Of a DNA stretch of 64,000 nucleotides, positions 1 to 64,000 are shown in pieces (position 1 is the first letter of the stretch; each line of letters begins with the position of its first letter). The position numbers were made by a program, and so were the translations under genes. The notes under the pieces were generated by a model. The model was not told the origin of the DNA and did not search any database. It worked only from the letters and a program-made list of their open reading frames with translations. This stretch comes from Sphingomonas sp. HMP6 (GTDB lineage Bacteria > Pseudomonadota > Alphaproteobacteria > Sphingomonadales > Sphingomonadaceae), in assembly GCF_013374095.1 (NCBI RefSeq), contig NZ_AP022672.1, forward strand, positions 1,611,501 through 1,675,500, in the 5' to 3' direction.

Positions 1-1319
1 ACACGCTGACCGGGATCGGAGGGCTCATCTCGCTCTTCGCGCTGGCGCCGAAGTTGGCGGTCATGCTGATTATCGGGATCCCAATCGTAGTGCTGCCGAT
101 CGTCCTGCTCGGCCGCCGCGTTCGGAAGTACTCGCGCTCCAGTCAGGACCGCATCGCCGATATCGGCGCGATGGTGGTCGAGACGTTCGGCGCGATGAAG
201 ATCGTTCAGGCATTCGGCCAGGAACGGCGCGAGGCGGAGCGCTTTGCAAAAGCGGTCGACAGCAGCTTCGCAGCGGCCAAGCGCCGCATCACGATCCGCG
301 CGATCATGACCGCGCTCGTCATCGGCCTGCTGTTCGGCGCGGTGACGCTGCTAATGTGGTCGACCTTCGCCGATGTCGCGGCGGGACGGCTGTCGGCTGG
401 ATCGCTGACCGCGTTCATCTTCACCGCCGGGCTGGTGACGGGCGCCTTTACCGCCCTGACCGAGGTGTATGGCGACCTGCTCCGCGCATCGGGCGCGGCC
501 GAGCGGCTGGCCGAACTGCTCAACGAAGAACCCGAGATCCGCGCGCCTGCCAAGCCGACCACCCTGCCCGTTCCCGCCCGTGGCACGCTGGCGTTCGAAC
601 ATGTCGAGTTCCGCTACCCCACCCGCCGCGACGTGGCGGCATTGCACGACTTCTCGTTGTCGGTCGCACCCGGCGAGACGGTCGCGATCGTCGGCCCGTC
701 GGGTGCAGGCAAGACCACGCTGTTCCAGTTGATCCAGCGCTTCTACGATCCCGATGCCGGCCGCGTGCTGATCGACGGCGTCGATCTGCGCGAGGCCGAC
801 CCGGCAGAAGTCCGCGCTCGCATCGCGATGGTGCCGCAGGAAACGGTGATCTTCGGCGCATCGGCCCGCGACAATCTGCGCTATGGCCGCTGGGACGCGC
901 ATGACGACGAACTGTGGGCGGCAGCCGAGGCGGCCAATGCCGCCGAGTTCCTGCGCAAGCTGCCCGAGGGGCTCGATACCTATCTCGGCGAAGGCGGCGC
1001 GCGCCTCTCCGGTGGCCAGCGGCAGCGCGTCGCAATCGCCCGCGCGCTGCTCCGCGATGCGCCGATCCTTCTGCTCGACGAGGCGACCAGCGCGCTCGAT
1101 GCCGAGAGCGAGCGGCTCGTCCAAGAGGCGCTCGAACGGCTGATGTCGACGCGCACCACGCTCGTCATCGCCCACCGCCTCGCCACCGTGCGCGCGGCAC
1201 GGCGGATCATCGTGATGAGCGACGGTCGCATCGTGGAGAGCGGATCGCACGGGACGCTGGTCGATCAGAACGGCCTCTACGCACGGCTGGCGAGTTTGCA
1301 GTTCAGCGAGGCGGCATGA
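1..1319 (+). CDS. ABC exporter, fused permease/ATPase (5' truncated by window edge)
   Basis: This is the C-terminal part of a type I ABC exporter half-transporter of the MsbA/lipid-exporter type, an inner-membrane pump driven by ATP. The frame is open to the first base, so the N-terminus lies outside the window. About three membrane segments remain (near nt 20-115, 300-360 and 400-480), followed by a full nucleotide-binding domain. Walker A GPSGAGKTT (nt about 693-719), signature LSGGQRQR (about 1007-1030), Walker B ILLLDEATSALD (about 1066-1101) and the H-loop IAHRLAT are all intact, so the ATPase should be active. The substrate cannot be read from sequence; related proteins export lipids, peptides or drugs. 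The stop is followed at once by a long palindrome. Confidence 0.93.
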   Translation, partial: TLTGIGGLISLFALAPKLAVMLIIGIPIVVLPIVLLGRRVRKYSRSSQDRIADIGAMVVETFGAMKIVQAFGQERREAERFAKAVDSSFAAAKRRITIRAIMTALVIGLLFGAVTLLMWSTFADVAAGRLSAGSLTAFIFTAGLVTGAFTALTEVYGDLLRASGAAERLAELLNEEPEIRAPAKPTTLPVPARGTLAFEHVEFRYPTRRDVAALHDFSLSVAPGETVAIVGPSGAGKTTLFQLIQRFYDPDAGRVLIDGVDLREADPAEVRARIAMVPQETVIFGASARDNLRYGRWDAHDDELWAAAEAANAAEFLRKLPEGLDTYLGEGGARLSGGQRQRVAIARALLRDAPILLLDEATSALDAESERLVQEALERLMSTRTTLVIAHRLATVRAARRIIVMSDGRIVESGSHGTLVDQNGLYARLASLQFSEAA

Positions 1320-1331
1320 TCGCCAAATAAC

Positions 1332-1422
1332 CGTCACCCCGGACTTGTTCCGGGGTCCACCGTGCCGCAAGATGCGGCATTGCCGGTTGAGCGGTGGACC
1401 CCGGAACAAGTCCGGGGTGACG
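1332..1422. repeat. Large palindrome, 30-bp perfect arms
   Basis: Arms at 1332-1361 and 1393-1422 are exact reverse complements (30 nt each). The 31-nt centre contains a smaller hairpin, TGCCGCA (1363-1369) with TGCGGCA (1373-1379). It lies between two co-directional genes. The right arm runs directly into the GGAGGGG Shine-Dalgarno of the next gene. A diverged relative is at 55231-55336. It could act as a terminator or an mRNA-stabilising hairpin, but its recurrence suggests a REP-like repeated element. Confidence 0.9.
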
Positions 1423-1432
1423 GAGGGGTATT

Positions 1433-2593
1433 ATGACACGCGACTTCGACATCATCGTATATGGCGCGACCGGCTTCACCGGGCGGCTCGTGGCGGAGTA
1501 TCTCTCTCAGACCGGTGCCAAGCGTTGGGCGATGGCGGGGCGTTCGCTCGCCAAGCTGGAGGAAGTGCGTGACCTGATCGGCGCGCCCGCCGACACGCCG
1601 CTTGTCACCGCCAATGCCGACGACCCCGCCTCACTCCGATCCATGTGCCAACGCACGCAGGTCGTTCTCACCACCGTCGGCCCGTACCAGCTCTATGGCA
1701 GCGACCTCGTCGCCGCCTGCGCCGAGACCGGCACCGCTTATGTCGATCTGTGCGGCGAGCCAGCCTGGATGCGCCAGATGATCGACGCGCACCACGAAAC
1801 TGCGAAAGCGTCGGGCGCGCGGATCGTGTTCAGTTGCGGCTTCGATTCGATCCCGTTCGATCTCGGCGTGCTGACGCTGCAGGACGCCGCCAAGGAAAAG
1901 TTCGGCCACGCCATGCCACGCGTAAAGGGGCGTGTACGAAAGATGCAGGGCGGCTTTTCGGGCGGCACGGCGGCGAGCCTGAAGGCGACGCTCGCTGCGG
2001 CCGCAAAGGACCCGTCGCTGCTTGGGCTTCTGATCAACCCGTTTGCGCTCGCCCCCGGCTTCACTGGCCCGAGCCAGCCCAAGGGCCTGCTGCCGGAATA
2101 TGACCGCACGATCGAGGCGTGGGTCGCGCCCTTCATCATGGCGCCGATCAACACCAAGAACGTCCACCGTACCAACTTCCTGCTCGGCGGATCCGGGTAC
2201 GGCGCGGACTTCGTCTATGACGAGATGATGGTCGCGCCGGGCTTGGGCGAGATGGGCAAGGCCGCCGCAGAGGCGATCGCCAAGCTGAACCCGCTCTCCA
2301 GCGACAAGGGCCCCAAGCCTGGCGAAGGCCCGTCGAAGGAGGAACGCGACGCCGGTTTCTACGATCTGCTGTTCATCGGCGAAGGCCCTGGTGGCGAGCG
2401 GATCGACTGCGTCGTCACCGGCGACCGCGATCCGGGCTATGGATCGACCAGCAAGATGATCGCCGAGACCGCGCTGTGCCTGGTCGAGGATGTAACCGGA
2501 GACGGCGGCATCTGGACGCCGGGCGCGCTGATGGGGAAAGTGCTGGCGGACCGGCTACAAGCGCGCGCCGGGCTGACCTTCCGGGCGGGGTGA
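1433..2593 (+). CDS. Saccharopine dehydrogenase-like NAD(P)-dependent oxidoreductase (trans-enoyl-reductase type)
   Basis: A 386-aa protein with an N-terminal Rossmann fold: GATGFTG (about residues 11-17) is the dinucleotide-binding glycine motif, followed by the AGRS segment typical of this family. The family includes trans-acting enoyl reductases and saccharopine-dehydrogenase-like proteins, many of unknown substrate, so a lysine-pathway role should not be assumed. The ATG at 1433 is preceded by GGAGGGG (1422-1428) with good spacing; the motif abuts the end of the upstream palindrome. Length matches the family and no truncation is seen. The gene stands alone between an ABC exporter and a radical SAM gene, so context gives no pathway. 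Confidence 0.88.
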   Translation: MTRDFDIIVYGATGFTGRLVAEYLSQTGAKRWAMAGRSLAKLEEVRDLIGAPADTPLVTANADDPASLRSMCQRTQVVLTTVGPYQLYGSDLVAACAETGTAYVDLCGEPAWMRQMIDAHHETAKASGARIVFSCGFDSIPFDLGVLTLQDAAKEKFGHAMPRVKGRVRKMQGGFSGGTAASLKATLAAAAKDPSLLGLLINPFALAPGFTGPSQPKGLLPEYDRTIEAWVAPFIMAPINTKNVHRTNFLLGGSGYGADFVYDEMMVAPGLGEMGKAAAEAIAKLNPLSSDKGPKPGEGPSKEERDAGFYDLLFIGEGPGGERIDCVVTGDRDPGYGSTSKMIAETALCLVEDVTGDGGIWTPGALMGKVLADRLQARAGLTFRAG

Positions 2594-2781
2594 GGTCGTT
2601 CCTCTCGGGCCATTGCAGCTGCGGATGGGAAGCGTCGCCCTTCTCACCCTGCTCTATACCGTCGGTAAGGCGCTCGCCTTGTTTGCGTAAAGCGGCATCG
2701 AAGGCCGTCACATCGGGGGCGAGATACGTACAACGCCGGCACGTAACGACCGACGTCCCCCGGTTCCGCTCGGCCTTCACC

Positions 2782-2787
2782 TATAAT
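2782..2787 (+). promoter_or_regulatory. Candidate -10 box for the radical SAM gene
   Basis: A perfect TATAAT hexamer, rare in such GC-rich DNA, lies 33 nt before the ATG at 2820. No good -35 is visible at 16-18 nt spacing. If real, transcription would start near 2794, which argues against the upstream in-frame TTG at 2787 as the start codon. The preceding stretch 2594-2781 holds no gene. Confidence 0.35.
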
Positions 2788-2819
2788 TGGAGGTAACGCA
2801 GACCATAGAACGGGCCGTC

Positions 2820-4520
2820 ATGGATTTCGCAGGACAGAACGACCACGCCGTATTCGACGATGCGGCCGTCGGCACCGAGCCGATCGCGGACCCGGTACCC
2901 GACTATCTCCAAATCCTCGAGAACATTGTCACCCATCTCGAAGACGGGTTTGATCACCCTGAAATCTGGCAGCTTTTGAGCACCGCGACGCCAGCGGAGA
3001 TCGCCGATCTGCGCGGGCTAACTGAAGGTCTGATCGACAGGCAGTCCGGCACCGTTCTAAAATCACTCACCGTCCTGCTCGGCCTGCTGCAAGCGCTCGC
3101 CGGTGATCGCGCCACGGGGCTGACGACGCTCGATCGGCTAGCGGTGCAGAATGCCCACTGCCCGCAAGTGGCAGGCGCGCTGTTCTTCGTGCAGCGCCAC
3201 GGTCAGGGCGGCCCCTCCCCCGATCTGTCGGACCGCTTCTGCGACTCCCCCTTCGTCAAGTTCGAAACGCTGATGGACGGCAGCGTAGCGCCGTGTTGCT
3301 CGATCTGGACGCAGCAGCGGCTCGGCAACCTCGACGGACAAAGCTTCGCGCAAATCTGGAACAGTGAGTCGGCCCAGGCGATGCGTGCGAGCATCCTCGA
3401 CGGCAGTTACCGTCACTGCAACAAACAACGCTGCAGCTTCATCATCGACGACGTACTTCCGAAACGCGATGACGTTACCGACCCCGACCTGCGCCATATC
3501 ATCGACGCGAGCGTCACCGAAATGGCAAAGGGGCCGCGGTGGCTGTTTTTGGCGCATGACGTGACGTGCAACCTGGCGTGCCCGTCGTGCCGCGGCGGCA
3601 TTGAGGTTGCCGATGCGGAGCAGGAGCGGCGCTTCGCGATCATCGAGCGCGACGTGTTTGGCCCGCTACTCAATGCCGAGGGCGAAGTGTTGATCTCGGT
3701 CTCGGGTCAGGGTGATCCGTGGTCGAGCCCGCATTACCGCTCGATCCTGCGCTACATGTCAGACCACGATCTCGACGCGCGGCTCGATCTCCACACCAAT
3801 GCCCTGTTGATGAACGAAGCGCGCTGGGCGCAATATCCCGGGCTCGAAAAGTATTTGCCGAGTGTGAACGTCTCAATCGATTCCTGCACGCCGTGGGTGT
3901 ATGCCGTCCTGCGGCGACCCGGCACTTGGGCCAAATTACTGCCAAACCTGCAATTCATCGCGGCCAAGCGCGCACGCGGCAATTTCCGCGAATTTCACAT
4001 CAACGCAACGATTCAGCTCGACAATTTCCATGAAATGCCCGCGCTGGTTGATCTCGCCGAGACGCTCGGCGCGGACAGCGTGCGGCTGTACATGATGCAA
4101 AATACCGGCGGGCATCTGGAGCATGATTTCGACCATAAAAATATCGGCTCGGCCAACCATCCGCTGCACGTCGCGTTCCTTGAGACGTTGCGCGACGAGC
4201 GGCTGGGGCGACAGATCGCCCATCTCTACGACGTCGCAAACTGGCGCACGCGGAGCTTTGAGCAAACGCTGCCCTCGGACAGCTTGCCGACCAACTACAC
4301 GCTGCTCGACCTGCACGACGCGATCCGCGAGGCGCACGGTATGCCCGATCGCGTCGTCGCCTTATGCGCGGCTGGCCGCACCCGCTTCAGCGATGATCTC
4401 GATCTGTTGCTGATCGAGGCCAACGCGCTCGCCGAACTCGGCTTCAGTGCGCAGGCGCAGTATCGCCTGAACGAGCGGACCGCGCTTGGCGGCGAGGCGA
4501 TCACCCTGCGCCCCCACTAA
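2820..4520 (+). CDS. Radical SAM protein with N-terminal SPASM-like domain
   Basis: A 566-aa protein. Numbered from the ATG at 2820, the radical SAM cluster motif CNLACPSC (Cx3Cx2C) is at C250/C254/C257, so it should bind a 4Fe-4S cluster and cleave S-adenosylmethionine. Ahead of it, residues about 141-205 carry Cys141, Cys159, Cys160, Cys200 and Cys205 in a SPASM-like context (GSVAPCC, an LGN segment, IWNS). SPASM domains normally follow the core, so the order is reversed. The first 130 residues and the C-terminus look helical and TPR-like. Substrate is unknown: family members mature peptides or modify sugars, but no precursor peptide or glycosyltransferase lies nearby. An in-frame TTG at 2787 is an alternative start, less likely because it overlaps TATAAT and GGAGG. 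Convergent with the next gene, 22 bp apart. Confidence 0.8.
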   Translation: MDFAGQNDHAVFDDAAVGTEPIADPVPDYLQILENIVTHLEDGFDHPEIWQLLSTATPAEIADLRGLTEGLIDRQSGTVLKSLTVLLGLLQALAGDRATGLTTLDRLAVQNAHCPQVAGALFFVQRHGQGGPSPDLSDRFCDSPFVKFETLMDGSVAPCCSIWTQQRLGNLDGQSFAQIWNSESAQAMRASILDGSYRHCNKQRCSFIIDDVLPKRDDVTDPDLRHIIDASVTEMAKGPRWLFLAHDVTCNLACPSCRGGIEVADAEQERRFAIIERDVFGPLLNAEGEVLISVSGQGDPWSSPHYRSILRYMSDHDLDARLDLHTNALLMNEARWAQYPGLEKYLPSVNVSIDSCTPWVYAVLRRPGTWAKLLPNLQFIAAKRARGNFREFHINATIQLDNFHEMPALVDLAETLGADSVRLYMMQNTGGHLEHDFDHKNIGSANHPLHVAFLETLRDERLGRQIAHLYDVANWRTRSFEQTLPSDSLPTNYTLLDLHDAIREAHGMPDRVVALCAAGRTRFSDDLDLLLIEANALAELGFSAQAQYRLNERTALGGEAITLRPH

Positions 4521-4542
4521 CCATTGGCGGCAGAGCGCGGCG

Positions 4543-5856
4543 CTATTCGACGCTCACAACATGATGCGGCGCCGGCAAGAGCGCCTTGTCGAGCTTGGCC
4601 GACACGCCAACGCTCCGCCCGGCAAGATTGGGCACGCCATATCGCACCGCGCTGCCAAGCACCTGCGCGGACTGCGACAAGGTCATGTCATAGTCCTTTT
4701 GCAGCCACTGGATCAGCCCGACGCTCGCGCCCTTCAGCGCTTCGTCGAGCGAGCCAGCCTGGCCGAGCACCATGATCTGCGTCGGCGATTCCACGCGCGG
4801 CGTGGGGATCGCGTTCGCCTTGATAAGATCGACCGTGAACGTCACATCCATCGACGTCTCGAGCGCATATTGCGAGGTCTCGCCATCGCCCTGCAGCGCG
4901 TGTGCATCCCCTAGATAAAGCAGCGCACCCGGCTGCTGCACCGGCAGATAGACGATGTTGCCTTCCACCATTTCGTTGAAATCCATGTTACCGCCGAAGC
5001 GCCCGGTGTCGCCGGTCGATAGTGGCGGCGAGCCGAAGCCGGGCGCGACGGCGAGCCCGCCGAGCATCGGCCGCACCGGCACCGAATAGGCCGCGAGTGC
5101 GCCGGTCGCACCGTCCGGACTGGCGCGCCCGGTCGTGCGATCGAGCTTCCAGCGGACCGGCTTGCCGAGCTCCGCAGCCTGCGTCGCGAACGATGCGCCC
5201 AACGCACGACCGACGATCGTATCGAGGCTATCGGCATAATCGCGGTTCAACCTCAGCCGTACGAGCCGGACCACAAGTGTATCTCCCGGCACCGCACCCG
5301 CGATGAAGAACGGGCCGGTCTGCGGATTGCCGAACAAAGCGCGCGTCACACCCTTTGCATCGACACCGCCCGAATCGATCGTGGTCGTCCGCACGCTATC
5401 CCGCGGCCAGAGCGTCAGCACGGGCGCGCGGTCGGCGGCAAACGTATTGGAATAATCGCTCGGTACGAAGTCGATCGTCCGCGCCGGGCCGGCCGGGCGA
5501 TCCGGCACGCGCCACGCGGTGAAGGCGTGCGACACCCGCACATTCGGCGTGTTGGTGTCCGGCCCCTCGATCGTGCCGCGCAAGCGCTGGCCAGTGCTCG
5601 TGGCCACCAGATGCGAGACCACACCGCTGCGATCGATGGCGTCGAAAACGATGCTCTTGCCCCGCACCTCGCCCGACCCGCGGTCTCCGTCGAGGTCACC
5701 GTCGAGCCTTTGCCCATCCCGCTCGAGCGTGAGCGTCGAAAAGGCGGGATTGCCCCACAGATCGGTACGCACGATCCACGTCTCGCGCGCCGATGCTCCG
5801 GTCGCGAGACACAGCAGGATTGCCGCCGCGCTCATACGCATGAAACTGTATCTCAC
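4543..5856 (-). CDS. Secreted acetamidase/formamidase family protein
   Basis: A 437-aa protein starting at GTG 5856, with AGGGG placed 6 nt upstream. An internal ATG (5841) is the alternative start. The N-terminus is a clear Sec signal peptide (AAAILLCLATGASA, cleavage near residue 23). After an N-terminal domain of about 100 residues comes an FmdA/AmdA-type fold, the family that hydrolyses formamide or acetamide to ammonia and the acid. The substrate of exported members like this one is not established. The start lies only 9 bp after the RNase R stop, so the two may be co-transcribed, although no functional link is evident. Confidence 0.82.
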   Translation of the reverse strand: MRYSFMRMSAAAILLCLATGASARETWIVRTDLWGNPAFSTLTLERDGQRLDGDLDGDRGSGEVRGKSIVFDAIDRSGVVSHLVATSTGQRLRGTIEGPDTNTPNVRVSHAFTAWRVPDRPAGPARTIDFVPSDYSNTFAADRAPVLTLWPRDSVRTTTIDSGGVDAKGVTRALFGNPQTGPFFIAGAVPGDTLVVRLVRLRLNRDYADSLDTIVGRALGASFATQAAELGKPVRWKLDRTTGRASPDGATGALAAYSVPVRPMLGGLAVAPGFGSPPLSTGDTGRFGGNMDFNEMVEGNIVYLPVQQPGALLYLGDAHALQGDGETSQYALETSMDVTFTVDLIKANAIPTPRVESPTQIMVLGQAGSLDEALKGASVGLIQWLQKDYDMTLSQSAQVLGSAVRYGVPNLAGRSVGVSAKLDKALLPAPHHVVSVE

Positions 5857-5865
5857 CGTGATCCC

Positions 5866-8175
5866 CTACCGCTTCTTGCCCTGATGCCGGATGTTGGCCG
5901 GTCGACCGCGATGCTTGATCACGCGTTTCGGGCCGCGTTGGTCGCGCTCCGGTCGCTCGCCCCGTCCCTCGACCATCTCGAAGCGGAGAGCGCCCGATAC
6001 CGGGTTCGCCTCGGCGAGGCGTAGCGGCAGTTTCTGGCCGCTCGCGAACACCGTGCCGGTCTGATCGCCGATCAGCGTTCGGCTCGCCTCGTCGAAGCGG
6101 AAATACTCGCCCCCCAGATCGCGCACCGGCATCAGCCCGTCGCCGCCGATCCCCTCGACGGTGGCGAAGAAGCCGAAATTGGTGACGCCGGTGATGCGCG
6201 TCTCCAGCACTTCGCCGACCTTTTCGGACAGGAATGCCGCGACATAACGGTCGATCGTGTCGCGCTCGGCCTCCATCGCGCGGCGCTCCAGCATCGAGAT
6301 GCTCTCGCCGATCTTGTCCATCGACGCCGCCTCGCCCTCGCTTAGACCGCCCGGCCCGAGATCGTACGCCGCGACCAGCGACCGGTGTACGAGCAGATCG
6401 GCATAGCGCCGGATCGGCGAGGTGAAGTGGCCATAACTCCCCAGCGCCAGCCCGAAATGGCCTATATTGGCGGGCGCATAATAAGCCTGCGTCTGCGTGC
6501 GCAGGACTTGCTCCATAATCTGCGGCCGCTCGTCGCGGTCGATCACCGTGTCGAGGATCTGGTTGAAGGTCTTGGGCCGCACCACCTGCCCGAGCGCGAA
6601 CTCAATTCCAAAGGTCTTGAGATAGTCCTTGAGCGCGACAAGCTTCTCGCGGCTCGGCGCTTCGTGGACGCGGTACATGACCGGGGCTTTCTTCGCCTCC
6701 AGCGCCTTGGCCGCCGCAACGTTGGCGGCGATCATGTAATCCTCGATCAGCCGCATCGAATCGAGCCGCTCGCGCGGGGCGACCGAGAGAATGCGCCCCT
6801 TCTCGTCGAGCACCACGCGGCGTTCCGGCAGATCGAGGTCCAGCGGCGCGCGGGCGGTGCGGGCCTTATAGAGCGCCTTCCAGCAAGCCCAGAGCGGGAG
6901 GAGGATTTGCCTTAGCCCCTCCCCTTCAGGGGAGGGATTGGGGTGTGGCTGTGCCGACATCCCGCCGTCGAATTGAGGCACGGCCGCACCCCCAACCCCT
7001 CCCCTGAAGGGGAGAGGCTTATTGTCGATCGCCGCCTGCGCATCCTCATACGCAATATTCGCCGCGATCCGCACCACCGCGCGGGTGAAGCGCCAGGATT
7101 TCAGCGCGCCACCCTTCCCAACCTGCAAATGGCAAACGAGCGCTGCACGATCGACGCCCTCTTTGAGCGAACACATTTCCGCCGAAAGGCTCTCGGGGAG
7201 CATCGGCACGACGCGGTCGGGGAAGTACACACTGTTCCCGCGCCGCCGCGCCTCGCGGTCAAGGCTCGATCCGGGGCGGACGTAGAAAGAGACGTCGGCA
7301 ATCGCGACGATCGCTTTCCAGCCGCCTTCGTTGGCAGGATCATCGTCGGGTGCCGCCCAGACGGCATCGTCATGATCGCGCGCGTCAGCCGGATCGATCG
7401 CGACGATCGGGAGGTGGCGCAAGTCTTCTCGCCCCGCGCCCAGCGGTTGCCCCGCAACCCGCACCGCTTCGTCCAACGTTTCGGCCGAAAACACGTCGGG
7501 AATGCCGAGCTTGTGGATCGCGATCAGTGAAAAGCTGCGCGGCGCGAACGGATCGCCCAGCACTTGGGTGACGCGCACCGTCATTCGCGGCGGGCGTCCA
7601 GCAAGTTCGGCCAGCACCAGATCGCCGACCTGCGCATCACCCGCGTCCGACACCACGAATTCGCGGCGTTCCTTCTTCTCCACCCCTTGCAGCCACAGCG
7701 TTGCGCCTTCCTGACGCAGCACCCCGAGTACCAGCTCCTCGCCCTTGGGCAGCACCTTCATGGGATGCGCGATCAGGCCGTTTCCGGCTTCTTCCGTCCG
7801 CGCCAGCACGCGGTCGCCAATGCCCAGCGCACCGCGCTTGCGTTCGCGCACCCGCAATCGGGGGGCAGGTGTGTCGGCATCCCAGCGTTCAGGCACCGCC
7901 CACACCGTACCGCTGTCGTCGACATCGGCGATGCGCAGCACGGTGACTTTGGGCACGCCGCCCATCTTGTGAAACGCGCGGCCGGGCGCTGCATCAATCA
8001 GCCCCTCGTCGCCCATATCCTTGAGCAGCGCCTTCAAGAGGATCTTGTCCTGCGCCGACAGGCCGAACGCCTTGGCGATCTCGCGTTTGCCGGCCGGCGC
8101 CGGCGACGCCGCGATGAAGGCGAGGATCTGCTCGCGCGTTGGCAGGCCGGGGGTTTGCTTTGGGGATTTGGACAT
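5866..8175 (-). CDS. rnr: Ribonuclease R (3'-5' exoribonuclease)
   Basis: A 769-aa RNase II/R family exoribonuclease that degrades structured RNA 3' to 5'. An N-terminal winged-helix region and cold-shock domains precede the RNB catalytic domain, which shows the metal-binding aspartates in IDPADARDHDDAVWA. A C-terminal S1 domain (ETRITGVTNFGFF) and a strongly basic tail typical of RNase R follow. The ATG at 8175 gives the expected MSKSPKQTP N-terminus; a TTG at 8205 is a less likely alternative, and neither has a strong Shine-Dalgarno. Oddity: residues about 386-421 are encoded by an in-frame GC-rich palindrome in the RNB domain, making this loop longer than expected. The frame stays open and conserved blocks resume on both sides, so the enzyme is probably functional. 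Confidence 0.95.
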   Translation of the reverse strand: MSKSPKQTPGLPTREQILAFIAASPAPAGKREIAKAFGLSAQDKILLKALLKDMGDEGLIDAAPGRAFHKMGGVPKVTVLRIADVDDSGTVWAVPERWDADTPAPRLRVRERKRGALGIGDRVLARTEEAGNGLIAHPMKVLPKGEELVLGVLRQEGATLWLQGVEKKERREFVVSDAGDAQVGDLVLAELAGRPPRMTVRVTQVLGDPFAPRSFSLIAIHKLGIPDVFSAETLDEAVRVAGQPLGAGREDLRHLPIVAIDPADARDHDDAVWAAPDDDPANEGGWKAIVAIADVSFYVRPGSSLDREARRRGNSVYFPDRVVPMLPESLSAEMCSLKEGVDRAALVCHLQVGKGGALKSWRFTRAVVRIAANIAYEDAQAAIDNKPLPFRGGVGGAAVPQFDGGMSAQPHPNPSPEGEGLRQILLPLWACWKALYKARTARAPLDLDLPERRVVLDEKGRILSVAPRERLDSMRLIEDYMIAANVAAAKALEAKKAPVMYRVHEAPSREKLVALKDYLKTFGIEFALGQVVRPKTFNQILDTVIDRDERPQIMEQVLRTQTQAYYAPANIGHFGLALGSYGHFTSPIRRYADLLVHRSLVAAYDLGPGGLSEGEAASMDKIGESISMLERRAMEAERDTIDRYVAAFLSEKVGEVLETRITGVTNFGFFATVEGIGGDGLMPVRDLGGEYFRFDEASRTLIGDQTGTVFASGQKLPLRLAEANPVSGALRFEMVEGRGERPERDQRGPKRVIKHRGRPANIRHQGKKR
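6913..7020. repeat. Palindromic element inserted in frame within rnr
   Basis: Arms at about 6913-6948 and 6985-7020 are near-perfect reverse complements. Each is itself a hairpin built on CCCCTCCCCTTCAGGGGAGGG. It encodes about 36 residues of low-complexity peptide, including PFRGGVGG and HPNPSPEGEG on the rnr frame. Its length keeps the frame. It resembles other GC-rich palindromes in this window that lie between genes. Confidence 0.85.
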
Positions 8176-8210
8176 CGTCAACTGCGATACGCGAGCGCGG
8201 GGCAAACGGC

Positions 8211-8246
8211 AAAGGGCGCGTCACCTGGTGAGGTGGCGCGCCCTTT
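8211..8246 (-). terminator. Hairpin between TonB receptor and rnr, possible terminator
   Basis: AAAGGGCGCG (8211-8220) pairs with CGCGCCCTTT (8237-8246), and an inner CACCT/AGGTG stem closes the loop. Read on the minus strand, the stem is followed by a short T-containing stretch rather than a full U-tract. It would sit in the transcript after the TonB receptor and before rnr. Confidence 0.45.
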
Positions 8247-8322
8247 GTAAGTCGTTCGGCGGCTGGCCGGACTTGGGCAAAGCCCAAGTGGTCGGACGCG
8301 GCTTGCCGCGCCGGCCGGCCTT

Positions 8323-8363
8323 GCGGAGGATGCGATTTAGCTACGCTAAATCGCATCCTCCGC
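8323..8363. repeat. 19-bp perfect hairpin just after the TonB receptor stop
   Basis: Arms 8323-8341 and 8345-8363 are exact reverse complements with a 3-nt loop (TAC). It starts 6 bp after the stop of the TonB-receptor gene on the minus strand. There is no U-tract, so it may be a 3' stabilising hairpin or a repeated element rather than a classical terminator. Confidence 0.75.
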
Positions 8364-8369
8364 TGCGGC

Positions 8370-11105
8370 TTAAAACTTCCCTCTTACCGTCACGCCATAC
8401 GTCCGCGGTTCGGCCAGGAATTGCGAGAACAGGTTGCGGCCGCCGGGATATTGCGGATCGGTGAACGGCGCGCTGGTGGTGCCCGCCTGGAACGGGGAGT
8501 TGAACGCAACCTGGGCATAATTCTGGTTGAAGATGTTCTGGCCCCAGAACTCGAGCGCCCAACGCTCGTCCTTGCCGCGCAGACCGACGCGGGCGTTGAA
8601 CAGTGCGAAGCTGTCCTGGCCCTTTTGCGGGAACAGGTCGGAGCCAGTGTTGTAATCGTCGCTCAGGCGCGAATCGATGTAGAACAGCCCCGACAGTCCA
8701 CTGCTGCCGATCCGCGGGGTCCACGCCGCCGAGGCGGTTGCGACGATCAGCGGCGCGTTCGACAGCGCCTGGCCCGGCAGCTTGCGCAAAGCGGGATCGA
8801 GCGGCGCGCCGTTCGCACTGCCGACCAGGTTCGCGCGATACTTCGTGTCCTGGTACGTCAGACCCAGGCTCACGCGAAGGTCACGGATGGGCGCGAGCGA
8901 TGCCTCCAATTCCACACCCTGCGCGCGGACGCCGTATCCGACATCGCTCGCTGGACACGCGCCGGTGGTCGCGCTGGCGTCCCGATCCGCGCCGGCTAGG
9001 CTCGATTTGCAACCATTGATCGACTGGACGAGGAAGACCGTGCCGTTGAACGTGTTCAACTGGAAGTTGCTGAAATCCTGCCGGAAGCCGGCGATGCTCA
9101 GCGAGAACGGACCGGTCGAATATTTCGCGCCGATTTCATAGGCATCGACGGTTTCAGCATCGAATTGCAGATTGCCGACCAGCGCTTGCGCACCGCCGAG
9201 CGAGGCGAAGCTCGCGATGGGTGCCTTCAACGCCGAGCGATCCAGGTTGAAGCCCCCGGCCTTATACCCACGCGAGAAGCTGCCATAGACCAACAGATGA
9301 TCGATCGGGCGCCACGATGCGACGGCGGTGCCGGTGAAGCGTCCTTCGCTACGGCTGCTGTTGATCGCCACGCCGTTCAGTTCGGAGGTCGAATTGCCCT
9401 GGCACGACAGTCCGATCACCCCCCCCGCGACGGCCGCGAGCCCCGGGTTGGTCAGGAACGGCGACAGCAACGTCTGGTTGGCGACACAGGCCGTATTGTC
9501 ATTGCCAAACAGCGCATTGAGTTTCTTCTTTTCGCGCGTGTAACGGCCGCCCAGCGTGATGTCGAAACGATCGGTCACGTGGAAGATATTGTGCGTAAAG
9601 ACCGCCCAATTCTGGCTGTTCTGCGTATAGCGATCGAGCGTCGTGCCCTTGTTATTGATCGAATCGAGATTGTCGAACCCGGCGACAATGGCCGGGCCGG
9701 CCGCGCCGAACGCACCCGACAGCAGTGCCTTGGACGCGACGCAATCGGGCGACGTCGGGCTGTAGAGCCCCGCCAGGCCGCCCCCGCTGATAATGCGGCA
9801 CGACGCGAAGCGACCGTATTGGTTGCCGAAGCGCAGATTGTCGGTGATGGTCGCGTCTTCATTGGCGAAAAAGCCGCCGACCAACCAGTCGAGCTTGTCC
9901 TCGAACAGCGAACCCTGCAGACGGATTTCCTGCGTGAAGGTGCGGAACTGGCGCTTCGAATTGCCGTCCGCCGCGCGGTAGAGAATGTCGACTGAGCTAT
10001 AATCGATATCACCGCCCTGACCGGCTTTATAGTCGCGGTACGCAGTGATCGAGGTCAGATTAACCCCTCCCAGGCTCCAGTCGAGCTGACCCGACACGCC
10101 CCAATCGGTGGTGATGCCGGCATAGCTGCGACCGGGCGTCACGTTCACGTTTCGGCTATAGCCGGGGGACTGAATTGCGGTCACGTTCTGCCCGAGATCG
10201 CGCAGCACGTTTACGATGTTGTTGCCCCCGGCCTGGAGCGGGGCGAGTGGCGTCGAAGGATCGTTGAGGTTGCCGATATAGGGGCTGACCGAATTGTCGA
10301 CATAGGTCGCGGCGCAGCATTTCTCATTGCGGCGCGTATAATCGCCGATCAGCCGGAACGAGAGGTCCGCGTTCGGCTGGAACAGCAATTGCCCGCGCAG
10401 GAAATAGCGATCGCGATCGTTGATGTCGGTGTTGTTGGCCGCGTCGTAATAGAAGCCCTTGCGGTTGACATAGACCCCGTCGACCCGTGCGGCGAGCGTC
10501 TCGGTGATCGGCCCGGTGATCGATCCGGCGAGACGATAGAAATCGTAATTGCCATAGGTCCCTTCGACATTGCCGCCAAAGGTGAAGCTCGGCTTCTTCG
10601 AGAAGATCGAGAGCACGCCAGCCGAGGCATTACGCCCGCCGAGCGTACCCTGCGGGCCGCGCTGCACTTCGATCCGGTCGATTTCGCCGAGTTCGTTCAA
10701 ACCAGCACCGGCGCGCGAGCGATAGACGCCGTCGATGAACACCGCGACCGAGCTTTCGAGGCCGGGGTTGTCGCCCACCGTACCGATGCCGCGGATGCGG
10801 GGCGATGCGTTGGCTTCGCTGCCAGTCGACGACACGAGCAGCGACGGCGCGAGTTGCGTCAACCCGCGGATGTCGTTGGCACCGGAGTTAGCGAGCGATT
10901 GTGCGGTTACGGCGGAGATGGCGGCGGGAACATTGGCCAGAAGCTGCGAGCGCCCCTGCGCGGTCACGACGATGTCTTCGTTCGTATCGTCGGTGGCGGA
11001 GGTCGGCGCTGGCGTGGCGGGCGGCGCGGTTTGCGCGATCGATGGTGAAGCGATCCCGAGCGCCAGCGCCGATGCGGCGCAGGTGTACAGCAGACGGTTA
11101 AGCAC
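8370..11105 (-). CDS. TonB-dependent outer-membrane receptor
   Basis: A 911-aa outer-membrane transporter. A signal peptide (ALALGIASPSIAQ) is followed by a linker and a TonB-box-like DIVVTAQ segment. The plug domain (about residues 55-170) contains VFIDGVYRSRAG and IEVQRGPQGTLGGRNASAG. A long beta-barrel ends in GVTVRGKF with a terminal Phe, as expected for outer-membrane insertion. Such receptors import siderophores, vitamin B12 or, in sphingomonads, a wide range of organic substrates using the proton motive force through TonB-ExbBD. No sigma/anti-sigma pair is adjacent. The neighbouring acyl-CoA genes suggest import of a catabolic substrate, but that is inference. Confidence 0.93.
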   Translation of the reverse strand: MLNRLLYTCAASALALGIASPSIAQTAPPATPAPTSATDDTNEDIVVTAQGRSQLLANVPAAISAVTAQSLANSGANDIRGLTQLAPSLLVSSTGSEANASPRIRGIGTVGDNPGLESSVAVFIDGVYRSRAGAGLNELGEIDRIEVQRGPQGTLGGRNASAGVLSIFSKKPSFTFGGNVEGTYGNYDFYRLAGSITGPITETLAARVDGVYVNRKGFYYDAANNTDINDRDRYFLRGQLLFQPNADLSFRLIGDYTRRNEKCCAATYVDNSVSPYIGNLNDPSTPLAPLQAGGNNIVNVLRDLGQNVTAIQSPGYSRNVNVTPGRSYAGITTDWGVSGQLDWSLGGVNLTSITAYRDYKAGQGGDIDYSSVDILYRAADGNSKRQFRTFTQEIRLQGSLFEDKLDWLVGGFFANEDATITDNLRFGNQYGRFASCRIISGGGLAGLYSPTSPDCVASKALLSGAFGAAGPAIVAGFDNLDSINNKGTTLDRYTQNSQNWAVFTHNIFHVTDRFDITLGGRYTREKKKLNALFGNDNTACVANQTLLSPFLTNPGLAAVAGGVIGLSCQGNSTSELNGVAINSSRSEGRFTGTAVASWRPIDHLLVYGSFSRGYKAGGFNLDRSALKAPIASFASLGGAQALVGNLQFDAETVDAYEIGAKYSTGPFSLSIAGFRQDFSNFQLNTFNGTVFLVQSINGCKSSLAGADRDASATTGACPASDVGYGVRAQGVELEASLAPIRDLRVSLGLTYQDTKYRANLVGSANGAPLDPALRKLPGQALSNAPLIVATASAAWTPRIGSSGLSGLFYIDSRLSDDYNTGSDLFPQKGQDSFALFNARVGLRGKDERWALEFWGQNIFNQNYAQVAFNSPFQAGTTSAPFTDPQYPGGRNLFSQFLAEPRTYGVTVRGKF

Positions 11106-11283
11106 GGCTCTCTCCCCGAAGCGGCCGGGAGCGTCGCTGCGTCCCCGTACCGGTTTATCGAAGATTGATGATGCCGCGCTCGACCTGTCTCGTCAATCAC
11201 ACCTTTTGCTTAGAGCAAACCATGTTGCCCTCCGGCAACACTCCCGGTTCGGCCAGAACCCTTTTTTCGAAAACCGCCTAAAT

Positions 11284-11302
11284 CGCGCTGCAATGCAGCG
11301 CG
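11284..11302 (-). terminator. Hairpin downstream of acyl-CoA dehydrogenase (possible terminator)
   Basis: CGCGCTGC and GCAGCGCG pair around a 3-nt loop, 11 nt after the stop of the acyl-CoA dehydrogenase on the minus strand. It is followed by an ATTTAGGCGGTTTTCG stretch. The rest of 11106-11313 shows no gene. Confidence 0.4.
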
Positions 11303-11313
11303 ACCGGCAGCGC

Positions 11314-12381
11314 TCAATAGCCGTTGAGCCGCGCGAAGCGTTCGCGGTGGAAGGCAGCATTGCCCCACATCGTCTCCAGCACCCGCGCGCGCTTGATGTA
11401 GAAGCCTGCATCATGTTCGTCGGTCATGCCGATGCCGCCGTGCAACTGGATCATCTCGCGGCTGACGAGATGCAGCGTGTCGCTCGCCACGGCCTTGGCT
11501 AGGCTCACCGCCTGATCGAGATCGCTGCGGCCCGCATCAATCGCCTCGAGCGCACCTTCGACCGCCGAACGCATCAGTTCGAGCTCGGTGAACATCTTCG
11601 CCATGCGGTGCTGCAGCGCTTGGAAGGTCGACAATTGCTGGCCGAACTGGACGCGCGTCTTCAGGTAATCGTTCGTGGTGTGGAATGCCTGTTCGGCCAT
11701 GCCGAGCATTTCCGCGCACGTGATCGCGGTCGCGCGGTCGATCACTTGGGCGGTCAGCTTGGTATCGCCGAGCCGTTCGGCGGGGGCGCTATGGAACGTA
11801 ACCTGCGCATGGCTGCGGGAATCGGTCATGTGGCGGGGCGAGCGCGTCACGCCGGTGGCATCGCTGACCAGATAGAGGCCGTCGGTCGCGGCGACGACGA
11901 ACAGCCCGGCGCTATCGCCTTCCGCGACGAACGCCTTGGTGCCGCTGAGCTTGCCGTCGACGACCGTCGCGGTGATCTTCGCCGGATCATGCACCGGGCC
12001 TTCGTCGATTGCGAGCGTCGCGACCACTTGGCCGCTGGCGATTTTCGAAAGCCACTCAGTCTTGGCCGCGTCCGATCCGCCGAGCACGATCGCGCTCGCC
12101 GCAGCAGCGGTAGAGGCCAGCGGCGAAACGGCGAGGTTGCGGCCAAGCTGCTCCAGCACCAGCCCGAGCGACAGATAACCGAACGCCGTGCCACCGAATT
12201 CCTCGGGGATCACGATGCCGGGCAACCCCATTTCGGACAGGGCGCGCCACGCGGCAGGATCATAGCCCTCTACCGGAGCGGCCGCGCGCAGCTTGCGGAA
12301 CGCAGTGACGGGAGATTCATTATCGGACCATTCGCGCACCATATCGCGCAGCATGGTTTGTTCGTCGTTCAGTGCGGCCAT
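11314..12381 (-). CDS. Acyl-CoA dehydrogenase (smaller subunit type)
   Basis: A 355-aa flavoprotein of the acyl-CoA dehydrogenase family, which introduces the alpha-beta double bond into acyl-CoA. The N-terminal helical domain (DEQTMLRDMVREW), the FPEEFGG-like VIPEEFGGTAFGY block, and C-terminal QLHGGIGMTDEHDAGFYIKRA are visible. It is shorter than the partner encoded just upstream (12567-13784). Adjacent unequal ACAD pairs are known to form heterotetramers in steroid side-chain degradation (FadE/ChsE types), and this pair may do the same. A 185-bp spacer with palindromic sequence separates the two genes. Confidence 0.88.
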   Translation of the reverse strand: MAALNDEQTMLRDMVREWSDNESPVTAFRKLRAAAPVEGYDPAAWRALSEMGLPGIVIPEEFGGTAFGYLSLGLVLEQLGRNLAVSPLASTAAAASAIVLGGSDAAKTEWLSKIASGQVVATLAIDEGPVHDPAKITATVVDGKLSGTKAFVAEGDSAGLFVVAATDGLYLVSDATGVTRSPRHMTDSRSHAQVTFHSAPAERLGDTKLTAQVIDRATAITCAEMLGMAEQAFHTTNDYLKTRVQFGQQLSTFQALQHRMAKMFTELELMRSAVEGALEAIDAGRSDLDQAVSLAKAVASDTLHLVSREMIQLHGGIGMTDEHDAGFYIKRARVLETMWGNAAFHRERFARLNGY

Positions 12382-12400
12382 GTTCTAAACCTTCTATCTT

Positions 12401-12556
12401 TCTCCCTCTCCCGCTTTCGCGGGAGAAGCTACGAAGACTTGGTCCGCGGTCTTCGCGCGGGCCTAGTCGCAGTCGGTGAGGGTCTTTTTCTGCTGCGACT
12501 GCCGCGAAGAAGAAGACCCGACCCCAGACCCCCTCCCGCAAAGGCAGGAGGGGGCC
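12401..12556. repeat. GC-rich palindromic region between the two acyl-CoA dehydrogenase genes
   Basis: Contains the hairpin TCTCCCGC/GCGGGAGA (12407-12426) and an imperfect CCCCCTCCC...GGAGGGGG hairpin near 12529-12554. It resembles the CTCCC...GGGAG palindromes at 51266 and 52806. No gene is visible in the spacer. Confidence 0.6.
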
Positions 12557-12566
12557 TTAAATGCGG

Positions 12567-13784
12567 CTATTGATGATCCAGCATCCCCAGGATGCGCTTC
12601 GATACGATGTTGTTTTGGATCTCGGTCGATCCGCCATAGATCGAGACCGCCTTGCCCCACAGCCAGGTACGGGTCTGGGTCAGTTCTTCCTCGCTGAACC
12701 CCTCCCCTTCCCAGCCGAGCCCGGCCATGCCCATGATCTCGATCGAAAGCTCGGCGCGGTCCTGCGTGATGCGGGCACCGACATTCTTCATGATCGACGT
12801 CGCCGCCGACGGACCTTGGTTCGATTTCGCCTCCATCGCCGCGCGGCGCAGCGTCAGCGCGAAGGCGCGGCTGTCCATTTCGTGGCGCACGATCCGCATC
12901 CGCAGATCGCTGTCGGGTACACGGCCCTTCTCGTCCTCGCCGCGATACTCCTTGGCGAGCGTCCCCATCGGCTTGCCCGCGAACAGCCGCGAGGCACCAC
13001 CGCCGCCCGACAGGCTGTTGCGCTCGTGCTGCAACAGGCGCGTGCCGATCTCCCAGCCCTGCCCCTCGCGTCCGACGAGATTTTCCTTGGGCACCTTCAC
13101 ATTGGTGAAAAACGTCTCGCAGAACGGCGATTGGCCAGAAATCATCCGGATCGGCTTCACCTCGACGCCGGGCGCGGTCATGTCGATCAGCAGGAAGCTG
13201 ATGCCGCCATGCTTCTGGCTCTTGTCGGTACGGACCAGCGCAAAGCATTTGTCGGCCCACTGCCCGCCGCTCGTCCATGTCTTTTGGCCGTTGACGATAT
13301 AATGGTCGCCCGCATCCTCGGCGAAGGTCTGCACATTGGCGAGGTCGGACCCGGCATTGGGTTCGCTATAGCCCTGGCACCAGCGGATTTCACCCTTGGC
13401 GATCGCCGGAATATGCTCCTGCTTTTGCGCTTCGCTGCCATATTCGAGCAAGGTCGGGCCGAACATCATGATGCCCATCCCGCCGATCGGGTTGGTGGCG
13501 CCGACGCGCGCAAGTTCTTCCTGCAACACGCGGATCTGCGCTTTGTCGAGCCCGCCGCCGCCATAGGCGACCGGCCAGCCCGGCACGCCCCAGCCCTTTT
13601 CGCCCATCGCGGCCTTCCATGCGGCTTCGTCCTCGCTCAGATCCCCCGGCCCTTCGAGCGCAGACATAGAATTGTCCTGCCCTTTCAACGATGGCGGAAA
13701 ATTCGCCGCGATCCAGGCGCGCGTCTCAGTGCGAAAACTTTCCAGCGGGTTGGCTGCAACATCGAGTTCGGGCGCAGTGGCCAT
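12567..13784 (-). CDS. Acyl-CoA dehydrogenase (larger subunit type)
   Basis: A 405-aa acyl-CoA dehydrogenase. The ATG at 13784 has AGGAGAGG upstream at good spacing; an upstream in-frame extension to 13805 is rejected. Visible family blocks are KGWGVPGWPVAYGGGGL, CQGYSEPNAGSDLANVQT, the substrate-binding HYIVNGQKTWTSGGQWAD, and the C-terminal YGGSTEIQNNIVSKRILGM. FAD is the expected cofactor, with electrons passed to ETF. It is encoded upstream of a second, shorter acyl-CoA dehydrogenase on the same strand, so the two may form one hetero-oligomeric enzyme. The substrate is not readable; a branched or cyclic acyl-CoA is plausible from context only. Confidence 0.92.
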   Translation of the reverse strand: MATAPELDVAANPLESFRTETRAWIAANFPPSLKGQDNSMSALEGPGDLSEDEAAWKAAMGEKGWGVPGWPVAYGGGGLDKAQIRVLQEELARVGATNPIGGMGIMMFGPTLLEYGSEAQKQEHIPAIAKGEIRWCQGYSEPNAGSDLANVQTFAEDAGDHYIVNGQKTWTSGGQWADKCFALVRTDKSQKHGGISFLLIDMTAPGVEVKPIRMISGQSPFCETFFTNVKVPKENLVGREGQGWEIGTRLLQHERNSLSGGGGASRLFAGKPMGTLAKEYRGEDEKGRVPDSDLRMRIVRHEMDSRAFALTLRRAAMEAKSNQGPSAATSIMKNVGARITQDRAELSIEIMGMAGLGWEGEGFSEEELTQTRTWLWGKAVSIYGGSTEIQNNIVSKRILGMLDHQ

Positions 13785-13926
13785 AAAACCTCTCCTGACA
13801 AACAAAAACTGAAGATCGGGTATGGTCCGGCGATGCCACAGTTCGGCGTCCCGCGAAAGGCCCTATCCGGAGCGCCTCGCACATTCCGCCGCGATTGGAT
13901 AAGCTCGCGCCGGGGGGAAGGTCTTC

Positions 13927-15153
13927 ATGCATTTCCAAAATCGCGCCGTGCCGATCGTGCTGGCCGCCGTGTTGATCGACACGATCGGCTTCGGCATCGT
14001 GATGCCGGTGTTCCCGACGCTCATCACGCGGCTCGGCCATGTCGGGATCGACGAGGCGACGCGGATTGCGGGTTATATGCTGGTCGCCTTCGCCGTCGCG
14101 CAATTCTTCGCTGGCCCGGTGCTCGGCAATTTGAGCGACCGGTTCGGGCGGCGACCGGTGCTGATCGCGTCGATGCTCGCCTTCGGGGCGGATTATGCGC
14201 TGATGGCCTGGGCACCGACGCTGGCGTGGCTGTTCCTTGGCCGTGCCATCGCCGGGGTCGCGGGAGCAGTTTATGGCCCGGCCAGCTCGGTGATCGCCGA
14301 CGTCACCCCGCCTGAAAAACGCAGCGCCGCGTTCGGCTATGTCAGCGCCGCCTTCGGGATCGGCTTCATCATCGGGCCAGCGCTGGGTGGCGTGATCGCT
14401 GGCTTGGACCCGCGTGCGCCGTTCATTGCCGCCGCCGTGCTTGCGTTGGGCAATGCCGTGGTGATGCTGATCGCGATGCCCGAATCGCTGGCACCCGAAC
14501 ACCGTCGCGCCTTCCGCTGGCGCGACGCTCACATCATCGGCGCGTTCAAACCCTTGTTCGAAAGTCGCACCGCCCTTCCGCTTCTCGCCGTGTGCTTCGC
14601 CTGGCAGGTCGCGCATATGGTCTATCCCGCGACCTGGGCCTTTTGGGCGACGATCCGCTTTCAGTGGGGCCCCGCGGCGATCGGCCTCAGTCTCGCCTGG
14701 GTTGGGGTGGTGATGGCGTTGGTGCAGGGCTTTGTCGTCGGTCCGGTGATCGGTCAGGTCGGGGAACGCCGGGCGTTGATGATTGGCCTCGCGTGCGGGG
14801 CGGGCGGGTTTTTCGCCTTCTCCTTTGTGACGGCGGGATGGCAGGCCTATGCGGTGATGATTCTGGCGGCCTTGTCGGGCTTTGTCGGCCCGGCGGCGAA
14901 CGGGCTGCTGTCGCGCCTCGCCGGGCCGGAACGGCAGGGCGCGCTGCAAGGCGGGCTCGGCAGCCTGGGCAGCGTCGCCGCGATCCTCAGCCCGTTCGCG
15001 ATGACGCAGGCGCTCGCGGCAGGGGTCGAGCACGGATTTCCCGGTGCAGCCTTCCTGCTCGCCGCAAGCTTTGCGCTGCTTGCGCTCGGGATCGTCGTCT
15101 GGCGCGTGCTCGATCGCGGTCCGGAACAGCCCAGCGTGGTTGCGGAGGCCTGA
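13927..15153 (+). CDS. MFS transporter, TetA/TCR-like drug:proton antiporter family
   Basis: A 408-aa protein with about 12 membrane helices. The loop between helices 2 and 3 carries the MFS motif A variant GNLSDRFGRRPVL, and helix 1 reads LIDTIGFGIVMPVFP, typical of the tetracycline-resistance (TCR/TetA) subfamily. Such proteins export drugs or small metabolites against protons. No TetR-type regulator is adjacent, so a resistance role is not implied. It is divergent from the acyl-CoA dehydrogenase gene across 142 bp that should contain both promoters, and convergent with the SDR gene 4 bp downstream. Confidence 0.9.
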   Translation: MHFQNRAVPIVLAAVLIDTIGFGIVMPVFPTLITRLGHVGIDEATRIAGYMLVAFAVAQFFAGPVLGNLSDRFGRRPVLIASMLAFGADYALMAWAPTLAWLFLGRAIAGVAGAVYGPASSVIADVTPPEKRSAAFGYVSAAFGIGFIIGPALGGVIAGLDPRAPFIAAAVLALGNAVVMLIAMPESLAPEHRRAFRWRDAHIIGAFKPLFESRTALPLLAVCFAWQVAHMVYPATWAFWATIRFQWGPAAIGLSLAWVGVVMALVQGFVVGPVIGQVGERRALMIGLACGAGGFFAFSFVTAGWQAYAVMILAALSGFVGPAANGLLSRLAGPERQGALQGGLGSLGSVAAILSPFAMTQALAAGVEHGFPGAAFLLAASFALLALGIVVWRVLDRGPEQPSVVAEA

Positions 15154-15157
15154 GCGC

Positions 15158-15955
15158 CTAAACCTCGCGCCCCGGGCGCCGCGCCAGCCCGACGTCGAGA
15201 TGCGCACCAGCATCGAGCAGCATCGTCTCGCCGGTGATGACGCGGCTCGCGGGATCGAGCAGCATCACGATCGGCCCGGCAATATCGTCGGGCCCCGCCG
15301 CCATCGCCATCGGCGTGGAGGCGGCGATGCGGGCGTTGAGCTTCGCAAAGCCCTCGTCGCCGAGCCGCTTTTCGAACCAGCCCGTGCCGACATAGCCGGG
15401 CGCCACCGCATTGACGCGGATCGCAGGGGCGAGCGCGCGCGCCAAGCTCTTGGTCATCGTGGTGAGCGCGCCCTTCGACGCGGCATAGGCGACCGACGAG
15501 CCGTGCCCGAACACCCCCGCCACGCTGGCGACATTGACCACCGCGCCAATGCCACCTTCCCGCATTGCGGGGGCGCAGGCGCGGATCATCTGGAACGGCG
15601 CAATCGTGTTGAGCCGGTAGATATCGATGAAATCGTCGGCGCTGAGCGCATCGAGATCCTCATGATTGGCGAACTTGGTACGGCCAGCATTGTTGACCAG
15701 AAAATCGATCCGCCCGAACGCGTTTACCGCCGCTTCTGCCAGTGCGCGGCAGGCCGCGTCCTCGACGATATCGGCCTGCACCGCGATCGCGCCGGCGCCG
15801 ATCTCGGCCACCAGCGCCTCGGCATCCTCCTTGCTCGACGCATAGTTCACCACGCAGCGCACCCCGCGCGCTGCCAGCCGCCGCACCACCGCTGCGCCGA
15901 TTCCGGTGCCGCCGCCTGTCACGACCGCGACCGCACCCTCCATCGCGTCCATCAT
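15158..15955 (-). CDS. Short-chain dehydrogenase/reductase (SDR)
   Basis: A classical SDR of 265 aa using NAD(P)H. The cofactor motif TGGGTGIG is near residues 13-20, NNAG near the middle, and the catalytic Ser plus YAASK (Tyr-x-x-x-Lys) follow. The C-terminal GYVGTGWF and DGAHLDVG-like segments fit the family. The start at 15955 overlaps the stop of the upstream GST by ATGA, suggesting translational coupling; nearby ATGs at 15952 and 15943 are alternatives. The frame is open well upstream, but that part is antisense to nothing conserved and overlaps the GST, so it is rejected. Likely role: alcohol or hydroxyacyl oxidation within the acyl-CoA cluster. Confidence 0.87.
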   Translation of the reverse strand: MMDAMEGAVAVVTGGGTGIGAAVVRRLAARGVRCVVNYASSKEDAEALVAEIGAGAIAVQADIVEDAACRALAEAAVNAFGRIDFLVNNAGRTKFANHEDLDALSADDFIDIYRLNTIAPFQMIRACAPAMREGGIGAVVNVASVAGVFGHGSSVAYAASKGALTTMTKSLARALAPAIRVNAVAPGYVGTGWFEKRLGDEGFAKLNARIAASTPMAMAAGPDDIAGPIVMLLDPASRVITGETMLLDAGAHLDVGLARRPGREV

Positions 15956-16566
15956 GCCTGCGCACTCGGTCGGGCAGAGGCGCGGGCGTGCCAGTCGCGC
16001 AAGGCGGTGGCGTCCTCCGGCATCGCGACGCCCACGAAGACTGCGAAATCGATCGTGGTCAGCAACACGATATCCGCCATCGAATACCCCTTCCCGTCTA
16101 GCCACTCGCGTGACGCCAGCGCCGCGTCCAACTCCTGCATCGCCGCCACGACGCGTGGGCGCTGGCTCTCGCCGAACTCGGTATATTGCGGCTTCACGAC
16201 GCGCGCGGTGAAGGGGTGGGTATGCTGCCACACCATCGCGAGCGGCGTCATCAGCCGCATCTCGACGCGGCGGATCCATTGATCGACCTCGGCCACACCG
16301 CGCGCGCCGCTGCCGAACATCGGCGGGCTAGGATGCAACGCTTCGAAGAAGCGGCAGATCGCGATGCTCTCGGTCAACACGTCGGCCCCGTCGATCACCA
16401 AAGCCGGGGTTTGCCCGAGCGGATTGACCTGCAGAAAAGCGTCACCGCGATGCTCCCCGTCGCGAATCGAGATCGTCTGCGTTGGCACGCTCAGCCCCTT
16501 TTCGGCGAGGTAGATGCGGACGCGGCGCGGATTGGGCGCGGGGTTCGGCGAATCGTAAAAGAGCAT
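15952..16566 (-). CDS. Glutathione S-transferase family protein
   Basis: A 204-aa two-domain GST. The thioredoxin-like N-terminus (LFYDSPNPAPNPRRVRIYLAEKG) shows the Ser/Pro-rich active-site region, NPLGQTPALVIDG contains the cis-Pro and DVLTESIAICRFFE the glutathione-contacting Glu-Ser. A helical C-terminal domain follows. The ATG at 16566 gives the normal N-terminus; an ATG at 16587 would add seven residues. It is coupled to the downstream SDR through a 4-nt overlap. GSTs in catabolic clusters can open rings or conjugate reactive intermediates. The acyl-CoA ligase is transcribed divergently, 97 bp away. Confidence 0.88.
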   Translation of the reverse strand: MLFYDSPNPAPNPRRVRIYLAEKGLSVPTQTISIRDGEHRGDAFLQVNPLGQTPALVIDGADVLTESIAICRFFEALHPSPPMFGSGARGVAEVDQWIRRVEMRLMTPLAMVWQHTHPFTARVVKPQYTEFGESQRPRVVAAMQELDAALASREWLDGKGYSMADIVLLTTIDFAVFVGVAMPEDATALRDWHARASARPSAQA

Positions 16567-16663
16567 GATCGGTAGGCCCCACTGCATTTTTCGAAAGTCG
16601 CGTATGGCATTTAGGGCGCGCCTCGCCTAGCGGATCGCGGCTACGGTATCGGAAAAACCCTAT

Positions 16664-18189
<1,526 letters not shown>

Positions 18190-18193
<4 letters not shown>

Positions 18194-18978
18194 TTTCGAT
18201 TCGCGACATTCTGGCCGCCGCGACGCCGATCGAGAATGGGTTCCGCGCTGAAATCCCCGCGAGCTGGCTGCAAGGCCGCACCGCTTATGGCGGCCTGTCG
18301 AGCGCGCTCGCGCTGCACGCCGCACACGCGATCGAGCCCGACCTTCCCCCGCTGCGATCGGCCCAAGTGTCGTTCATCGGGCCGCTGTCGGGCACCGTCA
18401 CCGTCACCGCGACCAAGCTGCGCCGCGGGCGCACAGCTGCCTTCATCCAGGCCGATATCGTATCCGAAGCAGGGCTCGGCTACCGCGCGATCTTCGTGTT
18501 CATGGCCGAACAACCGTCGCGGGTCGAACTCGCCGGGCGGCTCGACAGCCGCGTGCCGCCGCCCGCGCCCGATGCGACGCTTTACACCGGGCCGGACGAA
18601 TTTTTCACCGGCAATTTCAACTTCTTCGACTTGAAGGAGCAGGCCCCCGGCGTCCCACTGGGCGAAGCCGGGTGGCTACGCTGGGCCCGCCTGCGCGATG
18701 CTGCCGGGATCGACCCGATGGTCGAGGTGATGGCACTCGCCGACGCCCTGCCCCCGGCCGCGTTCAAGCTGTTCGGCAAGGAGTTCGTGCCGGTCAGTTC
18801 GGTCACCTGGATCGTCAATCTGCTCACCCCGACGCCGACGACGAGCGACGGCTGGTGGCTGCTGTCAGCAGACTCGCAGCACGCCGTGAACGGCGGATCG
18901 AGCCAGACGATGATGCTGTGGAACGCCGATGGCGTGCCGATCGCGCAGGGGATGCAGAGCGTCGCCATCTTCGGGTGA
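18190..18978 (+). CDS. Thioesterase family protein (double hotdog acyl-CoA thioesterase type)
   Basis: A 262-aa protein resembling TesB-like or thioesterase-superfamily proteins with two hotdog halves. The N-terminal half shows SWLQGRTAYGGLSSALALHA, in which the Asn/Gln-Gly-Gly-loop region resembles other family members. The C-terminal half contains WWLLSADSQHAVNGGSSQTMMLWNADG with the expected Asp. It likely hydrolyses an acyl-CoA, releasing CoA during catabolism. Its start overlaps the ligase stop by four bases, so the two are almost certainly translated from one mRNA. Confidence 0.85.
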
Positions 18979-19153
18979 TCGCCCGCCCCGCGTCACCGTC
19001 ACTCCAGCCTTGAGCCGGGGTGGCGGAAGGTTCGGTCTGCGACATTTTGCGACACTTTGTACGACCTGCGGGCACAGCAGCGCGACAGGTAACACGGCAT
19101 AAGGAATGCAACGAACCGGCATCGCCCCGGTGCTGTCGAAAAGGTTGATCCCG

Positions 19154-19597
19154 ATGCGCTACACCTTCCTCGCGTCCTTCGCCGTCACGGTGCTGGCGAC
19201 TGCCGCCTTCGCCCAGAGCGGCGGGATGGGCATGATGCGCGCCGATACCAACGGCGACGGCCTGATTTCCAAGGCCGAGGCGACCGCGCAGGCCAATACC
19301 CGCTTCGACCGGATGGACGCCAATAAGGATGGCACGATCACCGCCGACGAGCGGCAAGGCCCCGGCAGCCGGATGATGGCGCGCGCCGGCGGCAGTGACG
19401 GCGCGATGACCCGCGCCGAATTCGTCGCACAGGCCGACAAGCGCTTCAGCCGCATGGACACGAACAACAACGGCCAGCTTTCACAGGATGAGATCAAGGC
19501 GTGGACGGACAAGGCCCGTGACATGATGGAGCGACGCCGCGCCGATCCGGCCGATGCGATCGCCCCGCCGCCGCCTGCGCCCAATCCGGGCCAGTAA
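19154..19597 (+). CDS. Secreted EF-hand calcium-binding protein
   Basis: A 147-aa exported protein. The ATG at 19154 gives a clean signal peptide (MRYTFLASFAVTVLATAAFA); the longer upstream frame is rejected. Three EF-hand loops are readable: DTNGDGLISKAE, DANKDGTITADE and DTNNNGQLSQDE, each with Asp/Asn at the calcium positions and the final Glu. The tail is proline-rich. Such periplasmic proteins bind calcium; their partners are mostly unknown. It precedes a two-component system on the same strand by 117 bp, which may be chance. Confidence 0.88.
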   Translation: MRYTFLASFAVTVLATAAFAQSGGMGMMRADTNGDGLISKAEATAQANTRFDRMDANKDGTITADERQGPGSRMMARAGGSDGAMTRAEFVAQADKRFSRMDTNNNGQLSQDEIKAWTDKARDMMERRRADPADAIAPPPPAPNPGQ

Positions 19598-19714
19598 TCC
19601 CCCTTCTCCGGGCCCGGACGCCGGACGAGCGCCGCCCCCATGGGCTCGTCCGCCACGTCCCGCTGGAACGCCCCCTCCTTTCCAGAAGCCCCAGCCATGC
19701 TAGAGACCGACATC

Positions 19715-20434
19715 ATGGGGGACACGCCACACCTGTTGCTCGTCGATGACGAACGCTCGATCCGGGAGCCGCTCGCGCAATATCTGACGCGGCAGGGCTT
19801 TCGCGTGACGCAAGCCGGCGATGCCGAAGGTGCTCGTGCAAGAATGACGGCTTACGCGATCGATCTCGTGATCCTCGACATCATGATGCCGGGCGAGGAC
19901 GGCTTGTCGCTGACCCGCCACATTCGCGAAACCAGCGAAACCCCGGTCATCCTGCTCACCGCCCGAACCGAGGAGACCGACCGTATCGTCGGGCTCGAAA
20001 TGGGCGCCGACGATTATGTCGTGAAGCCCTTTTCCCCTCGCGAGCTGGCGGCCCGCGTGAAGGTCATCCTGCGCCGCGCCGCCGCCGGGGGCACGCGCCA
20101 GCATGCGCCCGAGACCGGCTCCTTCGCCTTCGCCGGTTGGGTGCTCAAATCGGGCGAGCGCACGTTGGTCGACCGCGAGGGCGTGTCGGTGCCGCTGTCG
20201 ACCGGCGAATACAACCTGCTCCACGCGCTGGTGACCCGCCCGCGCCAGGTGCTGACGCGCGACCAGTTGCTCGATCTGACGCAAGGGCGCGAGGCCGCCG
20301 CGTTCGACCGCGCGATCGACAATCAGATCAGTCGCCTGCGTCGCAAGATCGAGGCCGACCCCAAGACGCCTGAACTGATCAAGACGGTGTGGGGCGGCGG
20401 CTACACGCTGGCCGCCGAAGTGACGCGGCTTTGA
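19715..20434 (+). CDS. OmpR/PhoB-family response regulator
   Basis: A 239-aa two-component regulator. The receiver domain starts LLLVDDERSI and carries the phospho-acceptor Asp in DLVILDIMMPGEDG and the conserved Lys in VVKPFSPREL. The C-terminal winged helix has VSVPLSTGEYNLLHALV and ends IKTVWGGGYTLAAE. The ATG at 19715 (MGDTPHLLLVDDE) matches the family N-terminus; ATGs at 19697 and further upstream are possible. Its stop overlaps the start of the histidine kinase, giving a clear cognate pair. Target genes cannot be deduced. Confidence 0.92.
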   Translation: MGDTPHLLLVDDERSIREPLAQYLTRQGFRVTQAGDAEGARARMTAYAIDLVILDIMMPGEDGLSLTRHIRETSETPVILLTARTEETDRIVGLEMGADDYVVKPFSPRELAARVKVILRRAAAGGTRQHAPETGSFAFAGWVLKSGERTLVDREGVSVPLSTGEYNLLHALVTRPRQVLTRDQLLDLTQGREAAAFDRAIDNQISRLRRKIEADPKTPELIKTVWGGGYTLAAEVTRL

Positions 20435-21786
20435 GGAGCGGGGCCGGGAGGCTGCTGCCGCGCAGCTTGTCGGGGCAAATGGCGCTGCTGATCGCGGTCG
20501 CCTTGTTCGTCGCCCAAGCGATCAACTTCAGCCTGCTGCTGTCGGAACGCCGCCAGGCACGGCTTGATCAGGCGACCGGCCCGGTGGTGACGCGGATCAT
20601 CGATGCCGATGAGCGGATCCATGCCGGCCGCGCGATCGGCGGGGGGAATTGGAGCCGTGTCCAGCTCGCTGCCGCCTCTCCGGTCATGCCTGCCGGGCAG
20701 CATGTGCCCGAGGTCGAGGCCGCTTTGCGCGGGGCGCTGAGCGATGCCGGTGTCCGGGTGAGGCGCATCCAGACGCAAGTGATACCGATCAAGCGCAACG
20801 ACCCCCGGCTGCGCTATGTGAGCAAGATGCGGGTCGAGCGGCTGCTGCGCGCCGGGGCCGAGCTGATGGTCGCGGTCGAGCGGACCGACGGGCAATGGCT
20901 GATCCTCAATCTCCCGTGGTCGCGGAATGATGCCGCGATCTTCTGGCGGCTGATCGCGCAGACGCTGATCCTGTACGGTGTCGCGCTGGTCCCACTGCTT
21001 TGGGCGGCACGGCGGATTTCGCGGCCGTTGCGCAGTCTCGCCACTGCCGCCCGCGCGTTTCAGCCGGGCGCGGCGGTCGATCCGGTCGCGGCACGTGGCC
21101 CGCAGGACGTGCGCGACGTGATCGTGGCGTTCAACGCGCTGCGGCTGCGCGTGACGGCGATGCTGGACGAGAAGGACCGGATGCTCGGCGCGATCGGGCA
21201 CGATCTGCGCACGCCGCTTGCGGCCCTTCGCGTGCGGATCGAATCGGTCGAGGATGAGGATGACCGGGTGAAGATGGCGGACACGATCGCCGAGATGAAC
21301 TCGACGCTCGACGACATCTTGTCGCTGGCCCGGCTCGGCCGCCCGAGCGAACCGCCGACCGAAGTCGACCTCGCGGCACTGGTCGATGCCGTGGTCGAGG
21401 ATTTCCGCGATCTGGGCAGCAACATCGTGTTCGAGGAAGCGGCGCGGCTGAAGATGCGGCTGCGCCCCGGCCTGATGCGCCGCGCGGTGCGCAATCTGAT
21501 CGAAAATGCGCTGAAATATGCCGGCGCGGCGGAGGTCACGGTCACCGCCGAAGCGCGCTCGGTCGTCATCGCCGTCTGCGACCGCGGCCCGGGCATCCCG
21601 CCCGACCGGCTGGGCGACGTGTTCGAGGCGTTCACCCGGATCGAGACATCGCGCAACAAGGAGACGGGCGGGATCGGGCTCGGCTTGGCGCTGGCGCGGA
21701 CGATCGTGCGCGATGCGGGCGGGGATATCACGCTGGAGAATCGCGACGGTGGCGGGTTGGTGGCGCGGATTGTGCTGGTGCGGTAA
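20431..21786 (+). CDS. Sensor histidine kinase
   Basis: A 451-aa membrane histidine kinase, cognate to the preceding response regulator. One helix near the N-terminus (MALLIAVALFVAQAINFSLLL) and one near mid-protein (LIAQTLILYGVALVPLLW) flank a periplasmic sensor of about 120 residues. HAMP, the dimerisation His in IGHDLRTPLAALR, and the ATPase N, G1 and G2 boxes (NLIENALKYA, CDRGPGIP, GIGLGLALART) follow. The start is uncertain: TTG 20431 overlapping the regulator stop as TTGA gives a sensible N-terminus, whereas the first in-frame ATG (20479) would begin inside the first helix. Confidence 0.87.
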   Translation: MRSGAGRLLPRSLSGQMALLIAVALFVAQAINFSLLLSERRQARLDQATGPVVTRIIDADERIHAGRAIGGGNWSRVQLAAASPVMPAGQHVPEVEAALRGALSDAGVRVRRIQTQVIPIKRNDPRLRYVSKMRVERLLRAGAELMVAVERTDGQWLILNLPWSRNDAAIFWRLIAQTLILYGVALVPLLWAARRISRPLRSLATAARAFQPGAAVDPVAARGPQDVRDVIVAFNALRLRVTAMLDEKDRMLGAIGHDLRTPLAALRVRIESVEDEDDRVKMADTIAEMNSTLDDILSLARLGRPSEPPTEVDLAALVDAVVEDFRDLGSNIVFEEAARLKMRLRPGLMRRAVRNLIENALKYAGAAEVTVTAEARSVVIAVCDRGPGIPPDRLGDVFEAFTRIETSRNKETGGIGLGLALARTIVRDAGGDITLENRDGGGLVARIVLVR

Positions 21787-22112
21787 GGGGCGAAAGTGCC
21801 GAAAGTGCCACTCAGAACGGTGTTTTGGGGGTGGAAGTTCACTGAAGTTCACGCGAAACGCCGTTTTTTGCGGGCATCGTGCGGGGAAGGTTAGGCTAAA
21901 GTTAGGGATAAACACGTTTTGACGCGGATGTCCCGCGCGGTGGGATTGAGGGGCCGGCGGGGTCAAAGAGCGTGGGGTGGAAGGCTTGCGACGGCACTAT
22001 GACATTGGGCGGGTTTGTAGGACAGATCTCTTGGTCAGCAGATTGGCGCATGGCCGATTTTGGGTGAAAAGCGGTCCTTTGCCAAACCTTGAAGATTTGG
22101 CGATTACGTAAC
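21787..22112. other. 326-bp intergenic region with short tandem duplications
   Basis: No gene is supported here. GAAAGTGCC is present twice in tandem (21792-21809) and GAAGTTCACT twice in tandem (21834-21852, second copy one base short). A diverged pair of ACGGTGTTTT and ACGCCGTTTT follows the same theme. The later part is lower in GC than its surroundings. It lies between the histidine kinase and a small gene of atypical composition. Confidence 0.6.
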
Positions 22113-22439
22113 TTACAGACCCAAGGCGCGGACCAGCAGGTAAACGCCTGCGACGAGCAATGCCGCGATTACCAGACACCCCCAACGTGGCACCTTGACC
22201 CGGCGGCCTTCGTCTTCCCCCCAAATTATTTCCTGCGCAGAGTAACCAGTGGTGCCATCTAAAAGTGCGTCTGGCGACATTTGCCCAAACGCCATCTGGT
22301 CCTCCGCGCAGCGAGAGTGGGCGTAGACACTCTGTGCTGCCTCGCGCTCCCACAGGTTGGTCGCGATCAAGCGCAGAGCAGCGTAGTCTTCTTTGGTTAT
22401 GTCCTTGCCGCAGAAGCAGCAAATGTAACCGTCATTCAC
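22113..22439 (-). CDS. Small C-terminally anchored hypothetical protein with Cys/His cluster
   Basis: A 108-aa protein of unrecognised family. GTG 22439 is preceded by GGAGG at 8-nt spacing, so it is preferred over the longer frame to 22487. The N-terminus reads YICCFCGKDITKED, followed later by HSRCAEDQM; the cysteines and His could form a small zinc site. The last 25 residues (CLVIAALLVAGVYLLVRALGL) are a membrane anchor, giving a cytoplasmic domain on the inner membrane. Base composition is visibly lower in GC than flanking genes, consistent with acquisition. No functional partner is visible. Confidence 0.6.
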   Translation of the reverse strand: MNDGYICCFCGKDITKEDYAALRLIATNLWEREAAQSVYAHSRCAEDQMAFGQMSPDALLDGTTGYSAQEIIWGEDEGRRVKVPRWGCLVIAALLVAGVYLLVRALGL

Positions 22440-22554
22440 TCCGGTGCCTCCGCCCGACCATCTGGGCCATCTTATATACCCAATCACTCTATCGTTGGCA
22501 CAGCATAGCCGCTACCCGAACGACCGCAATTGGGCGGAAGCCGCCACCACCCCC

Positions 22555-23007
22555 TCAACCCACCCCCACCACCTCGATCGCCTCGTCCTTCCCCGCGAAA
22601 TCGACGCGCTCGCCCACTTCCGCGCCGATCAGCGCGCGCGCTAAGGGCGCCTGGAAGCCCACCCGCCCCTCGGCCGGATCGGCTTCGTCGCCGCCGACGA
22701 TGTCAACCGTGCGCTCGGCGCCGTTGAGGCGATAGGTGACGCGGCTGCCGATGCCGACGGTGCCGGGTTCGGGCGGGGGCACTACCTCCGCCGTGGTCTG
22801 GCGGGTGTGCCAATAGCGGAGTTCGCGTTGGAGCGCGGCTCGATCCGCTTCCGCCGCAGACGCGATCAACGTTTCTAGCTCCACCACCTTCGCGCCGATC
22901 AGTGTCAGCCCACGCGGCGTCACGAGGTTCGGCCCCGGCGCTATCGGGCGTTCGAATTTGGGTTCGAGATGTTCTTCGTCGCTTTCGCGGCGGAAGGCGA
23001 CGCTCAT
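22555..23007 (-). CDS. GreA/GreB-family transcription elongation factor
   Basis: A 150-aa protein with the Gre layout: an N-terminal coiled-coil (VTPRGLTLIGAKVVELETLIASA, ELRYWHTRQ) and a C-terminal FKBP-like domain (GSRVTYRLNGAERTVDIVGGDEADPAEGRVGF then PLARALIGAEVGERV). Gre factors rescue backtracked RNA polymerase by stimulating transcript cleavage. It is closer to GreB-like paralogues than to the main GreA. The ATG at 23007 has AAAGGA at 7-nt spacing. Whether the coiled-coil tip keeps the acidic catalytic pair is unclear by eye. Confidence 0.85.
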   Translation of the reverse strand: MSVAFRRESDEEHLEPKFERPIAPGPNLVTPRGLTLIGAKVVELETLIASAAEADRAALQRELRYWHTRQTTAEVVPPPEPGTVGIGSRVTYRLNGAERTVDIVGGDEADPAEGRVGFQAPLARALIGAEVGERVDFAGKDEAIEVVGVG

Positions 23008-23040
23008 GTTCGGTCCTTTGTCCTATCCATTGCACACTCC

Positions 23041-23246
23041 CCTGCCCGTTCGTGCTGAGCTTGTCGAAGCACTCTTTGCCACGAGGTGTGGCCTGTGGAG
23101 CACGGGCCCTTCGACAGTGATGAGGTGGAAACGTCCCCCGGACGTTTCCAGCCGAGCCGGGGGCTCGGCGACCTCATCACCAGGGCGAACGGGATCGGTT
23201 TCCCGTCCCCGGTGTCTCGACTTCGCTCGACACGAACGGAGTTTGG
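23041..23246. repeat. Repeat cluster upstream of the ABC-F gene
   Basis: A GTTCGTGCTGAGCTTGTCGAAGC-type arm near 23049-23072 faces a TGTCTCGACTTCGCTCGACACGAACGG arm near 23213-23239, with further GACGTTTCC and GCCGAGCCGG palindromes between. The same TGAGC(C/T)TGTCGAAG core recurs at 25191, 33086, 36138 and 51746. There is no gene in 23008-23309. Confidence 0.7.
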
Positions 23247-23309
23247 AATGCGCCAACGCACAAACCCGCCCCTTGGGTGCAGCGCAACAATCTGCTAGGC
23301 GCGCGGCTT

Positions 23310-25169
23310 ATGCTCAATATCAACGGTATCACGGTGCGCCTTGGCGGGCGCGCGATCCTCGACGGCGCGAGTGCCGCCTTGCCGCCCAAAAGCCGCGTCG
23401 GGCTGATCGGGCGCAATGGCGCCGGCAAATCGACGCTGATGAAGGTTATGATCGGGCAATTGGAGCCCGACCTCGGCGAAATCGAAATGCCGCGCGGCAC
23501 CCGCATCGGTTACATCGCGCAGGAGGCACCGTCGGGCACCACCACGCCGATCGAGGCGGTTCTGGCAGGCGATACCGAGCGCGCGGCGCTGATGCTGGAG
23601 GCGGAAACCTGCACCGATCCCGACCGGATGGGCGCGGTGTACGACCGCCTCACCGCGATCGATGCGTACACGGCCGAGGCGCGCGCCGCCCGGATCCTGG
23701 TCGGGCTGGGCTTCGACGAGGAAATGCAGCAGCGTCCGCTCGACAGTTATTCGGGCGGGTGGAAGATGCGCGTGGCGCTCGCCTCGCTGCTGTTTTCGGA
23801 GCCAGACCTGCTGTTGCTCGACGAGCCGTCGAACCATCTCGACCTCGAAGCGACGTTGTGGCTCGAGAATTTCTTAAAATCGTACCCGGCGATGATGGTC
23901 GTGATCAGCCATGAGCGCGATTTGCTCAACAATGTCGTCGACACGATCCTGCACCTCGAAGGCGGCAAGGTGCATCTCTACACCGGCGGCTATAACAGTT
24001 TCGAGCGGCAGCGCGCCGAGCGGGTCGCGCAGCTTGCCGCGGCCAAGGCGTCGCAGGATGCGCAACGCGCCAAACTGAGCGAATATATCGCCAAGAACAG
24101 CGCGCGCGCCTCGACCGCGAAGCAAGCGCAGAGCCGCCAGAAGATGCTGGCGAAGATGCAGCCGATCGCATCGATGGCAGAGGATTCGACGCTGTCGTTC
24201 GATTTCCCGTCGCCGGAGGAATTGCGCCCGCCGCTGATCACGCTCGACATGGCGGCGGTCGGCTATGCCGACAAGCCGATCCTGCAGCGTTTGAACTTGC
24301 GGCTCGATCCCGATGATCGCGTCGCGCTGCTCGGGCGCAACGGCAATGGCAAGACCACCCTCGCCCGCCTGCTCGCGGCGCAATTGCCCGCGATGGACGG
24401 CGCGATGACCGCGTCGGGCAAGATGCGCGTCGGATACTTCACGCAGTACCAGGTCGAGGAGCTCGACGGCGACGACACGCCGCTGGAGCATATGACGCGC
24501 ATGATGTCGGGCAAGACGCCCGGCGCGGTGCGCGCGCAGCTTGGGCGCTTCGGCTTTTCCGGCGTGAAAGCGACGCAGAAGGTCGGCAAGCTCTCGGGCG
24601 GCGAACGCGCGCGGCTCGCGCTGGCGCTGATCACACGCGATGCGCCGCACATGCTGATCCTCGACGAACCGACCAACCATCTCGACGTCGATGCGCGCGA
24701 GGCGCTGGTGCAGGCGCTCAACGCCTATGACGGCGCGGTGATCCTGGTTAGCCACGACCGGCATATGGTGGAACTCACCGCCGATCGGCTGGTGCTGGTC
24801 GATAATGGCACGGCGAAGGAATATGCTGGCAGCATGGAGGATTATATCGCCTTCGTGCTGGCGGGCGAAGGCGGCGACACGGGCAAGACCAAGGCGGCGG
24901 CGAAAAAGGACGACAAGCCGCAACTGAGCGCGGCGGCGGTGGCGTTGCAGAAGAAGGCGCACGAGGCCGAGGCTTTGGTCGCCAAGCTGACCAAGCAGCG
25001 TGACGCGATCGACCGCGCGATGCTTGATCCGAGCACGGCGGAGGCGTGGCTGGCGCGGCTATCGCCCGCCGATTTGACGAAGCAGCACGCCCAGGTTTCG
25101 AAGAAGCTGGATGCCGCCGAGGCCGTGTGGTTCGAGATCAGCGAGACGCTGGAACTGACCGCGGCGTAA
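23310..25169 (+). CDS. ABC-F family ATPase (Uup/YheS type)
   Basis: A 619-aa soluble protein with two ABC domains and no membrane segment. Walker A motifs are GRNGAGKST and GRNGNGKTT, signatures YSGGWKMR and LSGGERAR, Walker B LLLLDEPSNHLD and LILDEPTNHLD. The linker between the domains is the charged helical segment expected for ABC-F proteins, which act on the ribosome. A C-terminal coiled-coil of about 90 residues (EALVAKLTKQRDAID) resembles the Uup DNA/RNA-binding tail. The ATG at 23310 gives the normal MLNINGITV start. It probably acts in translation or ribosome rescue, not transport. Confidence 0.92.
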   Translation: MLNINGITVRLGGRAILDGASAALPPKSRVGLIGRNGAGKSTLMKVMIGQLEPDLGEIEMPRGTRIGYIAQEAPSGTTTPIEAVLAGDTERAALMLEAETCTDPDRMGAVYDRLTAIDAYTAEARAARILVGLGFDEEMQQRPLDSYSGGWKMRVALASLLFSEPDLLLLDEPSNHLDLEATLWLENFLKSYPAMMVVISHERDLLNNVVDTILHLEGGKVHLYTGGYNSFERQRAERVAQLAAAKASQDAQRAKLSEYIAKNSARASTAKQAQSRQKMLAKMQPIASMAEDSTLSFDFPSPEELRPPLITLDMAAVGYADKPILQRLNLRLDPDDRVALLGRNGNGKTTLARLLAAQLPAMDGAMTASGKMRVGYFTQYQVEELDGDDTPLEHMTRMMSGKTPGAVRAQLGRFGFSGVKATQKVGKLSGGERARLALALITRDAPHMLILDEPTNHLDVDAREALVQALNAYDGAVILVSHDRHMVELTADRLVLVDNGTAKEYAGSMEDYIAFVLAGEGGDTGKTKAAAKKDDKPQLSAAAVALQKKAHEAEALVAKLTKQRDAIDRAMLDPSTAEAWLARLSPADLTKQHAQVSKKLDAAEAVWFEISETLELTAA

Positions 25170-25190
25170 CGTCTGGGCGGGCACCCCGCC

Positions 25191-25292
25191 CCGTTCGCCC
25201 TGGGCCTGTCGAACGGCACCTCTCCGCAAGCGACGCCAGCGACCGCACAGAGCCGGCGTCGACAACCCCGGATCAAGTCCGGGGCCGAACGG
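25191..25292. repeat. Degenerate palindromes after the ABC-F gene
   Basis: CCGTTCGCCCTGGGCCTGTCG (25191-25211) is a single arm of the TGTCGAAG repeat family. The hairpin CCCCGGA/TCCGGGG (25266-25284) resembles the arm core at 1341-1355. It may also terminate the ABC-F transcript. Confidence 0.5.
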
Positions 25293-25339
25293 AGGATAGG
25301 TCAAAGCTGAATAGGGACCGGCCCTCTGAGAGAGGCCGG

Positions 25340-25424
25340 TGGTGCGGGTGGTCGGGGTCGAACCGACACTCCTTGCGGAACGGGATTTTGAGTCCCGCGC
25401 GTCTACCAATTTCACCACACCCGC
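25340..25424 (-). tRNA. tRNA-Leu (anticodon CAA), CCA encoded
   Basis: Read on the minus strand it begins GCGGGTG and ends CACCCGCACCA, giving a perfect 7-bp acceptor stem with discriminator A and encoded CCA. The anticodon stem-loop is CGGGA-CTCAAAA-TCCCG, placing CAA at positions 34-36, so it reads UUG leucine codons. A long variable arm and the T-loop GGTTCGACCCC are present, as expected for a class II leucine tRNA. Confidence 0.96.
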
Positions 25425-25461
25425 GTGCGGATGGCGCTGGTAGCCGCAGCGGCGGCAGACT

Positions 25462-25800
25462 TCAAGCCCAGTGATGCACCGGTTGCCCCGGACGCGCCTG
25501 AACATATTCGGCGCTGACCGCAGTAGCGATCGTCTGCTCGGCGATCCCGACGAAGCGCGCATAGCTGCGCGCGAAGCCGACCGCATAAACGCGGGCGTGG
25601 AACCCATCATAGTCGCCGCGTTCAATCGATTCGAGGTGAGATACGGTAATGCGTGTATGACGCGATACATCGATCAGCGATGCGCCGATCGCCTCGCGCG
25701 CTTGCCGCAGCAAGGCGCCAGGCCGGGCACTGGGCATCAAGCCGAGTTCGATTCCTTCGAAGGCATCGAAGCCGCGCTCCGCCAAATTCGCTGCTGCCAC
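25462..25800 (-). CDS. Small helix-turn-helix protein, RodZ N-terminal-like
   Basis: A 112-aa protein matching the N-terminal HTH region of RodZ-type proteins: LRQAREAIGASLIDVSRHTRITVSHLESIERGDYDGF then VYAVGFARSYARFVG, with the conserved tyrosine-rich end. No membrane helix or periplasmic domain follows, so it is not a complete RodZ. GTG 25800 is the first start; ATG 25737 is an alternative that leaves the HTH intact. It lies 37 bp from tRNA-Leu on the same strand. It may be a DNA-binding regulator or a truncated cytoskeletal adaptor. Confidence 0.75.
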   Translation of the reverse strand: MAAANLAERGFDAFEGIELGLMPSARPGALLRQAREAIGASLIDVSRHTRITVSHLESIERGDYDGFHARVYAVGFARSYARFVGIAEQTIATAVSAEYVQARPGQPVHHWA

Positions 25801-25893
25801 TCCGTGCGCCCCCGCCCTACGACGCGCAACCGTTACGGAATCGAATCGATATGATCAATCCCGTTGACGCCGCCGGGCGGACGCTCGAGTCCC

Positions 25894-26427
25894 TTATTCG
25901 AACGTTCGCGCAAGGTCGGCGGGCAGATCGGCCTTCGGGTCATCGCCGAAGCGGTTCGGCCCGCGCGTGCCTTCGGTGCAATACCAGACCAGCAGCAGCA
26001 GGCCGGAGATGAACACGCCCAGAAACGCGACGCCGGCGAACATCATGCTGGAGACGCTGGCCGCCGCAGCACCGGCAAACACACCCCCGAACGCGAGCAC
26101 GAGCGGCACGATCGGCAGCAGGATCCACCAACCGCTGCGGTCGGTATCGTGCAACCGCCGCACCGCGACCGTGATGTTCGGGACCAGCACGGCAAGCGAA
26201 AAGACCCCCGACAGCAGTCCGCCGCTGAGATTTCCGGCGGCGCCCATCGCACCGGGCGCGCTGCTGGTCGTGGTCGTCGCGCTGCCGCCCAGACCGAGGA
26301 CGGCATCGAGGATGCTCAATACGATGTTGGCGAGGATCAGGAACAGGATCCACATCCAATATTCCTTGCGCCGCGAACGCCCGCTGAATTCCGCATAGCG
26401 TTTCAGCGGTAAGATCATCCATTCCAT
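25894..26427 (-). CDS. DUF805 family integral membrane protein
   Basis: A 177-aa membrane protein. The N-terminal YAEFSGRSRRKEYWMWILF and the mid-protein AVRRLHDTDRSGWWIL motifs are hallmarks of DUF805. About four hydrophobic helices are visible, and the C-terminus is soluble (GTRGPNRFGDDPKADLP, also characteristic). Family function is not established. The start MEWMILPLKRY is normal for the family. The gene is in the same direction as YifB but separated by 80 bp. Confidence 0.92.
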   Translation of the reverse strand: MEWMILPLKRYAEFSGRSRRKEYWMWILFLILANIVLSILDAVLGLGGSATTTTSSAPGAMGAAGNLSGGLLSGVFSLAVLVPNITVAVRRLHDTDRSGWWILLPIVPLVLAFGGVFAGAAAASVSSMMFAGVAFLGVFISGLLLLVWYCTEGTRGPNRFGDDPKADLPADLARTFE

Positions 26428-26507
26428 AGCGGCCCCCAGTTTTCAGCGATTCCTCGCCGGTTCAAAGACATGTGTCGCGGCACTTCATCGCCATGGCAAG
26501 TCGAACC

Positions 26508-28013
26508 TCAGTTGCGCGGCGCTTGCCGGCGATAGCTCAGCGCCTCCGCCACGTGGATGCGCCCGACCTGTTCCACCCCCGCAAGATCGGCGATGGTCCG
26601 CGCGACCCGCAGGATGCGGGTATAGCCGCGCGCCGAGAGCCGCATCGCCTCCGACGCCTGCGCCAGCAGCTTGCGGCCTGCCTCGTCCGGCGTCGCAACG
26701 GTATCGAGCAGCACACCGTCAACCTCGGCATTGGTACGGATGGCGTGATCGGCATAGCGCACCTGCTGCACCGCGCGCGCGGCGGCGACGCGGGCGCCGA
26801 CCTCCGCCGATCCTTCGGTGGGCGGCGGCAGGACGAGATCGGCGGCGCTGACCGCCTGCACCTCGACATGCAGATCGATCCGGTCGAGCAGCGGCCCGGA
26901 CACCTTCGCCTGATAATCCGCCGCGCATTTCGGTGCGCGCGAGCAGGCCAGCGCCGCATCGCCGAGATGCCCGCAGCGGCACGGGTTCATCGCCGCGATC
27001 AGCTGGACCCGTGCCGGGAACGTCACGTGCGCATTGGCGCGCGCGACGCTGACGGTGCCGGTCTCGAGCGGCTGGCGTAGCGAATCGAGCACGGCGCGCT
27101 GAAATTCGGGGAGTTCGTCGAGGAACAGCACGCCGAGATGCGCGAGGCTGACTTCGCCGGGTTTGACCTTCAACCCGCCGCCGACCAGCGCCGCCATCGA
27201 TGCCGAATGGTGCGGCGCGCGGTACGGGCGGTTGCGGGTGAGCCGCCCGCCGTTGAGCGTCCCCGCGACGCTTGCCACCATCGACACCTCCAGCGCCTCG
27301 CCCGCATCCAGCGGCGGGAGGATACCCGGCAGGCAGGACGCCATCAGCGATTTGCCCGCGCCCGGCGGCCCGACCATCAGCATGTTGTGGCCCCCCGCCG
27401 CCGCGATCTCCAGCGCGCGCTTGGCGGTTTCCTGCCCCTTTACTTGCCGCAGATCGGGCCCGCCGACCCAATCCTCGGCCTCACCCGGCTCAGGCGCCCC
27501 GAGCAGGCCGTGGCCCTTGAAGTGGTTGATCAGCGACAGGATGTCGGGGGCCGCCAGCACGCCCGATCCGGCCCAGGCCGCCTCCGACCCTTGCGCCGCC
27601 GGACAGACCAGCCCCTTCCCCACTTCCGAGGCATGGAGCGCGGCCAGCAGCACGCCCGGCGACGGCGCGATCCGCGCGTCGAGGCTGAGTTCGCCAACCA
27701 CGACATAATCGGCAAGCGTCTCGGCATCGACCACGCCCATCGCGGCGAGCAGCGCGAGTGCGATCGGCAAATCGAAATGCGATCCTTCCTTGGGCAGATC
27801 AGCCGGGGACAGATTCACGACGATCCGCTTGGGCGGCAGCGCCAGGCCCATCGCGGCGATCGCCCCGCGTACCCGCTCGCGGCTTTCACCGACCGCCTTG
27901 TCACCAAGACCCACGACGTTGAAGGCGGGCAGGCCGGGGATGAGCTGCACCTGCACCTCGACCGCGCGCGCCTCGAGCCCGAGATACGCCACCGTCGATA
28001 CGCTCGCCACCAT
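26508..28013 (-). CDS. YifB/ComM family Mg-chelatase-like AAA+ ATPase
   Basis: A 501-aa AAA+ protein. The ATG at 28013 has GGGGGAA upstream and yields MVASVSTVAYLGLEARAV; the longer frame to 28121 is rejected. An N-terminal Lon-protease-S5-like domain (VVGLGDKAVGESRERVRGA) precedes the ATPase with Walker A GPPGAGKSLMA, Walker B VLFLDELPEF, and the RAPHHSASMAALVGGG block. The C-terminal Mg-chelatase domain ends the protein. Homologues such as ComM act as hexameric helicases promoting branch migration during natural transformation, so a role in recombination is likely. Confidence 0.94.
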   Translation of the reverse strand: MVASVSTVAYLGLEARAVEVQVQLIPGLPAFNVVGLGDKAVGESRERVRGAIAAMGLALPPKRIVVNLSPADLPKEGSHFDLPIALALLAAMGVVDAETLADYVVVGELSLDARIAPSPGVLLAALHASEVGKGLVCPAAQGSEAAWAGSGVLAAPDILSLINHFKGHGLLGAPEPGEAEDWVGGPDLRQVKGQETAKRALEIAAAGGHNMLMVGPPGAGKSLMASCLPGILPPLDAGEALEVSMVASVAGTLNGGRLTRNRPYRAPHHSASMAALVGGGLKVKPGEVSLAHLGVLFLDELPEFQRAVLDSLRQPLETGTVSVARANAHVTFPARVQLIAAMNPCRCGHLGDAALACSRAPKCAADYQAKVSGPLLDRIDLHVEVQAVSAADLVLPPPTEGSAEVGARVAAARAVQQVRYADHAIRTNAEVDGVLLDTVATPDEAGRKLLAQASEAMRLSARGYTRILRVARTIADLAGVEQVGRIHVAEALSYRRQAPRN

Positions 28014-28132
28014 GCGCCATTCCCCCCGGACAGGGGTGGAGCATAACCGGTTTCCGCCCCGAAGGAACCTGCCGCGGAAACCTGTCGCAGCCGCCTTGCG
28101 TGCGCAAGACACTGGTCCCACATGCGTACGAT

Positions 28133-28417
28133 ATGATTACGTCGCGAAACCCGATGATCCGCACCGGCCTGTTCGTCTCCGGCATCCTCGTGATCATCGT
28201 GTCACCGGTCATCGGCGCGATCCCCGGGCCGGGTGGGGTGTTCGTGTTCGCCGCCGGTCTCGCTCTGGTCTTGCAGAATTCGCACAAGGCGCGGCGTGGG
28301 TTCGTCCACGTCAAGCGGCGCTACCCGCGAGTCGGCCATTATGCCGACATGGGTTTGCGGCGTCAGAGTGCCGCGCGACGCCGCGCGCGCGACAAAGTGC
28401 CGCGTGCCGCGCGTTGA
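28133..28417 (+). CDS. Small membrane protein, PGPGW-like
   Basis: A 94-aa protein with one or two hydrophobic segments (TGLFVSGILVIIVSPVIGAIPGPGGVFVFAAGLALVL), containing the PGPGG motif of putative transmembrane PGPGW proteins. The C-terminal half is strongly basic (KRRYPRVGHYADMGLRRQSAARRRARDK). Function is unknown. ATG 28133 is used; ATG 28154 is possible. Neither has a strong Shine-Dalgarno. It precedes rpmH on the same strand by 86 bp. Confidence 0.72.
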   Translation: MITSRNPMIRTGLFVSGILVIIVSPVIGAIPGPGGVFVFAAGLALVLQNSHKARRGFVHVKRRYPRVGHYADMGLRRQSAARRRARDKVPRAAR

Positions 28418-28496
28418 CTTTACGCGGGCCTGAAGCTAAGCGCTCCCCATCAAGGCCGTCCTCGTGGCGGCCATTTGCTATTTTGACGTGCAGGGA

Positions 28497-28961
28497 ATGA
28501 ACGATGAAGCGGACCTTTCAGCCGAGCAATCTGGTGCGCGCACGCCGCCACGGGTTCCGCTCGCGCATGGCGACGCCGGGTGGCCGCAACGTGATCCGCG
28601 CACGCCGCAATCGCGGTCGGAAGAAGCTGTCGGCCTAATCACGCTGACGATTCGCCGCGATTTCCTTGCGGCGAATGGCGCAAAACGCGCGCCGATGCCG
28701 GGCTTTGTCCTGCAGATGCGGCCGCGGGGTGATGGCGATCCGACGATGCGGATCGGCTACACCGTGACCAAGAAAATCGGCAATGCCGTGGTGCGCAACC
28801 GCATGAAGCGGCGGTTGCGGGCGTTGGCGCGTGAGCTGCTGCCCGAATCGGGCGTGCGCGGTGCTGATCATGTGTTGATCGGCCGCAACGGCGGGGTCGA
28901 GCGCGACTTTGCCGTGTTGCGGGCGGAGTTGATCAAGGCGCTGGCCAAGGTGGCGCGGTGA
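28497..28961 (+). CDS. rnpA: Ribonuclease P protein component, frame extends through rpmH
   Basis: Encodes the protein subunit of RNase P, which matures tRNA 5' ends. The conserved core begins [17 protein letters not shown], just after the rpmH stop, and contains the RNR-like signature [14 protein letters not shown]. No ATG, GTG or TTG exists in frame between codons for residue 20 of the extension and the core; the next ATG (28695) would remove conserved residues. The nearest usable upstream start is ATG 28497, 7 nt before the rpmH ATG, so rpmH lies wholly inside the rnpA frame. The same arrangement was reported in Thermus, where both genes share one ribosome-binding site. Otherwise translation must begin at a non-canonical codon such as CTG 28644. 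The coordinates give the longest sensible frame. Confidence 0.8.
28504..28638 (+). CDS. rpmH: 50S ribosomal protein L34
   Basis: A 44-aa highly basic ribosomal protein: [18 protein letters not shown] at the start and [10 protein letters not shown] at the end, full length for L34. AGGGA (28492-28496) sits 7 nt before the ATG, an ideal Shine-Dalgarno. The whole gene overlaps the rnpA frame in another phase. It opens the conserved rpmH-rnpA-yidD-yidC-yihA block. A GGCCGTC/GGCGGCC hairpin upstream (about 28455-28471) may terminate the preceding transcript or form part of the leader. Confidence 0.97.
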
Positions 28962-28978
28962 GTCGCTCAAGCCACCGT

Positions 28979-29054
28979 GCTCCGGCGAAGGCCGGAGCGT
29001 TGGCGGCCAAGGGCAGCGCTCGTAACCCAGAGCTCCTGCCTGCGCAGCAGGAGC
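28979..29054. repeat. Two 8-bp-stem palindromes between rnpA and yidD
   Basis: GCTCCGGC-GAAG-GCCGGAGC occupies 28979-28998 and is identical in core to the arms of the repeat at 31749-31822. GCTCCTGC/GCAGGAGC (29032-29054) forms a second hairpin. They interrupt an otherwise compact operon. Confidence 0.7.
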
Positions 29055-29082
29055 GCAGCGGGGATCGGTGCGGGGGTGGCCC

Positions 29083-29295
29083 ATGCTGACCCGCTTCCTC
29101 ATCCTCCTCGTCCGCGGCTGGCAAGTCGGCCCCTCGGCGATCCTCCCGCCCTCCTGCCGGTTTCAACCAACCTGTTCCGCCTATGCAATTACCGCCCTTC
29201 GCCGCTATGGGCCGTTGAAAGGCGGGTGGTTGGCGGCCAAGCGAATCGCGCGGTGCCATCCCTGGGGCGGGTACGGACCCGATCCTGTACCCTGA
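29083..29295 (+). CDS. yidD: Membrane protein insertion efficiency factor YidD
   Basis: A 70-aa protein of the YidD family that aids YidC/Sec-dependent membrane insertion at the inner membrane. The family pattern is complete: PSCRFQPTCSAYAITALRRYGPLKG with the paired cysteines, then RCHPWGGYGPDPVP. ATG 29083 has GGGGGTGG upstream and is preferred to the earlier in-frame start at 29068. It sits between rnpA and yidC as in most bacteria. Confidence 0.95.
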   Translation: MLTRFLILLVRGWQVGPSAILPPSCRFQPTCSAYAITALRRYGPLKGGWLAAKRIARCHPWGGYGPDPVP

Positions 29296-29311
29296 TCGAA
29301 CGGACGTTTAC

Positions 29312-31090
29312 GTGAAAGACGATACCCGGAATTTTGTGCTGTTCGCGGTGCTGGCGGCGATCATCCTGCTCGGTGGGAATTTCCTGTCGAGCACGCTGTT
29401 CCCGCGCGCCAATCCGCCGGCGACCAAGATCGTCGCGGGCACGACCAAGGTGATCGACACCCCGACCGGCCCCACCACCGCTGGCCCCACGACGACCGGA
29501 ACCGGCGCCGTGCGCGCGCTCGAGGTCGTCCGCGCCGAAAGCCCGCGCATCGCGATCCGTACCGCCGATCTGGAGGGTTCGATCAATTTGAAGGGCGCGC
29601 GGATCGATGATCTGACGCTGACCAAATATAAGGAAACCGTCGACAAGAATTCTCCGCCGATCCGCTTGCTGTCGCCGCGCGGCACCAAGGATGCGTATTT
29701 CGGTGGCTTCGGATGGAGCGGCGACGGCGTCACCGTGCCCGACGCCAACACGCTGTTCACCGCGAGCGGCACCGAACTCGCGCCCGGCAAGCCCGTCACG
29801 CTCAAATGGGCCAACGGCAAGGGGCAGGTCTTCGCGCTGACCTTCGCGGTCGACGACAAATATATGTTCACGGTGCGCCAGACGGTTTCGAACGCCGGCC
29901 CAGCCCCGATCGCGCTGCGCCCGTACGCGCTCGTTTCGCGCGCTGGCGTCGGCACCGAGCCCGATACCTGGACCAACCACATCGGCCCGATCGGCGTGTT
30001 CGACAAAGGTGCGACCTACGACATCACCTTCGACAATCTGAAGGGCAAGGAGCCAGGCTTCTTCGCGCGGCTATGGGGCAGCAGCTCGAAGCCCGGCGCC
30101 AACATGTTTGATACAACCGGCGGCTGGCTCGGCTTCGGCGACAAATACTTCCTCGCCGCCGTGATCCCGGATCGCGGCGCACCGGTCCGTTCGGGCTTCC
30201 GCGCGGCGAATGGCGATGCCTATCAGGGCGATTTCACGCTCGCCCCACGCGTCGTCGCGCCGGGGAAGGCGCTCGTCTCGACCTCCAAGTTCTTTGCGGG
30301 CGCCAAGGAAACCAACACGCTCGACCGCTATGAAGACCGGCTCGGCATCCCCAATTTCGGCAAGGCGATCGACTGGGGCTGGTTCGAAGTGGTCGAAAAG
30401 CCGATTTTCAAATATCTCGACTGGCTGTTCCGTAACATCGGCAATTTCGGTGTCGCGATCATCCTGCTGACCGTCACGATCCGCACGCTGATCTTCCCGA
30501 TCGCGCAGCGCCAGTTCGCGTCGATGGCCGCCATGAAGGCGATCCAGCCGAAGATGAAGGCGCTGCAAGAGAAATACAAAGACGACAAGGCACGCCAGCA
30601 GCAGGAAGTGATGGCGCTGTACAAGACCGAGAAGGTCAACCCGCTCGCCGGGTGCCTGCCGACCTTGCTGCAGATCCCGATCATGTATTCGCTCTACAAG
30701 GTGCTGCTGCTGACGATCGAAATGCGGCATAAGCCGTTCATCGGGTGGATCCACGATCTGTCGGCGCCCGATCCGGCGCACATCCTCAACCTGTTCGGGC
30801 TGCTGCCCTACACCGTGCCCGGCTTCCTCGCGATCGGCGTGGTGCCGGTGCTGCTCGGCGTGTCGATGTTCTTCCAGTTCAAGCTCAACCCCGCCCCGAT
30901 GGACGAAGCACAAAAGCAGGTCTTCGCGATCATGCCGTGGATGCTGATGTTCGTGATGGCGCCGTTCGCGGTGGGCCTGCAGATTTACTGGATCACGTCG
31001 AACCTGTGGACCATCGCGCAGCAGCGTTTGCTCTATGCGAAGCACCCGGCGCTGAAAGAACCGACCCCCAAACCCGTGGTGAAGACGTGA
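29312..31090 (+). CDS. yidC: Membrane protein insertase YidC
   Basis: A 592-aa Oxa1/Alb3/YidC insertase. The N-terminal helix ([18 protein letters not shown]) is followed by the large periplasmic beta domain typical of Gram-negative YidC, then the conserved core with five helices: [21 protein letters not shown], the charged coiled-coil hairpin [19 protein letters not shown], and the later membrane helices. Start is GTG 29312. It inserts inner-membrane proteins alone or with SecYEG. Its stop overlaps the start of yihA (GTGA), so the two are coupled. Confidence 0.97.
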
Positions 31091-31722
31091 GTTTCGAACC
31101 CGAAGCGATCGAAGCCGCGCGGAAAGCCTTTGCCGGGCCGGTCGCGTTCCTGAAGTCCGCGCCCGCGCTGGAGTTTCTGCCCAATGCCGATGTGCCCGAA
31201 GTGGCCTTCGCCGGCCGCTCCAATGTCGGCAAATCGTCGCTGCTCAACGCGCTGACCGGGCGCAATTCGCTCGCGCGGACGTCGAACACGCCGGGCCGCA
31301 CGCAGGAGCTGAACTTCTTCGACGTCGGCAATCCGCTCAGCTTCCGGCTGGTCGATATGCCCGGCTATGGTTTCGCCAAGGCGCCCAAGGACATGGTGCG
31401 CAAATGGCGGTACCTGGTAAACGATTTCCTGCGCGGGCGCGACGTATTGAAGCGCGCGCTCGTGCTGATCGATTCGCGCCACGGCATCAAGGATGTCGAC
31501 CGCGACATCCTCGAGATGCTGGACAAGGCAGCGGTCAGCTACCGTATGGTGCTGACCAAGGCCGACAAGATCAAGGCGACCGAGCTCGCCGAGGTGACCG
31601 AAGCGACGATCGCCGAAGCGCGCAAGCGCCCCGCGGCTCACCCGGAAGTGCTGGTTACGTCGAGCGAGACGGGACTTGGGATTGCAGAACTGCGCGCGGC
31701 GGTGATGGAAGCGATCGGGTAG
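31087..31722 (+). CDS. yihA: Ribosome biogenesis GTPase YihA/YsxC
   Basis: A 211-aa GTPase of the EngB type, needed for late 50S subunit assembly. G1 is [13 protein letters not shown]3 [13 protein letters not shown]4 TKADK, and the [11 protein letters not shown] switch-I segment is typical. The start is GTG 31087 overlapping the yidC stop by four bases. Full length for the family. Confidence 0.95.
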
Positions 31723-31748
31723 AGCACGGCCCGGGGGTAGCAACCGCT

Positions 31749-31822
31749 GTGCTCCGGCGAAGGCCGGAGCCTTGGCCGGGGGAGCCACACCCATCCCAGC
31801 GCTCCGGCCTTCGCCGGAGCAC
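31749..31822. repeat. Palindrome with 22-bp perfect arms
   Basis: Arms 31749-31770 and 31801-31822 are exact reverse complements, and each arm is itself a GCTCCGGC-GAAG-GCCGGAGC hairpin. It separates the convergent yihA and OsmC genes and may terminate transcription from both sides. The arm matches the hairpin at 28979. Confidence 0.9.
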
Positions 31823-31827
31823 AAGCG

Positions 31828-32292
31828 TCAGGTTTGGGTGTACGTCGCGGCATACTCGACCGCAAAATTCACCGACCGCGCGATGAAGCAATGCGCATGG
31901 ATGCGCCCGTGGATCCCATCCGCCACCGCAAGATCGGTCCCCGCCGCCACCGTAATCGTCGGCCGCAGCACCGCGCGGATAAACCGCCCGGTCCCATCCG
32001 GTGCGCTCTCCCCTACCCCCAGTGGATCGTCGACGTAATCGGTCACCACGATCCCCGCCGCACTCGCCAGGTGCAGATACCACAGCATGTGGCACCCCGA
32101 GAGGCTGGCGAGCAGCAGATCCTCCGGGTTGGGCAGGCCGGGATCGCCGCCGAGCAGCGGATCGTTCGAACAGTGCACCACCGGCTTGCCGGGCGTCGCG
32201 ATCTGCCAGGTCCGGTCATAGCCGCGATAGCTGCGCGTCCCCTCGCCACGATTGCCGGTCCAGGCGATCCGCGCGGTGTAATCGTGCTGCAT
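31828..32292 (-). CDS. OsmC family peroxiredoxin-like protein
   Basis: A 154-aa OsmC/Ohr-family protein that reduces organic hydroperoxides with two redox cysteines. Cys67 in LASLSGCHMLWYLHLAS and a second Cys near residue 135 (HAHCFIARSVNF) occupy the expected positions. NPEDLLLASLSGC is the family signature. The ATG at 32292 gives MQHDYTARIAWTGNRGEG; the upstream extension is rejected. Divergent from the GST gene 89 bp away. Which hydroperoxide it uses cannot be told. Confidence 0.9.
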   Translation of the reverse strand: MQHDYTARIAWTGNRGEGTRSYRGYDRTWQIATPGKPVVHCSNDPLLGGDPGLPNPEDLLLASLSGCHMLWYLHLASAAGIVVTDYVDDPLGVGESAPDGTGRFIRAVLRPTITVAAGTDLAVADGIHGRIHAHCFIARSVNFAVEYAATYTQT

Positions 32293-32381
32293 GTGATGCC
32301 CTAGCCCCCGATGTCGCCGGAAACACACCTTACGCCCCGTCCCCGGTTGTCGGCAACGCCGCCGCGCGCTACCCCACCCTC

Positions 32382-33050
32382 ATGAAACTGATCATCGGCA
32401 ACAAGGCCTATTCCTCTTGGAGCTTGCGCGGCTGGCTCGCGTGCAAGCAGTCCGGGCTGCTGTTCGAAGAAGCGGTCGTGCCGCTCTACGATGCCGAATG
32501 GGACAAGCGCCGCGACGGCGATGAGTTCGCGCCGTCCTCAGGCAAGGTGCCGATCCTGTGGGACGGCGATGCTGTCGTGTGGGACAGTCTCGCGATCATC
32601 GAATATCTCGCCGAGAAGACCAGCCGCGACCTGTTCTGGCCCGCCGACGATGCCGCGCGCGCGATGGCGCGGTCGATGGCGGCGGAAATGCATTCGAGCT
32701 TCACCGCGCTGCGCCGCAAGCACAGCATGAACGTGCGCCAGATCTTCCCGCCGCAGCGCCCCGATGACGATGTCGTCGCCGACCTCACCCGCATCATGGA
32801 GCTATGGGCGCAGGCGCGCGCGCGCTTCGGCGGCGAAGGCGATTTCCTGTTCGGCGCATTCCGCGCGGCGGACATCATGTACGCGCCGGTCGTCACTCGG
32901 ATCGTCACCTATTCGCTTCCCGTCGCGCGCTTTGCGACGGGGTATATGGACGCCGTGCTACACCACCCCTTTATGCAGGATTGGATCGCCAGTGCGCAGG
33001 AAGAGGAATGGGTGATCGAACAGTTCGAGCAGCCCGCCGCAAAGGCCTAG
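32382..33050 (+). CDS. Glutathione S-transferase family protein
   Basis: A 222-aa GST. The N-terminus MKLIIGNKAYSSWSLRGWLA has the catalytic-type Ser in a YSSWSLRGW loop typical of one bacterial GST branch. GKVPILWDGDAVVWDSLAIIEYLAE holds the cis-Pro and substrate loop. A helical C-terminal domain with FGGEGDFLFGAFRAADIMYAPV follows. The open frame reaches back to 32001, but that part is antisense to the OsmC gene and is not coding. Likely detoxification. Confidence 0.92.
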   Translation: MKLIIGNKAYSSWSLRGWLACKQSGLLFEEAVVPLYDAEWDKRRDGDEFAPSSGKVPILWDGDAVVWDSLAIIEYLAEKTSRDLFWPADDAARAMARSMAAEMHSSFTALRRKHSMNVRQIFPPQRPDDDVVADLTRIMELWAQARARFGGEGDFLFGAFRAADIMYAPVVTRIVTYSLPVARFATGYMDAVLHHPFMQDWIASAQEEEWVIEQFEQPAAKA

Positions 33051-33085
33051 AGTCTTTTTGTTTTTAAGCGGGGTCACCTTAATTT

Positions 33086-33175
33086 CCGTTCGGGCTGAGC
33101 CTGTCGAAGCCCTGCGTGCCACAAGCGATGTCGGACGTGTTGCACGCAGCCCTTCGACAGGCTCAGGGCGAACGG
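33086..33175. repeat. Palindrome of the TGTCGAAG family, about 34-bp arms
   Basis: Arms 33086-33119 and 33142-33175 are reverse complements with about four mismatches. The core GAGCCTGTCGAAG is shared with copies at 23049, 25191, 36138 and 51746. It lies between the convergent GST and cupin genes. Confidence 0.88.
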
Positions 33176-33209
33176 AGAGTGTTCCACCCTTGGCGAATAC
33201 GACCTTAGG

Positions 33210-33674
33210 TTAAGGCAGCCGCGCAGCAGCGTACGGCGTGCCGTCCTTCTGAAAATAGCCGTCAGGCCCGAACGTCATGTCGATGTCGGAATAGGCCCCG
33301 CCCGCCGCGCGCGGCCCGGCGCCGATCGCGACGAACACGCAGTCGGTATCGCTGCGGTTCTGCAGATGATGCCCGTTCTCCACGCCCGCCGGGAAAGTCG
33401 CGATGTCCCCGGCGCGCAGCAGCTTCTCGCCGCCGTCCTCGATCATCACGGCTTCGCCCGCGATCATTACGACCATTTCATCCTCGTCGGCGTGCCAATG
33501 CCGTTGCGACGACCACGCGCCGGGCTTGAGCACAACATGGCTCGCCGCGAAGTGCGACAGGCCCGACGGCGGCGCGAGGCGGCGATACCAGCGGCCCGCA
33601 ACGGGCGCATCGAACGGCGGCGGATACCCCGTCGCATTGGTCTGTGGAATCGAGTCCAGATCGAGTTTCGGCAT
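33210..33674 (-). CDS. Cupin domain protein
   Basis: A 154-aa single-domain cupin. The metal-binding motif 1 reads SQRHWHADEDEMVVMIAGEAVM and motif 2 GDIATFPAGVENGHHLQN, with the His, Glu and His ligands in place. The C-terminal segment SDIDMTFGPDGYFQKDGTPY is shared with many small bacterial cupins of unknown substrate. ATG 33674 has GGGGGA upstream at good spacing. Divergent from the WYL regulator, 127 bp away. Confidence 0.88.
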   Translation of the reverse strand: MPKLDLDSIPQTNATGYPPPFDAPVAGRWYRRLAPPSGLSHFAASHVVLKPGAWSSQRHWHADEDEMVVMIAGEAVMIEDGGEKLLRAGDIATFPAGVENGHHLQNRSDTDCVFVAIGAGPRAAGGAYSDIDMTFGPDGYFQKDGTPYAAARLP

Positions 33675-33801
33675 GGCATGTCCCCCGGCCCGCCCCGGCG
33701 GGATCGCGCGAGTATGGCGCGGGATGCGCCGCCGGAGAAGCTCCAATCCTCATCCAGAGGCACTACTGCCAAGCTTCGTCAGCATATGCTACGGCGTGGC
33801 G

Positions 33802-34494
33802 ATGTCCCGCTCCCAGCGCCTGCTCGATCTGATCCAAGTGCTGCGGCGGCATCGTCGTCCCGTCGCGGGTTCGCTGCTGGCCGAGGAACTCGGCGTGTCG
33901 CTCCGCACGCTGTATCGCGACGTCGAGACGCTGCGCGCGCAGGGCGCGCCGATCGATGGCGAGGCGGGCGTCGGCTATGTGCTGCGCCCCGGCTTCATGC
34001 TCCCGCCGCTGATGTTTTCGGAGGAAGAGATCGAGGCGCTGGTGCTCGGCTCGCGCTGGGTATCGGAACGCGCCGACGAGCCGCTCGGCAAGGCCGCGCG
34101 CAACGTGCTCGCCAAGATCAACGCCGTGCTGCCCGACGATCTCAAGGCCAATATCGAAGCGTCGGGCCTGCTGATCGGCCCCGGCGATCCGATTCCGGTC
34201 GGCGACCGCAAACTTGCGACGATCCGCGAGGCGATCCGCTCGGAAAACATCATCCAGATCGCCTATGCCGACGAACAGGGCGCGATCACGCACCGCGCGA
34301 TCTGGCCGTTCGCGCTCGCCTTTTACGACCGTGTTCGCGTCGTCGTCGGCTGGTGCGAATCGCGCGGCGGCTACCGCCATTTCCGCACCGACCGGATCAC
34401 CGCGCTGTACGTCGCGCCCAGGCGATACCCGCGCCGTCGTGCCGCCTTGCTCAAGGAATGGCGGACGGTCCGCGGCATCCCCGATCAATACTGA
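33802..34494 (+). CDS. YafY-type transcriptional regulator (HTH plus WYL domain)
   Basis: A 230-aa regulator. The N-terminal winged HTH (RSQRLLDLIQVLRRHRRPVAGSLLAEELGVSLRTLYRDVETLRAQGAPI) is the HTH_11 type, followed by a WYL domain (IIQIAYADEQGAITHRAIWPFALAFYDRVRVVVGWCE) that senses a ligand, often nucleic acid or nucleotide. The ATG at 33802 is preferred; GTG 33796 adds two residues. A VOC protein gene lies 74 bp downstream on the same strand, a common pairing, and may be its target. Confidence 0.92.
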   Translation: MSRSQRLLDLIQVLRRHRRPVAGSLLAEELGVSLRTLYRDVETLRAQGAPIDGEAGVGYVLRPGFMLPPLMFSEEEIEALVLGSRWVSERADEPLGKAARNVLAKINAVLPDDLKANIEASGLLIGPGDPIPVGDRKLATIREAIRSENIIQIAYADEQGAITHRAIWPFALAFYDRVRVVVGWCESRGGYRHFRTDRITALYVAPRRYPRRRAALLKEWRTVRGIPDQY

Positions 34495-34568
34495 CACAAA
34501 CTGACAGCACGCACCCGTAGACCGATCTGCGACGGCGCCATTCCCGCGCGCCGCAGCGGAGACCTTCG

Positions 34569-34940
34569 ATGCCGACCTTCAACTTTGTGCTACTGCATGT
34601 GACCGACGAGACCGCCAGTGCCGCCTTCTACAGCGAAATGCTCGGCATCCCAATCATCGAAGAGAAACCCGGCTTCGCGATGCTCCCGCTTACCGAGGGC
34701 GTCATGCTCGGGCTGTGGCAACGCGACACGGTCGCGCCGAGCAGTTCGGGGCAATCGGGCGCGAGTGAGATCGGTGTCGGTGTCGCCGATGACGCTGCGG
34801 TCGCGGCCTTGCACGCCGCTTGGCACGCGCGCGGCGTGACGATCCTGCAAGCGCCGACGCCGATGCCGTTCGGCATGACCTTCGTCGCGCAGGACGCCGA
34901 CGGACATCGTCTGCGGGTCACCGCCCCGCCCGTCGGCTGA
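34569..34940 (+). CDS. VOC family (glyoxalase/bleomycin-resistance fold) protein
   Basis: A 123-aa vicinal-oxygen-chelate protein. FVLLHVTDETASAAFYSEMLG is the first beta-alpha module, and MTFVAQDADGHRLRVTAPP closes the second. Members bind a metal or small hydrophobic ligands and act in lyase, dioxygenase or antibiotic-binding roles; substrate is unknown here. GGAG sits 8 nt before the ATG. It follows a YafY-type regulator on the same strand. Confidence 0.9.
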   Translation: MPTFNFVLLHVTDETASAAFYSEMLGIPIIEEKPGFAMLPLTEGVMLGLWQRDTVAPSSSGQSGASEIGVGVADDAAVAALHAAWHARGVTILQAPTPMPFGMTFVAQDADGHRLRVTAPPVG

Positions 34941-35007
34941 CGCCGCAAAGCCGCTTCCCTTCCGCGCCCGGAAACGCGAAAGGGAAGCGGGCTGATAAGG
35001 GGCTGAC

Positions 35008-36126
35008 GTGACCGATCCTGTAGCACTGACCAAGGCGCTTCTGGCGTGCGAGAGCGTGACACCCGCACAGGGGCCGGTGTTCGACGTGCTCGAGGCAGCA
35101 CTCGTGCCGCTCGGCTTCACGGTCGATCGCTTCATCGTCGGGGACGCGCCCGATGGGCCGGTCGAGAATCTGCTGGCCACGCGCGGCGGGGCCGGCCCGC
35201 ACCTCGCCTTCGCCGGGCATCTCGACGTCGTTCCGCCGGGCGCGGGCTGGACCAATGGCCCGTTTACCCCGGCCGAGCGCGGCGGTCTGCTCTACGGGCG
35301 CGGCGCGGTCGACATGAAGGGCGCGATCGCGGCGTTCGTCGCCGCCATCCCGGCCGAGCCCAGCGCACCACTCAGCCTGATCATCACCGGCGACGAGGAA
35401 GGCCCCGCCACCTTCGGCACCTGCGCGCTGATCGATCGGATGCGCGAGACAGGCGTCGCCCCCGATCTGTGCCTGGTGGGCGAGCCGACCTCCTCCGCGC
35501 GGCTGGGCGACATGATCAAGATCGGGCGGCGCGGCTCGGTCAATCTTTGGATCACGGTGCCGGGCAAGCAAGGCCATGTCGCCTACCCGCATCTGGCCGA
35601 CAACCCGATTCCGCGCCTGATCGCTATGCTCGCCGAGATCGACGCTATCGTGCTCGATACCGGCAATGCCTGGTTCCAGCCGTCGAATATCGAAGTGACC
35701 GACATCACCGTCGGCAACCCCGCCACCAACGTCATCCCCGCGCAGGCAAGCGCGCGGCTGAGCATCCGCTTCAATGACGAGCAACGCGGCACCGCGCTGG
35801 TCGAACGGATCGAGGCTTTGGTCCGCCGCCACGACCCCGCCGCCCAAGTCACCGCGCGCATCTCGGGCGAGGCGTTCCTGACCCCGCCCGGCGCCTTTTC
35901 GGACCTGCTCAGCGCTGCGATCGAAGCCCGCACCGGCATCCGCCCCGAGCTTTCCACCACCGGCGGCACCTCCGACGCGCGCTTCCTCTCGGCGCTGTGC
36001 CCGACGGTGGAATTCGGCCTGACCAACGCCACGATGCACAAGGTCGACGAGGCGGTGGCGATCGAGGATCTGGCGGCGTTGCGCGATATCTACGCGGACA
36101 TCATCGCGCGGGTTGCCGCGACGTAA
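35008..36126 (+). CDS. dapE: Succinyl-diaminopimelate desuccinylase
   Basis: A 372-aa M20-family zinc hydrolase that removes succinate from N-succinyl-LL-diaminopimelate in the lysine and peptidoglycan pathway. Zinc ligands are readable: FAGHLDVVPPG, GRGAVDMKGAIAAF, TGDEEGP and NATMHKVDEAV. The dimerisation domain lies between. GTG 35008 has AAGGGG upstream with good spacing. Full length for DapE. Confidence 0.95.
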   Translation: MTDPVALTKALLACESVTPAQGPVFDVLEAALVPLGFTVDRFIVGDAPDGPVENLLATRGGAGPHLAFAGHLDVVPPGAGWTNGPFTPAERGGLLYGRGAVDMKGAIAAFVAAIPAEPSAPLSLIITGDEEGPATFGTCALIDRMRETGVAPDLCLVGEPTSSARLGDMIKIGRRGSVNLWITVPGKQGHVAYPHLADNPIPRLIAMLAEIDAIVLDTGNAWFQPSNIEVTDITVGNPATNVIPAQASARLSIRFNDEQRGTALVERIEALVRRHDPAAQVTARISGEAFLTPPGAFSDLLSAAIEARTGIRPELSTTGGTSDARFLSALCPTVEFGLTNATMHKVDEAVAIEDLAALRDIYADIIARVAAT

Positions 36127-36137
36127 ATCCTCCTTCA

Positions 36138-36225
36138 GTTCGCCCTGAGCCTGTCGAAGGGCCTGGGCCACAAACTCAGATTTCGCCTGTTGCACGAGTG
36201 CTTCGACAAGCTCAGCATGGACGGG
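36138..36225. repeat. Diverged copy of the TGTCGAAG palindrome family
   Basis: Arms near 36138-36165 (GTTCGCCCTGAGCCTGTCG) and 36193-36225 (CTTCGACAAGCTCAGCATGG) are inverted relatives. No gene is seen in 36127-36361. Confidence 0.75.
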
Positions 36226-36361
36226 AACTGGGCAGCGTTTGCCGCCCATAACCGACTCAAACGACTCACGATTCCCCGCGACTCGTGCTGACTCCTTGGT
36301 TTTTGTGGACGCGAGTCGGCGAAGAGCGTAAGCCTGCCCTTAACCATAATGGTAAGCGGGC

Positions 36362-37507
36362 ATGGCGATCGATCCCTGGTTCTTCATTGCCGTCGGATGC
36401 AGCCTGACCGGATACACGCTGTATCTGACCGGGCTGCGGCGGCAATTGGTGCAACCCAATCGCGCCTCCTGGCTGATCTGGAGTGCCGCGACCGCAGTCG
36501 AGGCGGGGACCTATGCCGCGGTGAACCCCGGCGCGTTGCAAGGCTGGGTGTTCGCGCTGTCGGCGCTGGCGTGCGTCGCGGTGACGATCGGCATCTGGCA
36601 GCGATCGGTGTGGAGTGCACCGTCGCGCGGCGAGATCGTCTGTACCGCCGCCTGCCTTGCCGCGCTGACGCTGTGGATCGTGTCGAACAACGCCTTCTGG
36701 GCGCACATGCTGGTGGTCGCCGCTGTACCGGCCAGTTTCTGGCCGACGTGGCAAAGCGTGGCGCAGGACCGTAACCGCGAGCGATCGCCCGCTTGGGGGC
36801 TGTGGGCGGTCGGCGATCTCGCCACGCTGCTCGTCGCGACGCGCGGCGGCGATCAACAGGTTGGCGAATATGCTTATATCCTGGTCGAACTGCTGTGCCA
36901 CGCAAGCGTGTGGTTCATGGTCGGCCTCGCGACGATCAACCCGTTGCGCTCGCTCGGTTTCCGCAACGGGCGGCTCTATGTGCTCGATGCCTATAGTCCG
37001 GCGGCGAGCCTGTTCTCGGTCGGCGAGACGCATCTCGGCAAGGCGGTGTACGCCGCGCAAGGCTTTGCCGAGGGCGACGAGATCATCCGCTTCACCGGCC
37101 GCCGCTTCCGCGCCGACCGCGTGCCGAGCCTGATGCGCGGGTCGAGCGACCGCTTCGTGCAGGTCACGCCGCAACATTATATGGGCCCGTCGGGGCGGAT
37201 CGACGATCTGATCAACCATAGCTGTGCGCCCAATGCCGGCCTGCGCTTCGCCGGCGGCAGCGTGACGCTGATCGCAATCCGTGACATCGCGCCGGGCGAG
37301 GAAATCGCCTGGGATTATTCGACCACTTTGGCCGAATCGAACTGGCACATGATCTGCCAGTGCCGCGCGCCTGAGTGCCGCCGCGTCATCGGCAATTTCG
37401 CGACGCTTTCGCCCGAACGGCAGGAATGGTTCCGCGCGCGGAATCTGGTCGCGCCGTATCTGCGGCGGAAGGATGAAGTCGCGAGGGCGCGGGATCGGGC
37501 TGCTTAG
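36362..37507 (+). CDS. Membrane protein with C-terminal SET domain (putative lysine methyltransferase)
   Basis: A 381-aa fusion. Residues 1-190 form about seven membrane segments in two similar halves: GYTLYLTGLRRQLVQPNRASW then FWPTWQSVAQDR...RSPAWGLW, a PQ-loop/SWEET-like pattern (inference). Residues about 203-346 are a SET domain with NHSCAPN at 285-291, GEEIAWDYS at 312-320 and a post-SET CQC-x4-C at 332-339, the motifs for S-adenosylmethionine and lysine binding. The catalytic Tyr of WDY is present. Bacterial SET proteins are usually soluble and about 150 aa; a membrane-anchored form is unusual. The substrate is unknown, presumably a protein close to the inner membrane. The gene stands alone between dapE and a hybrid kinase. 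Confidence 0.85.
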   Translation: MAIDPWFFIAVGCSLTGYTLYLTGLRRQLVQPNRASWLIWSAATAVEAGTYAAVNPGALQGWVFALSALACVAVTIGIWQRSVWSAPSRGEIVCTAACLAALTLWIVSNNAFWAHMLVVAAVPASFWPTWQSVAQDRNRERSPAWGLWAVGDLATLLVATRGGDQQVGEYAYILVELLCHASVWFMVGLATINPLRSLGFRNGRLYVLDAYSPAASLFSVGETHLGKAVYAAQGFAEGDEIIRFTGRRFRADRVPSLMRGSSDRFVQVTPQHYMGPSGRIDDLINHSCAPNAGLRFAGGSVTLIAIRDIAPGEEIAWDYSTTLAESNWHMICQCRAPECRRVIGNFATLSPERQEWFRARNLVAPYLRRKDEVARARDRAA

Positions 37508-37518
37508 CGTGCTGCACG

Positions 37519-37549
37519 AGAATCCTCCCCCGCCAGGGGGGGGATTCTA
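37519..37549. repeat. Hairpin between convergent SET and hybrid kinase genes
   Basis: AGAATCCTCCCCC-GCCA-GGGGGGGGATTCT with one mismatch. The first 20 nt match the start of the inverted repeats that flank the DUF559 gene at 50484 and 50973. It probably also terminates both convergent transcripts. Confidence 0.8.
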
Positions 37550-37556
37550 GATATCC

Positions 37557-40508
37557 CTACCCCAACATCTCCCGCACCCGCGCCGCCAGCGTCTCCATCG
37601 CAAACGGCTTCGCGATCAGCGCCATCCCAGCCTCCAGCGGCCCATCCCCCACCACCGCATTCTCGGCAAAGCCGGTAATGAACAACACCGGCAGATCAGC
37701 GCGCACCGCGTCGGCGACTTGCCGGCCGTTCATGCCGCCGGGCAAGCCGACATCGGTGATCAGCAGATCGACCCGCCGCGCCGAGACAAGCAGTTCCAGC
37801 GCCTCGGCCCCCGTTTCCGCCGCGATCACGGCATAGCCCAGTTCGCCGAGTACTTCGCTTACCAGCATCCGCACGCCGGGCTCGTCATCGACCAGCAGCA
37901 CCGTCTCGCCCAATCCCTCGGGTTCCAGCGCCGCGCTCCCGCCCACTGCCGCACTGGCGACCACGCCATAATGGCGCGGCAGATACAGGCACATCGTCGT
38001 GCCCTCGCCCGGTGTCGAGCGGATCTGGATTTCACCGCCCGATTGCCGGACGAAGCCATAGATCATCGACAGGCCGAGCCCCGTCCCCTGCCCCATCGGT
38101 TTGGTGGTGAAGAAGGGATCGAACGCGCGGGCGATGACGTCGGGGCTCATGCCGGTGCCGGTGTCGGTCACGCACAGCGTCAGATACGCCCCCGGCGGCA
38201 CGTCGCGCTCGATCGCGGCGGCGTCGTCGAGCCATTGCTGACCGGTCTGGAGCGTCACCGTGCCGCCCTCGGGCATCGCGTCGCGCGCGTTGATGCACAA
38301 ATTGAGCAGCGCGTTTTCGAGCTGGTTGGCATCGGCCAGGACCGGCCAGGTGTCGGAATCGACATCCACCGCCAGCGCGATCCCCGGGCCAAGCGTCCCG
38401 CGCAGCAGATCCTCCATCCCAGCGATGAGCCGCGCCACATCGACCGGCCGCGGATCAAGCGGTTGCCGCCGCGAGAACGCGAGCAGCCGGTGCGTCAATG
38501 CCGCGGCGCGCCCGGCGCTGGTCTGCGCGGCGCCGATATAGCGCGGCAGATCGTCGATCCGCCCTTGCTTGAGGCGCAACTGCATCAGTTCGAGCGCGCC
38601 CGAAATACCGGTCAGCAGATTATTGAAATCATGCGCCAACCCGCCGGTCAGCTGCCCGACGGCTTCCATCTTCTGCGATTGGCGCAAGCGCTCCTCCAAC
38701 TCGCGCTGGCGGCTCACATTCACCCCGACGCCGATCACCTGTTCAAGCTGCCCGGCGGCATCGCGGATGACATGGCTGCGCGACAGGATGTAGCGGATCG
38801 CCCCGTCGGGCAGGAGGATGCGATATTCGTTTTCTTCATCCTCGCCCGTTTCGCGCGATTTCGCGATCACGGCATAGGTACGCGGCAAATCCTCCGGGTG
38901 AATCCGTTCGAGGATCTCCGCCATCGACCGGCCCGGCCCGGCTTCCTCCGCCGGGAATCCGTGCAACGCGCCGAAACCGGGGTCGCTGTAAAAGCGGTCG
39001 GTGGCGGCCTCATAGGTCCACACCCCCATCCCATCCATCGCCTCCAGCACCATCCGCGTGCGCTTCTCGGCGGCGACCAGCGCCGCCTGCTGCCGGCGCT
39101 CCTCGGTTACGTCGCGGGCGTTGGTGTAGAGCCGGTCGCCGAACAGGATCGTCTGCCACGCCAGCGTGCGATAGCTCCCGTCGCGCGTGCGCAAGCGCTT
39201 CTCGAGCCGCTGCGGCGTCCCTGGTTCCGCCACCGCCGCGCGTTCCGCCGCGCTGCCGCCATGGTCGTCCGGGTGACGCAGCCACGCCGTATCGCGGCCG
39301 ACGATCTCGTCCGCCGTCCAGCCGAGCAGGCGTTCCCACGCCGGGTTCACCGCGATCCAGCGCCCGTCGGGTTCGGCAATCCCGAGCAGATCGTTGCTGA
39401 CCTCCCATAACTTATCGCGTTCGGCGGTGCGCGCGGCGACTTCGTCCTGCAAGCTGAGGTTGATCACCTGCAACCGCGCCGTGGCGCGTACGCGGGCGAC
39501 GGCGTCCCAGCTCAGTTCCGCGACTTCCTCCACCAGCGCGATTTCGCTGCGCGTCCAGCCGCGCGGGGTCGCATTGCTGAGGTAGAATCCGCCCTGCCAT
39601 TCGCCGCCACGCACCAGCGGCACGCTGATCCCCGCGCGCGTTCCGGTCGCCTCCAGCGCGCCTTGGTCGGGCGCATCGGCATCCTCTGGCGCGGCAAACA
39701 CTAACGTGCCGCCGCTGCGGATGGTGTCACCGATCCGCGTCCCGAACGCCGCGGACGCCACCGTGCCGCTCAGCGGCGGCAGCAGGTCGCTGACCCAGCA
39801 CGCGCCGTACCGGATCACGTCGCCGGGCAGCATCTCGAAGAACCCCGCGCGATCGACACCGAGATATTCCCCCACCGCATCGGCGGTCAGTTGCATCACA
39901 TCGTCGGGATCGGCCTGGATGCGCTGCCGCTCGGTCAGCGCCAGAATAAACTCGCGCTCGTCCTTCGCGGTGCGCAGCGCCCGTTCGTTAAGGACTTGCG
40001 CGGTAACTTCGAGACCCTGGTTGAGGATGCCATACGGCGCGCCATTCTCATCGAGGATCGGCGAGCTGTTGTAGGTCCAGAACGTCTCGGTCGGGACGCC
40101 TGCGCGAAGCATCATCAGCCGCTGCGCGACATATGCGACGCCGCGCCGCGCGGCCAGCACGGCGGCGAATTGCGGCCCGAGCACCGGCCAGATATCGCGC
40201 CGGACCTCCGCCGCCGGGCGCCCCAGCGCCCACGGGTGCTTCTCGGCGAGCACCGTCCAGGCATCGTTGTAGATCATACGAAATTCCCGCCCCCAATAGA
40301 TGGCGGTCGGAAAGCTGGAATGCAGGCAGTGGCTGACGCTCAGCTTCAACGCGGCCGGCCAACGATCGGGCGGCCCGAACGGGTGCGCGTGCCAGTCAAA
40401 CGCGCGCAGCAGCGTGCCGACTTCACCCCCGCCGTCAAGAAACCCCAAGCCCGCCACAGTCGGCCTAGGGTCGGGGTCGGGGTCGGGGTCAGGGGCGGTG
40501 TCGGGCAT
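37557..40508 (-). CDS. Hybrid sensor histidine kinase, PAS-GAF-PAS-PAS-HK-REC
   Basis: A 983-aa soluble hybrid kinase without membrane helices. The order is an N-terminal PAS-like sensor (about 25-175), GAF (about 190-340), two PAS domains (about 365-610), HisKA with LAHDFNNLLTGISGAL, HATPase (NQLENALLNLCINARDAM, TDTGTGMSPD, GTGLGLSMIYGFV), and a C-terminal receiver with VLLVDDEPGVRML and the phospho-Asp in LLITDVGLPGG. The ATG at 40508 has GAGG upstream; GTG 40529 adds seven residues. The N-terminus carries a DPDPDPDP repeat encoded by a GGGTCG tandem. Related kinases act in general stress or phosphorelay signalling; no output partner is adjacent. Confidence 0.93.
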   Translation of the reverse strand: MPDTAPDPDPDPDPRPTVAGLGFLDGGGEVGTLLRAFDWHAHPFGPPDRWPAALKLSVSHCLHSSFPTAIYWGREFRMIYNDAWTVLAEKHPWALGRPAAEVRRDIWPVLGPQFAAVLAARRGVAYVAQRLMMLRAGVPTETFWTYNSSPILDENGAPYGILNQGLEVTAQVLNERALRTAKDEREFILALTERQRIQADPDDVMQLTADAVGEYLGVDRAGFFEMLPGDVIRYGACWVSDLLPPLSGTVASAAFGTRIGDTIRSGGTLVFAAPEDADAPDQGALEATGTRAGISVPLVRGGEWQGGFYLSNATPRGWTRSEIALVEEVAELSWDAVARVRATARLQVINLSLQDEVAARTAERDKLWEVSNDLLGIAEPDGRWIAVNPAWERLLGWTADEIVGRDTAWLRHPDDHGGSAAERAAVAEPGTPQRLEKRLRTRDGSYRTLAWQTILFGDRLYTNARDVTEERRQQAALVAAEKRTRMVLEAMDGMGVWTYEAATDRFYSDPGFGALHGFPAEEAGPGRSMAEILERIHPEDLPRTYAVIAKSRETGEDEENEYRILLPDGAIRYILSRSHVIRDAAGQLEQVIGVGVNVSRQRELEERLRQSQKMEAVGQLTGGLAHDFNNLLTGISGALELMQLRLKQGRIDDLPRYIGAAQTSAGRAAALTHRLLAFSRRQPLDPRPVDVARLIAGMEDLLRGTLGPGIALAVDVDSDTWPVLADANQLENALLNLCINARDAMPEGGTVTLQTGQQWLDDAAAIERDVPPGAYLTLCVTDTGTGMSPDVIARAFDPFFTTKPMGQGTGLGLSMIYGFVRQSGGEIQIRSTPGEGTTMCLYLPRHYGVVASAAVGGSAALEPEGLGETVLLVDDEPGVRMLVSEVLGELGYAVIAAETGAEALELLVSARRVDLLITDVGLPGGMNGRQVADAVRADLPVLFITGFAENAVVGDGPLEAGMALIAKPFAMETLAARVREMLG

Positions 40509-40625
40509 CACAACAGCCTCATCATGCACTCACTCAACACGCCGAATCAACGACTTGGGACGGAAGTGAGCATGCGAACCGGCCTGTTTCGTTTCAACCG
40601 GCCAAGCCAGCCGATGTTCCGCTCG

Positions 40626-41851
<1,226 letters not shown>

Positions 41852-41858
<7 letters not shown>

Positions 41859-42025
41859 TTGCCGCCCGCCTCCTCGATCGCCTTCAACAACGCGCGTTTG
41901 CTCTCGGTGCGGCGGTTGCCGGCATTGCGGGGGAGTTCGGTGATGCCGGTTTCAATTCGACGGCGCTCGATATCCGCGACGAATTCGTCAAGCGGGATCG
42001 GTTTCTTTGATATCGTCGATGCCAT
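41852..42025 (-). CDS. 57-aa hypothetical protein between nucleotidyltransferase and threonine synthase
   Basis: A small ORF, MASTISKKPIPLDEFVAD at the start and SKRALLKAIEEAGGKW at the end, mainly charged and predicted helical. Its start lies inside the end of the nucleotidyltransferase-like gene (38-bp overlap) and its stop overlaps the threonine synthase GTG by 7 bp, so it fills the gap exactly. The GAGGAGGCGGGCGG that serves threonine synthase is within its 3' end. No family is recognised. Pairing with a nucleotidyltransferase suggests a small partner or antitoxin/toxin, by inference only. Confidence 0.65.
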
Positions 42026-42548
42026 AATCGCCAGCCGTCTCTTCCCGAACCCTTCGATCCAAATAGGCGCGATCTACCTCGCTGTGAAGAACAAGCAGCC
42101 GCCATGCCTGATCAAGCATTTCCGGCGCGGTCCCAGAGGCGAACTGCCCCATCCGATCGGCAATGATGTCTTCGACCGCGATTATGGTGGCGACCCCATC
42201 TTCCCCAAGGTCGATCATCTTCACCCGATCTCGATCGGCCAGCCCACCCAAAAGCGCGCTAGAGACTACCTCAAAGCCTAGCGCCAAATCCGGATGCATC
42301 CATCCGCGTGTCGCAACGCCGGGTCCGGATGGCTTGATGAACCCCAAATCCCGGAGCGCAGACTCGAATGCGGATTGCCGCGCGGTGGATACATCAAAGT
42401 CACCCGTCGATATTGCACTACGGGTGAACAGCTCGACCGCTGCTCCACCTACGAGGATCGGGGCTTGAAACCCCAGCGTCGTCATCGCGGTGCTAGCGCG
42501 AGCGAAATAGCGAAGAGCAGCTTCGAATTCAGGTCTCAACCGAACCAT
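41988..42548 (-). CDS. Nucleotidyltransferase-fold protein (DUF6036/AbiEii-like)
   Basis: A 186-aa protein. ILVGGAAVELFTRSAISTGDFDV (residues 31-53, positions of interest GG34-35, D50 and D52) is the G-G plus D-x-D pattern of minimal nucleotidyltransferases, as in MNT, AbiEii and related toxin or antitoxin families. ATG 42548 has AAGGG 8 nt upstream. It begins 21 bp after grpE and overlaps a 57-aa ORF. Base composition is lower in GC than in the flanking housekeeping genes, suggesting insertion into an older hrcA-grpE neighbourhood. No precise function is claimed. Confidence 0.7.
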   Translation of the reverse strand: MVRLRPEFEAALRYFARASTAMTTLGFQAPILVGGAAVELFTRSAISTGDFDVSTARQSAFESALRDLGFIKPSGPGVATRGWMHPDLALGFEVVSSALLGGLADRDRVKMIDLGEDGVATIIAVEDIIADRMGQFASGTAPEMLDQAWRLLVLHSEVDRAYLDRRVREETAGDYGIDDIKETDPA

Positions 42549-42569
42549 GAAGCCACCCTTCGATAAGCG

Positions 42570-43118
42570 TCACCCAGCCTTCGCCACACCTACCAACGCC
42601 GGGCGCAGCAGCCGGTCCTTGATCATATAGCCCGACTGCATTTCCTGCACGACGGTGCCGACCGGCTGATCGCTCGGAATCTCGAACATCGCCTGGTGGA
42701 AATTCGGGTCCAGCTTCTCGCCAATCGTGGTCATCTTCTTGATGCCGTGGCGCTGGAACACCGCTTCCATTTCGCGGCCCGTCGCATCGAGCCCGGCGAC
42801 GAGGCCCTTCATCTTCTCATCGGCACGCAGTTCGGCCGGGATCGCTTCCAATCCGCGGGCGAGATTGTCGGCGACCGACAACAGATCGCGCGCAAAGGCG
42901 GTGGCGGCGTAAGCGCGCGCATCCGCGGCTTCCTTCTCGGCGCGACGGCGCATGTTCTGCGCTTCGGCATGCGCATACAGCAGCGCCGATTTCGCTTCCG
43001 CCAGTTCCTCGGCCAGCTTGGCGGTCGCGTCATGCTGCGCAACCTCGGGGGCCTCGGCTGCGGTTTCTTCACGCACATCCACACCGCTGGTGATGTCGAT
43101 CTTTTCGTCTTCGATCAT
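42570..43118 (-). CDS. grpE: Nucleotide exchange factor GrpE
   Basis: A 182-aa DnaK co-chaperone that releases ADP. An acidic N-terminus leads to a long coiled-coil (ELAEAKSALLYAHAEAQNMRRRAEKEAADARAYA) and a beta-rich C-terminal head (GEKLDPNFHQAMFEIPSDQPVGTVVQEMQSGYMIKDRLLRPALVGVA), the GrpE signature. It follows hrcA by 17 bp on the same strand. No CIRCE element was found upstream; control by the heat-shock sigma factor is likely in this group. Confidence 0.96.
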   Translation of the reverse strand: MIEDEKIDITSGVDVREETAAEAPEVAQHDATAKLAEELAEAKSALLYAHAEAQNMRRRAEKEAADARAYAATAFARDLLSVADNLARGLEAIPAELRADEKMKGLVAGLDATGREMEAVFQRHGIKKMTTIGEKLDPNFHQAMFEIPSDQPVGTVVQEMQSGYMIKDRLLRPALVGVAKAG

Positions 43119-43135
43119 GTCGTCAAACTATCCTG

Positions 43136-44179
43136 TTAACTCATCAGCCGCGCGAGCGTCGCGGCGGTATAATCCACCATGGGCACGACGCGCGCATAGT
43201 TCAACCGAGTCGGGCCAATCACGCCCACCACGCCGACCACGCGACCGTCCAGCCCACGGAACGGTTTGGCGATCACCGACGATCCCGACAGCGAGAATAA
43301 TTTGTTTTCAGCGCCAATGAAGATGCGCGTCGCATCGCCGGCGCTGGCATTGTCGAGCAGCCGCGCGATCTCCTGCTTGCCCTCGAGATCGTCGAGCAAT
43401 TCGCGCACGCGCTCCAAATCGGCGGCGGCGGCGTCGTCGATCAGCCGCGCTTGCCCGCGCACGATCAGCACCGGGCGACGGTCGGTATCCTCGCTCCAAA
43501 TCGCGAGCCCGCGCTCGATCAGCGTACGCGCCGCGCCGTCGAGTTCTGCGCGTTCGGCGACCAGTTCGCGCTCGATCCGGGTGCGCGCCTCGATGAGCGT
43601 CAGCCCGCCGAAGATCGCGCTCATATAATTGCCTGCCTCGACCAAAGCCGAGGGCGGCAGGCCCGGCGGCAAATCGATCACGCGATTCTCGACCGATCCA
43701 TCCTCCCCGACCAGCACCGCCAACGCCTGATTGGTTGACAGCGACACGAAGCTCATCTGGCGCAAGACGAGATCGCGTTTTGCAACCATCACCATCCCCG
43801 CGCACGCGGACAGGCCCGACAGCGCCGCCGTGGTCGCGGCGATCGCGTGTTCGACCGGCCCGGCCTGGACGATTTGCGCGGAAATCGCGGCGCGCTCCTC
43901 GGCCGAGGGTTCGAGCGCTTGCATCATCCCATCAACGAACAGCCGCAGGCCAATGTCGGTTGGCATCCGCCCGGCGCTGGTGTGCGGCGCGGCGAGCAAA
44001 CCCAGCTCCTCGAGATCCTGCATCACGTTGCGGATCGAGGCGGGCGACAAGTTCAGACCCGAGAGATGCGCGATCGTACGCGATCCGATCGGCGATCCGG
44101 TATCGAGATAACTTTGCACCACCACGCGAAACACGTCGCGCGCGCGGTCGTTGAGTTCGGTGATCGGTGGGAGTGCCAT
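43136..44179 (-). CDS. hrcA: Heat-inducible transcription repressor HrcA
   Basis: A 347-aa repressor. The N-terminal winged HTH (ARDVFRVVVQSYLDTGSPIGSRTIAHLSGLNLSPASIRNVMQDLEELG) is characteristic, with GLLAAPHTSAGRMPTDIGLRLFVDGMM following, then the GAF-like core. HrcA normally binds CIRCE operators of groE/dnaK genes. The ATG at 44179 gives MALPPITELNDRARDV; an upstream TTG is rejected. It is the first gene of the hrcA-grpE run. Confidence 0.96.
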   Translation of the reverse strand: MALPPITELNDRARDVFRVVVQSYLDTGSPIGSRTIAHLSGLNLSPASIRNVMQDLEELGLLAAPHTSAGRMPTDIGLRLFVDGMMQALEPSAEERAAISAQIVQAGPVEHAIAATTAALSGLSACAGMVMVAKRDLVLRQMSFVSLSTNQALAVLVGEDGSVENRVIDLPPGLPPSALVEAGNYMSAIFGGLTLIEARTRIERELVAERAELDGAARTLIERGLAIWSEDTDRRPVLIVRGQARLIDDAAAADLERVRELLDDLEGKQEIARLLDNASAGDATRIFIGAENKLFSLSGSSVIAKPFRGLDGRVVGVVGVIGPTRLNYARVVPMVDYTAATLARLMS

Positions 44180-44224
44180 CGGGGGATATATGGGGCGTGT
44201 CGCCGGATGACTCAATCGTCCAGG

Positions 44225-44986
44225 TCAGCGAACCTCCACCGCGGCCCCCTCGGCGCGCGCCACCGTCCATTCCTGTTCGAACAGTGCGCTGTCGGTGACC
44301 TTGCGCCCCTTCTCGTCTCGCGCCGGACGGAAACGGACATGCCGCAGCGCGAGCGCACAGGTTGCCGCATCGAGCGCGGCGTTGCCGCTGCTTCGCGTCA
44401 CCCGGCACTCGCTGAGCCGCCCGTTAATGCCGATCGTCGCGCGATAGGTGACGACCCCCGCCGCCTGCGCATCCCACAGCGCGCGCGGCAAATCCTTGTA
44501 GCGCAGCTTGTTGCTGACGAGTTCGGCGTCGGTTCCCCCGCCGCCGCCGCCGCCATCGCCGTCGCCGCCATCGCCGCTACCCAGGCCATTGCCCTGCCCG
44601 CCGCTTCCCGTTCCCGGACCGATGACCGGCGCGGCTCCGGCGGAACGATCGCTCCCCAGCCCGGCGACCGGTGACACCACCACAGGCGGTGGCTGCTGGA
44701 GGAGGATCGGCACCGGCGGCGCGACCACTTCCGTCGCTTTCGATCGAATGTTTGGCGGCGACGCCGCACCCTCCTTGCGCTTCTCCGCCTGTTTCGGCGC
44801 ACGCACCGGATCGGGCTTGGGCGGGGGGCTGTCGGGCAGGAGCGCGACGACGGTTAGTTGCTCGACGATCCGCTGCGAAACGCCAACGCCCAGCCCCGCG
44901 ATCAGGCCATAGCCGATCAGCGCGACCAACCCCGCCGCCGCGCCCGCGCTCTTGATCCGATCTTGCGTGGACCCGTAAACCGTCAT
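44225..44986 (-). CDS. Energy transducer TonB-like protein
   Basis: A 253-aa inner-membrane-anchored protein. One helix (GLVALIGYGLIAGLGVGV) is followed by a proline-rich periplasmic linker (PPPKPDPVRAPKQAEKRK, PPVPILLQQPPPVVV), a Gly/Asp-rich low-complexity stretch, and a C-terminal domain (VTYRATIGINGRLSECRVTRSSG) of the TonB type. It would transmit proton-motive energy to outer-membrane receptors with ExbB/ExbD, which are not encoded here. ATG 44986 is used; the longer frame is antisense to rph and rejected. Confidence 0.82.
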   Translation of the reverse strand: MTVYGSTQDRIKSAGAAAGLVALIGYGLIAGLGVGVSQRIVEQLTVVALLPDSPPPKPDPVRAPKQAEKRKEGAASPPNIRSKATEVVAPPVPILLQQPPPVVVSPVAGLGSDRSAGAAPVIGPGTGSGGQGNGLGSGDGGDGDGGGGGGGTDAELVSNKLRYKDLPRALWDAQAAGVVTYRATIGINGRLSECRVTRSSGNAALDAATCALALRHVRFRPARDEKGRKVTDSALFEQEWTVARAEGAAVEVR

Positions 44987-45113
44987 GCCGTTCGCCTGCG
45001 CCTTCCGCGATGAATGTGGTCTGTCCCGGTCCCCTGCCAAGGCCCGAACTTCCAAGGGTGACACTCGCCCAACGCACAGGTAGGGCAGCGCGACCATTTC
45101 CAGGAGACTCCCC

Positions 45114-45830
45114 ATGCGCCCATCAGGCCGCACCCCCGACCAGATGCGCACGATCAGCATCGAGCCGCGCTTCACCAAACATGCCGAAGGATCGGTGCTG
45201 ATCGGCTTCGGCGAGACCAAAGTGCTCGTCACCGCCTCGATCGAGGAAAAGGTGCCGCCGTTCCTGCGTGGTAAGGGCGAGGGCTGGGTCACGGCCGAAT
45301 ACGGCATGTTGCCGCGCGCCACGCATACGCGCGGGTCGCGTGAAGCGGCGAAGGGTAAACAATCAGGTCGAACGCAGGAAATTCAGCGGCTTATCGGCCG
45401 ATCCTTGCGCGCGGTGACCGATCTCAAGCTGCTCGGCGAGCGCCAGATCGTCCTCGATTGCGACGTGATCCAGGCCGATGGCGGCACCCGCACCGCCTCG
45501 ATCTCGGGCGCATGGGTCGCGCTGCGCCTCGCGATCGACGGATTGATGGCGAGCGGCAAGCTCACCGCCGACCCGCTGACGCAGAAGGTCGCGGCGATCT
45601 CGTGCGGCATCTTCAAGGGCACGCCGGTGCTCGATCTCGACTATGACGAGGATTCGAACGCCGACGCCGACGCCAATTTCGTGCTGCTCGAAAACGGCAA
45701 TATCGCCGAAGTCCAGGCGACGGCCGAGGGCGCAACCTATGACGAGGAGGCGCTGCTCCGGCTGCTCCGCCTTGCGCGCATCGGCTGCACCGACATCTTC
45801 GCCGCGCAAGCCACGGCCGTCGGGAAATGA
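45114..45830 (+). CDS. rph: Ribonuclease PH
   Basis: A 238-aa phosphorolytic 3'-5' exoribonuclease that trims tRNA 3' ends. [20 protein letters not shown], the [19 protein letters not shown] block and [14 protein letters not shown] are family landmarks. AGGAG lies 8 nt before the ATG. The stop overlaps the rdgB start (ATGA), a frequent pairing in proteobacteria. Confidence 0.97.
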
Positions 45831-46459
45831 GCGAGGTCGCACCGCAAGCGATCCGCAAGCTCGCCCCCGGCAAGCTGGTGATCGCCACGCACAATGCCGG
45901 CAAGGTCAAGGAAATCCGCGCCTTGCTCGCGCCGTTCGGTATCGACGCGATTTCAGCGGGCGAGCTCGATTTGCCCGAGCCCGAGGAAACCGGCACGACC
46001 TTCGTCGCCAATGCCGAACTGAAGGCGCTCTACGCCGCCGATCTGTCGGGCCTCCCCGCGCTCGCCGACGATAGCGGGCTGTGCGTCGAGGCGCTGAACG
46101 GCGATCCCGGCGTCTACACTGCGAACTGGGCCGAAACAGCGGACGGCACGCGCGACTGGGCACTGGCAATGGGCAAGGTCGAGGACAAGCTCACCACGCT
46201 CGGCCCCGATACCAGCCGCTCGGCGCATTTCGTCAGCACGCTCGCGCTCGCCTGGCCCGACGGCCATGTGCAATGGTTCGAGGGGCGGATCGACGGCACG
46301 CTGATCTGGCCGCCGCGCGGGGACATGGGCTTCGGCTACGACCCGATGTTCGTGCCCGAGGGCGACACGCGCACCTATGCCGAAATGCCGTTCGAGGAAA
46401 AACAGGCCAACAACCACCGCGCCAAGGCGTTTGCGCAGCTGATCGCGGCGGTGCTCTGA
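45827..46459 (+). CDS. rdgB: dITP/XTP pyrophosphatase (RdgB/HAM1)
   Basis: A 210-aa house-cleaning enzyme that hydrolyses non-canonical purine triphosphates. The [13 protein letters not shown] motif near the start, [20 protein letters not shown] with the metal-binding acidic pair, and [15 protein letters not shown] are intact. Co-translated with rph through a 4-nt overlap. Confidence 0.97.
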
Positions 46460-46476
46460 ACGATCTTGCGATATCT

Positions 46477-46500
46477 CCACCCCGGCGAAGGCCGGGGTGG
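46477..46500. terminator. Perfect 10-bp hairpin between convergent rdgB and CAP genes
   Basis: CCACCCCGGC-GAAG-GCCGGGGTGG, symmetrical and GC-only. It lies midway between two convergent stops, so it can serve as a bidirectional terminator. The same arm sequence opens the repeat at 48269. Confidence 0.65.
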
Positions 46501-46513
46501 CGTCGATGCGACC

Positions 46514-47071
46514 TCAGTCCTCCACCCGCCGCCCCACCACATTCCCCGGCGGCGTGTAGCGGCACACCAGATAATCGTCGCGTCGGCTGCTCGCCAGCGC
46601 GCAGCCGACCTGCGTCGTGCGCCGCCAGATGATCTGCGTATAGTGCCCGACATCCTGCCAGCGTCCGGTGGTGCTGATGTCCGGCACCGCCCCTGCGCGA
46701 TAGAAACGGCGCTCCTCAACCCACAGCCGCGCCATCTCATCGTAACGATATGCCCCGCGCGATCCCATGAAGAGGTTCTCCCCCTCCGGCACCGCACCGC
46801 GTGGTTCGGTCGAGTGTTTGAACTGCTCGCTCGTGGCCAGGACAGCGGCGTAGCGTGCCGCGTCGCGCGCAAGATCATCGCTCCACACCAGCGGCGGCGC
46901 GCCGACTGCAGCACGCGCGGCGTTGTGCTCGGTCAGCATCGCGCGCCGCAGCAGCGCTCCGCCGCGCGCCGCCGACGCAGCGTCGGGCCGCGGCTCGACG
47001 ACCCGCGACGGACGATCGTCCGTCCCGGCCGAACAGCCGACCAACAGCAACGCCAGCACCAAAAACCGCAT
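46514..47071 (-). CDS. CAP/SCP domain lipoprotein
   Basis: A 185-aa exported protein. ATG 47071 has GAGGAG upstream. The signal MRFLVLALLLVGCSAG contains a lipobox (LVGC), so it is probably lipid-anchored. The CAP domain shows MLTEHNAARAAVGAPPLVW, GENLFMG, WVEERRF, and GHYTQIIWRRTTQVGCA, the classical CAP signatures including the His/Glu cluster. Bacterial members are of unknown function, with links to cell envelope or defence. Convergent with rdgB. Confidence 0.9.
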   Translation of the reverse strand: MRFLVLALLLVGCSAGTDDRPSRVVEPRPDAASAARGGALLRRAMLTEHNAARAAVGAPPLVWSDDLARDAARYAAVLATSEQFKHSTEPRGAVPEGENLFMGSRGAYRYDEMARLWVEERRFYRAGAVPDISTTGRWQDVGHYTQIIWRRTTQVGCALASSRRDDYLVCRYTPPGNVVGRRVED

Positions 47072-47109
47072 CTTTCGCAATCTCCTCAGGGCGGCCATAG
47101 CACGGCGCG

Positions 47110-48264
47110 ATGAACCCCGCCCAAACCGATCCGCTCGCGCTCTACGTCCACTGGCCGTTCTGCGTGTCGAAATGCCCCTATTGCGACTTCAACAGCCATG
47201 TCCGCGAGAGTGTCGACCAGGCGGCGTGGCGCGAAGCCTTGCTCGCGGATCTCGCCTATGAAGCGGCGGCATTGCCGGGGCGGCGCTTGGGCTCGATCTT
47301 CTTCGGCGGCGGCACGCCCTCGCTCATGCCGCCCGCGACGGTGGCGGCGGTGATCGACGCCGCGACCGGGCATTGGGCCGCCGAGGACGACATCGAAATC
47401 ACGCTTGAGGCCAACCCCTCCTCGGTCGAGGCCGCGCGCTTCGCCGACATCGCCCGCGCCGGGGTCAACCGCGTGTCGCTCGGGTTGCAGGCGCTCGATG
47501 ATGCGGCGCTCGGCTTCCTTGGCCGCGCGCATGACGTGGCCGAGGGGCTGGCCGCACTCGACACCGCGCAAGCCGCCTTCGCGCGCGTCAGCTTCGACCT
47601 GATCTACGCCCGCCCCGGTCAATCGCTCGGCGACTGGCACGGCGAGCTGACCCGCGCGCTGTCGTTCGGCACCGAACATCTCTCGCTCTACCAGCTCACC
47701 GTCGAGCAAGGCACGCGCTTCGCCACCGACGAACGCGAAGGGCGGCTGACCCTGCCCGACCCCGACTACGCCGCCGATTTGTTCGAACTGACGCGCGAGA
47801 CCACCGCACGCGCCGGGCTGCCGGCCTATGAAATCTCCAACCACGCGCGGCTGGGCGCGGAGAGCCGCCACAATCTCGTCTATTGGCGCTACCGCGACTA
47901 TGCCGGGGTCGGCCCCGGCGCACACGGGCGACGCGGCGGTCTGGCCACCGCGCGGCACAAGAAGCCCGAGAATTGGATCAATGCCGTCGCCCGCAACGGC
48001 CACGGCGCGCAGATCGAAGAGCCGCTGGTCCCGAGCGAGCGCGCGACCGAGGCGTTGCTGATGGGGCTGCGATTGCGCGAGGGGGTGGATCTCGCGCGAA
48101 TCGCTGGGTTGGGCGAGACGTCGGTGGATGCGCTGATCGACTGGGCCGCGGCCGCACGGCTGGAGGCGCAGGGCTTGCTCGCGCGCGATGGGGAGCATCT
48201 TACGGTCACCGACGCGGGGATGCTCCTTCTCGACGCAATTCTGCCTTTGATCGTCAAAGCATAG
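47110..48264 (+). CDS. hemW: Radical SAM heme chaperone HemW
   Basis: A 384-aa HemN-like radical SAM protein. The cluster motif FCVSKCPYCDFNSHV (Cx3Cx2C) is near residues 18-25, followed by IFFGGGTPSLMPP and the VSLGLQALDD block. It lacks the N-terminal extension of true HemN and fits HemW, which binds heme and supplies it to target proteins. Divergent from the CAP lipoprotein with only 38 bp between starts. Confidence 0.94.
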   Translation: MNPAQTDPLALYVHWPFCVSKCPYCDFNSHVRESVDQAAWREALLADLAYEAAALPGRRLGSIFFGGGTPSLMPPATVAAVIDAATGHWAAEDDIEITLEANPSSVEAARFADIARAGVNRVSLGLQALDDAALGFLGRAHDVAEGLAALDTAQAAFARVSFDLIYARPGQSLGDWHGELTRALSFGTEHLSLYQLTVEQGTRFATDEREGRLTLPDPDYAADLFELTRETTARAGLPAYEISNHARLGAESRHNLVYWRYRDYAGVGPGAHGRRGGLATARHKKPENWINAVARNGHGAQIEEPLVPSERATEALLMGLRLREGVDLARIAGLGETSVDALIDWAAAARLEAQGLLARDGEHLTVTDAGMLLLDAILPLIVKA

Positions 48265-48268
48265 CTCC

Positions 48269-48368
48269 ACCCCGGCGAAGGCCGGGGCCCAGTTGCGCAG
48301 TGGCGGTTGGAGAGCAACACGCTCGCTTCCTCGCCCTCGCAACTAAGCCCCGGCCTTCGTCGGGGTGG
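48269..48368. repeat. Palindromic element between hemW and LpoA-like gene
   Basis: CCACCCCGGCGAAGGCCGGGG near 48269 faces CCCCGGCCTTCGTCGGGGTGG near 48348-48368 as an inverted copy. It separates convergent genes. Confidence 0.8.
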
Positions 48369-48394
48369 CAAAAAGGGGAATTAAAGGCGGGGCC

Positions 48395-49603
48395 TTACCC
48401 CCCGAACCCACCCGGCGCAGGCGACACCGTCACCGTCGTCCCCCCGCGAATTTCCTGCACCTCCAGCGCCCGCTCCGCGACATTGTCGCGCCCGAAGCGG
48501 AACGCGCCGTCGATCCCGGCAAAGCCGCCCCGGTCGTGCAGGCGGTCTTCCGGGAACGGCGCGCCGATCGGCCAATCGCGCATGATGCGGATCGTCAGCA
48601 GCACCGAATCATACCCGAGGCTCGACAGCCGGAACGGCGCGACGCCGAAGCGCGCGCGATATTTGGTGGCATATTGACGGTACAGCCCGTCCGAAACGCT
48701 GGCGAACCACGCGCCTTCCAGCGCGGGCTTGCTCGCGATCGACGATTCCGAATTCCACAGCTCCGTGCCGAGCACGCGCGCGCCGCCCATACCGTTCTTG
48801 CGCAGCACCGGCACACCCGCCGCCGCCATGCCGCCGCCATCGGCGATCAGGATCGCCTGATACGGCGCGCTCTTGGTCAGGCGGAGGATCGCTGCGGTCA
48901 TCGATCCGCTGGCCCGGTCATAGGTCTGCAGCGATCCGACGCGCCCGCCCGCCGTCTCGACCGCGCGCAGGAACGCGGTCGATGCGCGCTCGCCATACAT
49001 GCCGTTGGGCACCAGCGCACCGAAACTCGTCACGCCCTTGTCGCGCGCATAATCGACCACGCGCGCCACCGATTGCGCGGGCACATAGCCCATCAGATAG
49101 GCGCCGTTACCGGCCACCGACGAATCGTTGGAGAAGCTGACCACCGGCACTCCGGCGCGTCGCGCGATCGGTGTCACCGCGCGCACGTCCTCCGCCAGCA
49201 ACGGCCCGAGGATCAGTTGCGCGCCATCGGCCAGCGCCTTTTGCGTGGAAAGCGCAGCGCCGCCCGCAGTGTCGTAGGTCGTAATGCGGACGCGGTCGTT
49301 CCCCGAATCGAGCAAAGCAAGCTGAGTCGCATTGGCAAGACTTTGCCCGACGCCCGCATTCGGACCCGTCAGCGGCACGAGCAACGCGACGCGATGCCGC
49401 TGCGAATCGCTCGGAATGCCCTGTTCGACGATCGGCTGTTGCGGCTGGGCCGGACGCACCACCGGAGGACGCCGCACCGGCGCGGGGCCGCGCGGAACGA
49501 CCGTCTGACAGCCGCCGAGCACGAGCGCGCCGGCCGCCGCAAACACGCCTGCAAAGCGCCGCCAGCTACTCGGCAATTGCCCTATCGATACCCGCTCTGC
49601 CAT
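48395..49603 (-). CDS. Penicillin-binding protein activator, LpoA-like lipoprotein
   Basis: A 402-aa lipoprotein. ATG 49603 has AGGAG at 7-nt spacing. The N-terminus ends in a lipobox (GALVLGGC). A proline-rich linker leads to a type I periplasmic-binding fold: RVALLVPLTGPNAGVGQSLANATQLAL and GAQLILGPLLAEDVRAV. It corresponds to the C-terminal domain of LpoA, which stimulates PBP1A in E. coli. Its neighbours rsmI and yraN match the E. coli rsmI-lpoA-yraN locus, supporting the call, although here it is divergent from rsmI. Confidence 0.85.
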   Translation of the reverse strand: MAERVSIGQLPSSWRRFAGVFAAAGALVLGGCQTVVPRGPAPVRRPPVVRPAQPQQPIVEQGIPSDSQRHRVALLVPLTGPNAGVGQSLANATQLALLDSGNDRVRITTYDTAGGAALSTQKALADGAQLILGPLLAEDVRAVTPIARRAGVPVVSFSNDSSVAGNGAYLMGYVPAQSVARVVDYARDKGVTSFGALVPNGMYGERASTAFLRAVETAGGRVGSLQTYDRASGSMTAAILRLTKSAPYQAILIADGGGMAAAGVPVLRKNGMGGARVLGTELWNSESSIASKPALEGAWFASVSDGLYRQYATKYRARFGVAPFRLSSLGYDSVLLTIRIMRDWPIGAPFPEDRLHDRGGFAGIDGAFRFGRDNVAERALEVQEIRGGTTVTVSPAPGGFGG

Positions 49604-49614
49604 GACCGCTCCTG

Positions 49615-50472
49615 ATGACATCTGTTCTTACACCGCATTTGGCCCCGGGCCTCTACATCGTTGCCACCCCGATCGGCAATCTCGGTGATCTGTCGCCGCG
49701 TGCCGCACACATCCTGAGCCATGCCGCTGTAATCGCAGTCGAAGACAGCCGCGTTACGGGCAAACTCCTCAACCATATCGGCGTCAAGCGCCCGATGACG
49801 CCGTATCACGACCATAATGCCGAGGACGTCCGCCCCGGCCTCATCGCGCGGATGGGCATGGAGGCGGTGGCGTTGGTGTCGGACGCGGGCACGCCGCTGA
49901 TTTCCGATCCCGGCTATAAATTGGTCCGCGATGCGCGCGCGGCGGGGCATACCGTTTGGACGATCCCCGGCCCGTGCGCGGCGGTCGCGGCGCTGACGCT
50001 GGCGGGCTTGCCGACCGATCGTTTTATGTTCCTCGGCTTCCTCCCCTCCAAGGCCCAAGCCCGCGCCGCCGCCATCGCCGAGGTCGCGGGCATCCGCGCA
50101 ACGCTGGTGCTGTACGAATCGGGTCCGCGTTTGGCCGTGACCCTCGGCGCGCTCGCCGAAGGCCTGGGCGACCGCGAGGCAGCGGTGACGCGCGAAATCA
50201 CCAAGCATTTCGAGGAAGCCGTAACCGGAACGCTGTCCGATCTCGCCGCCCGCTACGCCGATGCGCCGCCCAAGGGCGAGATCGTGCTGGTCATCGCCCC
50301 GCCCGGCGCGCCTCAGGCAGCGAGCGCAGCGGACGCCGACGCCGCACTCGCCGAGGCGCTCACCCGCCTCTCGACCGGACAAGCGGCGAGCGAAGTGGCC
50401 AAGGCACTGGGGGTGGACCGCAAGGCGCTGTACGCACGGGCGCTGGAGATGAAGGGGGTTGGCAGTCGCTGA
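49615..50472 (+). CDS. rsmI: 16S rRNA 2'-O-ribose C1402 methyltransferase RsmI
   Basis: A 285-aa SAM-dependent methyltransferase. LYIVATPIGNLGDLSPRAAHIL and VALVSDAGTPLISDPGYKLV are diagnostic, as is GIPGPCAAVAAL-like TIPGPCAAVAALTLAGL. It modifies the ribosomal P-site. The ATG at 49615 lies 11 bp from the start of the divergent LpoA-like gene, so each promoter must lie within or very near the other gene. Confidence 0.95.
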   Translation: MTSVLTPHLAPGLYIVATPIGNLGDLSPRAAHILSHAAVIAVEDSRVTGKLLNHIGVKRPMTPYHDHNAEDVRPGLIARMGMEAVALVSDAGTPLISDPGYKLVRDARAAGHTVWTIPGPCAAVAALTLAGLPTDRFMFLGFLPSKAQARAAAIAEVAGIRATLVLYESGPRLAVTLGALAEGLGDREAAVTREITKHFEEAVTGTLSDLAARYADAPPKGEIVLVIAPPGAPQAASAADADAALAEALTRLSTGQAASEVAKALGVDRKALYARALEMKGVGSR

Positions 50473-50483
50473 CACCTCGAAGA

Positions 50484-50541
50484 AATCCTCCCCCGCCAGG
50501 GGGAGGTGGCGCCGAAGGCGACGGAGGGGGAGGTCAGCGAT
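50484..50541. repeat. Left inverted palindrome of the DUF559 cassette
   Basis: Contains the hairpin CCTCCCCC-GCCA-GGGGGAGG, a second small hairpin GCC-GAA-GGC (50511-50519), and GACGGAGGGGGAGGT (50520-50534). Its inner end overlaps the first base of the DUF559 stop codon. Confidence 0.88.
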
Positions 50542-50915
50542 CAGCCCTGAAACTGGCACCGTCGCTCAACCGCGACCGCGATAATCTGGCGCGCAACGCT
50601 TTCGAAGTCGCGCAGCACGTCGCTCGCGGGATACCGAACTACGAGCAGCCCGAGCGCGGCGAGTTGCACATCGCGCCGCGCATCCCGCAACGGCCGGTCG
50701 CCCCTACCATGCGCCTCGCCGTCAACCTCGATGGCGAGGCGTGCAGGCGCGCAATAGAAATCCAGAACATAATCCCCGACCCCATGCTGCTTGCGGAAAC
50801 GCAGCCCTTCGGCGTTTTGACGGAGCGCGAGCCAGAGTGCGATTTCGGGCGGCGTCATCTCACGCCGGAGCTTTTTTGCGTTGCGTTTCCCGCTGGGTGA
50901 CCCTTCCAAGCGCAT
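50541..50915 (-). CDS. DUF559 (Vsr-like PD-(D/E)XK) endonuclease-domain protein
   Basis: A 124-aa protein of the DUF559 family, related to the very-short-patch repair endonuclease fold. Key residues are TPPEIALWLALR (E24), FRKQHGVGDYVLDFYC (D52) and LAIEVDGEAHG (E63, D65), the expected nuclease pattern. ATG 50915 has GGGGAGGT at about 5-nt spacing; this Shine-Dalgarno is part of the right inverted palindrome. An internal ATG (50858) is possible but would start inside the domain edge. The gene is bracketed by inverted repeats, which suggests that the nuclease may act on or spread with these elements. No methyltransferase or mutL is adjacent. Confidence 0.85.
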   Translation of the reverse strand: MRLEGSPSGKRNAKKLRREMTPPEIALWLALRQNAEGLRFRKQHGVGDYVLDFYCAPARLAIEVDGEAHGRGDRPLRDARRDVQLAALGLLVVRYPASDVLRDFESVARQIIAVAVERRCQFQG

Positions 50916-50973
50916 CGCCGACCTCCCCCTCCGTCACGCTTCGCGTGCCACCTCCCCCTGGCGGGGGAGGATT
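50915..50973. repeat. Right inverted palindrome of the DUF559 cassette
   Basis: The reverse complement of 50921-50973 matches the left copy at both ends, but the centre reads ACGC-GAA-GCGT instead of GCC-GAA-GGC, so the hairpin is kept by paired changes. It carries the ribosome-binding site for the DUF559 gene. Beyond it, 50974-51265 shows no gene. Confidence 0.88.
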
Positions 50974-51265
50974 ATGCAGCACCAGTCGCTTCCCCACTAA
51001 TCCCACGACATTCCGCTGTCCTACTCACCCCCACTCTGCCACCCTCGCCATCCGCTTTTTCAAACTGTCGAACAGCCCCAAACCGCGCGCCCGGCAAACG
51101 GCGCGGATGCCTAACTTTTGTGACTTTGGCCGCACGCAAGCCGCCGGATAGACCCACCGATGGTGCGACTCTGTGGGACTTTAAGCCCGGGAACTGATCG
51201 CGCGCAGTGGACCCCTGCACGAGGCCGGAGTGACGAATTCGCGTTGAAGGCGGGAGCGCCTTCTT

Positions 51266-51366
51266 ACTCCCCTCCCGCTTGCGGGAGGGGTTGGGGGAGG
51301 GCATGTCAGGGCTGTGCCCCGTCCCAACAGCCCCTCCCCTAGCCCCTCCCGCAAGCGGGAGGGGAA
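51266..51366. repeat. CTCCC/GGGAG palindrome overlapping the yraN start
   Basis: Arms CCCCTCCCGC-TT-GCGGGAGGGG (about 51269-51290) and CCCCTCCCGC-AA-GCGGGAGGGG (about 51343-51364), with inverted flanks GTTGGGGGAGGG and CCCCTCCCCTAGC. Nearly identical to the copy at 52806-52906. The right half is translated as the N-terminus of YraN. Confidence 0.88.
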
Positions 51367-51718
51367 TCCTAAGCGCCAAGCCGCCGAAGCCTCCGGCCGC
51401 CGGGGGGAGCGCCTCGCCGGGTGGTGGCTGCGGCTGAAGGGCTGGCGCATCCTCGCCCGGCGCGTACGCACCCCTGCCGGAGAGGTCGATCTGGTCGCGA
51501 AGAAGGGCAATCTCGTCGCCTTCGTCGAAGTGAAACTGCGCAAGACCGCCGCCGAGCTCGATTTCGCGATCGACGAACGCCGCCTGGCCCGCGTCGCGGC
51601 GGCGGCGGAATATCTGATGCCGACCTATGCCGGGCCGGGCGATGACATCCGCGTCGATGTCATCCTGATCGCACCGGGCGTGCGGCCACGCCATATCGAG
51701 AACGCTTGGATTGGCTAG
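51314..51718 (+). CDS. YraN family (UPF0102) putative nuclease
   Basis: A 134-aa protein. The conserved part is RRGERLAGWWLRLKGWRILARRVRTPAGEVDLVAKKGNLVAFVEVKLRK, with the Glu, Asp and ExK of the Holliday-junction-resolvase-like nuclease fold. The first 20 residues (SPSPSPSRKREGNP) are encoded by a palindrome and are not normal for the family. No ATG, GTG or TTG exists in frame between the palindrome and the conserved part, so GTG 51314 inside the palindrome is the only visible start. Family function is unsettled. It belongs to the rsmI-lpoA-yraN neighbourhood. Confidence 0.87.
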   Translation: MPRPNSPSPSPSRKREGNPKRQAAEASGRRGERLAGWWLRLKGWRILARRVRTPAGEVDLVAKKGNLVAFVEVKLRKTAAELDFAIDERRLARVAAAAEYLMPTYAGPGDDIRVDVILIAPGVRPRHIENAWIG

Positions 51719-51745
51719 GTGACAAAACGCATCACACCACCCACC

Positions 51746-51840
51746 TTCCGTTCGGGCTGAGCTTGTCGAAGCCCTGCCCTTCGCTCTAACGCCCCAAAAG
51801 AAGAACAGCCCTTCGACAAGCTCAGGGCGAACGGAAGGTT
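51746..51840. repeat. TGTCGAAG-family palindrome upstream of gshB
   Basis: Arms 51746-51778 and 51808-51840 are reverse complements with few mismatches. The end of the right arm (GGAAGG, 51835-51840) is the nearest Shine-Dalgarno-like sequence to the gshB ATG at 51849. Confidence 0.9.
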
Positions 51841-51848
51841 AGTCTGCC

Positions 51849-52805
51849 ATGTCCCTCACCGTCGCCGTCCAGATGGACCCGATCGCGCACATCAACATCG
51901 CAGGCGATTCGACCTTCGCGCTGATGCTCGCGGCGCAGGCGCGCGGGCATAGACTGTTCCATTACACCGCCGAGGACCTGAACTATGCCGACGGACGCGT
52001 CTGGGCGAAGGCCGATCCGGTCACGGTGCAGCGTGTCGTCGGCGACCATTACAGCTTTGGCGACCCCGTCAGCCTCGATCTCGGCGACGAAGCCGACGTG
52101 ATCCTGATGCGGCAGGACCCGCCCTTCGACCTCGGCTACATCACCGCCACACACCTGCTCGAACGGATCGCGCACAAAACGCTCGTGGTGAACGATCCGG
52201 CCAGCGTGCGGAATGCCCCCGAAAAGGTGTTCGTGCTCGATTATCCGCAATTCATGCCGCCGACGCTCGTCACCCGCAGCCTCGACGAAGCGCGCGCCTT
52301 CCTCGCGAAGCACAAAGAAATCGTCGTCAAACCGCTCCACGGCAATGGCGGCAAGGCGATCTTCAAGGTCGGGTCGGACGGCGCGAATCTCTCGGCGCTG
52401 ATCGAAGTGTTCAACACGATGTGGCGCGAACCGCATATGGTGCAGGCGTTCCTGCCCGACGTGGCCAAGGGCGACAAGCGCATCGTCCTGGTCGATGGCG
52501 AGGTTGCGGGCGCGATCAACCGCTTGCCCGGCGAAGGCGAAATCCGCTCCAACCTCGCAGTCGGCGGGTCGGCGGTCGCGACCGAGCTGACCGCCAAGGA
52601 ACGCGAGATTTGCGCGGTGCTCGGGCCAGAACTCAAGCGGCGCGGGCTGCTGTTCGTCGGCATCGACGTGATCGGCGGCGAATGGCTGACCGAGATCAAC
52701 GTCACCTCCCCCACCGGCATCGTCGCGATCGAAAAGTTCGACGGAACCGATGTCGCCGGGCTGATCTGGGACGCGATCGAGCGCAAGGTCGCGGCGCGTG
52801 CGTGA
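51849..52805 (+). CDS. gshB: Glutathione synthetase
   Basis: A 318-aa ATP-grasp enzyme that joins gamma-glutamylcysteine and glycine. MSLTVAVQMDPIAHINIAGDSTFALMLAAQARGH, VILMRQDPPFDLGYITATHLLE, VVKPLHGNGGKAIFKV and LTEINVTSPTGI are strong family markers. It supplies glutathione used by the GSTs seen elsewhere in the window. Confidence 0.96.
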   Translation: MSLTVAVQMDPIAHINIAGDSTFALMLAAQARGHRLFHYTAEDLNYADGRVWAKADPVTVQRVVGDHYSFGDPVSLDLGDEADVILMRQDPPFDLGYITATHLLERIAHKTLVVNDPASVRNAPEKVFVLDYPQFMPPTLVTRSLDEARAFLAKHKEIVVKPLHGNGGKAIFKVGSDGANLSALIEVFNTMWREPHMVQAFLPDVAKGDKRIVLVDGEVAGAINRLPGEGEIRSNLAVGGSAVATELTAKEREICAVLGPELKRRGLLFVGIDVIGGEWLTEINVTSPTGIVAIEKFDGTDVAGLIWDAIERKVAARA

Positions 52806-52906
52806 AACTCCCCTCCCGCTCGCGGGAGGGGCTGGGGGAGGGCCTGTACAATACACATCGCCCAACAGCCCCTCCCCTGACCCCTCCCGCAAGCGGGAGG
52901 GGAATT
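52806..52906. repeat. CTCCC/GGGAG palindrome between gshB and the DedA gene
   Basis: Arms about 52806-52842 and 52869-52906, nearly the same as 51266-51366 and with a similar CAACAGCCCCTCCCCT junction, so the two are recent copies of one element. It begins inside or right after the gshB stop region and ends 4 bp before the DedA ATG. Confidence 0.9.
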
Positions 52907-52910
52907 TGGC

Positions 52911-53510
52911 ATGACCGACTTCATCGTCAATCTCACCGCATGGGGCGGATATTTCGGCATTTTCCTGTTGATGGTGCTCGAAAACGTGTTCCCGCCAATC
53001 CCGTCCGAAGTCATCATGGGGCTCGGCGGCATCGCGGTCGCGCGCGGGCAGATGGAGATGCTGCCGCTGATCATCGCGGGCACCGCGGGCACGGTCGCGG
53101 GTAATTACTTCTGGTATGCGATCGGGTGGCGCTTCGGCTACCAACGGCTGCGCCCGTTCGTAGATCGCTATGGCGCGTGGCTCACGCTCGATTGGGAGCA
53201 TGTCGTACAGCTCGAACGCTTCTTCAAACGCCGCGGGCAATGGGTCGTCTTCGTGTTCCGCTTCATGCCCGCTTTCCGCACGATGGTGTCGCTCCCGGCC
53301 GGCATGGCGCGGATGCCGCATCTGCGCTTCCTGCTGTGGACGGCGGCGGGATCGGCAATCTGGAACACCGGCCTTGCCTACGCGGGCCTGTATCTCGGCA
53401 GCAACTTCCGCGAACTCGACGCCTATATCGGCCCGGCGGCCATCGCGCTGACCGTCGCGATCGTCATCGGTTACGTCTGGCGGCTGCTGCGCTGGAAGCC
53501 GCGCGGCTGA
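52911..53510 (+). CDS. DedA family membrane protein
   Basis: A 199-aa inner-membrane protein of the DedA/SNARE-associated family. ENVFPPIPSEVIMGLGG, GTVAGNYFWYAIGWRFG, and FVFRFMPAFRTMVSLPAGMARM, with the conserved Arg residues, are typical. DedA proteins support membrane homeostasis, and some flip undecaprenyl phosphate. The start codon lies just after a palindrome that may supply the GAGGGG upstream. About 400 bp separate gshB and the next metabolic gene. Confidence 0.93.
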   Translation: MTDFIVNLTAWGGYFGIFLLMVLENVFPPIPSEVIMGLGGIAVARGQMEMLPLIIAGTAGTVAGNYFWYAIGWRFGYQRLRPFVDRYGAWLTLDWEHVVQLERFFKRRGQWVVFVFRFMPAFRTMVSLPAGMARMPHLRFLLWTAAGSAIWNTGLAYAGLYLGSNFRELDAYIGPAAIALTVAIVIGYVWRLLRWKPRG

Positions 53511-53597
53511 CGCGATGTGCTGCACTGCGGTGGAAACCGCGCGCGGCACTTCCTATCTGGCATCCATCGCGGGGAGATCACCGCTGGAGCATCAATC

Positions 53598-54275
53598 ATG
53601 AAAATTCTTATCGTCCTCACCTCGCACGACCAGCTCGGCGACACCGCGGCCAAGACCGGCTTCTGGCTCGAAGAGCGGGCCGCGCCCTATTATGTCCTGA
53701 AGGCGGCGGGAGCCGATCTTACGCTGGCCTCGCCCAAGGGTGGACAGCCGCCGCTCGACCCGAAGAGCGCCGACGAAAGCGCCAAGACCGACGACACCCG
53801 CCGCTTCGAAGCCGATGCCGAGGCGACCGCCCAGCTCGCCAGCACCGTCCGGCTCGATTCGGTGAAGCTCGAAGATTTCGACGCGATCTTCTATCCCGGC
53901 GGCCACGGCCCGCTGTGGGATCTGGCCGAAGACGCCACCTCGCGCGCGCTGATCGAAGGCGCGATCGCGGCTGACAAGCCGGTTGCGCTCGTCTGCCATG
54001 CGCCCGGCGTGCTGCGCCATGTGAAGGCCGCCGATGGCACGCCGTTGGTGTCGGGCAAGAAGGTCACCGGCTTCACCAACACCGAGGAAGCCGCAGTCGG
54101 TTTGACCGATGTGGTGCCGTTCCTGGTCGAGGATATGCTGACGCAGAATGGCGGCATCTTCTCGAAGACCGGCGATTGGGGCGTGCATGTCGTGCGCGAC
54201 GGCCTGCTGATCACCGGGCAGAACCCGGCCTCGTCGGGCGCGGCGGCGACCGCCTTGGTCGAGGCGCTGGCCTGA
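53598..54275 (+). CDS. DJ-1/PfpI family protein (type 1 glutamine amidotransferase domain)
   Basis: A 225-aa protein of the DJ-1/PfpI superfamily, Hsp31-like branch. TGFWLEERAAPYYVLKAAGADLTLASPKGG, the FYPGGHGPLWDL segment, and the nucleophile elbow ALVCHAPGVL with its Cys are intact. Such proteins act as glyoxalase III-type or deglycase enzymes or chaperones. ATG 53598 has GGAG 9 nt upstream; the frame to 53517 is rejected. Confidence 0.92.
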   Translation: MKILIVLTSHDQLGDTAAKTGFWLEERAAPYYVLKAAGADLTLASPKGGQPPLDPKSADESAKTDDTRRFEADAEATAQLASTVRLDSVKLEDFDAIFYPGGHGPLWDLAEDATSRALIEGAIAADKPVALVCHAPGVLRHVKAADGTPLVSGKKVTGFTNTEEAAVGLTDVVPFLVEDMLTQNGGIFSKTGDWGVHVVRDGLLITGQNPASSGAAATALVEALA

Positions 54276-54314
54276 TACCGTTCGGCACCCGGATCGCCGC
54301 CGGGTGCCGACCCG

Positions 54315-55199
54315 TCACGCTCGCGGATGGGCGTTGCGATACACGTCCATCAAATGCGCCGCATCGACCTGGGTATAGACCTGCGTCGAGCTCAAACTCG
54401 CATGACCGAGCAGTTCTTGCAGCGCCCGCAAATCCGCCCCGCGCCCCAGCAAATGCGTGGCGAACGAATGACGCAGCGCATGCGGCGTCGTGCGATCGGG
54501 CAGCCCCAGCCGCACCCGCGCCTGCTGCACCGCGCGCCGCACCAACCGCGGGCTGAGCGGCCCGCCCTTGACCCCGCGAAAAATTGGCGCGTCGCGGGCG
54601 GTGCCATAGGGGCTCAGGCGGACATACGCCTCGATCGCCTCGCGCACTTGCGGCAGCAGCGGCACGATCCGCGTCTTGTCGCGCTTGCCCGTCACGCTGA
54701 GCGTCGCGCCGAGCGGCAACACCGCGCCGGTCAGCCCGAGCGCCTCGGCCACGCGCAACCCCGCGCCGTAGAGCAGCAGCAAAACCGCCAGATCGCGCGC
54801 GCCGATCCACGGTTCGGCGGCATCCTCGGCGACATCTTCGGCGAGCGCGACCGCCTCATCGGGCGAGACCGGGCGCGGCACGCCTTTCTTGACGCGCGGC
54901 CCTTTCAGGCGTGGCGTGGCGCCCTCGTCAGCGGCAAACGCCAGAAATCCGCGCACCGCCGACAATTCGCGCGCGGCCGACGCATTGCCCAGCCCCTCGG
55001 TGCGACGCATCGCGAGGAAGGCGCGCAGGTCGGCAGCGGTCACCTTGCCAAGCGCAGCGCGATCGATCGCGTCGCCCCAATGCTGGCTGAGGAAGCCACA
55101 CAGCCGCGTCGCGGTCGCCTCATAGGCGCGCACCGTATGCACCGAACGCCGCCGGTCGCGCGCCAGGTGATCGGCATAGAGGCGGGGGTGGTCGGACAT
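54315..55199 (-). CDS. xerC: Tyrosine recombinase XerC
   Basis: A 294-aa site-specific recombinase that resolves chromosome dimers at dif with XerD. The SAM-like N-terminal domain (RSVHTVRAYEATATRLCGFL) is followed by the catalytic core: Arg in LLYGAGLRVAEALGL, HALRHSFATHLLGRGADLRALQELLGH, and the Tyr of SSTQVYTQVD. ATG 55199 is preferred; GTG 55223 would add eight residues. Convergent with the DJ-1 gene and near priA. Confidence 0.94.
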   Translation of the reverse strand: MSDHPRLYADHLARDRRRSVHTVRAYEATATRLCGFLSQHWGDAIDRAALGKVTAADLRAFLAMRRTEGLGNASAARELSAVRGFLAFAADEGATPRLKGPRVKKGVPRPVSPDEAVALAEDVAEDAAEPWIGARDLAVLLLLYGAGLRVAEALGLTGAVLPLGATLSVTGKRDKTRIVPLLPQVREAIEAYVRLSPYGTARDAPIFRGVKGGPLSPRLVRRAVQQARVRLGLPDRTTPHALRHSFATHLLGRGADLRALQELLGHASLSSTQVYTQVDAAHLMDVYRNAHPRA

Positions 55200-55230
55200 T
55201 GCGGGTGGTGTAGCGAGCTTCACGCCCCTT

Positions 55231-55336
55231 CGTCACCCCGGCCTTGTGCCGGGGCCCACCACGCCGCCCGGTGAACGCCCGATATCGGGTGCTGCGCGCG
55301 CCGCACAGTGGACCCCGGCACAAGGCGGGGGTGACG
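55231..55336. repeat. Palindrome related to the one at 1332
   Basis: CGTCACCCCGGCCTTGTGCCGG (from 55231) and CCGGCACAAGGCGGGGGTGACG (to 55336) are inverted copies with one mismatch; the arm core CGTCACCCCGG matches the 1332 element. It lies between the divergent xerC and priA genes, where it must coexist with their promoters. Confidence 0.9.
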
Positions 55337-55374
55337 GTTAAGCCCCCCTTCACCCCGCCCCCCCAACCCGCCAT

Positions 55375-57564
55375 ATGCATCCCATGTCCCGCGCCCGCGT
55401 CCTCGTCCTGAACTCCGCGCTCGGCCCGCTCGATTACCGCGTGCCGCACGGCATGAGCGTCGAGCCAGGCTCGGTGGTGGTCGCCCCGCTCGGCCCGCGC
55501 CAGTTGCTCGGCGTGGTGTGGGAGCCTGAACGGATGCCCTCCGATGCCGAGGTCGGCGACAATCGCCTCCGCAATCTCGTCGGCGTACTCCCGGTCCCGC
55601 CGCTCGCCGCCCCCTTGCGCCGCCTGATCGAATGGACCGCCGATTATTACCTGGCCGCGCCCGCTGCGGTGGTCCGGATGGCCTTGTCGTCGACCTCGGC
55701 GCTGGAGGGCAGCAAGACGATCACCGAATATCGCGCAACCGGCGATTTGCCCGACCGCCTCACCCCGCAACGCCAACAGGCGCTGGAGCGGATCGGCGCG
55801 ACGCAAGGTTTGATCCGCGAACTCGCCGCGATCGCTGAAGTGTCCGACGCGGTCATCCGTGGCCTCGTCAAAACCGGCGCGCTCGAAGCAGTCGAGGTCG
55901 ACATCGACAGCCCCTTCCCCGCCCCCGACCCCGATTTCGCCGCCCCCGCACTCTCCCCCGACCAACGCGCCGCCTCCGCAACGCTGGTGGCAGACGTCAC
56001 CGCGCGCAGCTTCGCGCCCACCCTGCTCGACGGCGTCACCGGCTCGGGCAAGACCGAAGTCTATTTCGAAGCGGTCGCCGCCGCGATCCGCGACAACCGC
56101 CAATGCCTCGTCCTGCTCCCAGAAATCGCGCTGACCGAGCCGTTCCTCAAACGCTTCGCCGCGCGCTTCGGCGTTCAGCCGGTCGCATGGCACTCGGGCC
56201 TGCGCCAATCACAACGCCGCCGCGCGTGGCGGGGCATCGCCAGCGGGCAAGCGCTCGTCACGGTCGGCGCGCGCTCGGCGCTGTTTCTCCCTTATGCCAA
56301 TCTCGGCCTGATCGTCGTCGACGAAGCGCATGAGACGAGCTTCAAGCAGGAGGAAGGCGTCCACTACCACGCCCGCGACGTGGCGGTGATGCGCGGCAAG
56401 TTCGAGCAGATCCCCGTCATCCTCGCCTCCGCCACGCCGGCGATCGAAACGCGCCAGCAAGTCGCGCTCGGCCGCTATGCCGAGGTCAAATTGCCCGGCC
56501 GCTGGGGTGCGGCGGAAATGCCGAGCATCACCGCGATCGACTTGATCAAGGAACCGCCCGAACGCGGCCGCTGGATCGCGCCGCGCTTGCTCACCGCAAT
56601 GACCGAGACGCTGGAACGGCGCGAGCAAGTCCTGCTCTTCCTCAATCGCCGCGGCTATGCGCCCCTCACCCTGTGCCGCACCTGCGGCCACCGCTTCCAA
56701 TGCCCCAATTGCACCGCCTGGATGGTCGAGCACCGCCTGGTGCGCCGCCTCGCCTGCCACCATTGCGGCCATACCGAGCCGGTGCCGAAGGTCTGCCCCG
56801 AATGCCAGAATGAGGATACGCTCGCCGCCGTCGGCCCCGGGGTCGAGCGTATCGCCGACGAAGTCACCGCGCTCTTCCCCGACGCCAAGATCGCGGTCGT
56901 CACGTCGGACACGATGTGGTCCCCCGCCAAGGCCGCCGAATTCGTCGCCCGGATGGAGGCGCACGACATCGACATCGTCGTCGGCACGCAGCTCGTCACC
57001 AAGGGCTATCACTTCCCCAACCTCACGCTGGTAGGGGTGATCGACGCCGATCTCGGTCTCGACGGCGGCGATCTGCGCGCGAGCGAGCGCACCTTCCAGC
57101 AAATCATGCAGGTAGCGGGTCGCGCCGGGCGCGGTGCCAAGCCCGGCCATGTCTATATCCAGACGCACAGCCCCGATGCGAGCGTGATGAAGGCGCTGGT
57201 CTCGGGCGATGCCGAGGCGTTCTATGCCGCCGAAACCGAGCATCGCCGCGAGGCGGGCGCCCCGCCGTTCGGGCGCTTTGCCGGGATCGTCGTGTCGAGC
57301 GAGGATCAGGCCGCCGCGCTGGAAACCGCCCGCCTGATCGGTCGTGCCGCGCCCCACCCAGACACTTTGGACGGGGCGATGGAAGTCTACGGCCCCGCCC
57401 CCGCCCCGCTCGCGATGCTACGCGGGCGGCACCGCTACCGCTTGCTGGTCCATGCCAAGCGCGGATTGGACGTGCAGGACGTGATCCGCGACTGGCTCGG
57501 CGGCGTGGAATGGCCCGCTAAGGTGCGGGTGGTGGTCGATGTCGATCCGTACAGCTTTGTGTGA
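55375..57564 (+). CDS. priA: Primosomal replication protein N' (helicase PriA)
   Basis: A 729-aa DNA helicase for replication restart. The N-terminal 3'-DNA-binding domain is followed by Walker A GVTGSGKTEVYF, the DEAH box IVVDEAHETSFKQEEG, and a zinc-binding region with CRTCGHRFQCPNC and CHHCGH...CPEC. Helicase C motifs (QLVTKGYHFPNLTLVGVIDAD) follow. ATG 55375 or ATG 55384 are both possible starts. Full length for PriA. Confidence 0.97.
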   Translation: MHPMSRARVLVLNSALGPLDYRVPHGMSVEPGSVVVAPLGPRQLLGVVWEPERMPSDAEVGDNRLRNLVGVLPVPPLAAPLRRLIEWTADYYLAAPAAVVRMALSSTSALEGSKTITEYRATGDLPDRLTPQRQQALERIGATQGLIRELAAIAEVSDAVIRGLVKTGALEAVEVDIDSPFPAPDPDFAAPALSPDQRAASATLVADVTARSFAPTLLDGVTGSGKTEVYFEAVAAAIRDNRQCLVLLPEIALTEPFLKRFAARFGVQPVAWHSGLRQSQRRRAWRGIASGQALVTVGARSALFLPYANLGLIVVDEAHETSFKQEEGVHYHARDVAVMRGKFEQIPVILASATPAIETRQQVALGRYAEVKLPGRWGAAEMPSITAIDLIKEPPERGRWIAPRLLTAMTETLERREQVLLFLNRRGYAPLTLCRTCGHRFQCPNCTAWMVEHRLVRRLACHHCGHTEPVPKVCPECQNEDTLAAVGPGVERIADEVTALFPDAKIAVVTSDTMWSPAKAAEFVARMEAHDIDIVVGTQLVTKGYHFPNLTLVGVIDADLGLDGGDLRASERTFQQIMQVAGRAGRGAKPGHVYIQTHSPDASVMKALVSGDAEAFYAAETEHRREAGAPPFGRFAGIVVSSEDQAAALETARLIGRAAPHPDTLDGAMEVYGPAPAPLAMLRGRHRYRLLVHAKRGLDVQDVIRDWLGGVEWPAKVRVVVDVDPYSFV

Positions 57565-57631
57565 TCCGGTGCAGACGCGCTTGCCGCCCAACCCGGCGCT
57601 CCGTACGATCGCCGCAAGGGGAACCAAACCG

Positions 57632-59206
57632 ATGTTTCGCAAAGCCTTGCTTCTCTGCGCCTGTTTGATCCCGGGCGTCGCGCACGCCGAATGGCAGGAG
57701 GCGAGTTCGCGCCATTTCGTGCTCTATTCGAACGACAAGCCCGATCGGGTGCGCGCGTTTACGACCAAACTCGAGCGCTTCGACAAGGCGCTGCGGGTCC
57801 AGCGCGGGATGCCCGATGAGCCGATCAGCCCCGAAACACGGCTGACCGTCTATGTCGTCGACGATACTGACGACGTGCAAAAACTCGTGCGGGGACAGGA
57901 AAACGTGGCGGGTTTTTACGCTCCGCGCGCACATCCGGTCGCATTCGTGCCGCGCCAGTCGGGCACCGCCAAAACCGTTCTGACCGCGCAACAGATATTG
58001 CTGCACGAATATACCCACCACTTCATGCTCAGCAACTGGACCAACGTGGCGTTTCCCGCCTGGTTTGTGGAAGGGTTCGCCGAATTTAACGCGACCGCGA
58101 TCTTTGGCGACGACGGCGGAATCACGCTTGGTGCTCCGCCGCAATATCGCGCTTTCGGGATCTTCAATGCGAATATGTTGCCCATCCGCCGCGTGCTGAG
58201 CCCGTATCCCGGCCACCTGAATCCCGACCAGACCAATGTGCTTTACGGGCGCGGATGGCTCCTGACGCATTATCTGACTTTCGAGCCGAGCCGCGCGGGG
58301 CAGTTGAGCGCTTACATCGCCGCGATCAACGACGGAAAGCCGGTTGCCACGGCCATGCGAGAGCTGAAGGACGTCGACAAGCTCGATCGCGTGCTCGACA
58401 AATATGCGGAACAATCCCGCTTGCCGGCACGGACGCTGACGGGGACGGCGTTGGCGGTCGGGGAGACGACGGTGCGCGCGCTGACCGCGGCGGAGGCGGC
58501 AGTGATGCCTGCGCGCATTCGCTCCAACGCCGGGGTAAACCGGAAGCAGGCGCAACCGATCGCGATGCTCGCCCGTCGGCTCGCGGCGCCCTATCCACAG
58601 GATGCGGCGGCGCAGAACGTGCTGGCCGAGGCCGAATATGATGCGGGCAATTATGCCGCTGCCGAGGCCGCGGCGGACCGTGCCCTTGCCGCTGCGCCCA
58701 GATCTATGCACGCGATGATCTACAAGGGCATGGCCATGGGGGCGATGGCGCGGGCTGCGAAGAAGACCGACGCGGCCATTTGGAGCGCGGTACGCCGCTG
58801 GTTTCAGGTCGCCAACAAGGTCGATACCGAAGACCCGCTACCCCTGACCTTGTTCTACGAGAGCTTCGCCGATGCCGGGCAGGTGCCGAGCAAGAACGCC
58901 GATGCCGCCTTGCTCTATGCCTATGCGCTCGCCCCCTATGATCTCGGGCTGCGGATGCAGGCGGGACGAGTCTATCTGCAGCAGGGCAATGCCGCAGAGG
59001 CGCGGCGCGCGATCGTTCCACTCGCCTACAGCGCGCATGGCGGCGATGCGAACGTCGTCCAGCAGCTTCTCGCCACGCTGGACCAGAAGGGGACGGCCGC
59101 TGCACTGGCGCTGCTAGACAGGCCCGACACGAGAGGCGACGCCAAGGATCGGCCGGCCGGGGCCACGGGTGCCGGCCACGAACCATCGGACCCGAAAAAA
59201 TCATGA
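57632..59206 (+). CDS. Secreted HEXXH-type metallopeptidase-like protein with TPR tail
   Basis: A 524-aa exported protein, DUF1570/peptidase MA-like. ATG 57632 has AAGGGGAA about 10 nt upstream. The signal peptide is MFRKALLLCACLIPGVAHA. LLHEYTHHFM carries HEXXH at residues 125-129, and WFVEGFAEF offers Glu147 or Glu151 as the third zinc ligand. The second half is TPR-like (LAEAEYDAGNYAAAEAAADRALAAAP). A second protease gene overlaps its end by 4 bp, so both are produced together in the periplasm. Substrate unknown. Confidence 0.85.
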   Translation: MFRKALLLCACLIPGVAHAEWQEASSRHFVLYSNDKPDRVRAFTTKLERFDKALRVQRGMPDEPISPETRLTVYVVDDTDDVQKLVRGQENVAGFYAPRAHPVAFVPRQSGTAKTVLTAQQILLHEYTHHFMLSNWTNVAFPAWFVEGFAEFNATAIFGDDGGITLGAPPQYRAFGIFNANMLPIRRVLSPYPGHLNPDQTNVLYGRGWLLTHYLTFEPSRAGQLSAYIAAINDGKPVATAMRELKDVDKLDRVLDKYAEQSRLPARTLTGTALAVGETTVRALTAAEAAVMPARIRSNAGVNRKQAQPIAMLARRLAAPYPQDAAAQNVLAEAEYDAGNYAAAEAAADRALAAAPRSMHAMIYKGMAMGAMARAAKKTDAAIWSAVRRWFQVANKVDTEDPLPLTLFYESFADAGQVPSKNADAALLYAYALAPYDLGLRMQAGRVYLQQGNAAEARRAIVPLAYSAHGGDANVVQQLLATLDQKGTAAALALLDRPDTRGDAKDRPAGATGAGHEPSDPKKS

Positions 59207-60735
59207 TCACCATCATACGCTGGCTCCTGTCCTTCGCATTGGTCGCCACGGTTGGCTTTTCCACCCCCGCCCATGCCGACGATATCTCCGCCACCGCGCG
59301 CGGCGTCGTGCGCGTCGTCACGATCGCGATCGTCGATGATGAGGTGGTCGGCTTCGGCCATGGCAGCGGCGTCGCGGTCGCGCCCAACCGGATCGTCACC
59401 AACGCGCATGTCGTCGAGCTGCTCGCGCGTTATCCCGGCAATGTCGTGGTTGGGATCGTCCCGTCGGAGGGCAGCAAGAGCTATCAGGGCCGCATCATCG
59501 CGGTCGATGTCGCGCACGATCTCGCGCTGATCGAATTCACCGGCACGCGCTTGCCGACGGTCGCGCTCTATACCGGCCCGCTCGAGGAGGGCAGCATGGT
59601 CACCGCGCTCGGCTATCCCGGCAATGTCGATCTGGCGACCGCGAAATCGGCGGCGGATTACATCCATCCGCTCGCGCCGATCCGTTCCGAAGGTGTCTTT
59701 TCCGGGCGTCGGCAAATGACCGGGACGGATGTGCTGCTCCATACCGCGCAGATCGCGCGCGGCAATTCGGGCGGGCCGCTGCTCGATCCATGCGGGCGCG
59801 TGATCGGGATCAATTCGGCGATCACGCGGGGCGAGGAAGGCGATTCCAGCTTCGGGTTCGCCATCGCAAACAGCGAAGTCGCCGCGTTTCTGAACAAGGC
59901 GAAACAGCCGTATGTCGCGGTCGGCACGCCGTGCACCAGCATCGCCGATATCGAAAAGATCGACCAGGCCGCCGATGCGCAGGCAGCCGCGCTGGCCGAC
60001 GCGGCGAAGCGTGAGACGACGAGCAAGGCCGTGCTGGCGCGCGAAGCGGCCCTCACCGCCGCGCGCGCCGCGGGCGACCGGCACCGCGAGAATATCATGG
60101 GGCTGGCCGGGCTGATCCTCGTGCTCGGCGCGATGGCGGTTGGGGCCGGCGGGCTGCTCGATGCGCAGGCGCTGCGGCGTGAAGCGATCTGGGCATGGGT
60201 CGCGGGCGCGCTGATGATGCTAGGCGCGATCGTGCTGTTCGTGCTGCGCCCGACCGGTGCGCCGATCCTGCCCGAAGCGGTCGCCGCCGCCAGCCGGCCG
60301 CCCGCGCCGCCCGTCTCCTCGACCGCACCGCTCGGCAAGATGGTATGCGGCTTCGTCAGCGCGCGTAGCCGCGTCGTGTCCTCCACCACGCAGGATGTAA
60401 CGATCGATTGGGGCAAGGCGGGCTGTATGAACGGGCGCACGCAATATGCCGAAAATGGCAGCAAATGGGACCGTATCCTGGTGCCATCGGAGGAGCAGAC
60501 CGTCTCGGTCCTGCAATTCGACCCCGCCACGCGCGGCTATGTCAACGCGCGCTATTTCCTCAGCGCGGAGCAGATGGAGGGTCTGCGCAAGATTCGCACG
60601 ACGGTGAAGCTCAAGGCGTGTTCGCCCGACGAGGCCGGTCGCGCCAATCTGGCGACCCAGCAAGCGGCGATCCGCATGGCGCTACCGGCGCGCCCGAACG
60701 AGAAGATTGTCTATAGCTGCACGCCCGCGCCCTGA
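59203..60735 (+). CDS. Trypsin-like serine protease with two C-terminal membrane helices
   Basis: A 510-aa protein. The signal peptide ends VGFSTPAHA. The catalytic triad of a trypsin/HtrA-like fold is His69 (VTNAHVV), Asp106 (VAHDLALIEF) and Ser189 (GNSGGPLLD). No PDZ domain follows; instead there is a helical region, two hydrophobic helices (IMGLAGLILVLGAMAVGAGG and AWVAGALMMLGAIVLFVL), then a C-terminal domain of about 160 residues with three or four cysteines. It overlaps the upstream metallopeptidase by ATGA. Convergent with the CPBP gene at 2 bp. Its regulatory or processing target is unknown. Confidence 0.85.
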   Translation: MITIIRWLLSFALVATVGFSTPAHADDISATARGVVRVVTIAIVDDEVVGFGHGSGVAVAPNRIVTNAHVVELLARYPGNVVVGIVPSEGSKSYQGRIIAVDVAHDLALIEFTGTRLPTVALYTGPLEEGSMVTALGYPGNVDLATAKSAADYIHPLAPIRSEGVFSGRRQMTGTDVLLHTAQIARGNSGGPLLDPCGRVIGINSAITRGEEGDSSFGFAIANSEVAAFLNKAKQPYVAVGTPCTSIADIEKIDQAADAQAAALADAAKRETTSKAVLAREAALTAARAAGDRHRENIMGLAGLILVLGAMAVGAGGLLDAQALRREAIWAWVAGALMMLGAIVLFVLRPTGAPILPEAVAAASRPPAPPVSSTAPLGKMVCGFVSARSRVVSSTTQDVTIDWGKAGCMNGRTQYAENGSKWDRILVPSEEQTVSVLQFDPATRGYVNARYFLSAEQMEGLRKIRTTVKLKACSPDEAGRANLATQQAAIRMALPARPNEKIVYSCTPAP

Positions 60736-60737
60736 GG

Positions 60738-61619
60738 TCAGCGCCGCGCCCACATCGGCGCGACGAAGTTGCCGCGGCGATAGGCAATGACGAGCAAGGC
60801 CACGCCGAACAGCGTATCGACGATCACGGCGGTGAGCGACGCCTCCGCGCCGAACGCGCCGCCGGTCAACAGCGTCGATCCGCTGACCGAGGGTTTCAGC
60901 AGGCCGACCTGCTGAAACCCCGAAACCGGAATGCCGTACAGCGCGCCCTGCGCGAAATTCCACGCCGCGTGCAGCCCGATCGCCGCCCACAACCGCCGGG
61001 TCAGCATGTACAGCGCCGCCAGCATGATCCCTGCTTCGAGCGCGATCGCGATTCCCGCGAACAGCGTCGCATTGGGATTGGCGAGGTGCGCCGCCCCGAA
61101 CAACGCGCCCGACAGCGCCAGCGCGATCCAGCTCCCGACCAAGCGCTCCATCAACCGAAAGAAGATGCCCCGGAACAGCGTCTCCTCGACCAGCCCGGTC
61201 AGCAGCGACGTGGCGAGCGGCAGCAACAGTACCGACGGCGAGTTTGTCCCGACGATCCGATATCCGCCGAGCGCCAGGATGATCCCGAACACCAGCGAGA
61301 ACAGCACAACTCCCGCGCCAAAGCCCCCACCGAGTTCGGCCAACCACCCGCGCGTCGCGAAATCGGCGACCTCACGCCGACGCTCGACGAAGCGCACCAA
61401 GATCCAATAGGCCAGGACGATAATGCCCGCATTCGCCGCACTGACCGCGACTCGCACCCAGCCGCTAACGTCGCCCGATCGATTGCTCGGCAGGACGAGA
61501 TGTGCAGCCATGCTGCCCGCAATAATCAGCGCGATCGCGATGACCAGCAGCGTCAGCGGAAAATGCACCACCCGCCAAATGATGCTGTTCGGCGGCGTGT
61601 TCGGTTCGGTCGGTAGCAT
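60738..61619 (-). CDS. CPBP family intramembrane metalloprotease
   Basis: A 293-aa membrane protein. ATG 61619 has GGGGGAA upstream. The diagnostic motifs of the CAAX/CPBP family are present: LVEETLFRGIFFRLME (EExxxR) and LSGALFGAAHLAN with the His. About eight hydrophobic helices are visible. Members process membrane proteins or peptides and are often linked to bacteriocin maturation or self-immunity. Nothing next to it suggests a peptide system. Confidence 0.9.
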   Translation of the reverse strand: MLPTEPNTPPNSIIWRVVHFPLTLLVIAIALIIAGSMAAHLVLPSNRSGDVSGWVRVAVSAANAGIIVLAYWILVRFVERRREVADFATRGWLAELGGGFGAGVVLFSLVFGIILALGGYRIVGTNSPSVLLLPLATSLLTGLVEETLFRGIFFRLMERLVGSWIALALSGALFGAAHLANPNATLFAGIAIALEAGIMLAALYMLTRRLWAAIGLHAAWNFAQGALYGIPVSGFQQVGLLKPSVSGSTLLTGGAFGAEASLTAVIVDTLFGVALLVIAYRRGNFVAPMWARR

Positions 61620-61717
61620 CGCATTCCCCCTGCTGTGCCACACCCGTAACACGCGAGAATCACTTGGCAACCGGTCAGGCGTGCCCGATCCGCGCCGAAT
61701 GAAACCCTAACGCCAGC

Positions 61718-62761
61718 TCATTCGACGCCTTCGCGCGTCCTGAGCGCAACCTTTCGATCGATCCCATAAGCATAGCCGCCGAGCGTCCCGTCGCTGCGCT
61801 GCGCGCGGTGGCAGGGCACGATGATCGACACCGGATTCGCGCCGCACGCCGTCCCCGCCGCGCGCACCGCTTTGGGATTGCCGACTGCCGCCGCGAGTTC
61901 TGCATAGCTGCGCGTCTCGCCCAGCGGGATCGCGCGGAGTGCTTGCCAGATCGCCTCCTGAAACGCGGTGCCCTGCACATCGAGTGGCAGATCCTGATCG
62001 CGATCCGGCGACTCCACGCTGGCGACGACTTGCGCCGCCAGATCGGCGAGCGCCGCCCCGCCGGGGACGATCTCGGCATGAGGAAAACGCGCGTGCAAAG
62101 CGTCCTCGCCTTCGTCGAACGACACGCGGCACAGCCCCTTGTCGGTCGCGGCGACGAGCATCGGGCCCAGACTGGTAGCGGCGATCGTCCAGCGGATCGT
62201 CACCCCCGCCCCGCCGCGCTTCCACGCACTCGGCGTCATGCCCAGCCGCTTGCCCGCACCTTCGTAGAAACGGCTCGGTGCCGAATAGCCCGCTTCGTAG
62301 ATCGCCTCGGTCACGCTCGTCTCCCGCGTCAGCGCGTGCGCGGCGGCCCGCGCCTTCAACCCGCGCGCGTACGCCGCCGGGGTCACCCCGGTCGCGCGCT
62401 TGAACAGCCGGTGAAAATGGTGCGGCGCATAGCCCACCAGCGCCGCCAGCTCCTCGAGCCCCAGCGTTTCCTCCGCACCCTCGATCAGCGCGACCGCGCG
62501 CGCGACCGCGATCCGGTCGCGCCCGACCTGGTCCGGCGTGCACCGCAGACACGCGCGAAACCCCGCGTCGCGCGCTTCCTCCGGCGTACGGAAGAACAGC
62601 ACATTCTCACGCTTCGGGTGGCGCGCCGGGCAACTCGGCTTGCAGTAAATGCCGGTCGTCTTCACCGCGCCGACGAAGCGGCCGTCGGAATGCCGGTCCC
62701 GCGCTTCGAAGGCACGCCAGGCGGCATCGGGGTCAAGCGGGAGGGGAGCGATCTGCGTCAT
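61718..62761 (-). CDS. ada: Bifunctional DNA repair methyltransferase and activator Ada
   Basis: A 347-aa adaptive-response protein. The N-terminal Zn domain has TGIYCKPSCPARHPKRENVLFF and the second pair in FRACLRCTPDQ, in which one Cys accepts methyl groups from phosphotriesters. An AraC-type HTH follows (LAALVGYAPHHFHRLFKRATGVTP), then the O6-methylguanine transferase domain with VPCHR in IIVPCHRAQRSDGTLGGYAYG. ATG 62761 is used; ATGs at 62797 and 62815 are possible. It should activate its own regulon on alkylation damage. Confidence 0.94.
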   Translation of the reverse strand: MTQIAPLPLDPDAAWRAFEARDRHSDGRFVGAVKTTGIYCKPSCPARHPKRENVLFFRTPEEARDAGFRACLRCTPDQVGRDRIAVARAVALIEGAEETLGLEELAALVGYAPHHFHRLFKRATGVTPAAYARGLKARAAAHALTRETSVTEAIYEAGYSAPSRFYEGAGKRLGMTPSAWKRGGAGVTIRWTIAATSLGPMLVAATDKGLCRVSFDEGEDALHARFPHAEIVPGGAALADLAAQVVASVESPDRDQDLPLDVQGTAFQEAIWQALRAIPLGETRSYAELAAAVGNPKAVRAAGTACGANPVSIIVPCHRAQRSDGTLGGYAYGIDRKVALRTREGVE

Positions 62762-62819
62762 GCGATCGGGATAGAGCGTAACGACGGCGTCGGACATCCC
62801 GCCGATTGCGATCAAAGCG

Positions 62820-63644
62820 CTACGCCATGAAGGCTTGAGCAGCTCTTAGCTGATCGGTCACATCCATCACTCCGTTGATCGACCAGATCGCGTCATCCAT
62901 GATCAGACGCCACGCGTTCACGTGCGCGACATAGATTGCCAGAGCGGAAACTGTTGCATGCGGGACGAGCGCCGCGCGACGAATTCCGAAATCGGTGTTG
63001 AACAGGACGACGGCTAGTTGATCGAATTTTAGCTCGGGTAGCGCCCGAATCTGACTTAATTGCCGTTCGCTAGGAAGGCCCAACCGAAGCCGTCGTGCTT
63101 TGATTTGATACTTGGTGCCGGTCGTCGGATCGACGGCATCGTGACCAGCCGCAGAGTTCACTTCGAGCTCCCAGCCAAAAGCCTGCGCAAACAGATGTTC
63201 AGCATAATCGCCGATTGGTGCATTGGCGGTCCTTACGATGCCGCGTAGCCGCAAAGATTCGATCGCAGAGGCGTGCAGCTGCAGCAGTTCGACGATCGAA
63301 CGGTCCGGGTGCAAGTCTTCGTCCAGAATCGACTGTTGAGGCTGGGGCGTGACCGGCTCGCTACCGCGCGGTTCCGCAACTGTGGACATCTGGGGGCCCA
63401 AGCCTTGAAAATGATGCGGCCTAACAATCCTCCGCAGCCGATTGCCTATGTTCATGCGCTGTTGGCCCGGATTCAGATGGGCATAACGACCGGCATCAAT
63501 TTCGAACCGCGCAGCAAGCGCGTGGAGCTTGGCGAGGTCCAGCGTTCCATCCCGATTGTTCACTTCGTCTCGCAGCCAGCGATTAAACGGACTATCGCGG
63601 GTTTGCTCGGTCCAGGCCCCGCGCTGCTCCGGCGTGAAATGCAT
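62820..63644 (-). CDS. Putative PD-(D/E)XK nuclease-like protein
   Basis: A 274-aa protein of no firmly recognised family. ATG 63644 is preceded by GGGGGGT at short spacing. Residues 146-185 read IGDYAEHLFAQAFGWELEV...GHDAVD...KYQIKARR: Glu149, Asp169 and Lys182 fit a PD-(D/E)XK nuclease core with a Q-x-K variant. The N-terminal 75 residues look like a separate helical domain. Lower GC than neighbours indicates recent acquisition. It starts 1 bp after the stop of the dienelactone hydrolase gene. Possibly a restriction-like or repair enzyme, but no methylase is beside it. Confidence 0.6.
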   Translation of the reverse strand: MHFTPEQRGAWTEQTRDSPFNRWLRDEVNNRDGTLDLAKLHALAARFEIDAGRYAHLNPGQQRMNIGNRLRRIVRPHHFQGLGPQMSTVAEPRGSEPVTPQPQQSILDEDLHPDRSIVELLQLHASAIESLRLRGIVRTANAPIGDYAEHLFAQAFGWELEVNSAAGHDAVDPTTGTKYQIKARRLRLGLPSERQLSQIRALPELKFDQLAVVLFNTDFGIRRAALVPHATVSALAIYVAHVNAWRLIMDDAIWSINGVMDVTDQLRAAQAFMA

Positions 63645-63645
63645 T

Positions 63646-64000
63646 TTACCCCCCATTCGCCTCGAACAATTCCAACGTCCGCTCCCGCGCAAGATCGGCG
63701 CTCGGCTCATGATAGTCCTTGCGCCGGTCCGAATTGAAACCGTGACCGGCCTCATACACGTGTACCGTCGCCTTGGGCCAATCCTTGGCGATCACTGTGT
63801 CCACGCCCTCCATCGGGATGCCGGTGTCGAAACGGCCGAAGTGGAGGATGACGGGCACCTTCGGTTCCTCATCCGCCGCCGCCGGGATCAAGCTGCCATA
63901 ATAGCCCGATGCCGCCGCCACACCGTGCATCCGGGTCGCCGCGAACCAGGCCACCGACCCGCCATAGCAATAGCCGACGACGAACACCGGTCCCGTGGCG
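63646..64000 (-). CDS. Dienelactone hydrolase family protein (5' truncated by window edge)
   Basis: C-terminal 117 residues of an alpha/beta hydrolase of the dienelactone hydrolase type, open to the window end. The catalytic Cys is in VGYCYGGSVAWF, the Asp in LHFGRFDTGIP and the His in YEAGHGFNSD, as in family members. It would hydrolyse lactones or esters; substrate unknown. Its stop is 1 bp from the start of the next gene on the same strand, so the two are coupled. Confidence 0.9.
   Translation of the reverse strand, partial: ATGPVFVVGYCYGGSVAWFAATRMHGVAAASGYYGSLIPAAADEEPKVPVILHFGRFDTGIPMEGVDTVIAKDWPKATVHVYEAGHGFNSDRRKDYHEPSADLARERTLELFEANGG

Follow-up and report, generated by a model that had tools for sequence, protein, structure and literature searches.

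A 124-aa DUF559 gene together with the two inverted palindromes overlapping its ends was found to make up a 490-bp unit (50484-50973) in the window, i.e., the whole 64,000-nt stretch of Sphingomonas sp. HMP6 DNA analysed here, and the pairing of such a gene with inverted palindromes was confirmed to be general, extending beyond this focal locus. The comparison of loci showed, at the level of sequence, that gene and ends occur together, that the ends mostly constitute a matched inverted pair and that the palindrome type follows the nuclease clade. The cassette is very probably a mobile unit, and it is considered likely that the 490 bp represent an autonomous small mobile element, in which a Vsr-like DUF559 nuclease is enclosed by inverted palindromes of the triplex type.

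The focal cassette and the structure of its ends

The features identified in the window were as follows.

49615..50472, + strand: rsmI, left neighbour, outside the element
50484..50541, + strand: left end palindrome, type B2 (match to model R1 at 50487-50529)
50541..50915, - strand: DUF559 nuclease, 124 aa, Vsr-like PD-(D/E)XK / EDxHD-type (PF04480, E 3e-26)
50914..50973, - strand: right end palindrome, inverted copy of the left one (match to model R1 at 50926-50970)
51314..51718, + strand: yraN (UPF0102), right neighbour, outside the element
51269..51364, no strand assigned: gene-less inverted pair, type A2, the type also found at both ends of the host's DUF559 cassette L001
52810..52902, no strand assigned: second gene-less inverted pair, type A2
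37519..37549, no strand assigned: single hairpin, perhaps a collapsed pair (pair-to-single collapse was observed between S. meliloti strains)
6917..6950, + strand: single hairpin with a purine tail, partly decayed

From the outside towards the gene, the left B2 end consisted of a pyrimidine arm (Y-arm), a loop, a purine arm (R-arm), a small second hairpin and a mirrored purine tail. The outer arms of the two ends (50484-50510 and 50947-50973, 27 nt) displayed 100% inverted identity, and the inner arms (50520-50541 and 50914-50935, 22 nt) were 95% identical, with an exact match over 16 nt. The stop codon of the DUF559 gene overlapped the left arm and its ATG the right one, and the Shine-Dalgarno sequence was contained in the right palindrome copy (GGAGGTCGGCG-ATG). 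All these points bore out the preliminary description, which had placed the stop and start codons against two inverted copies of one palindrome, claimed identity of their arms and assigned the Shine-Dalgarno sequence to the right copy; the related single hairpin reported at 37519-37549 was also present. The two A2 gene-less pairs and the bracketing of six other host DUF559 genes were absent from that description.

The predicted start of yraN (51314-51368) fell inside the first A2 gene-less pair, which makes a true start further downstream probable. Inverted pairs of other GC-rich hairpins were noticed at 1336-1418 and 31751-31820, the former matching the CGTC-tagged REP dimer of alphaproteobacteria, a kind of repeat without a known transposase.

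The cassette ends in general were built, from the outside inwards, of a pyrimidine arm, a loop, a purine arm, a spacer and a purine tail, the spacer being two or three bases in type A and a small second hairpin in type B. Among 433 informative hairpins, the tail contained a perfect mirror of the purine arm in 237 and a perfect direct repeat in 116. A match of at least 6/8 between tail and arm was observed in 77% of cases with the hairpin's own arm, whereas swapped arms gave 54% (maximum 58%). A third strand mirroring the purine arm after the hairpin, which characterises the triplex motif, was accordingly found in the cassette ends. No conserved GTAG tag was noticed by eye in the listed end sequences.

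The second hairpin was fully paired in 13 distinct B1 rows, with two-sided changes at 3/7 pairs, in a set of 15/33 type-B ends selected to fit one hairpin length. In 41 distinct B1 second hairpins, 177 Watson-Crick, 19 G-T and 6 mismatched pairs were counted, 20/41 hairpins being fully Watson-Crick; the 19 G-T pairs led to the rejection of the idea that the second hairpin shuns such pairs. Many of the B2 second hairpins (50507-50525 and 50928-50950 here, and those of L005, L006, L029 and L058) resemble a CGTC-tagged REP in miniature, their complementary strand reading CGTC-hairpin-CCA; on that strand, most of the listed B2 copies had CGTC beside the second hairpin, with CCA following the hairpin.

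Triplex repeats of the BoxC/PIT kind have been known since the 1990s, and it is these repeats that the cassette ends match. The intrastrand triplex motif (BoxC/PIT/TM) has been described from more than 260 genomes, with 23 copies in E. coli MG1655 and five inverted pairs in E. coli, each uniting both second-loop types; triplex formation in vitro was reported for the E. coli motif, and the palindromes are associated with rearrangement in this species (PMC4666352). According to the same source, purine-motif triplexes are unable to form in RNA, and as a mirrored third strand is the requirement of an intrastrand triplex of this motif, the structure would be one of the DNA level. The cassette ends resemble BoxC/PIT as presented by Holder et al. 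(2015, PMC4666352) in the order of Y-arm, loop, R-arm, 2-3 nt and purine third strand, in the occurrence of some inverted pairs and in the wide distribution in bacteria, and differ from it in that the third strand is preceded by a second hairpin in the B types. A further difference is the gene between the ends, since that paper reports no nuclease or mobility gene for BoxC/PIT, does not use the terms 'endonuclease', 'Vsr' or 'DUF' in its main text, and states that no mobility genes and no transposase or integrase remnants were found around the E. coli triplex-motif sites.

Bracketing of DUF559 genes in the host and in other bacteria

Bracketing was scored as the best local match between the 220 nt upstream of a gene and the reverse complement of the 250 nt downstream, and a score of at least 16 was used as the threshold. 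The host genome (G000) contained eight DUF559 matches, one of which (L008) was part of a long protein. All seven free-standing genes were bracketed by inverted palindromes with a score of at least 16, L001 lying on the other strand. L005 and L006, located at distant sites and alike palindrome to palindrome, had one common palindrome type, and the remaining five host loci were of types different from it; five of the six bracketed host genes other than the focal one had palindrome types other than the focal type. Control genes, taken from 400 kb of the host genome only, reached 16 in 1/306 and 14 in 2/306 cases (median 9.5). With 7/7 host DUF559 genes bracketed versus 1/306 controls, the bracketing cannot be attributed to chance. 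A strict scan of the same 400 kb returned three palindrome pairs and one single hairpin of a different kind (L043), and cross-paired loci reached the threshold in 14-24%.

The first genus search gave 55 match rows, from which 48 loci were scored after five long-protein or fragment rows, the flankless L019 and one row representing the second half of L070 had been set aside; 45/48 reached at least 16. Twelve further genus genomes gave 38 matches, 3 of them in long proteins and excluded, and 31 of the 35 scored loci (24/28 and 7/7) passed the threshold. A class-wide draw outside the genus gave 70 matches, the 47 strongest full-length ones being taken and 46 scored (L106 lay at a contig end and the fragment L123 was left unscored), and 32/46 of these strongest alphaproteobacterial matches scored at least 16. 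The wider list comprised the best 80 of at least 565 matches, chosen by conserved peptide patterns, of which 79 were scored (L237 was flankless). Among these best 80 of at least 565, the threshold was reached by 32/37 alphaproteobacterial loci and by 34/41 loci of other phyla, the latter value being 35/42 before L244, an N-run artefact, was dropped, and the bracketed taxa beyond the class included Chloroflexota, WOR-3, Geobacteraceae, Binatia, a Clostridia MAG and Dyella.

In total, 174/207 loci scored at least 16, part of them coming from the best 80 of at least 565 matches and at least three being counted twice (L232/L081, L284/L091 and L301/L104); the shortened or stopped genes L067, L070, L071, L122, L165 and L349 were retained in the counts. 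The 33/207 loci below the threshold included the open genes L030, L162, L169 and L175. Palindromes therefore recur at the ends of most of the DUF559 genes scored, in keeping with the proposal made from the focal locus, with counter-cases in ycjD of E. coli and in five of eight named plasmid-collection loci. Only three of the latter reached 16 (L216, L217 and L219, from Sphingomonas parapaucimobilis, S. meliloti and Deinococcus proteolyticus); L213, L214, L215 and L220 scored 8.5-9 and L218 scored 12.5, purine-tailed hairpins being nonetheless visible on both sides of L218.

The DUF559 gene ycjD was located in the same place, with its surroundings, in 3362/5426 E. coli genomes. It is unbracketed, and a triplex palindrome begins 167 nt behind its stop codon. 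In two genomes without ycjD at that place, an efflux operon borders sapF or fabI. The 3' end of ycjD is apparently part-duplicated just downstream (L213, 1780-1915).

Within one genus, individual genomes had between 0 and 10 DUF559 matches, and several palindrome types were found side by side in a genome. A tblastn search with one DUF559 protein (L081) matched three phage records. L102 contained a DUF559 gene whose inverted ends, about 100 nt long, were AT-rich, unlike the GC-rich ends elsewhere.

Palindrome types, gene-less copies and their turnover

A tree of 101 DUF559 domains, built from few columns and with many open forks, gave 17 changes of palindrome type versus 56.5 after shuffling (lowest of 200 shuffles: 51). 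The labels were drawn from 124 loci, of which 28 were classed as 'none' by a regular expression, seven of these being then set by hand, and three ambiguous loci were resolved by hand; the 21 unlabelled rows and 2 stopped or short ones were left out. Within the genus (69 genes, 23 genomes), 8 type changes were counted, and shuffling within genomes raised this number to 36 (lowest of 300: 27), which indicates that the type goes with the gene and not with the host. Because the ends and the gene are physically linked, such congruence by itself could be due to hitchhiking. The counts of gene-less copies and the glyS series are independent of physical linkage.

Dispersed gene-less inverted pairs of cassette palindromes were present in the host and its relatives, and the best reading of them is that they would be REPIN-like non-autonomous copies. 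Copies were counted with a covariance model of the B1 end, the cassettes' own ends being included. The 15 genus genomes with a B-clade nuclease had 12-138 B-type palindromes each, versus 0, 1, 1, 2, 3, 5, 6, 8, 10 and 31 (median 4) in the 10 genus genomes without it (Mann-Whitney p 4e-5). The exception was G144, in which 31 B-type palindromes and no B-clade nuclease were found. In phylogeny-controlled pairs based on the rsmI tree, 4/4 differences were in the expected direction (p 0.125), and the 16 genomes of other families gave counts of 0, or of 3 in two genomes. G135, which has a B-clade nuclease, carried six gene-less pairs of its type, and its sister G134, without that nuclease, carried one match, in the partly matching pair L203. 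These counts showed a higher abundance of gene-less pairs in genomes that carry the corresponding nuclease clade.

The glyS gene (glycyl-tRNA synthetase beta) was searched for in 20 genus genomes; G141 gave no glyS match and the other 19 were read (L324-L342). Between two fixed conserved stretches, an in-frame gene-less pair was found in 13/19 genomes; depending on the species, it was of type B1 (four genomes) or of one of several A types (nine genomes). In 2/19 (G009 and G003), a CGTC-like dimer was present instead, and in 4/19 (G134, G001, G002 and G144) there was no pair and the stretch measured 24-27 nt only. All 19 stretches were multiples of three and free of stops. When the pairs were compared with DUF559 ends, those of the own genome ranked 1 of 24 genomes in 8/13 cases (one tie) and 2, 4, 6, 7 and 20 in the other five. 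The mean own-genome rank was 3.9 versus 10.6 by chance (lowest of 2000: 5.6), the CGTC-like insert of G003 having been kept in the test (n 14, rank 8). The kind of glyS pair tends to follow the resident nuclease, as judged from these ranks. Since pairs at one glyS site differ, are present or are missing, they come and go as units, whether by separate insertion or by exchange in place, and the turnover of pairs is well supported. One glyS codon position appears as a landing site common to two repeat classes.

In S. meliloti Ak57, a cassette and the adjoining ISRm16 are situated between two operon genes whose counterparts in Shinella lie directly side by side (82% and 81% identity, a cross-genus comparison), and in Sinorhizobium K101 the cassette is present without ISRm16. 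Among 24 loci read at the focal site, the cassette was found in G000 only. rsmI and yraN abutted or nearly abutted in seven (L126, L129, L130, L132, L136, L144 and L147), gene-less pairs lay in four (L125, L128, L133 and L137), and the remaining loci had a different sequence between the genes or no yraN nearby. The expectation that homologous loci would display a clean loss of the whole unit held for Shinella, across genera, and for the 4/19 glyS genes with respect to gene-less pairs, but not for two sister-species comparisons (G134/G135, intergenic), which gave no clean empty site. No direct transposition, target duplication or clean strain-level insertion of a cassette was found in the comparisons made.

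The comparison of S. meliloti strains revealed pair-to-single collapse and no new insertion; on pSymB (L227, L229 and L230) the pair was reduced to a single hairpin by deletion, with breakpoints differing between two strains. The pnt-operon cassette was common to 7 genus genomes, which implies that some copies are long inherited. In Azospirillum, a DUF559 gene had an insertion of about 1.1 kb at or beside a palindrome (L224, 1951-3115, in comparison with L214).

The nuclease, its proposed role and its relation to known systems

The DUF559 family profile found the solved relatives 3hrl and the mobile intron protein 3r3p (E 5.8e-6 for the latter). In 17 diverse members, E15, Q34, D43, E54, D56 and D69 were invariant and H60 near-invariant (L005 numbering), and L005, the close paralogue of the focal gene, has the family-invariant acidic and His positions. 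The kept acidic and His residues are presumably the active-site residues of EDxHD/Vsr enzymes, and by sequence kinship and conserved residues the DUF559 family belongs to this group. The Y1 transposase (PF01797) had no match in the host and none in 10/12 same-genus relatives. The earlier proposal of a REP-like system driven by a Vsr-like nuclease and not by a tyrosine transposase gains support from this result and from the 174/207 bracketed loci. That the nuclease moves the palindromes is what we infer from these data, and the DUF559 protein would probably be the mobilising enzyme of the element. The mechanism is offered tentatively as a nicking of folded single-stranded ends. The nuclease would read the palindrome as a folded single strand, composed of a hairpin and a purine third strand, and nick beside it, after which the pair or the whole cassette would be moved or copied to another site, replication or repair being the probable partner. 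A PADLOC search with the nuclease gave weak matches to DpdF (2e-5) and mREase_II (0.0066) only, and no anti-phage defence model fitted.

A function serving the host is suggested by Caulobacter VsrA, a DUF559 protein which is SOS-inducible, tied to a cytosine methylase and proposed to be a mismatch-repair nuclease (PMC12907096). Following this example, a Vsr-type mismatch- or structure-specific nuclease would be kept for the cell, with the palindromes as regulatory or processing sites, and the long residence of ycjD and of the pnt cassette would agree with it. Such a function is nevertheless unlikely in view of the 0 to 10 matches per genome within the genus with several palindrome types per genome, of the gene-less pairs within coding sequence and of the focal neighbours rsmI and yraN, no DNA cytosine methylase adjoining the gene in the manner of Vsr/VSP-type linkage. 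Kinship to 3r3p and the assignment of a DUF559 gene to the EDxHD homing family (PMC9403480) point to a homing-like spread, in which an EDxHD-type nuclease would cut sites lacking the unit and the unit would be copied in through recombination of the flanking homology. The enzymes indeed have sequence homology and common acidic and His residues; unlike the homing enzymes, the focal gene is a free-standing ORF between palindromes, not carried by an intron or a split gene (no Rfam match in the window at 45000-56000), and cassettes and palindromes occupy many different sites of one genome, which makes homing improbable.

The other two alternatives separate the palindromes from the nuclease. If palindromes were hot spots that draw in DUF559 genes and other insertions, the gene would be a passenger; palindromes of this sort are associated with rearrangement in E. 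coli (PMC4666352), and other insertions do occur at or beside them (ISRm16 in L217, about 1.1 kb in L224). Control genes, however, were bracketed in just 1/306 cases and the palindrome type is particular to each nuclease clade, so that this view is given very little credence. A different factor, such as an IS transposase, a RAYT or replication slippage, might spread the palindromes while DUF559 only protects or trims them. In its favour, 2/19 genomes have CGTC-like dimers, a kind of repeat known without a dedicated transposase, at the glyS site of the pairs, and a deletion can collapse a pair to a single hairpin. It is rendered improbable by the missing Y1 match in G000 and in 10/12 same-genus relatives, and by the way in which the abundance and type of the palindromes go with the DUF559 clade.

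In its layout, the proposed nuclease-driven element is close to the REP/REPIN-RAYT systems, with an enzyme gene within inverted palindromes and dispersed gene-less pairs, some of them inside genes. It differs from them in the enzyme, which is PD-(D/E)XK Vsr-like and not a Y1 HUH protein (TnpA-REP), and in the ends, which have a mirrored purine tail and in which no conserved GTAG tag was noticed by eye. The system is rated as new because both the enzyme and the ends differ from those of REP-RAYT; on a stricter view it could be treated as a REP-RAYT-like variant. No report joining DUF559 with these repeats was found among the open-access PMC papers searched, and the gene-less copies appear to be a widespread bacterial repeat class without a previously reported carrier gene. 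The idea of pan-bacterial autonomous elements, whose DUF559 protein would recognise and spread its own folded ends, with BoxC/PIT as non-autonomous offspring and ycjD as a domesticated last copy in E. coli, is slightly favoured. If true, BoxC/PIT triplex repeats would owe their origin to a dedicated nuclease gene present in many phyla, palindrome-mobilising elements would gain a further class of enzyme beside the RAYTs, a candidate protein reading an intrastrand DNA triplex would be at hand, and a role would be suggested for many genes named merely 'DUF559 domain-containing'.

Cassette-type palindromes inserted in frame within genes recall the Rickettsia palindromic elements (RPE), which are not known to be linked to a nuclease. 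RPE are in-frame palindromic insertions in genes, and CGTC-tagged REPs are palindromes that occur as dimers in alphaproteobacteria and have no known transposase (Di Nocera et al. 2013, PMC3733652). CGTC-like dimers occupied the glyS site in two genomes, and the CGTC-hairpin-CCA pattern is read in B2 ends on the complementary strand, so that the two classes of repeat may be akin; the main hairpin differs, and no DUF559 gene flanked by classical CGTC REPs was noticed among the loci read. In Legionella, a recombination hot spot is formed by a repeated segment that contains DUF559 along with a transposase (PMC12308824), which likewise places DUF559 in multi-copy recombining DNA, although that segment is larger and has a transposase.
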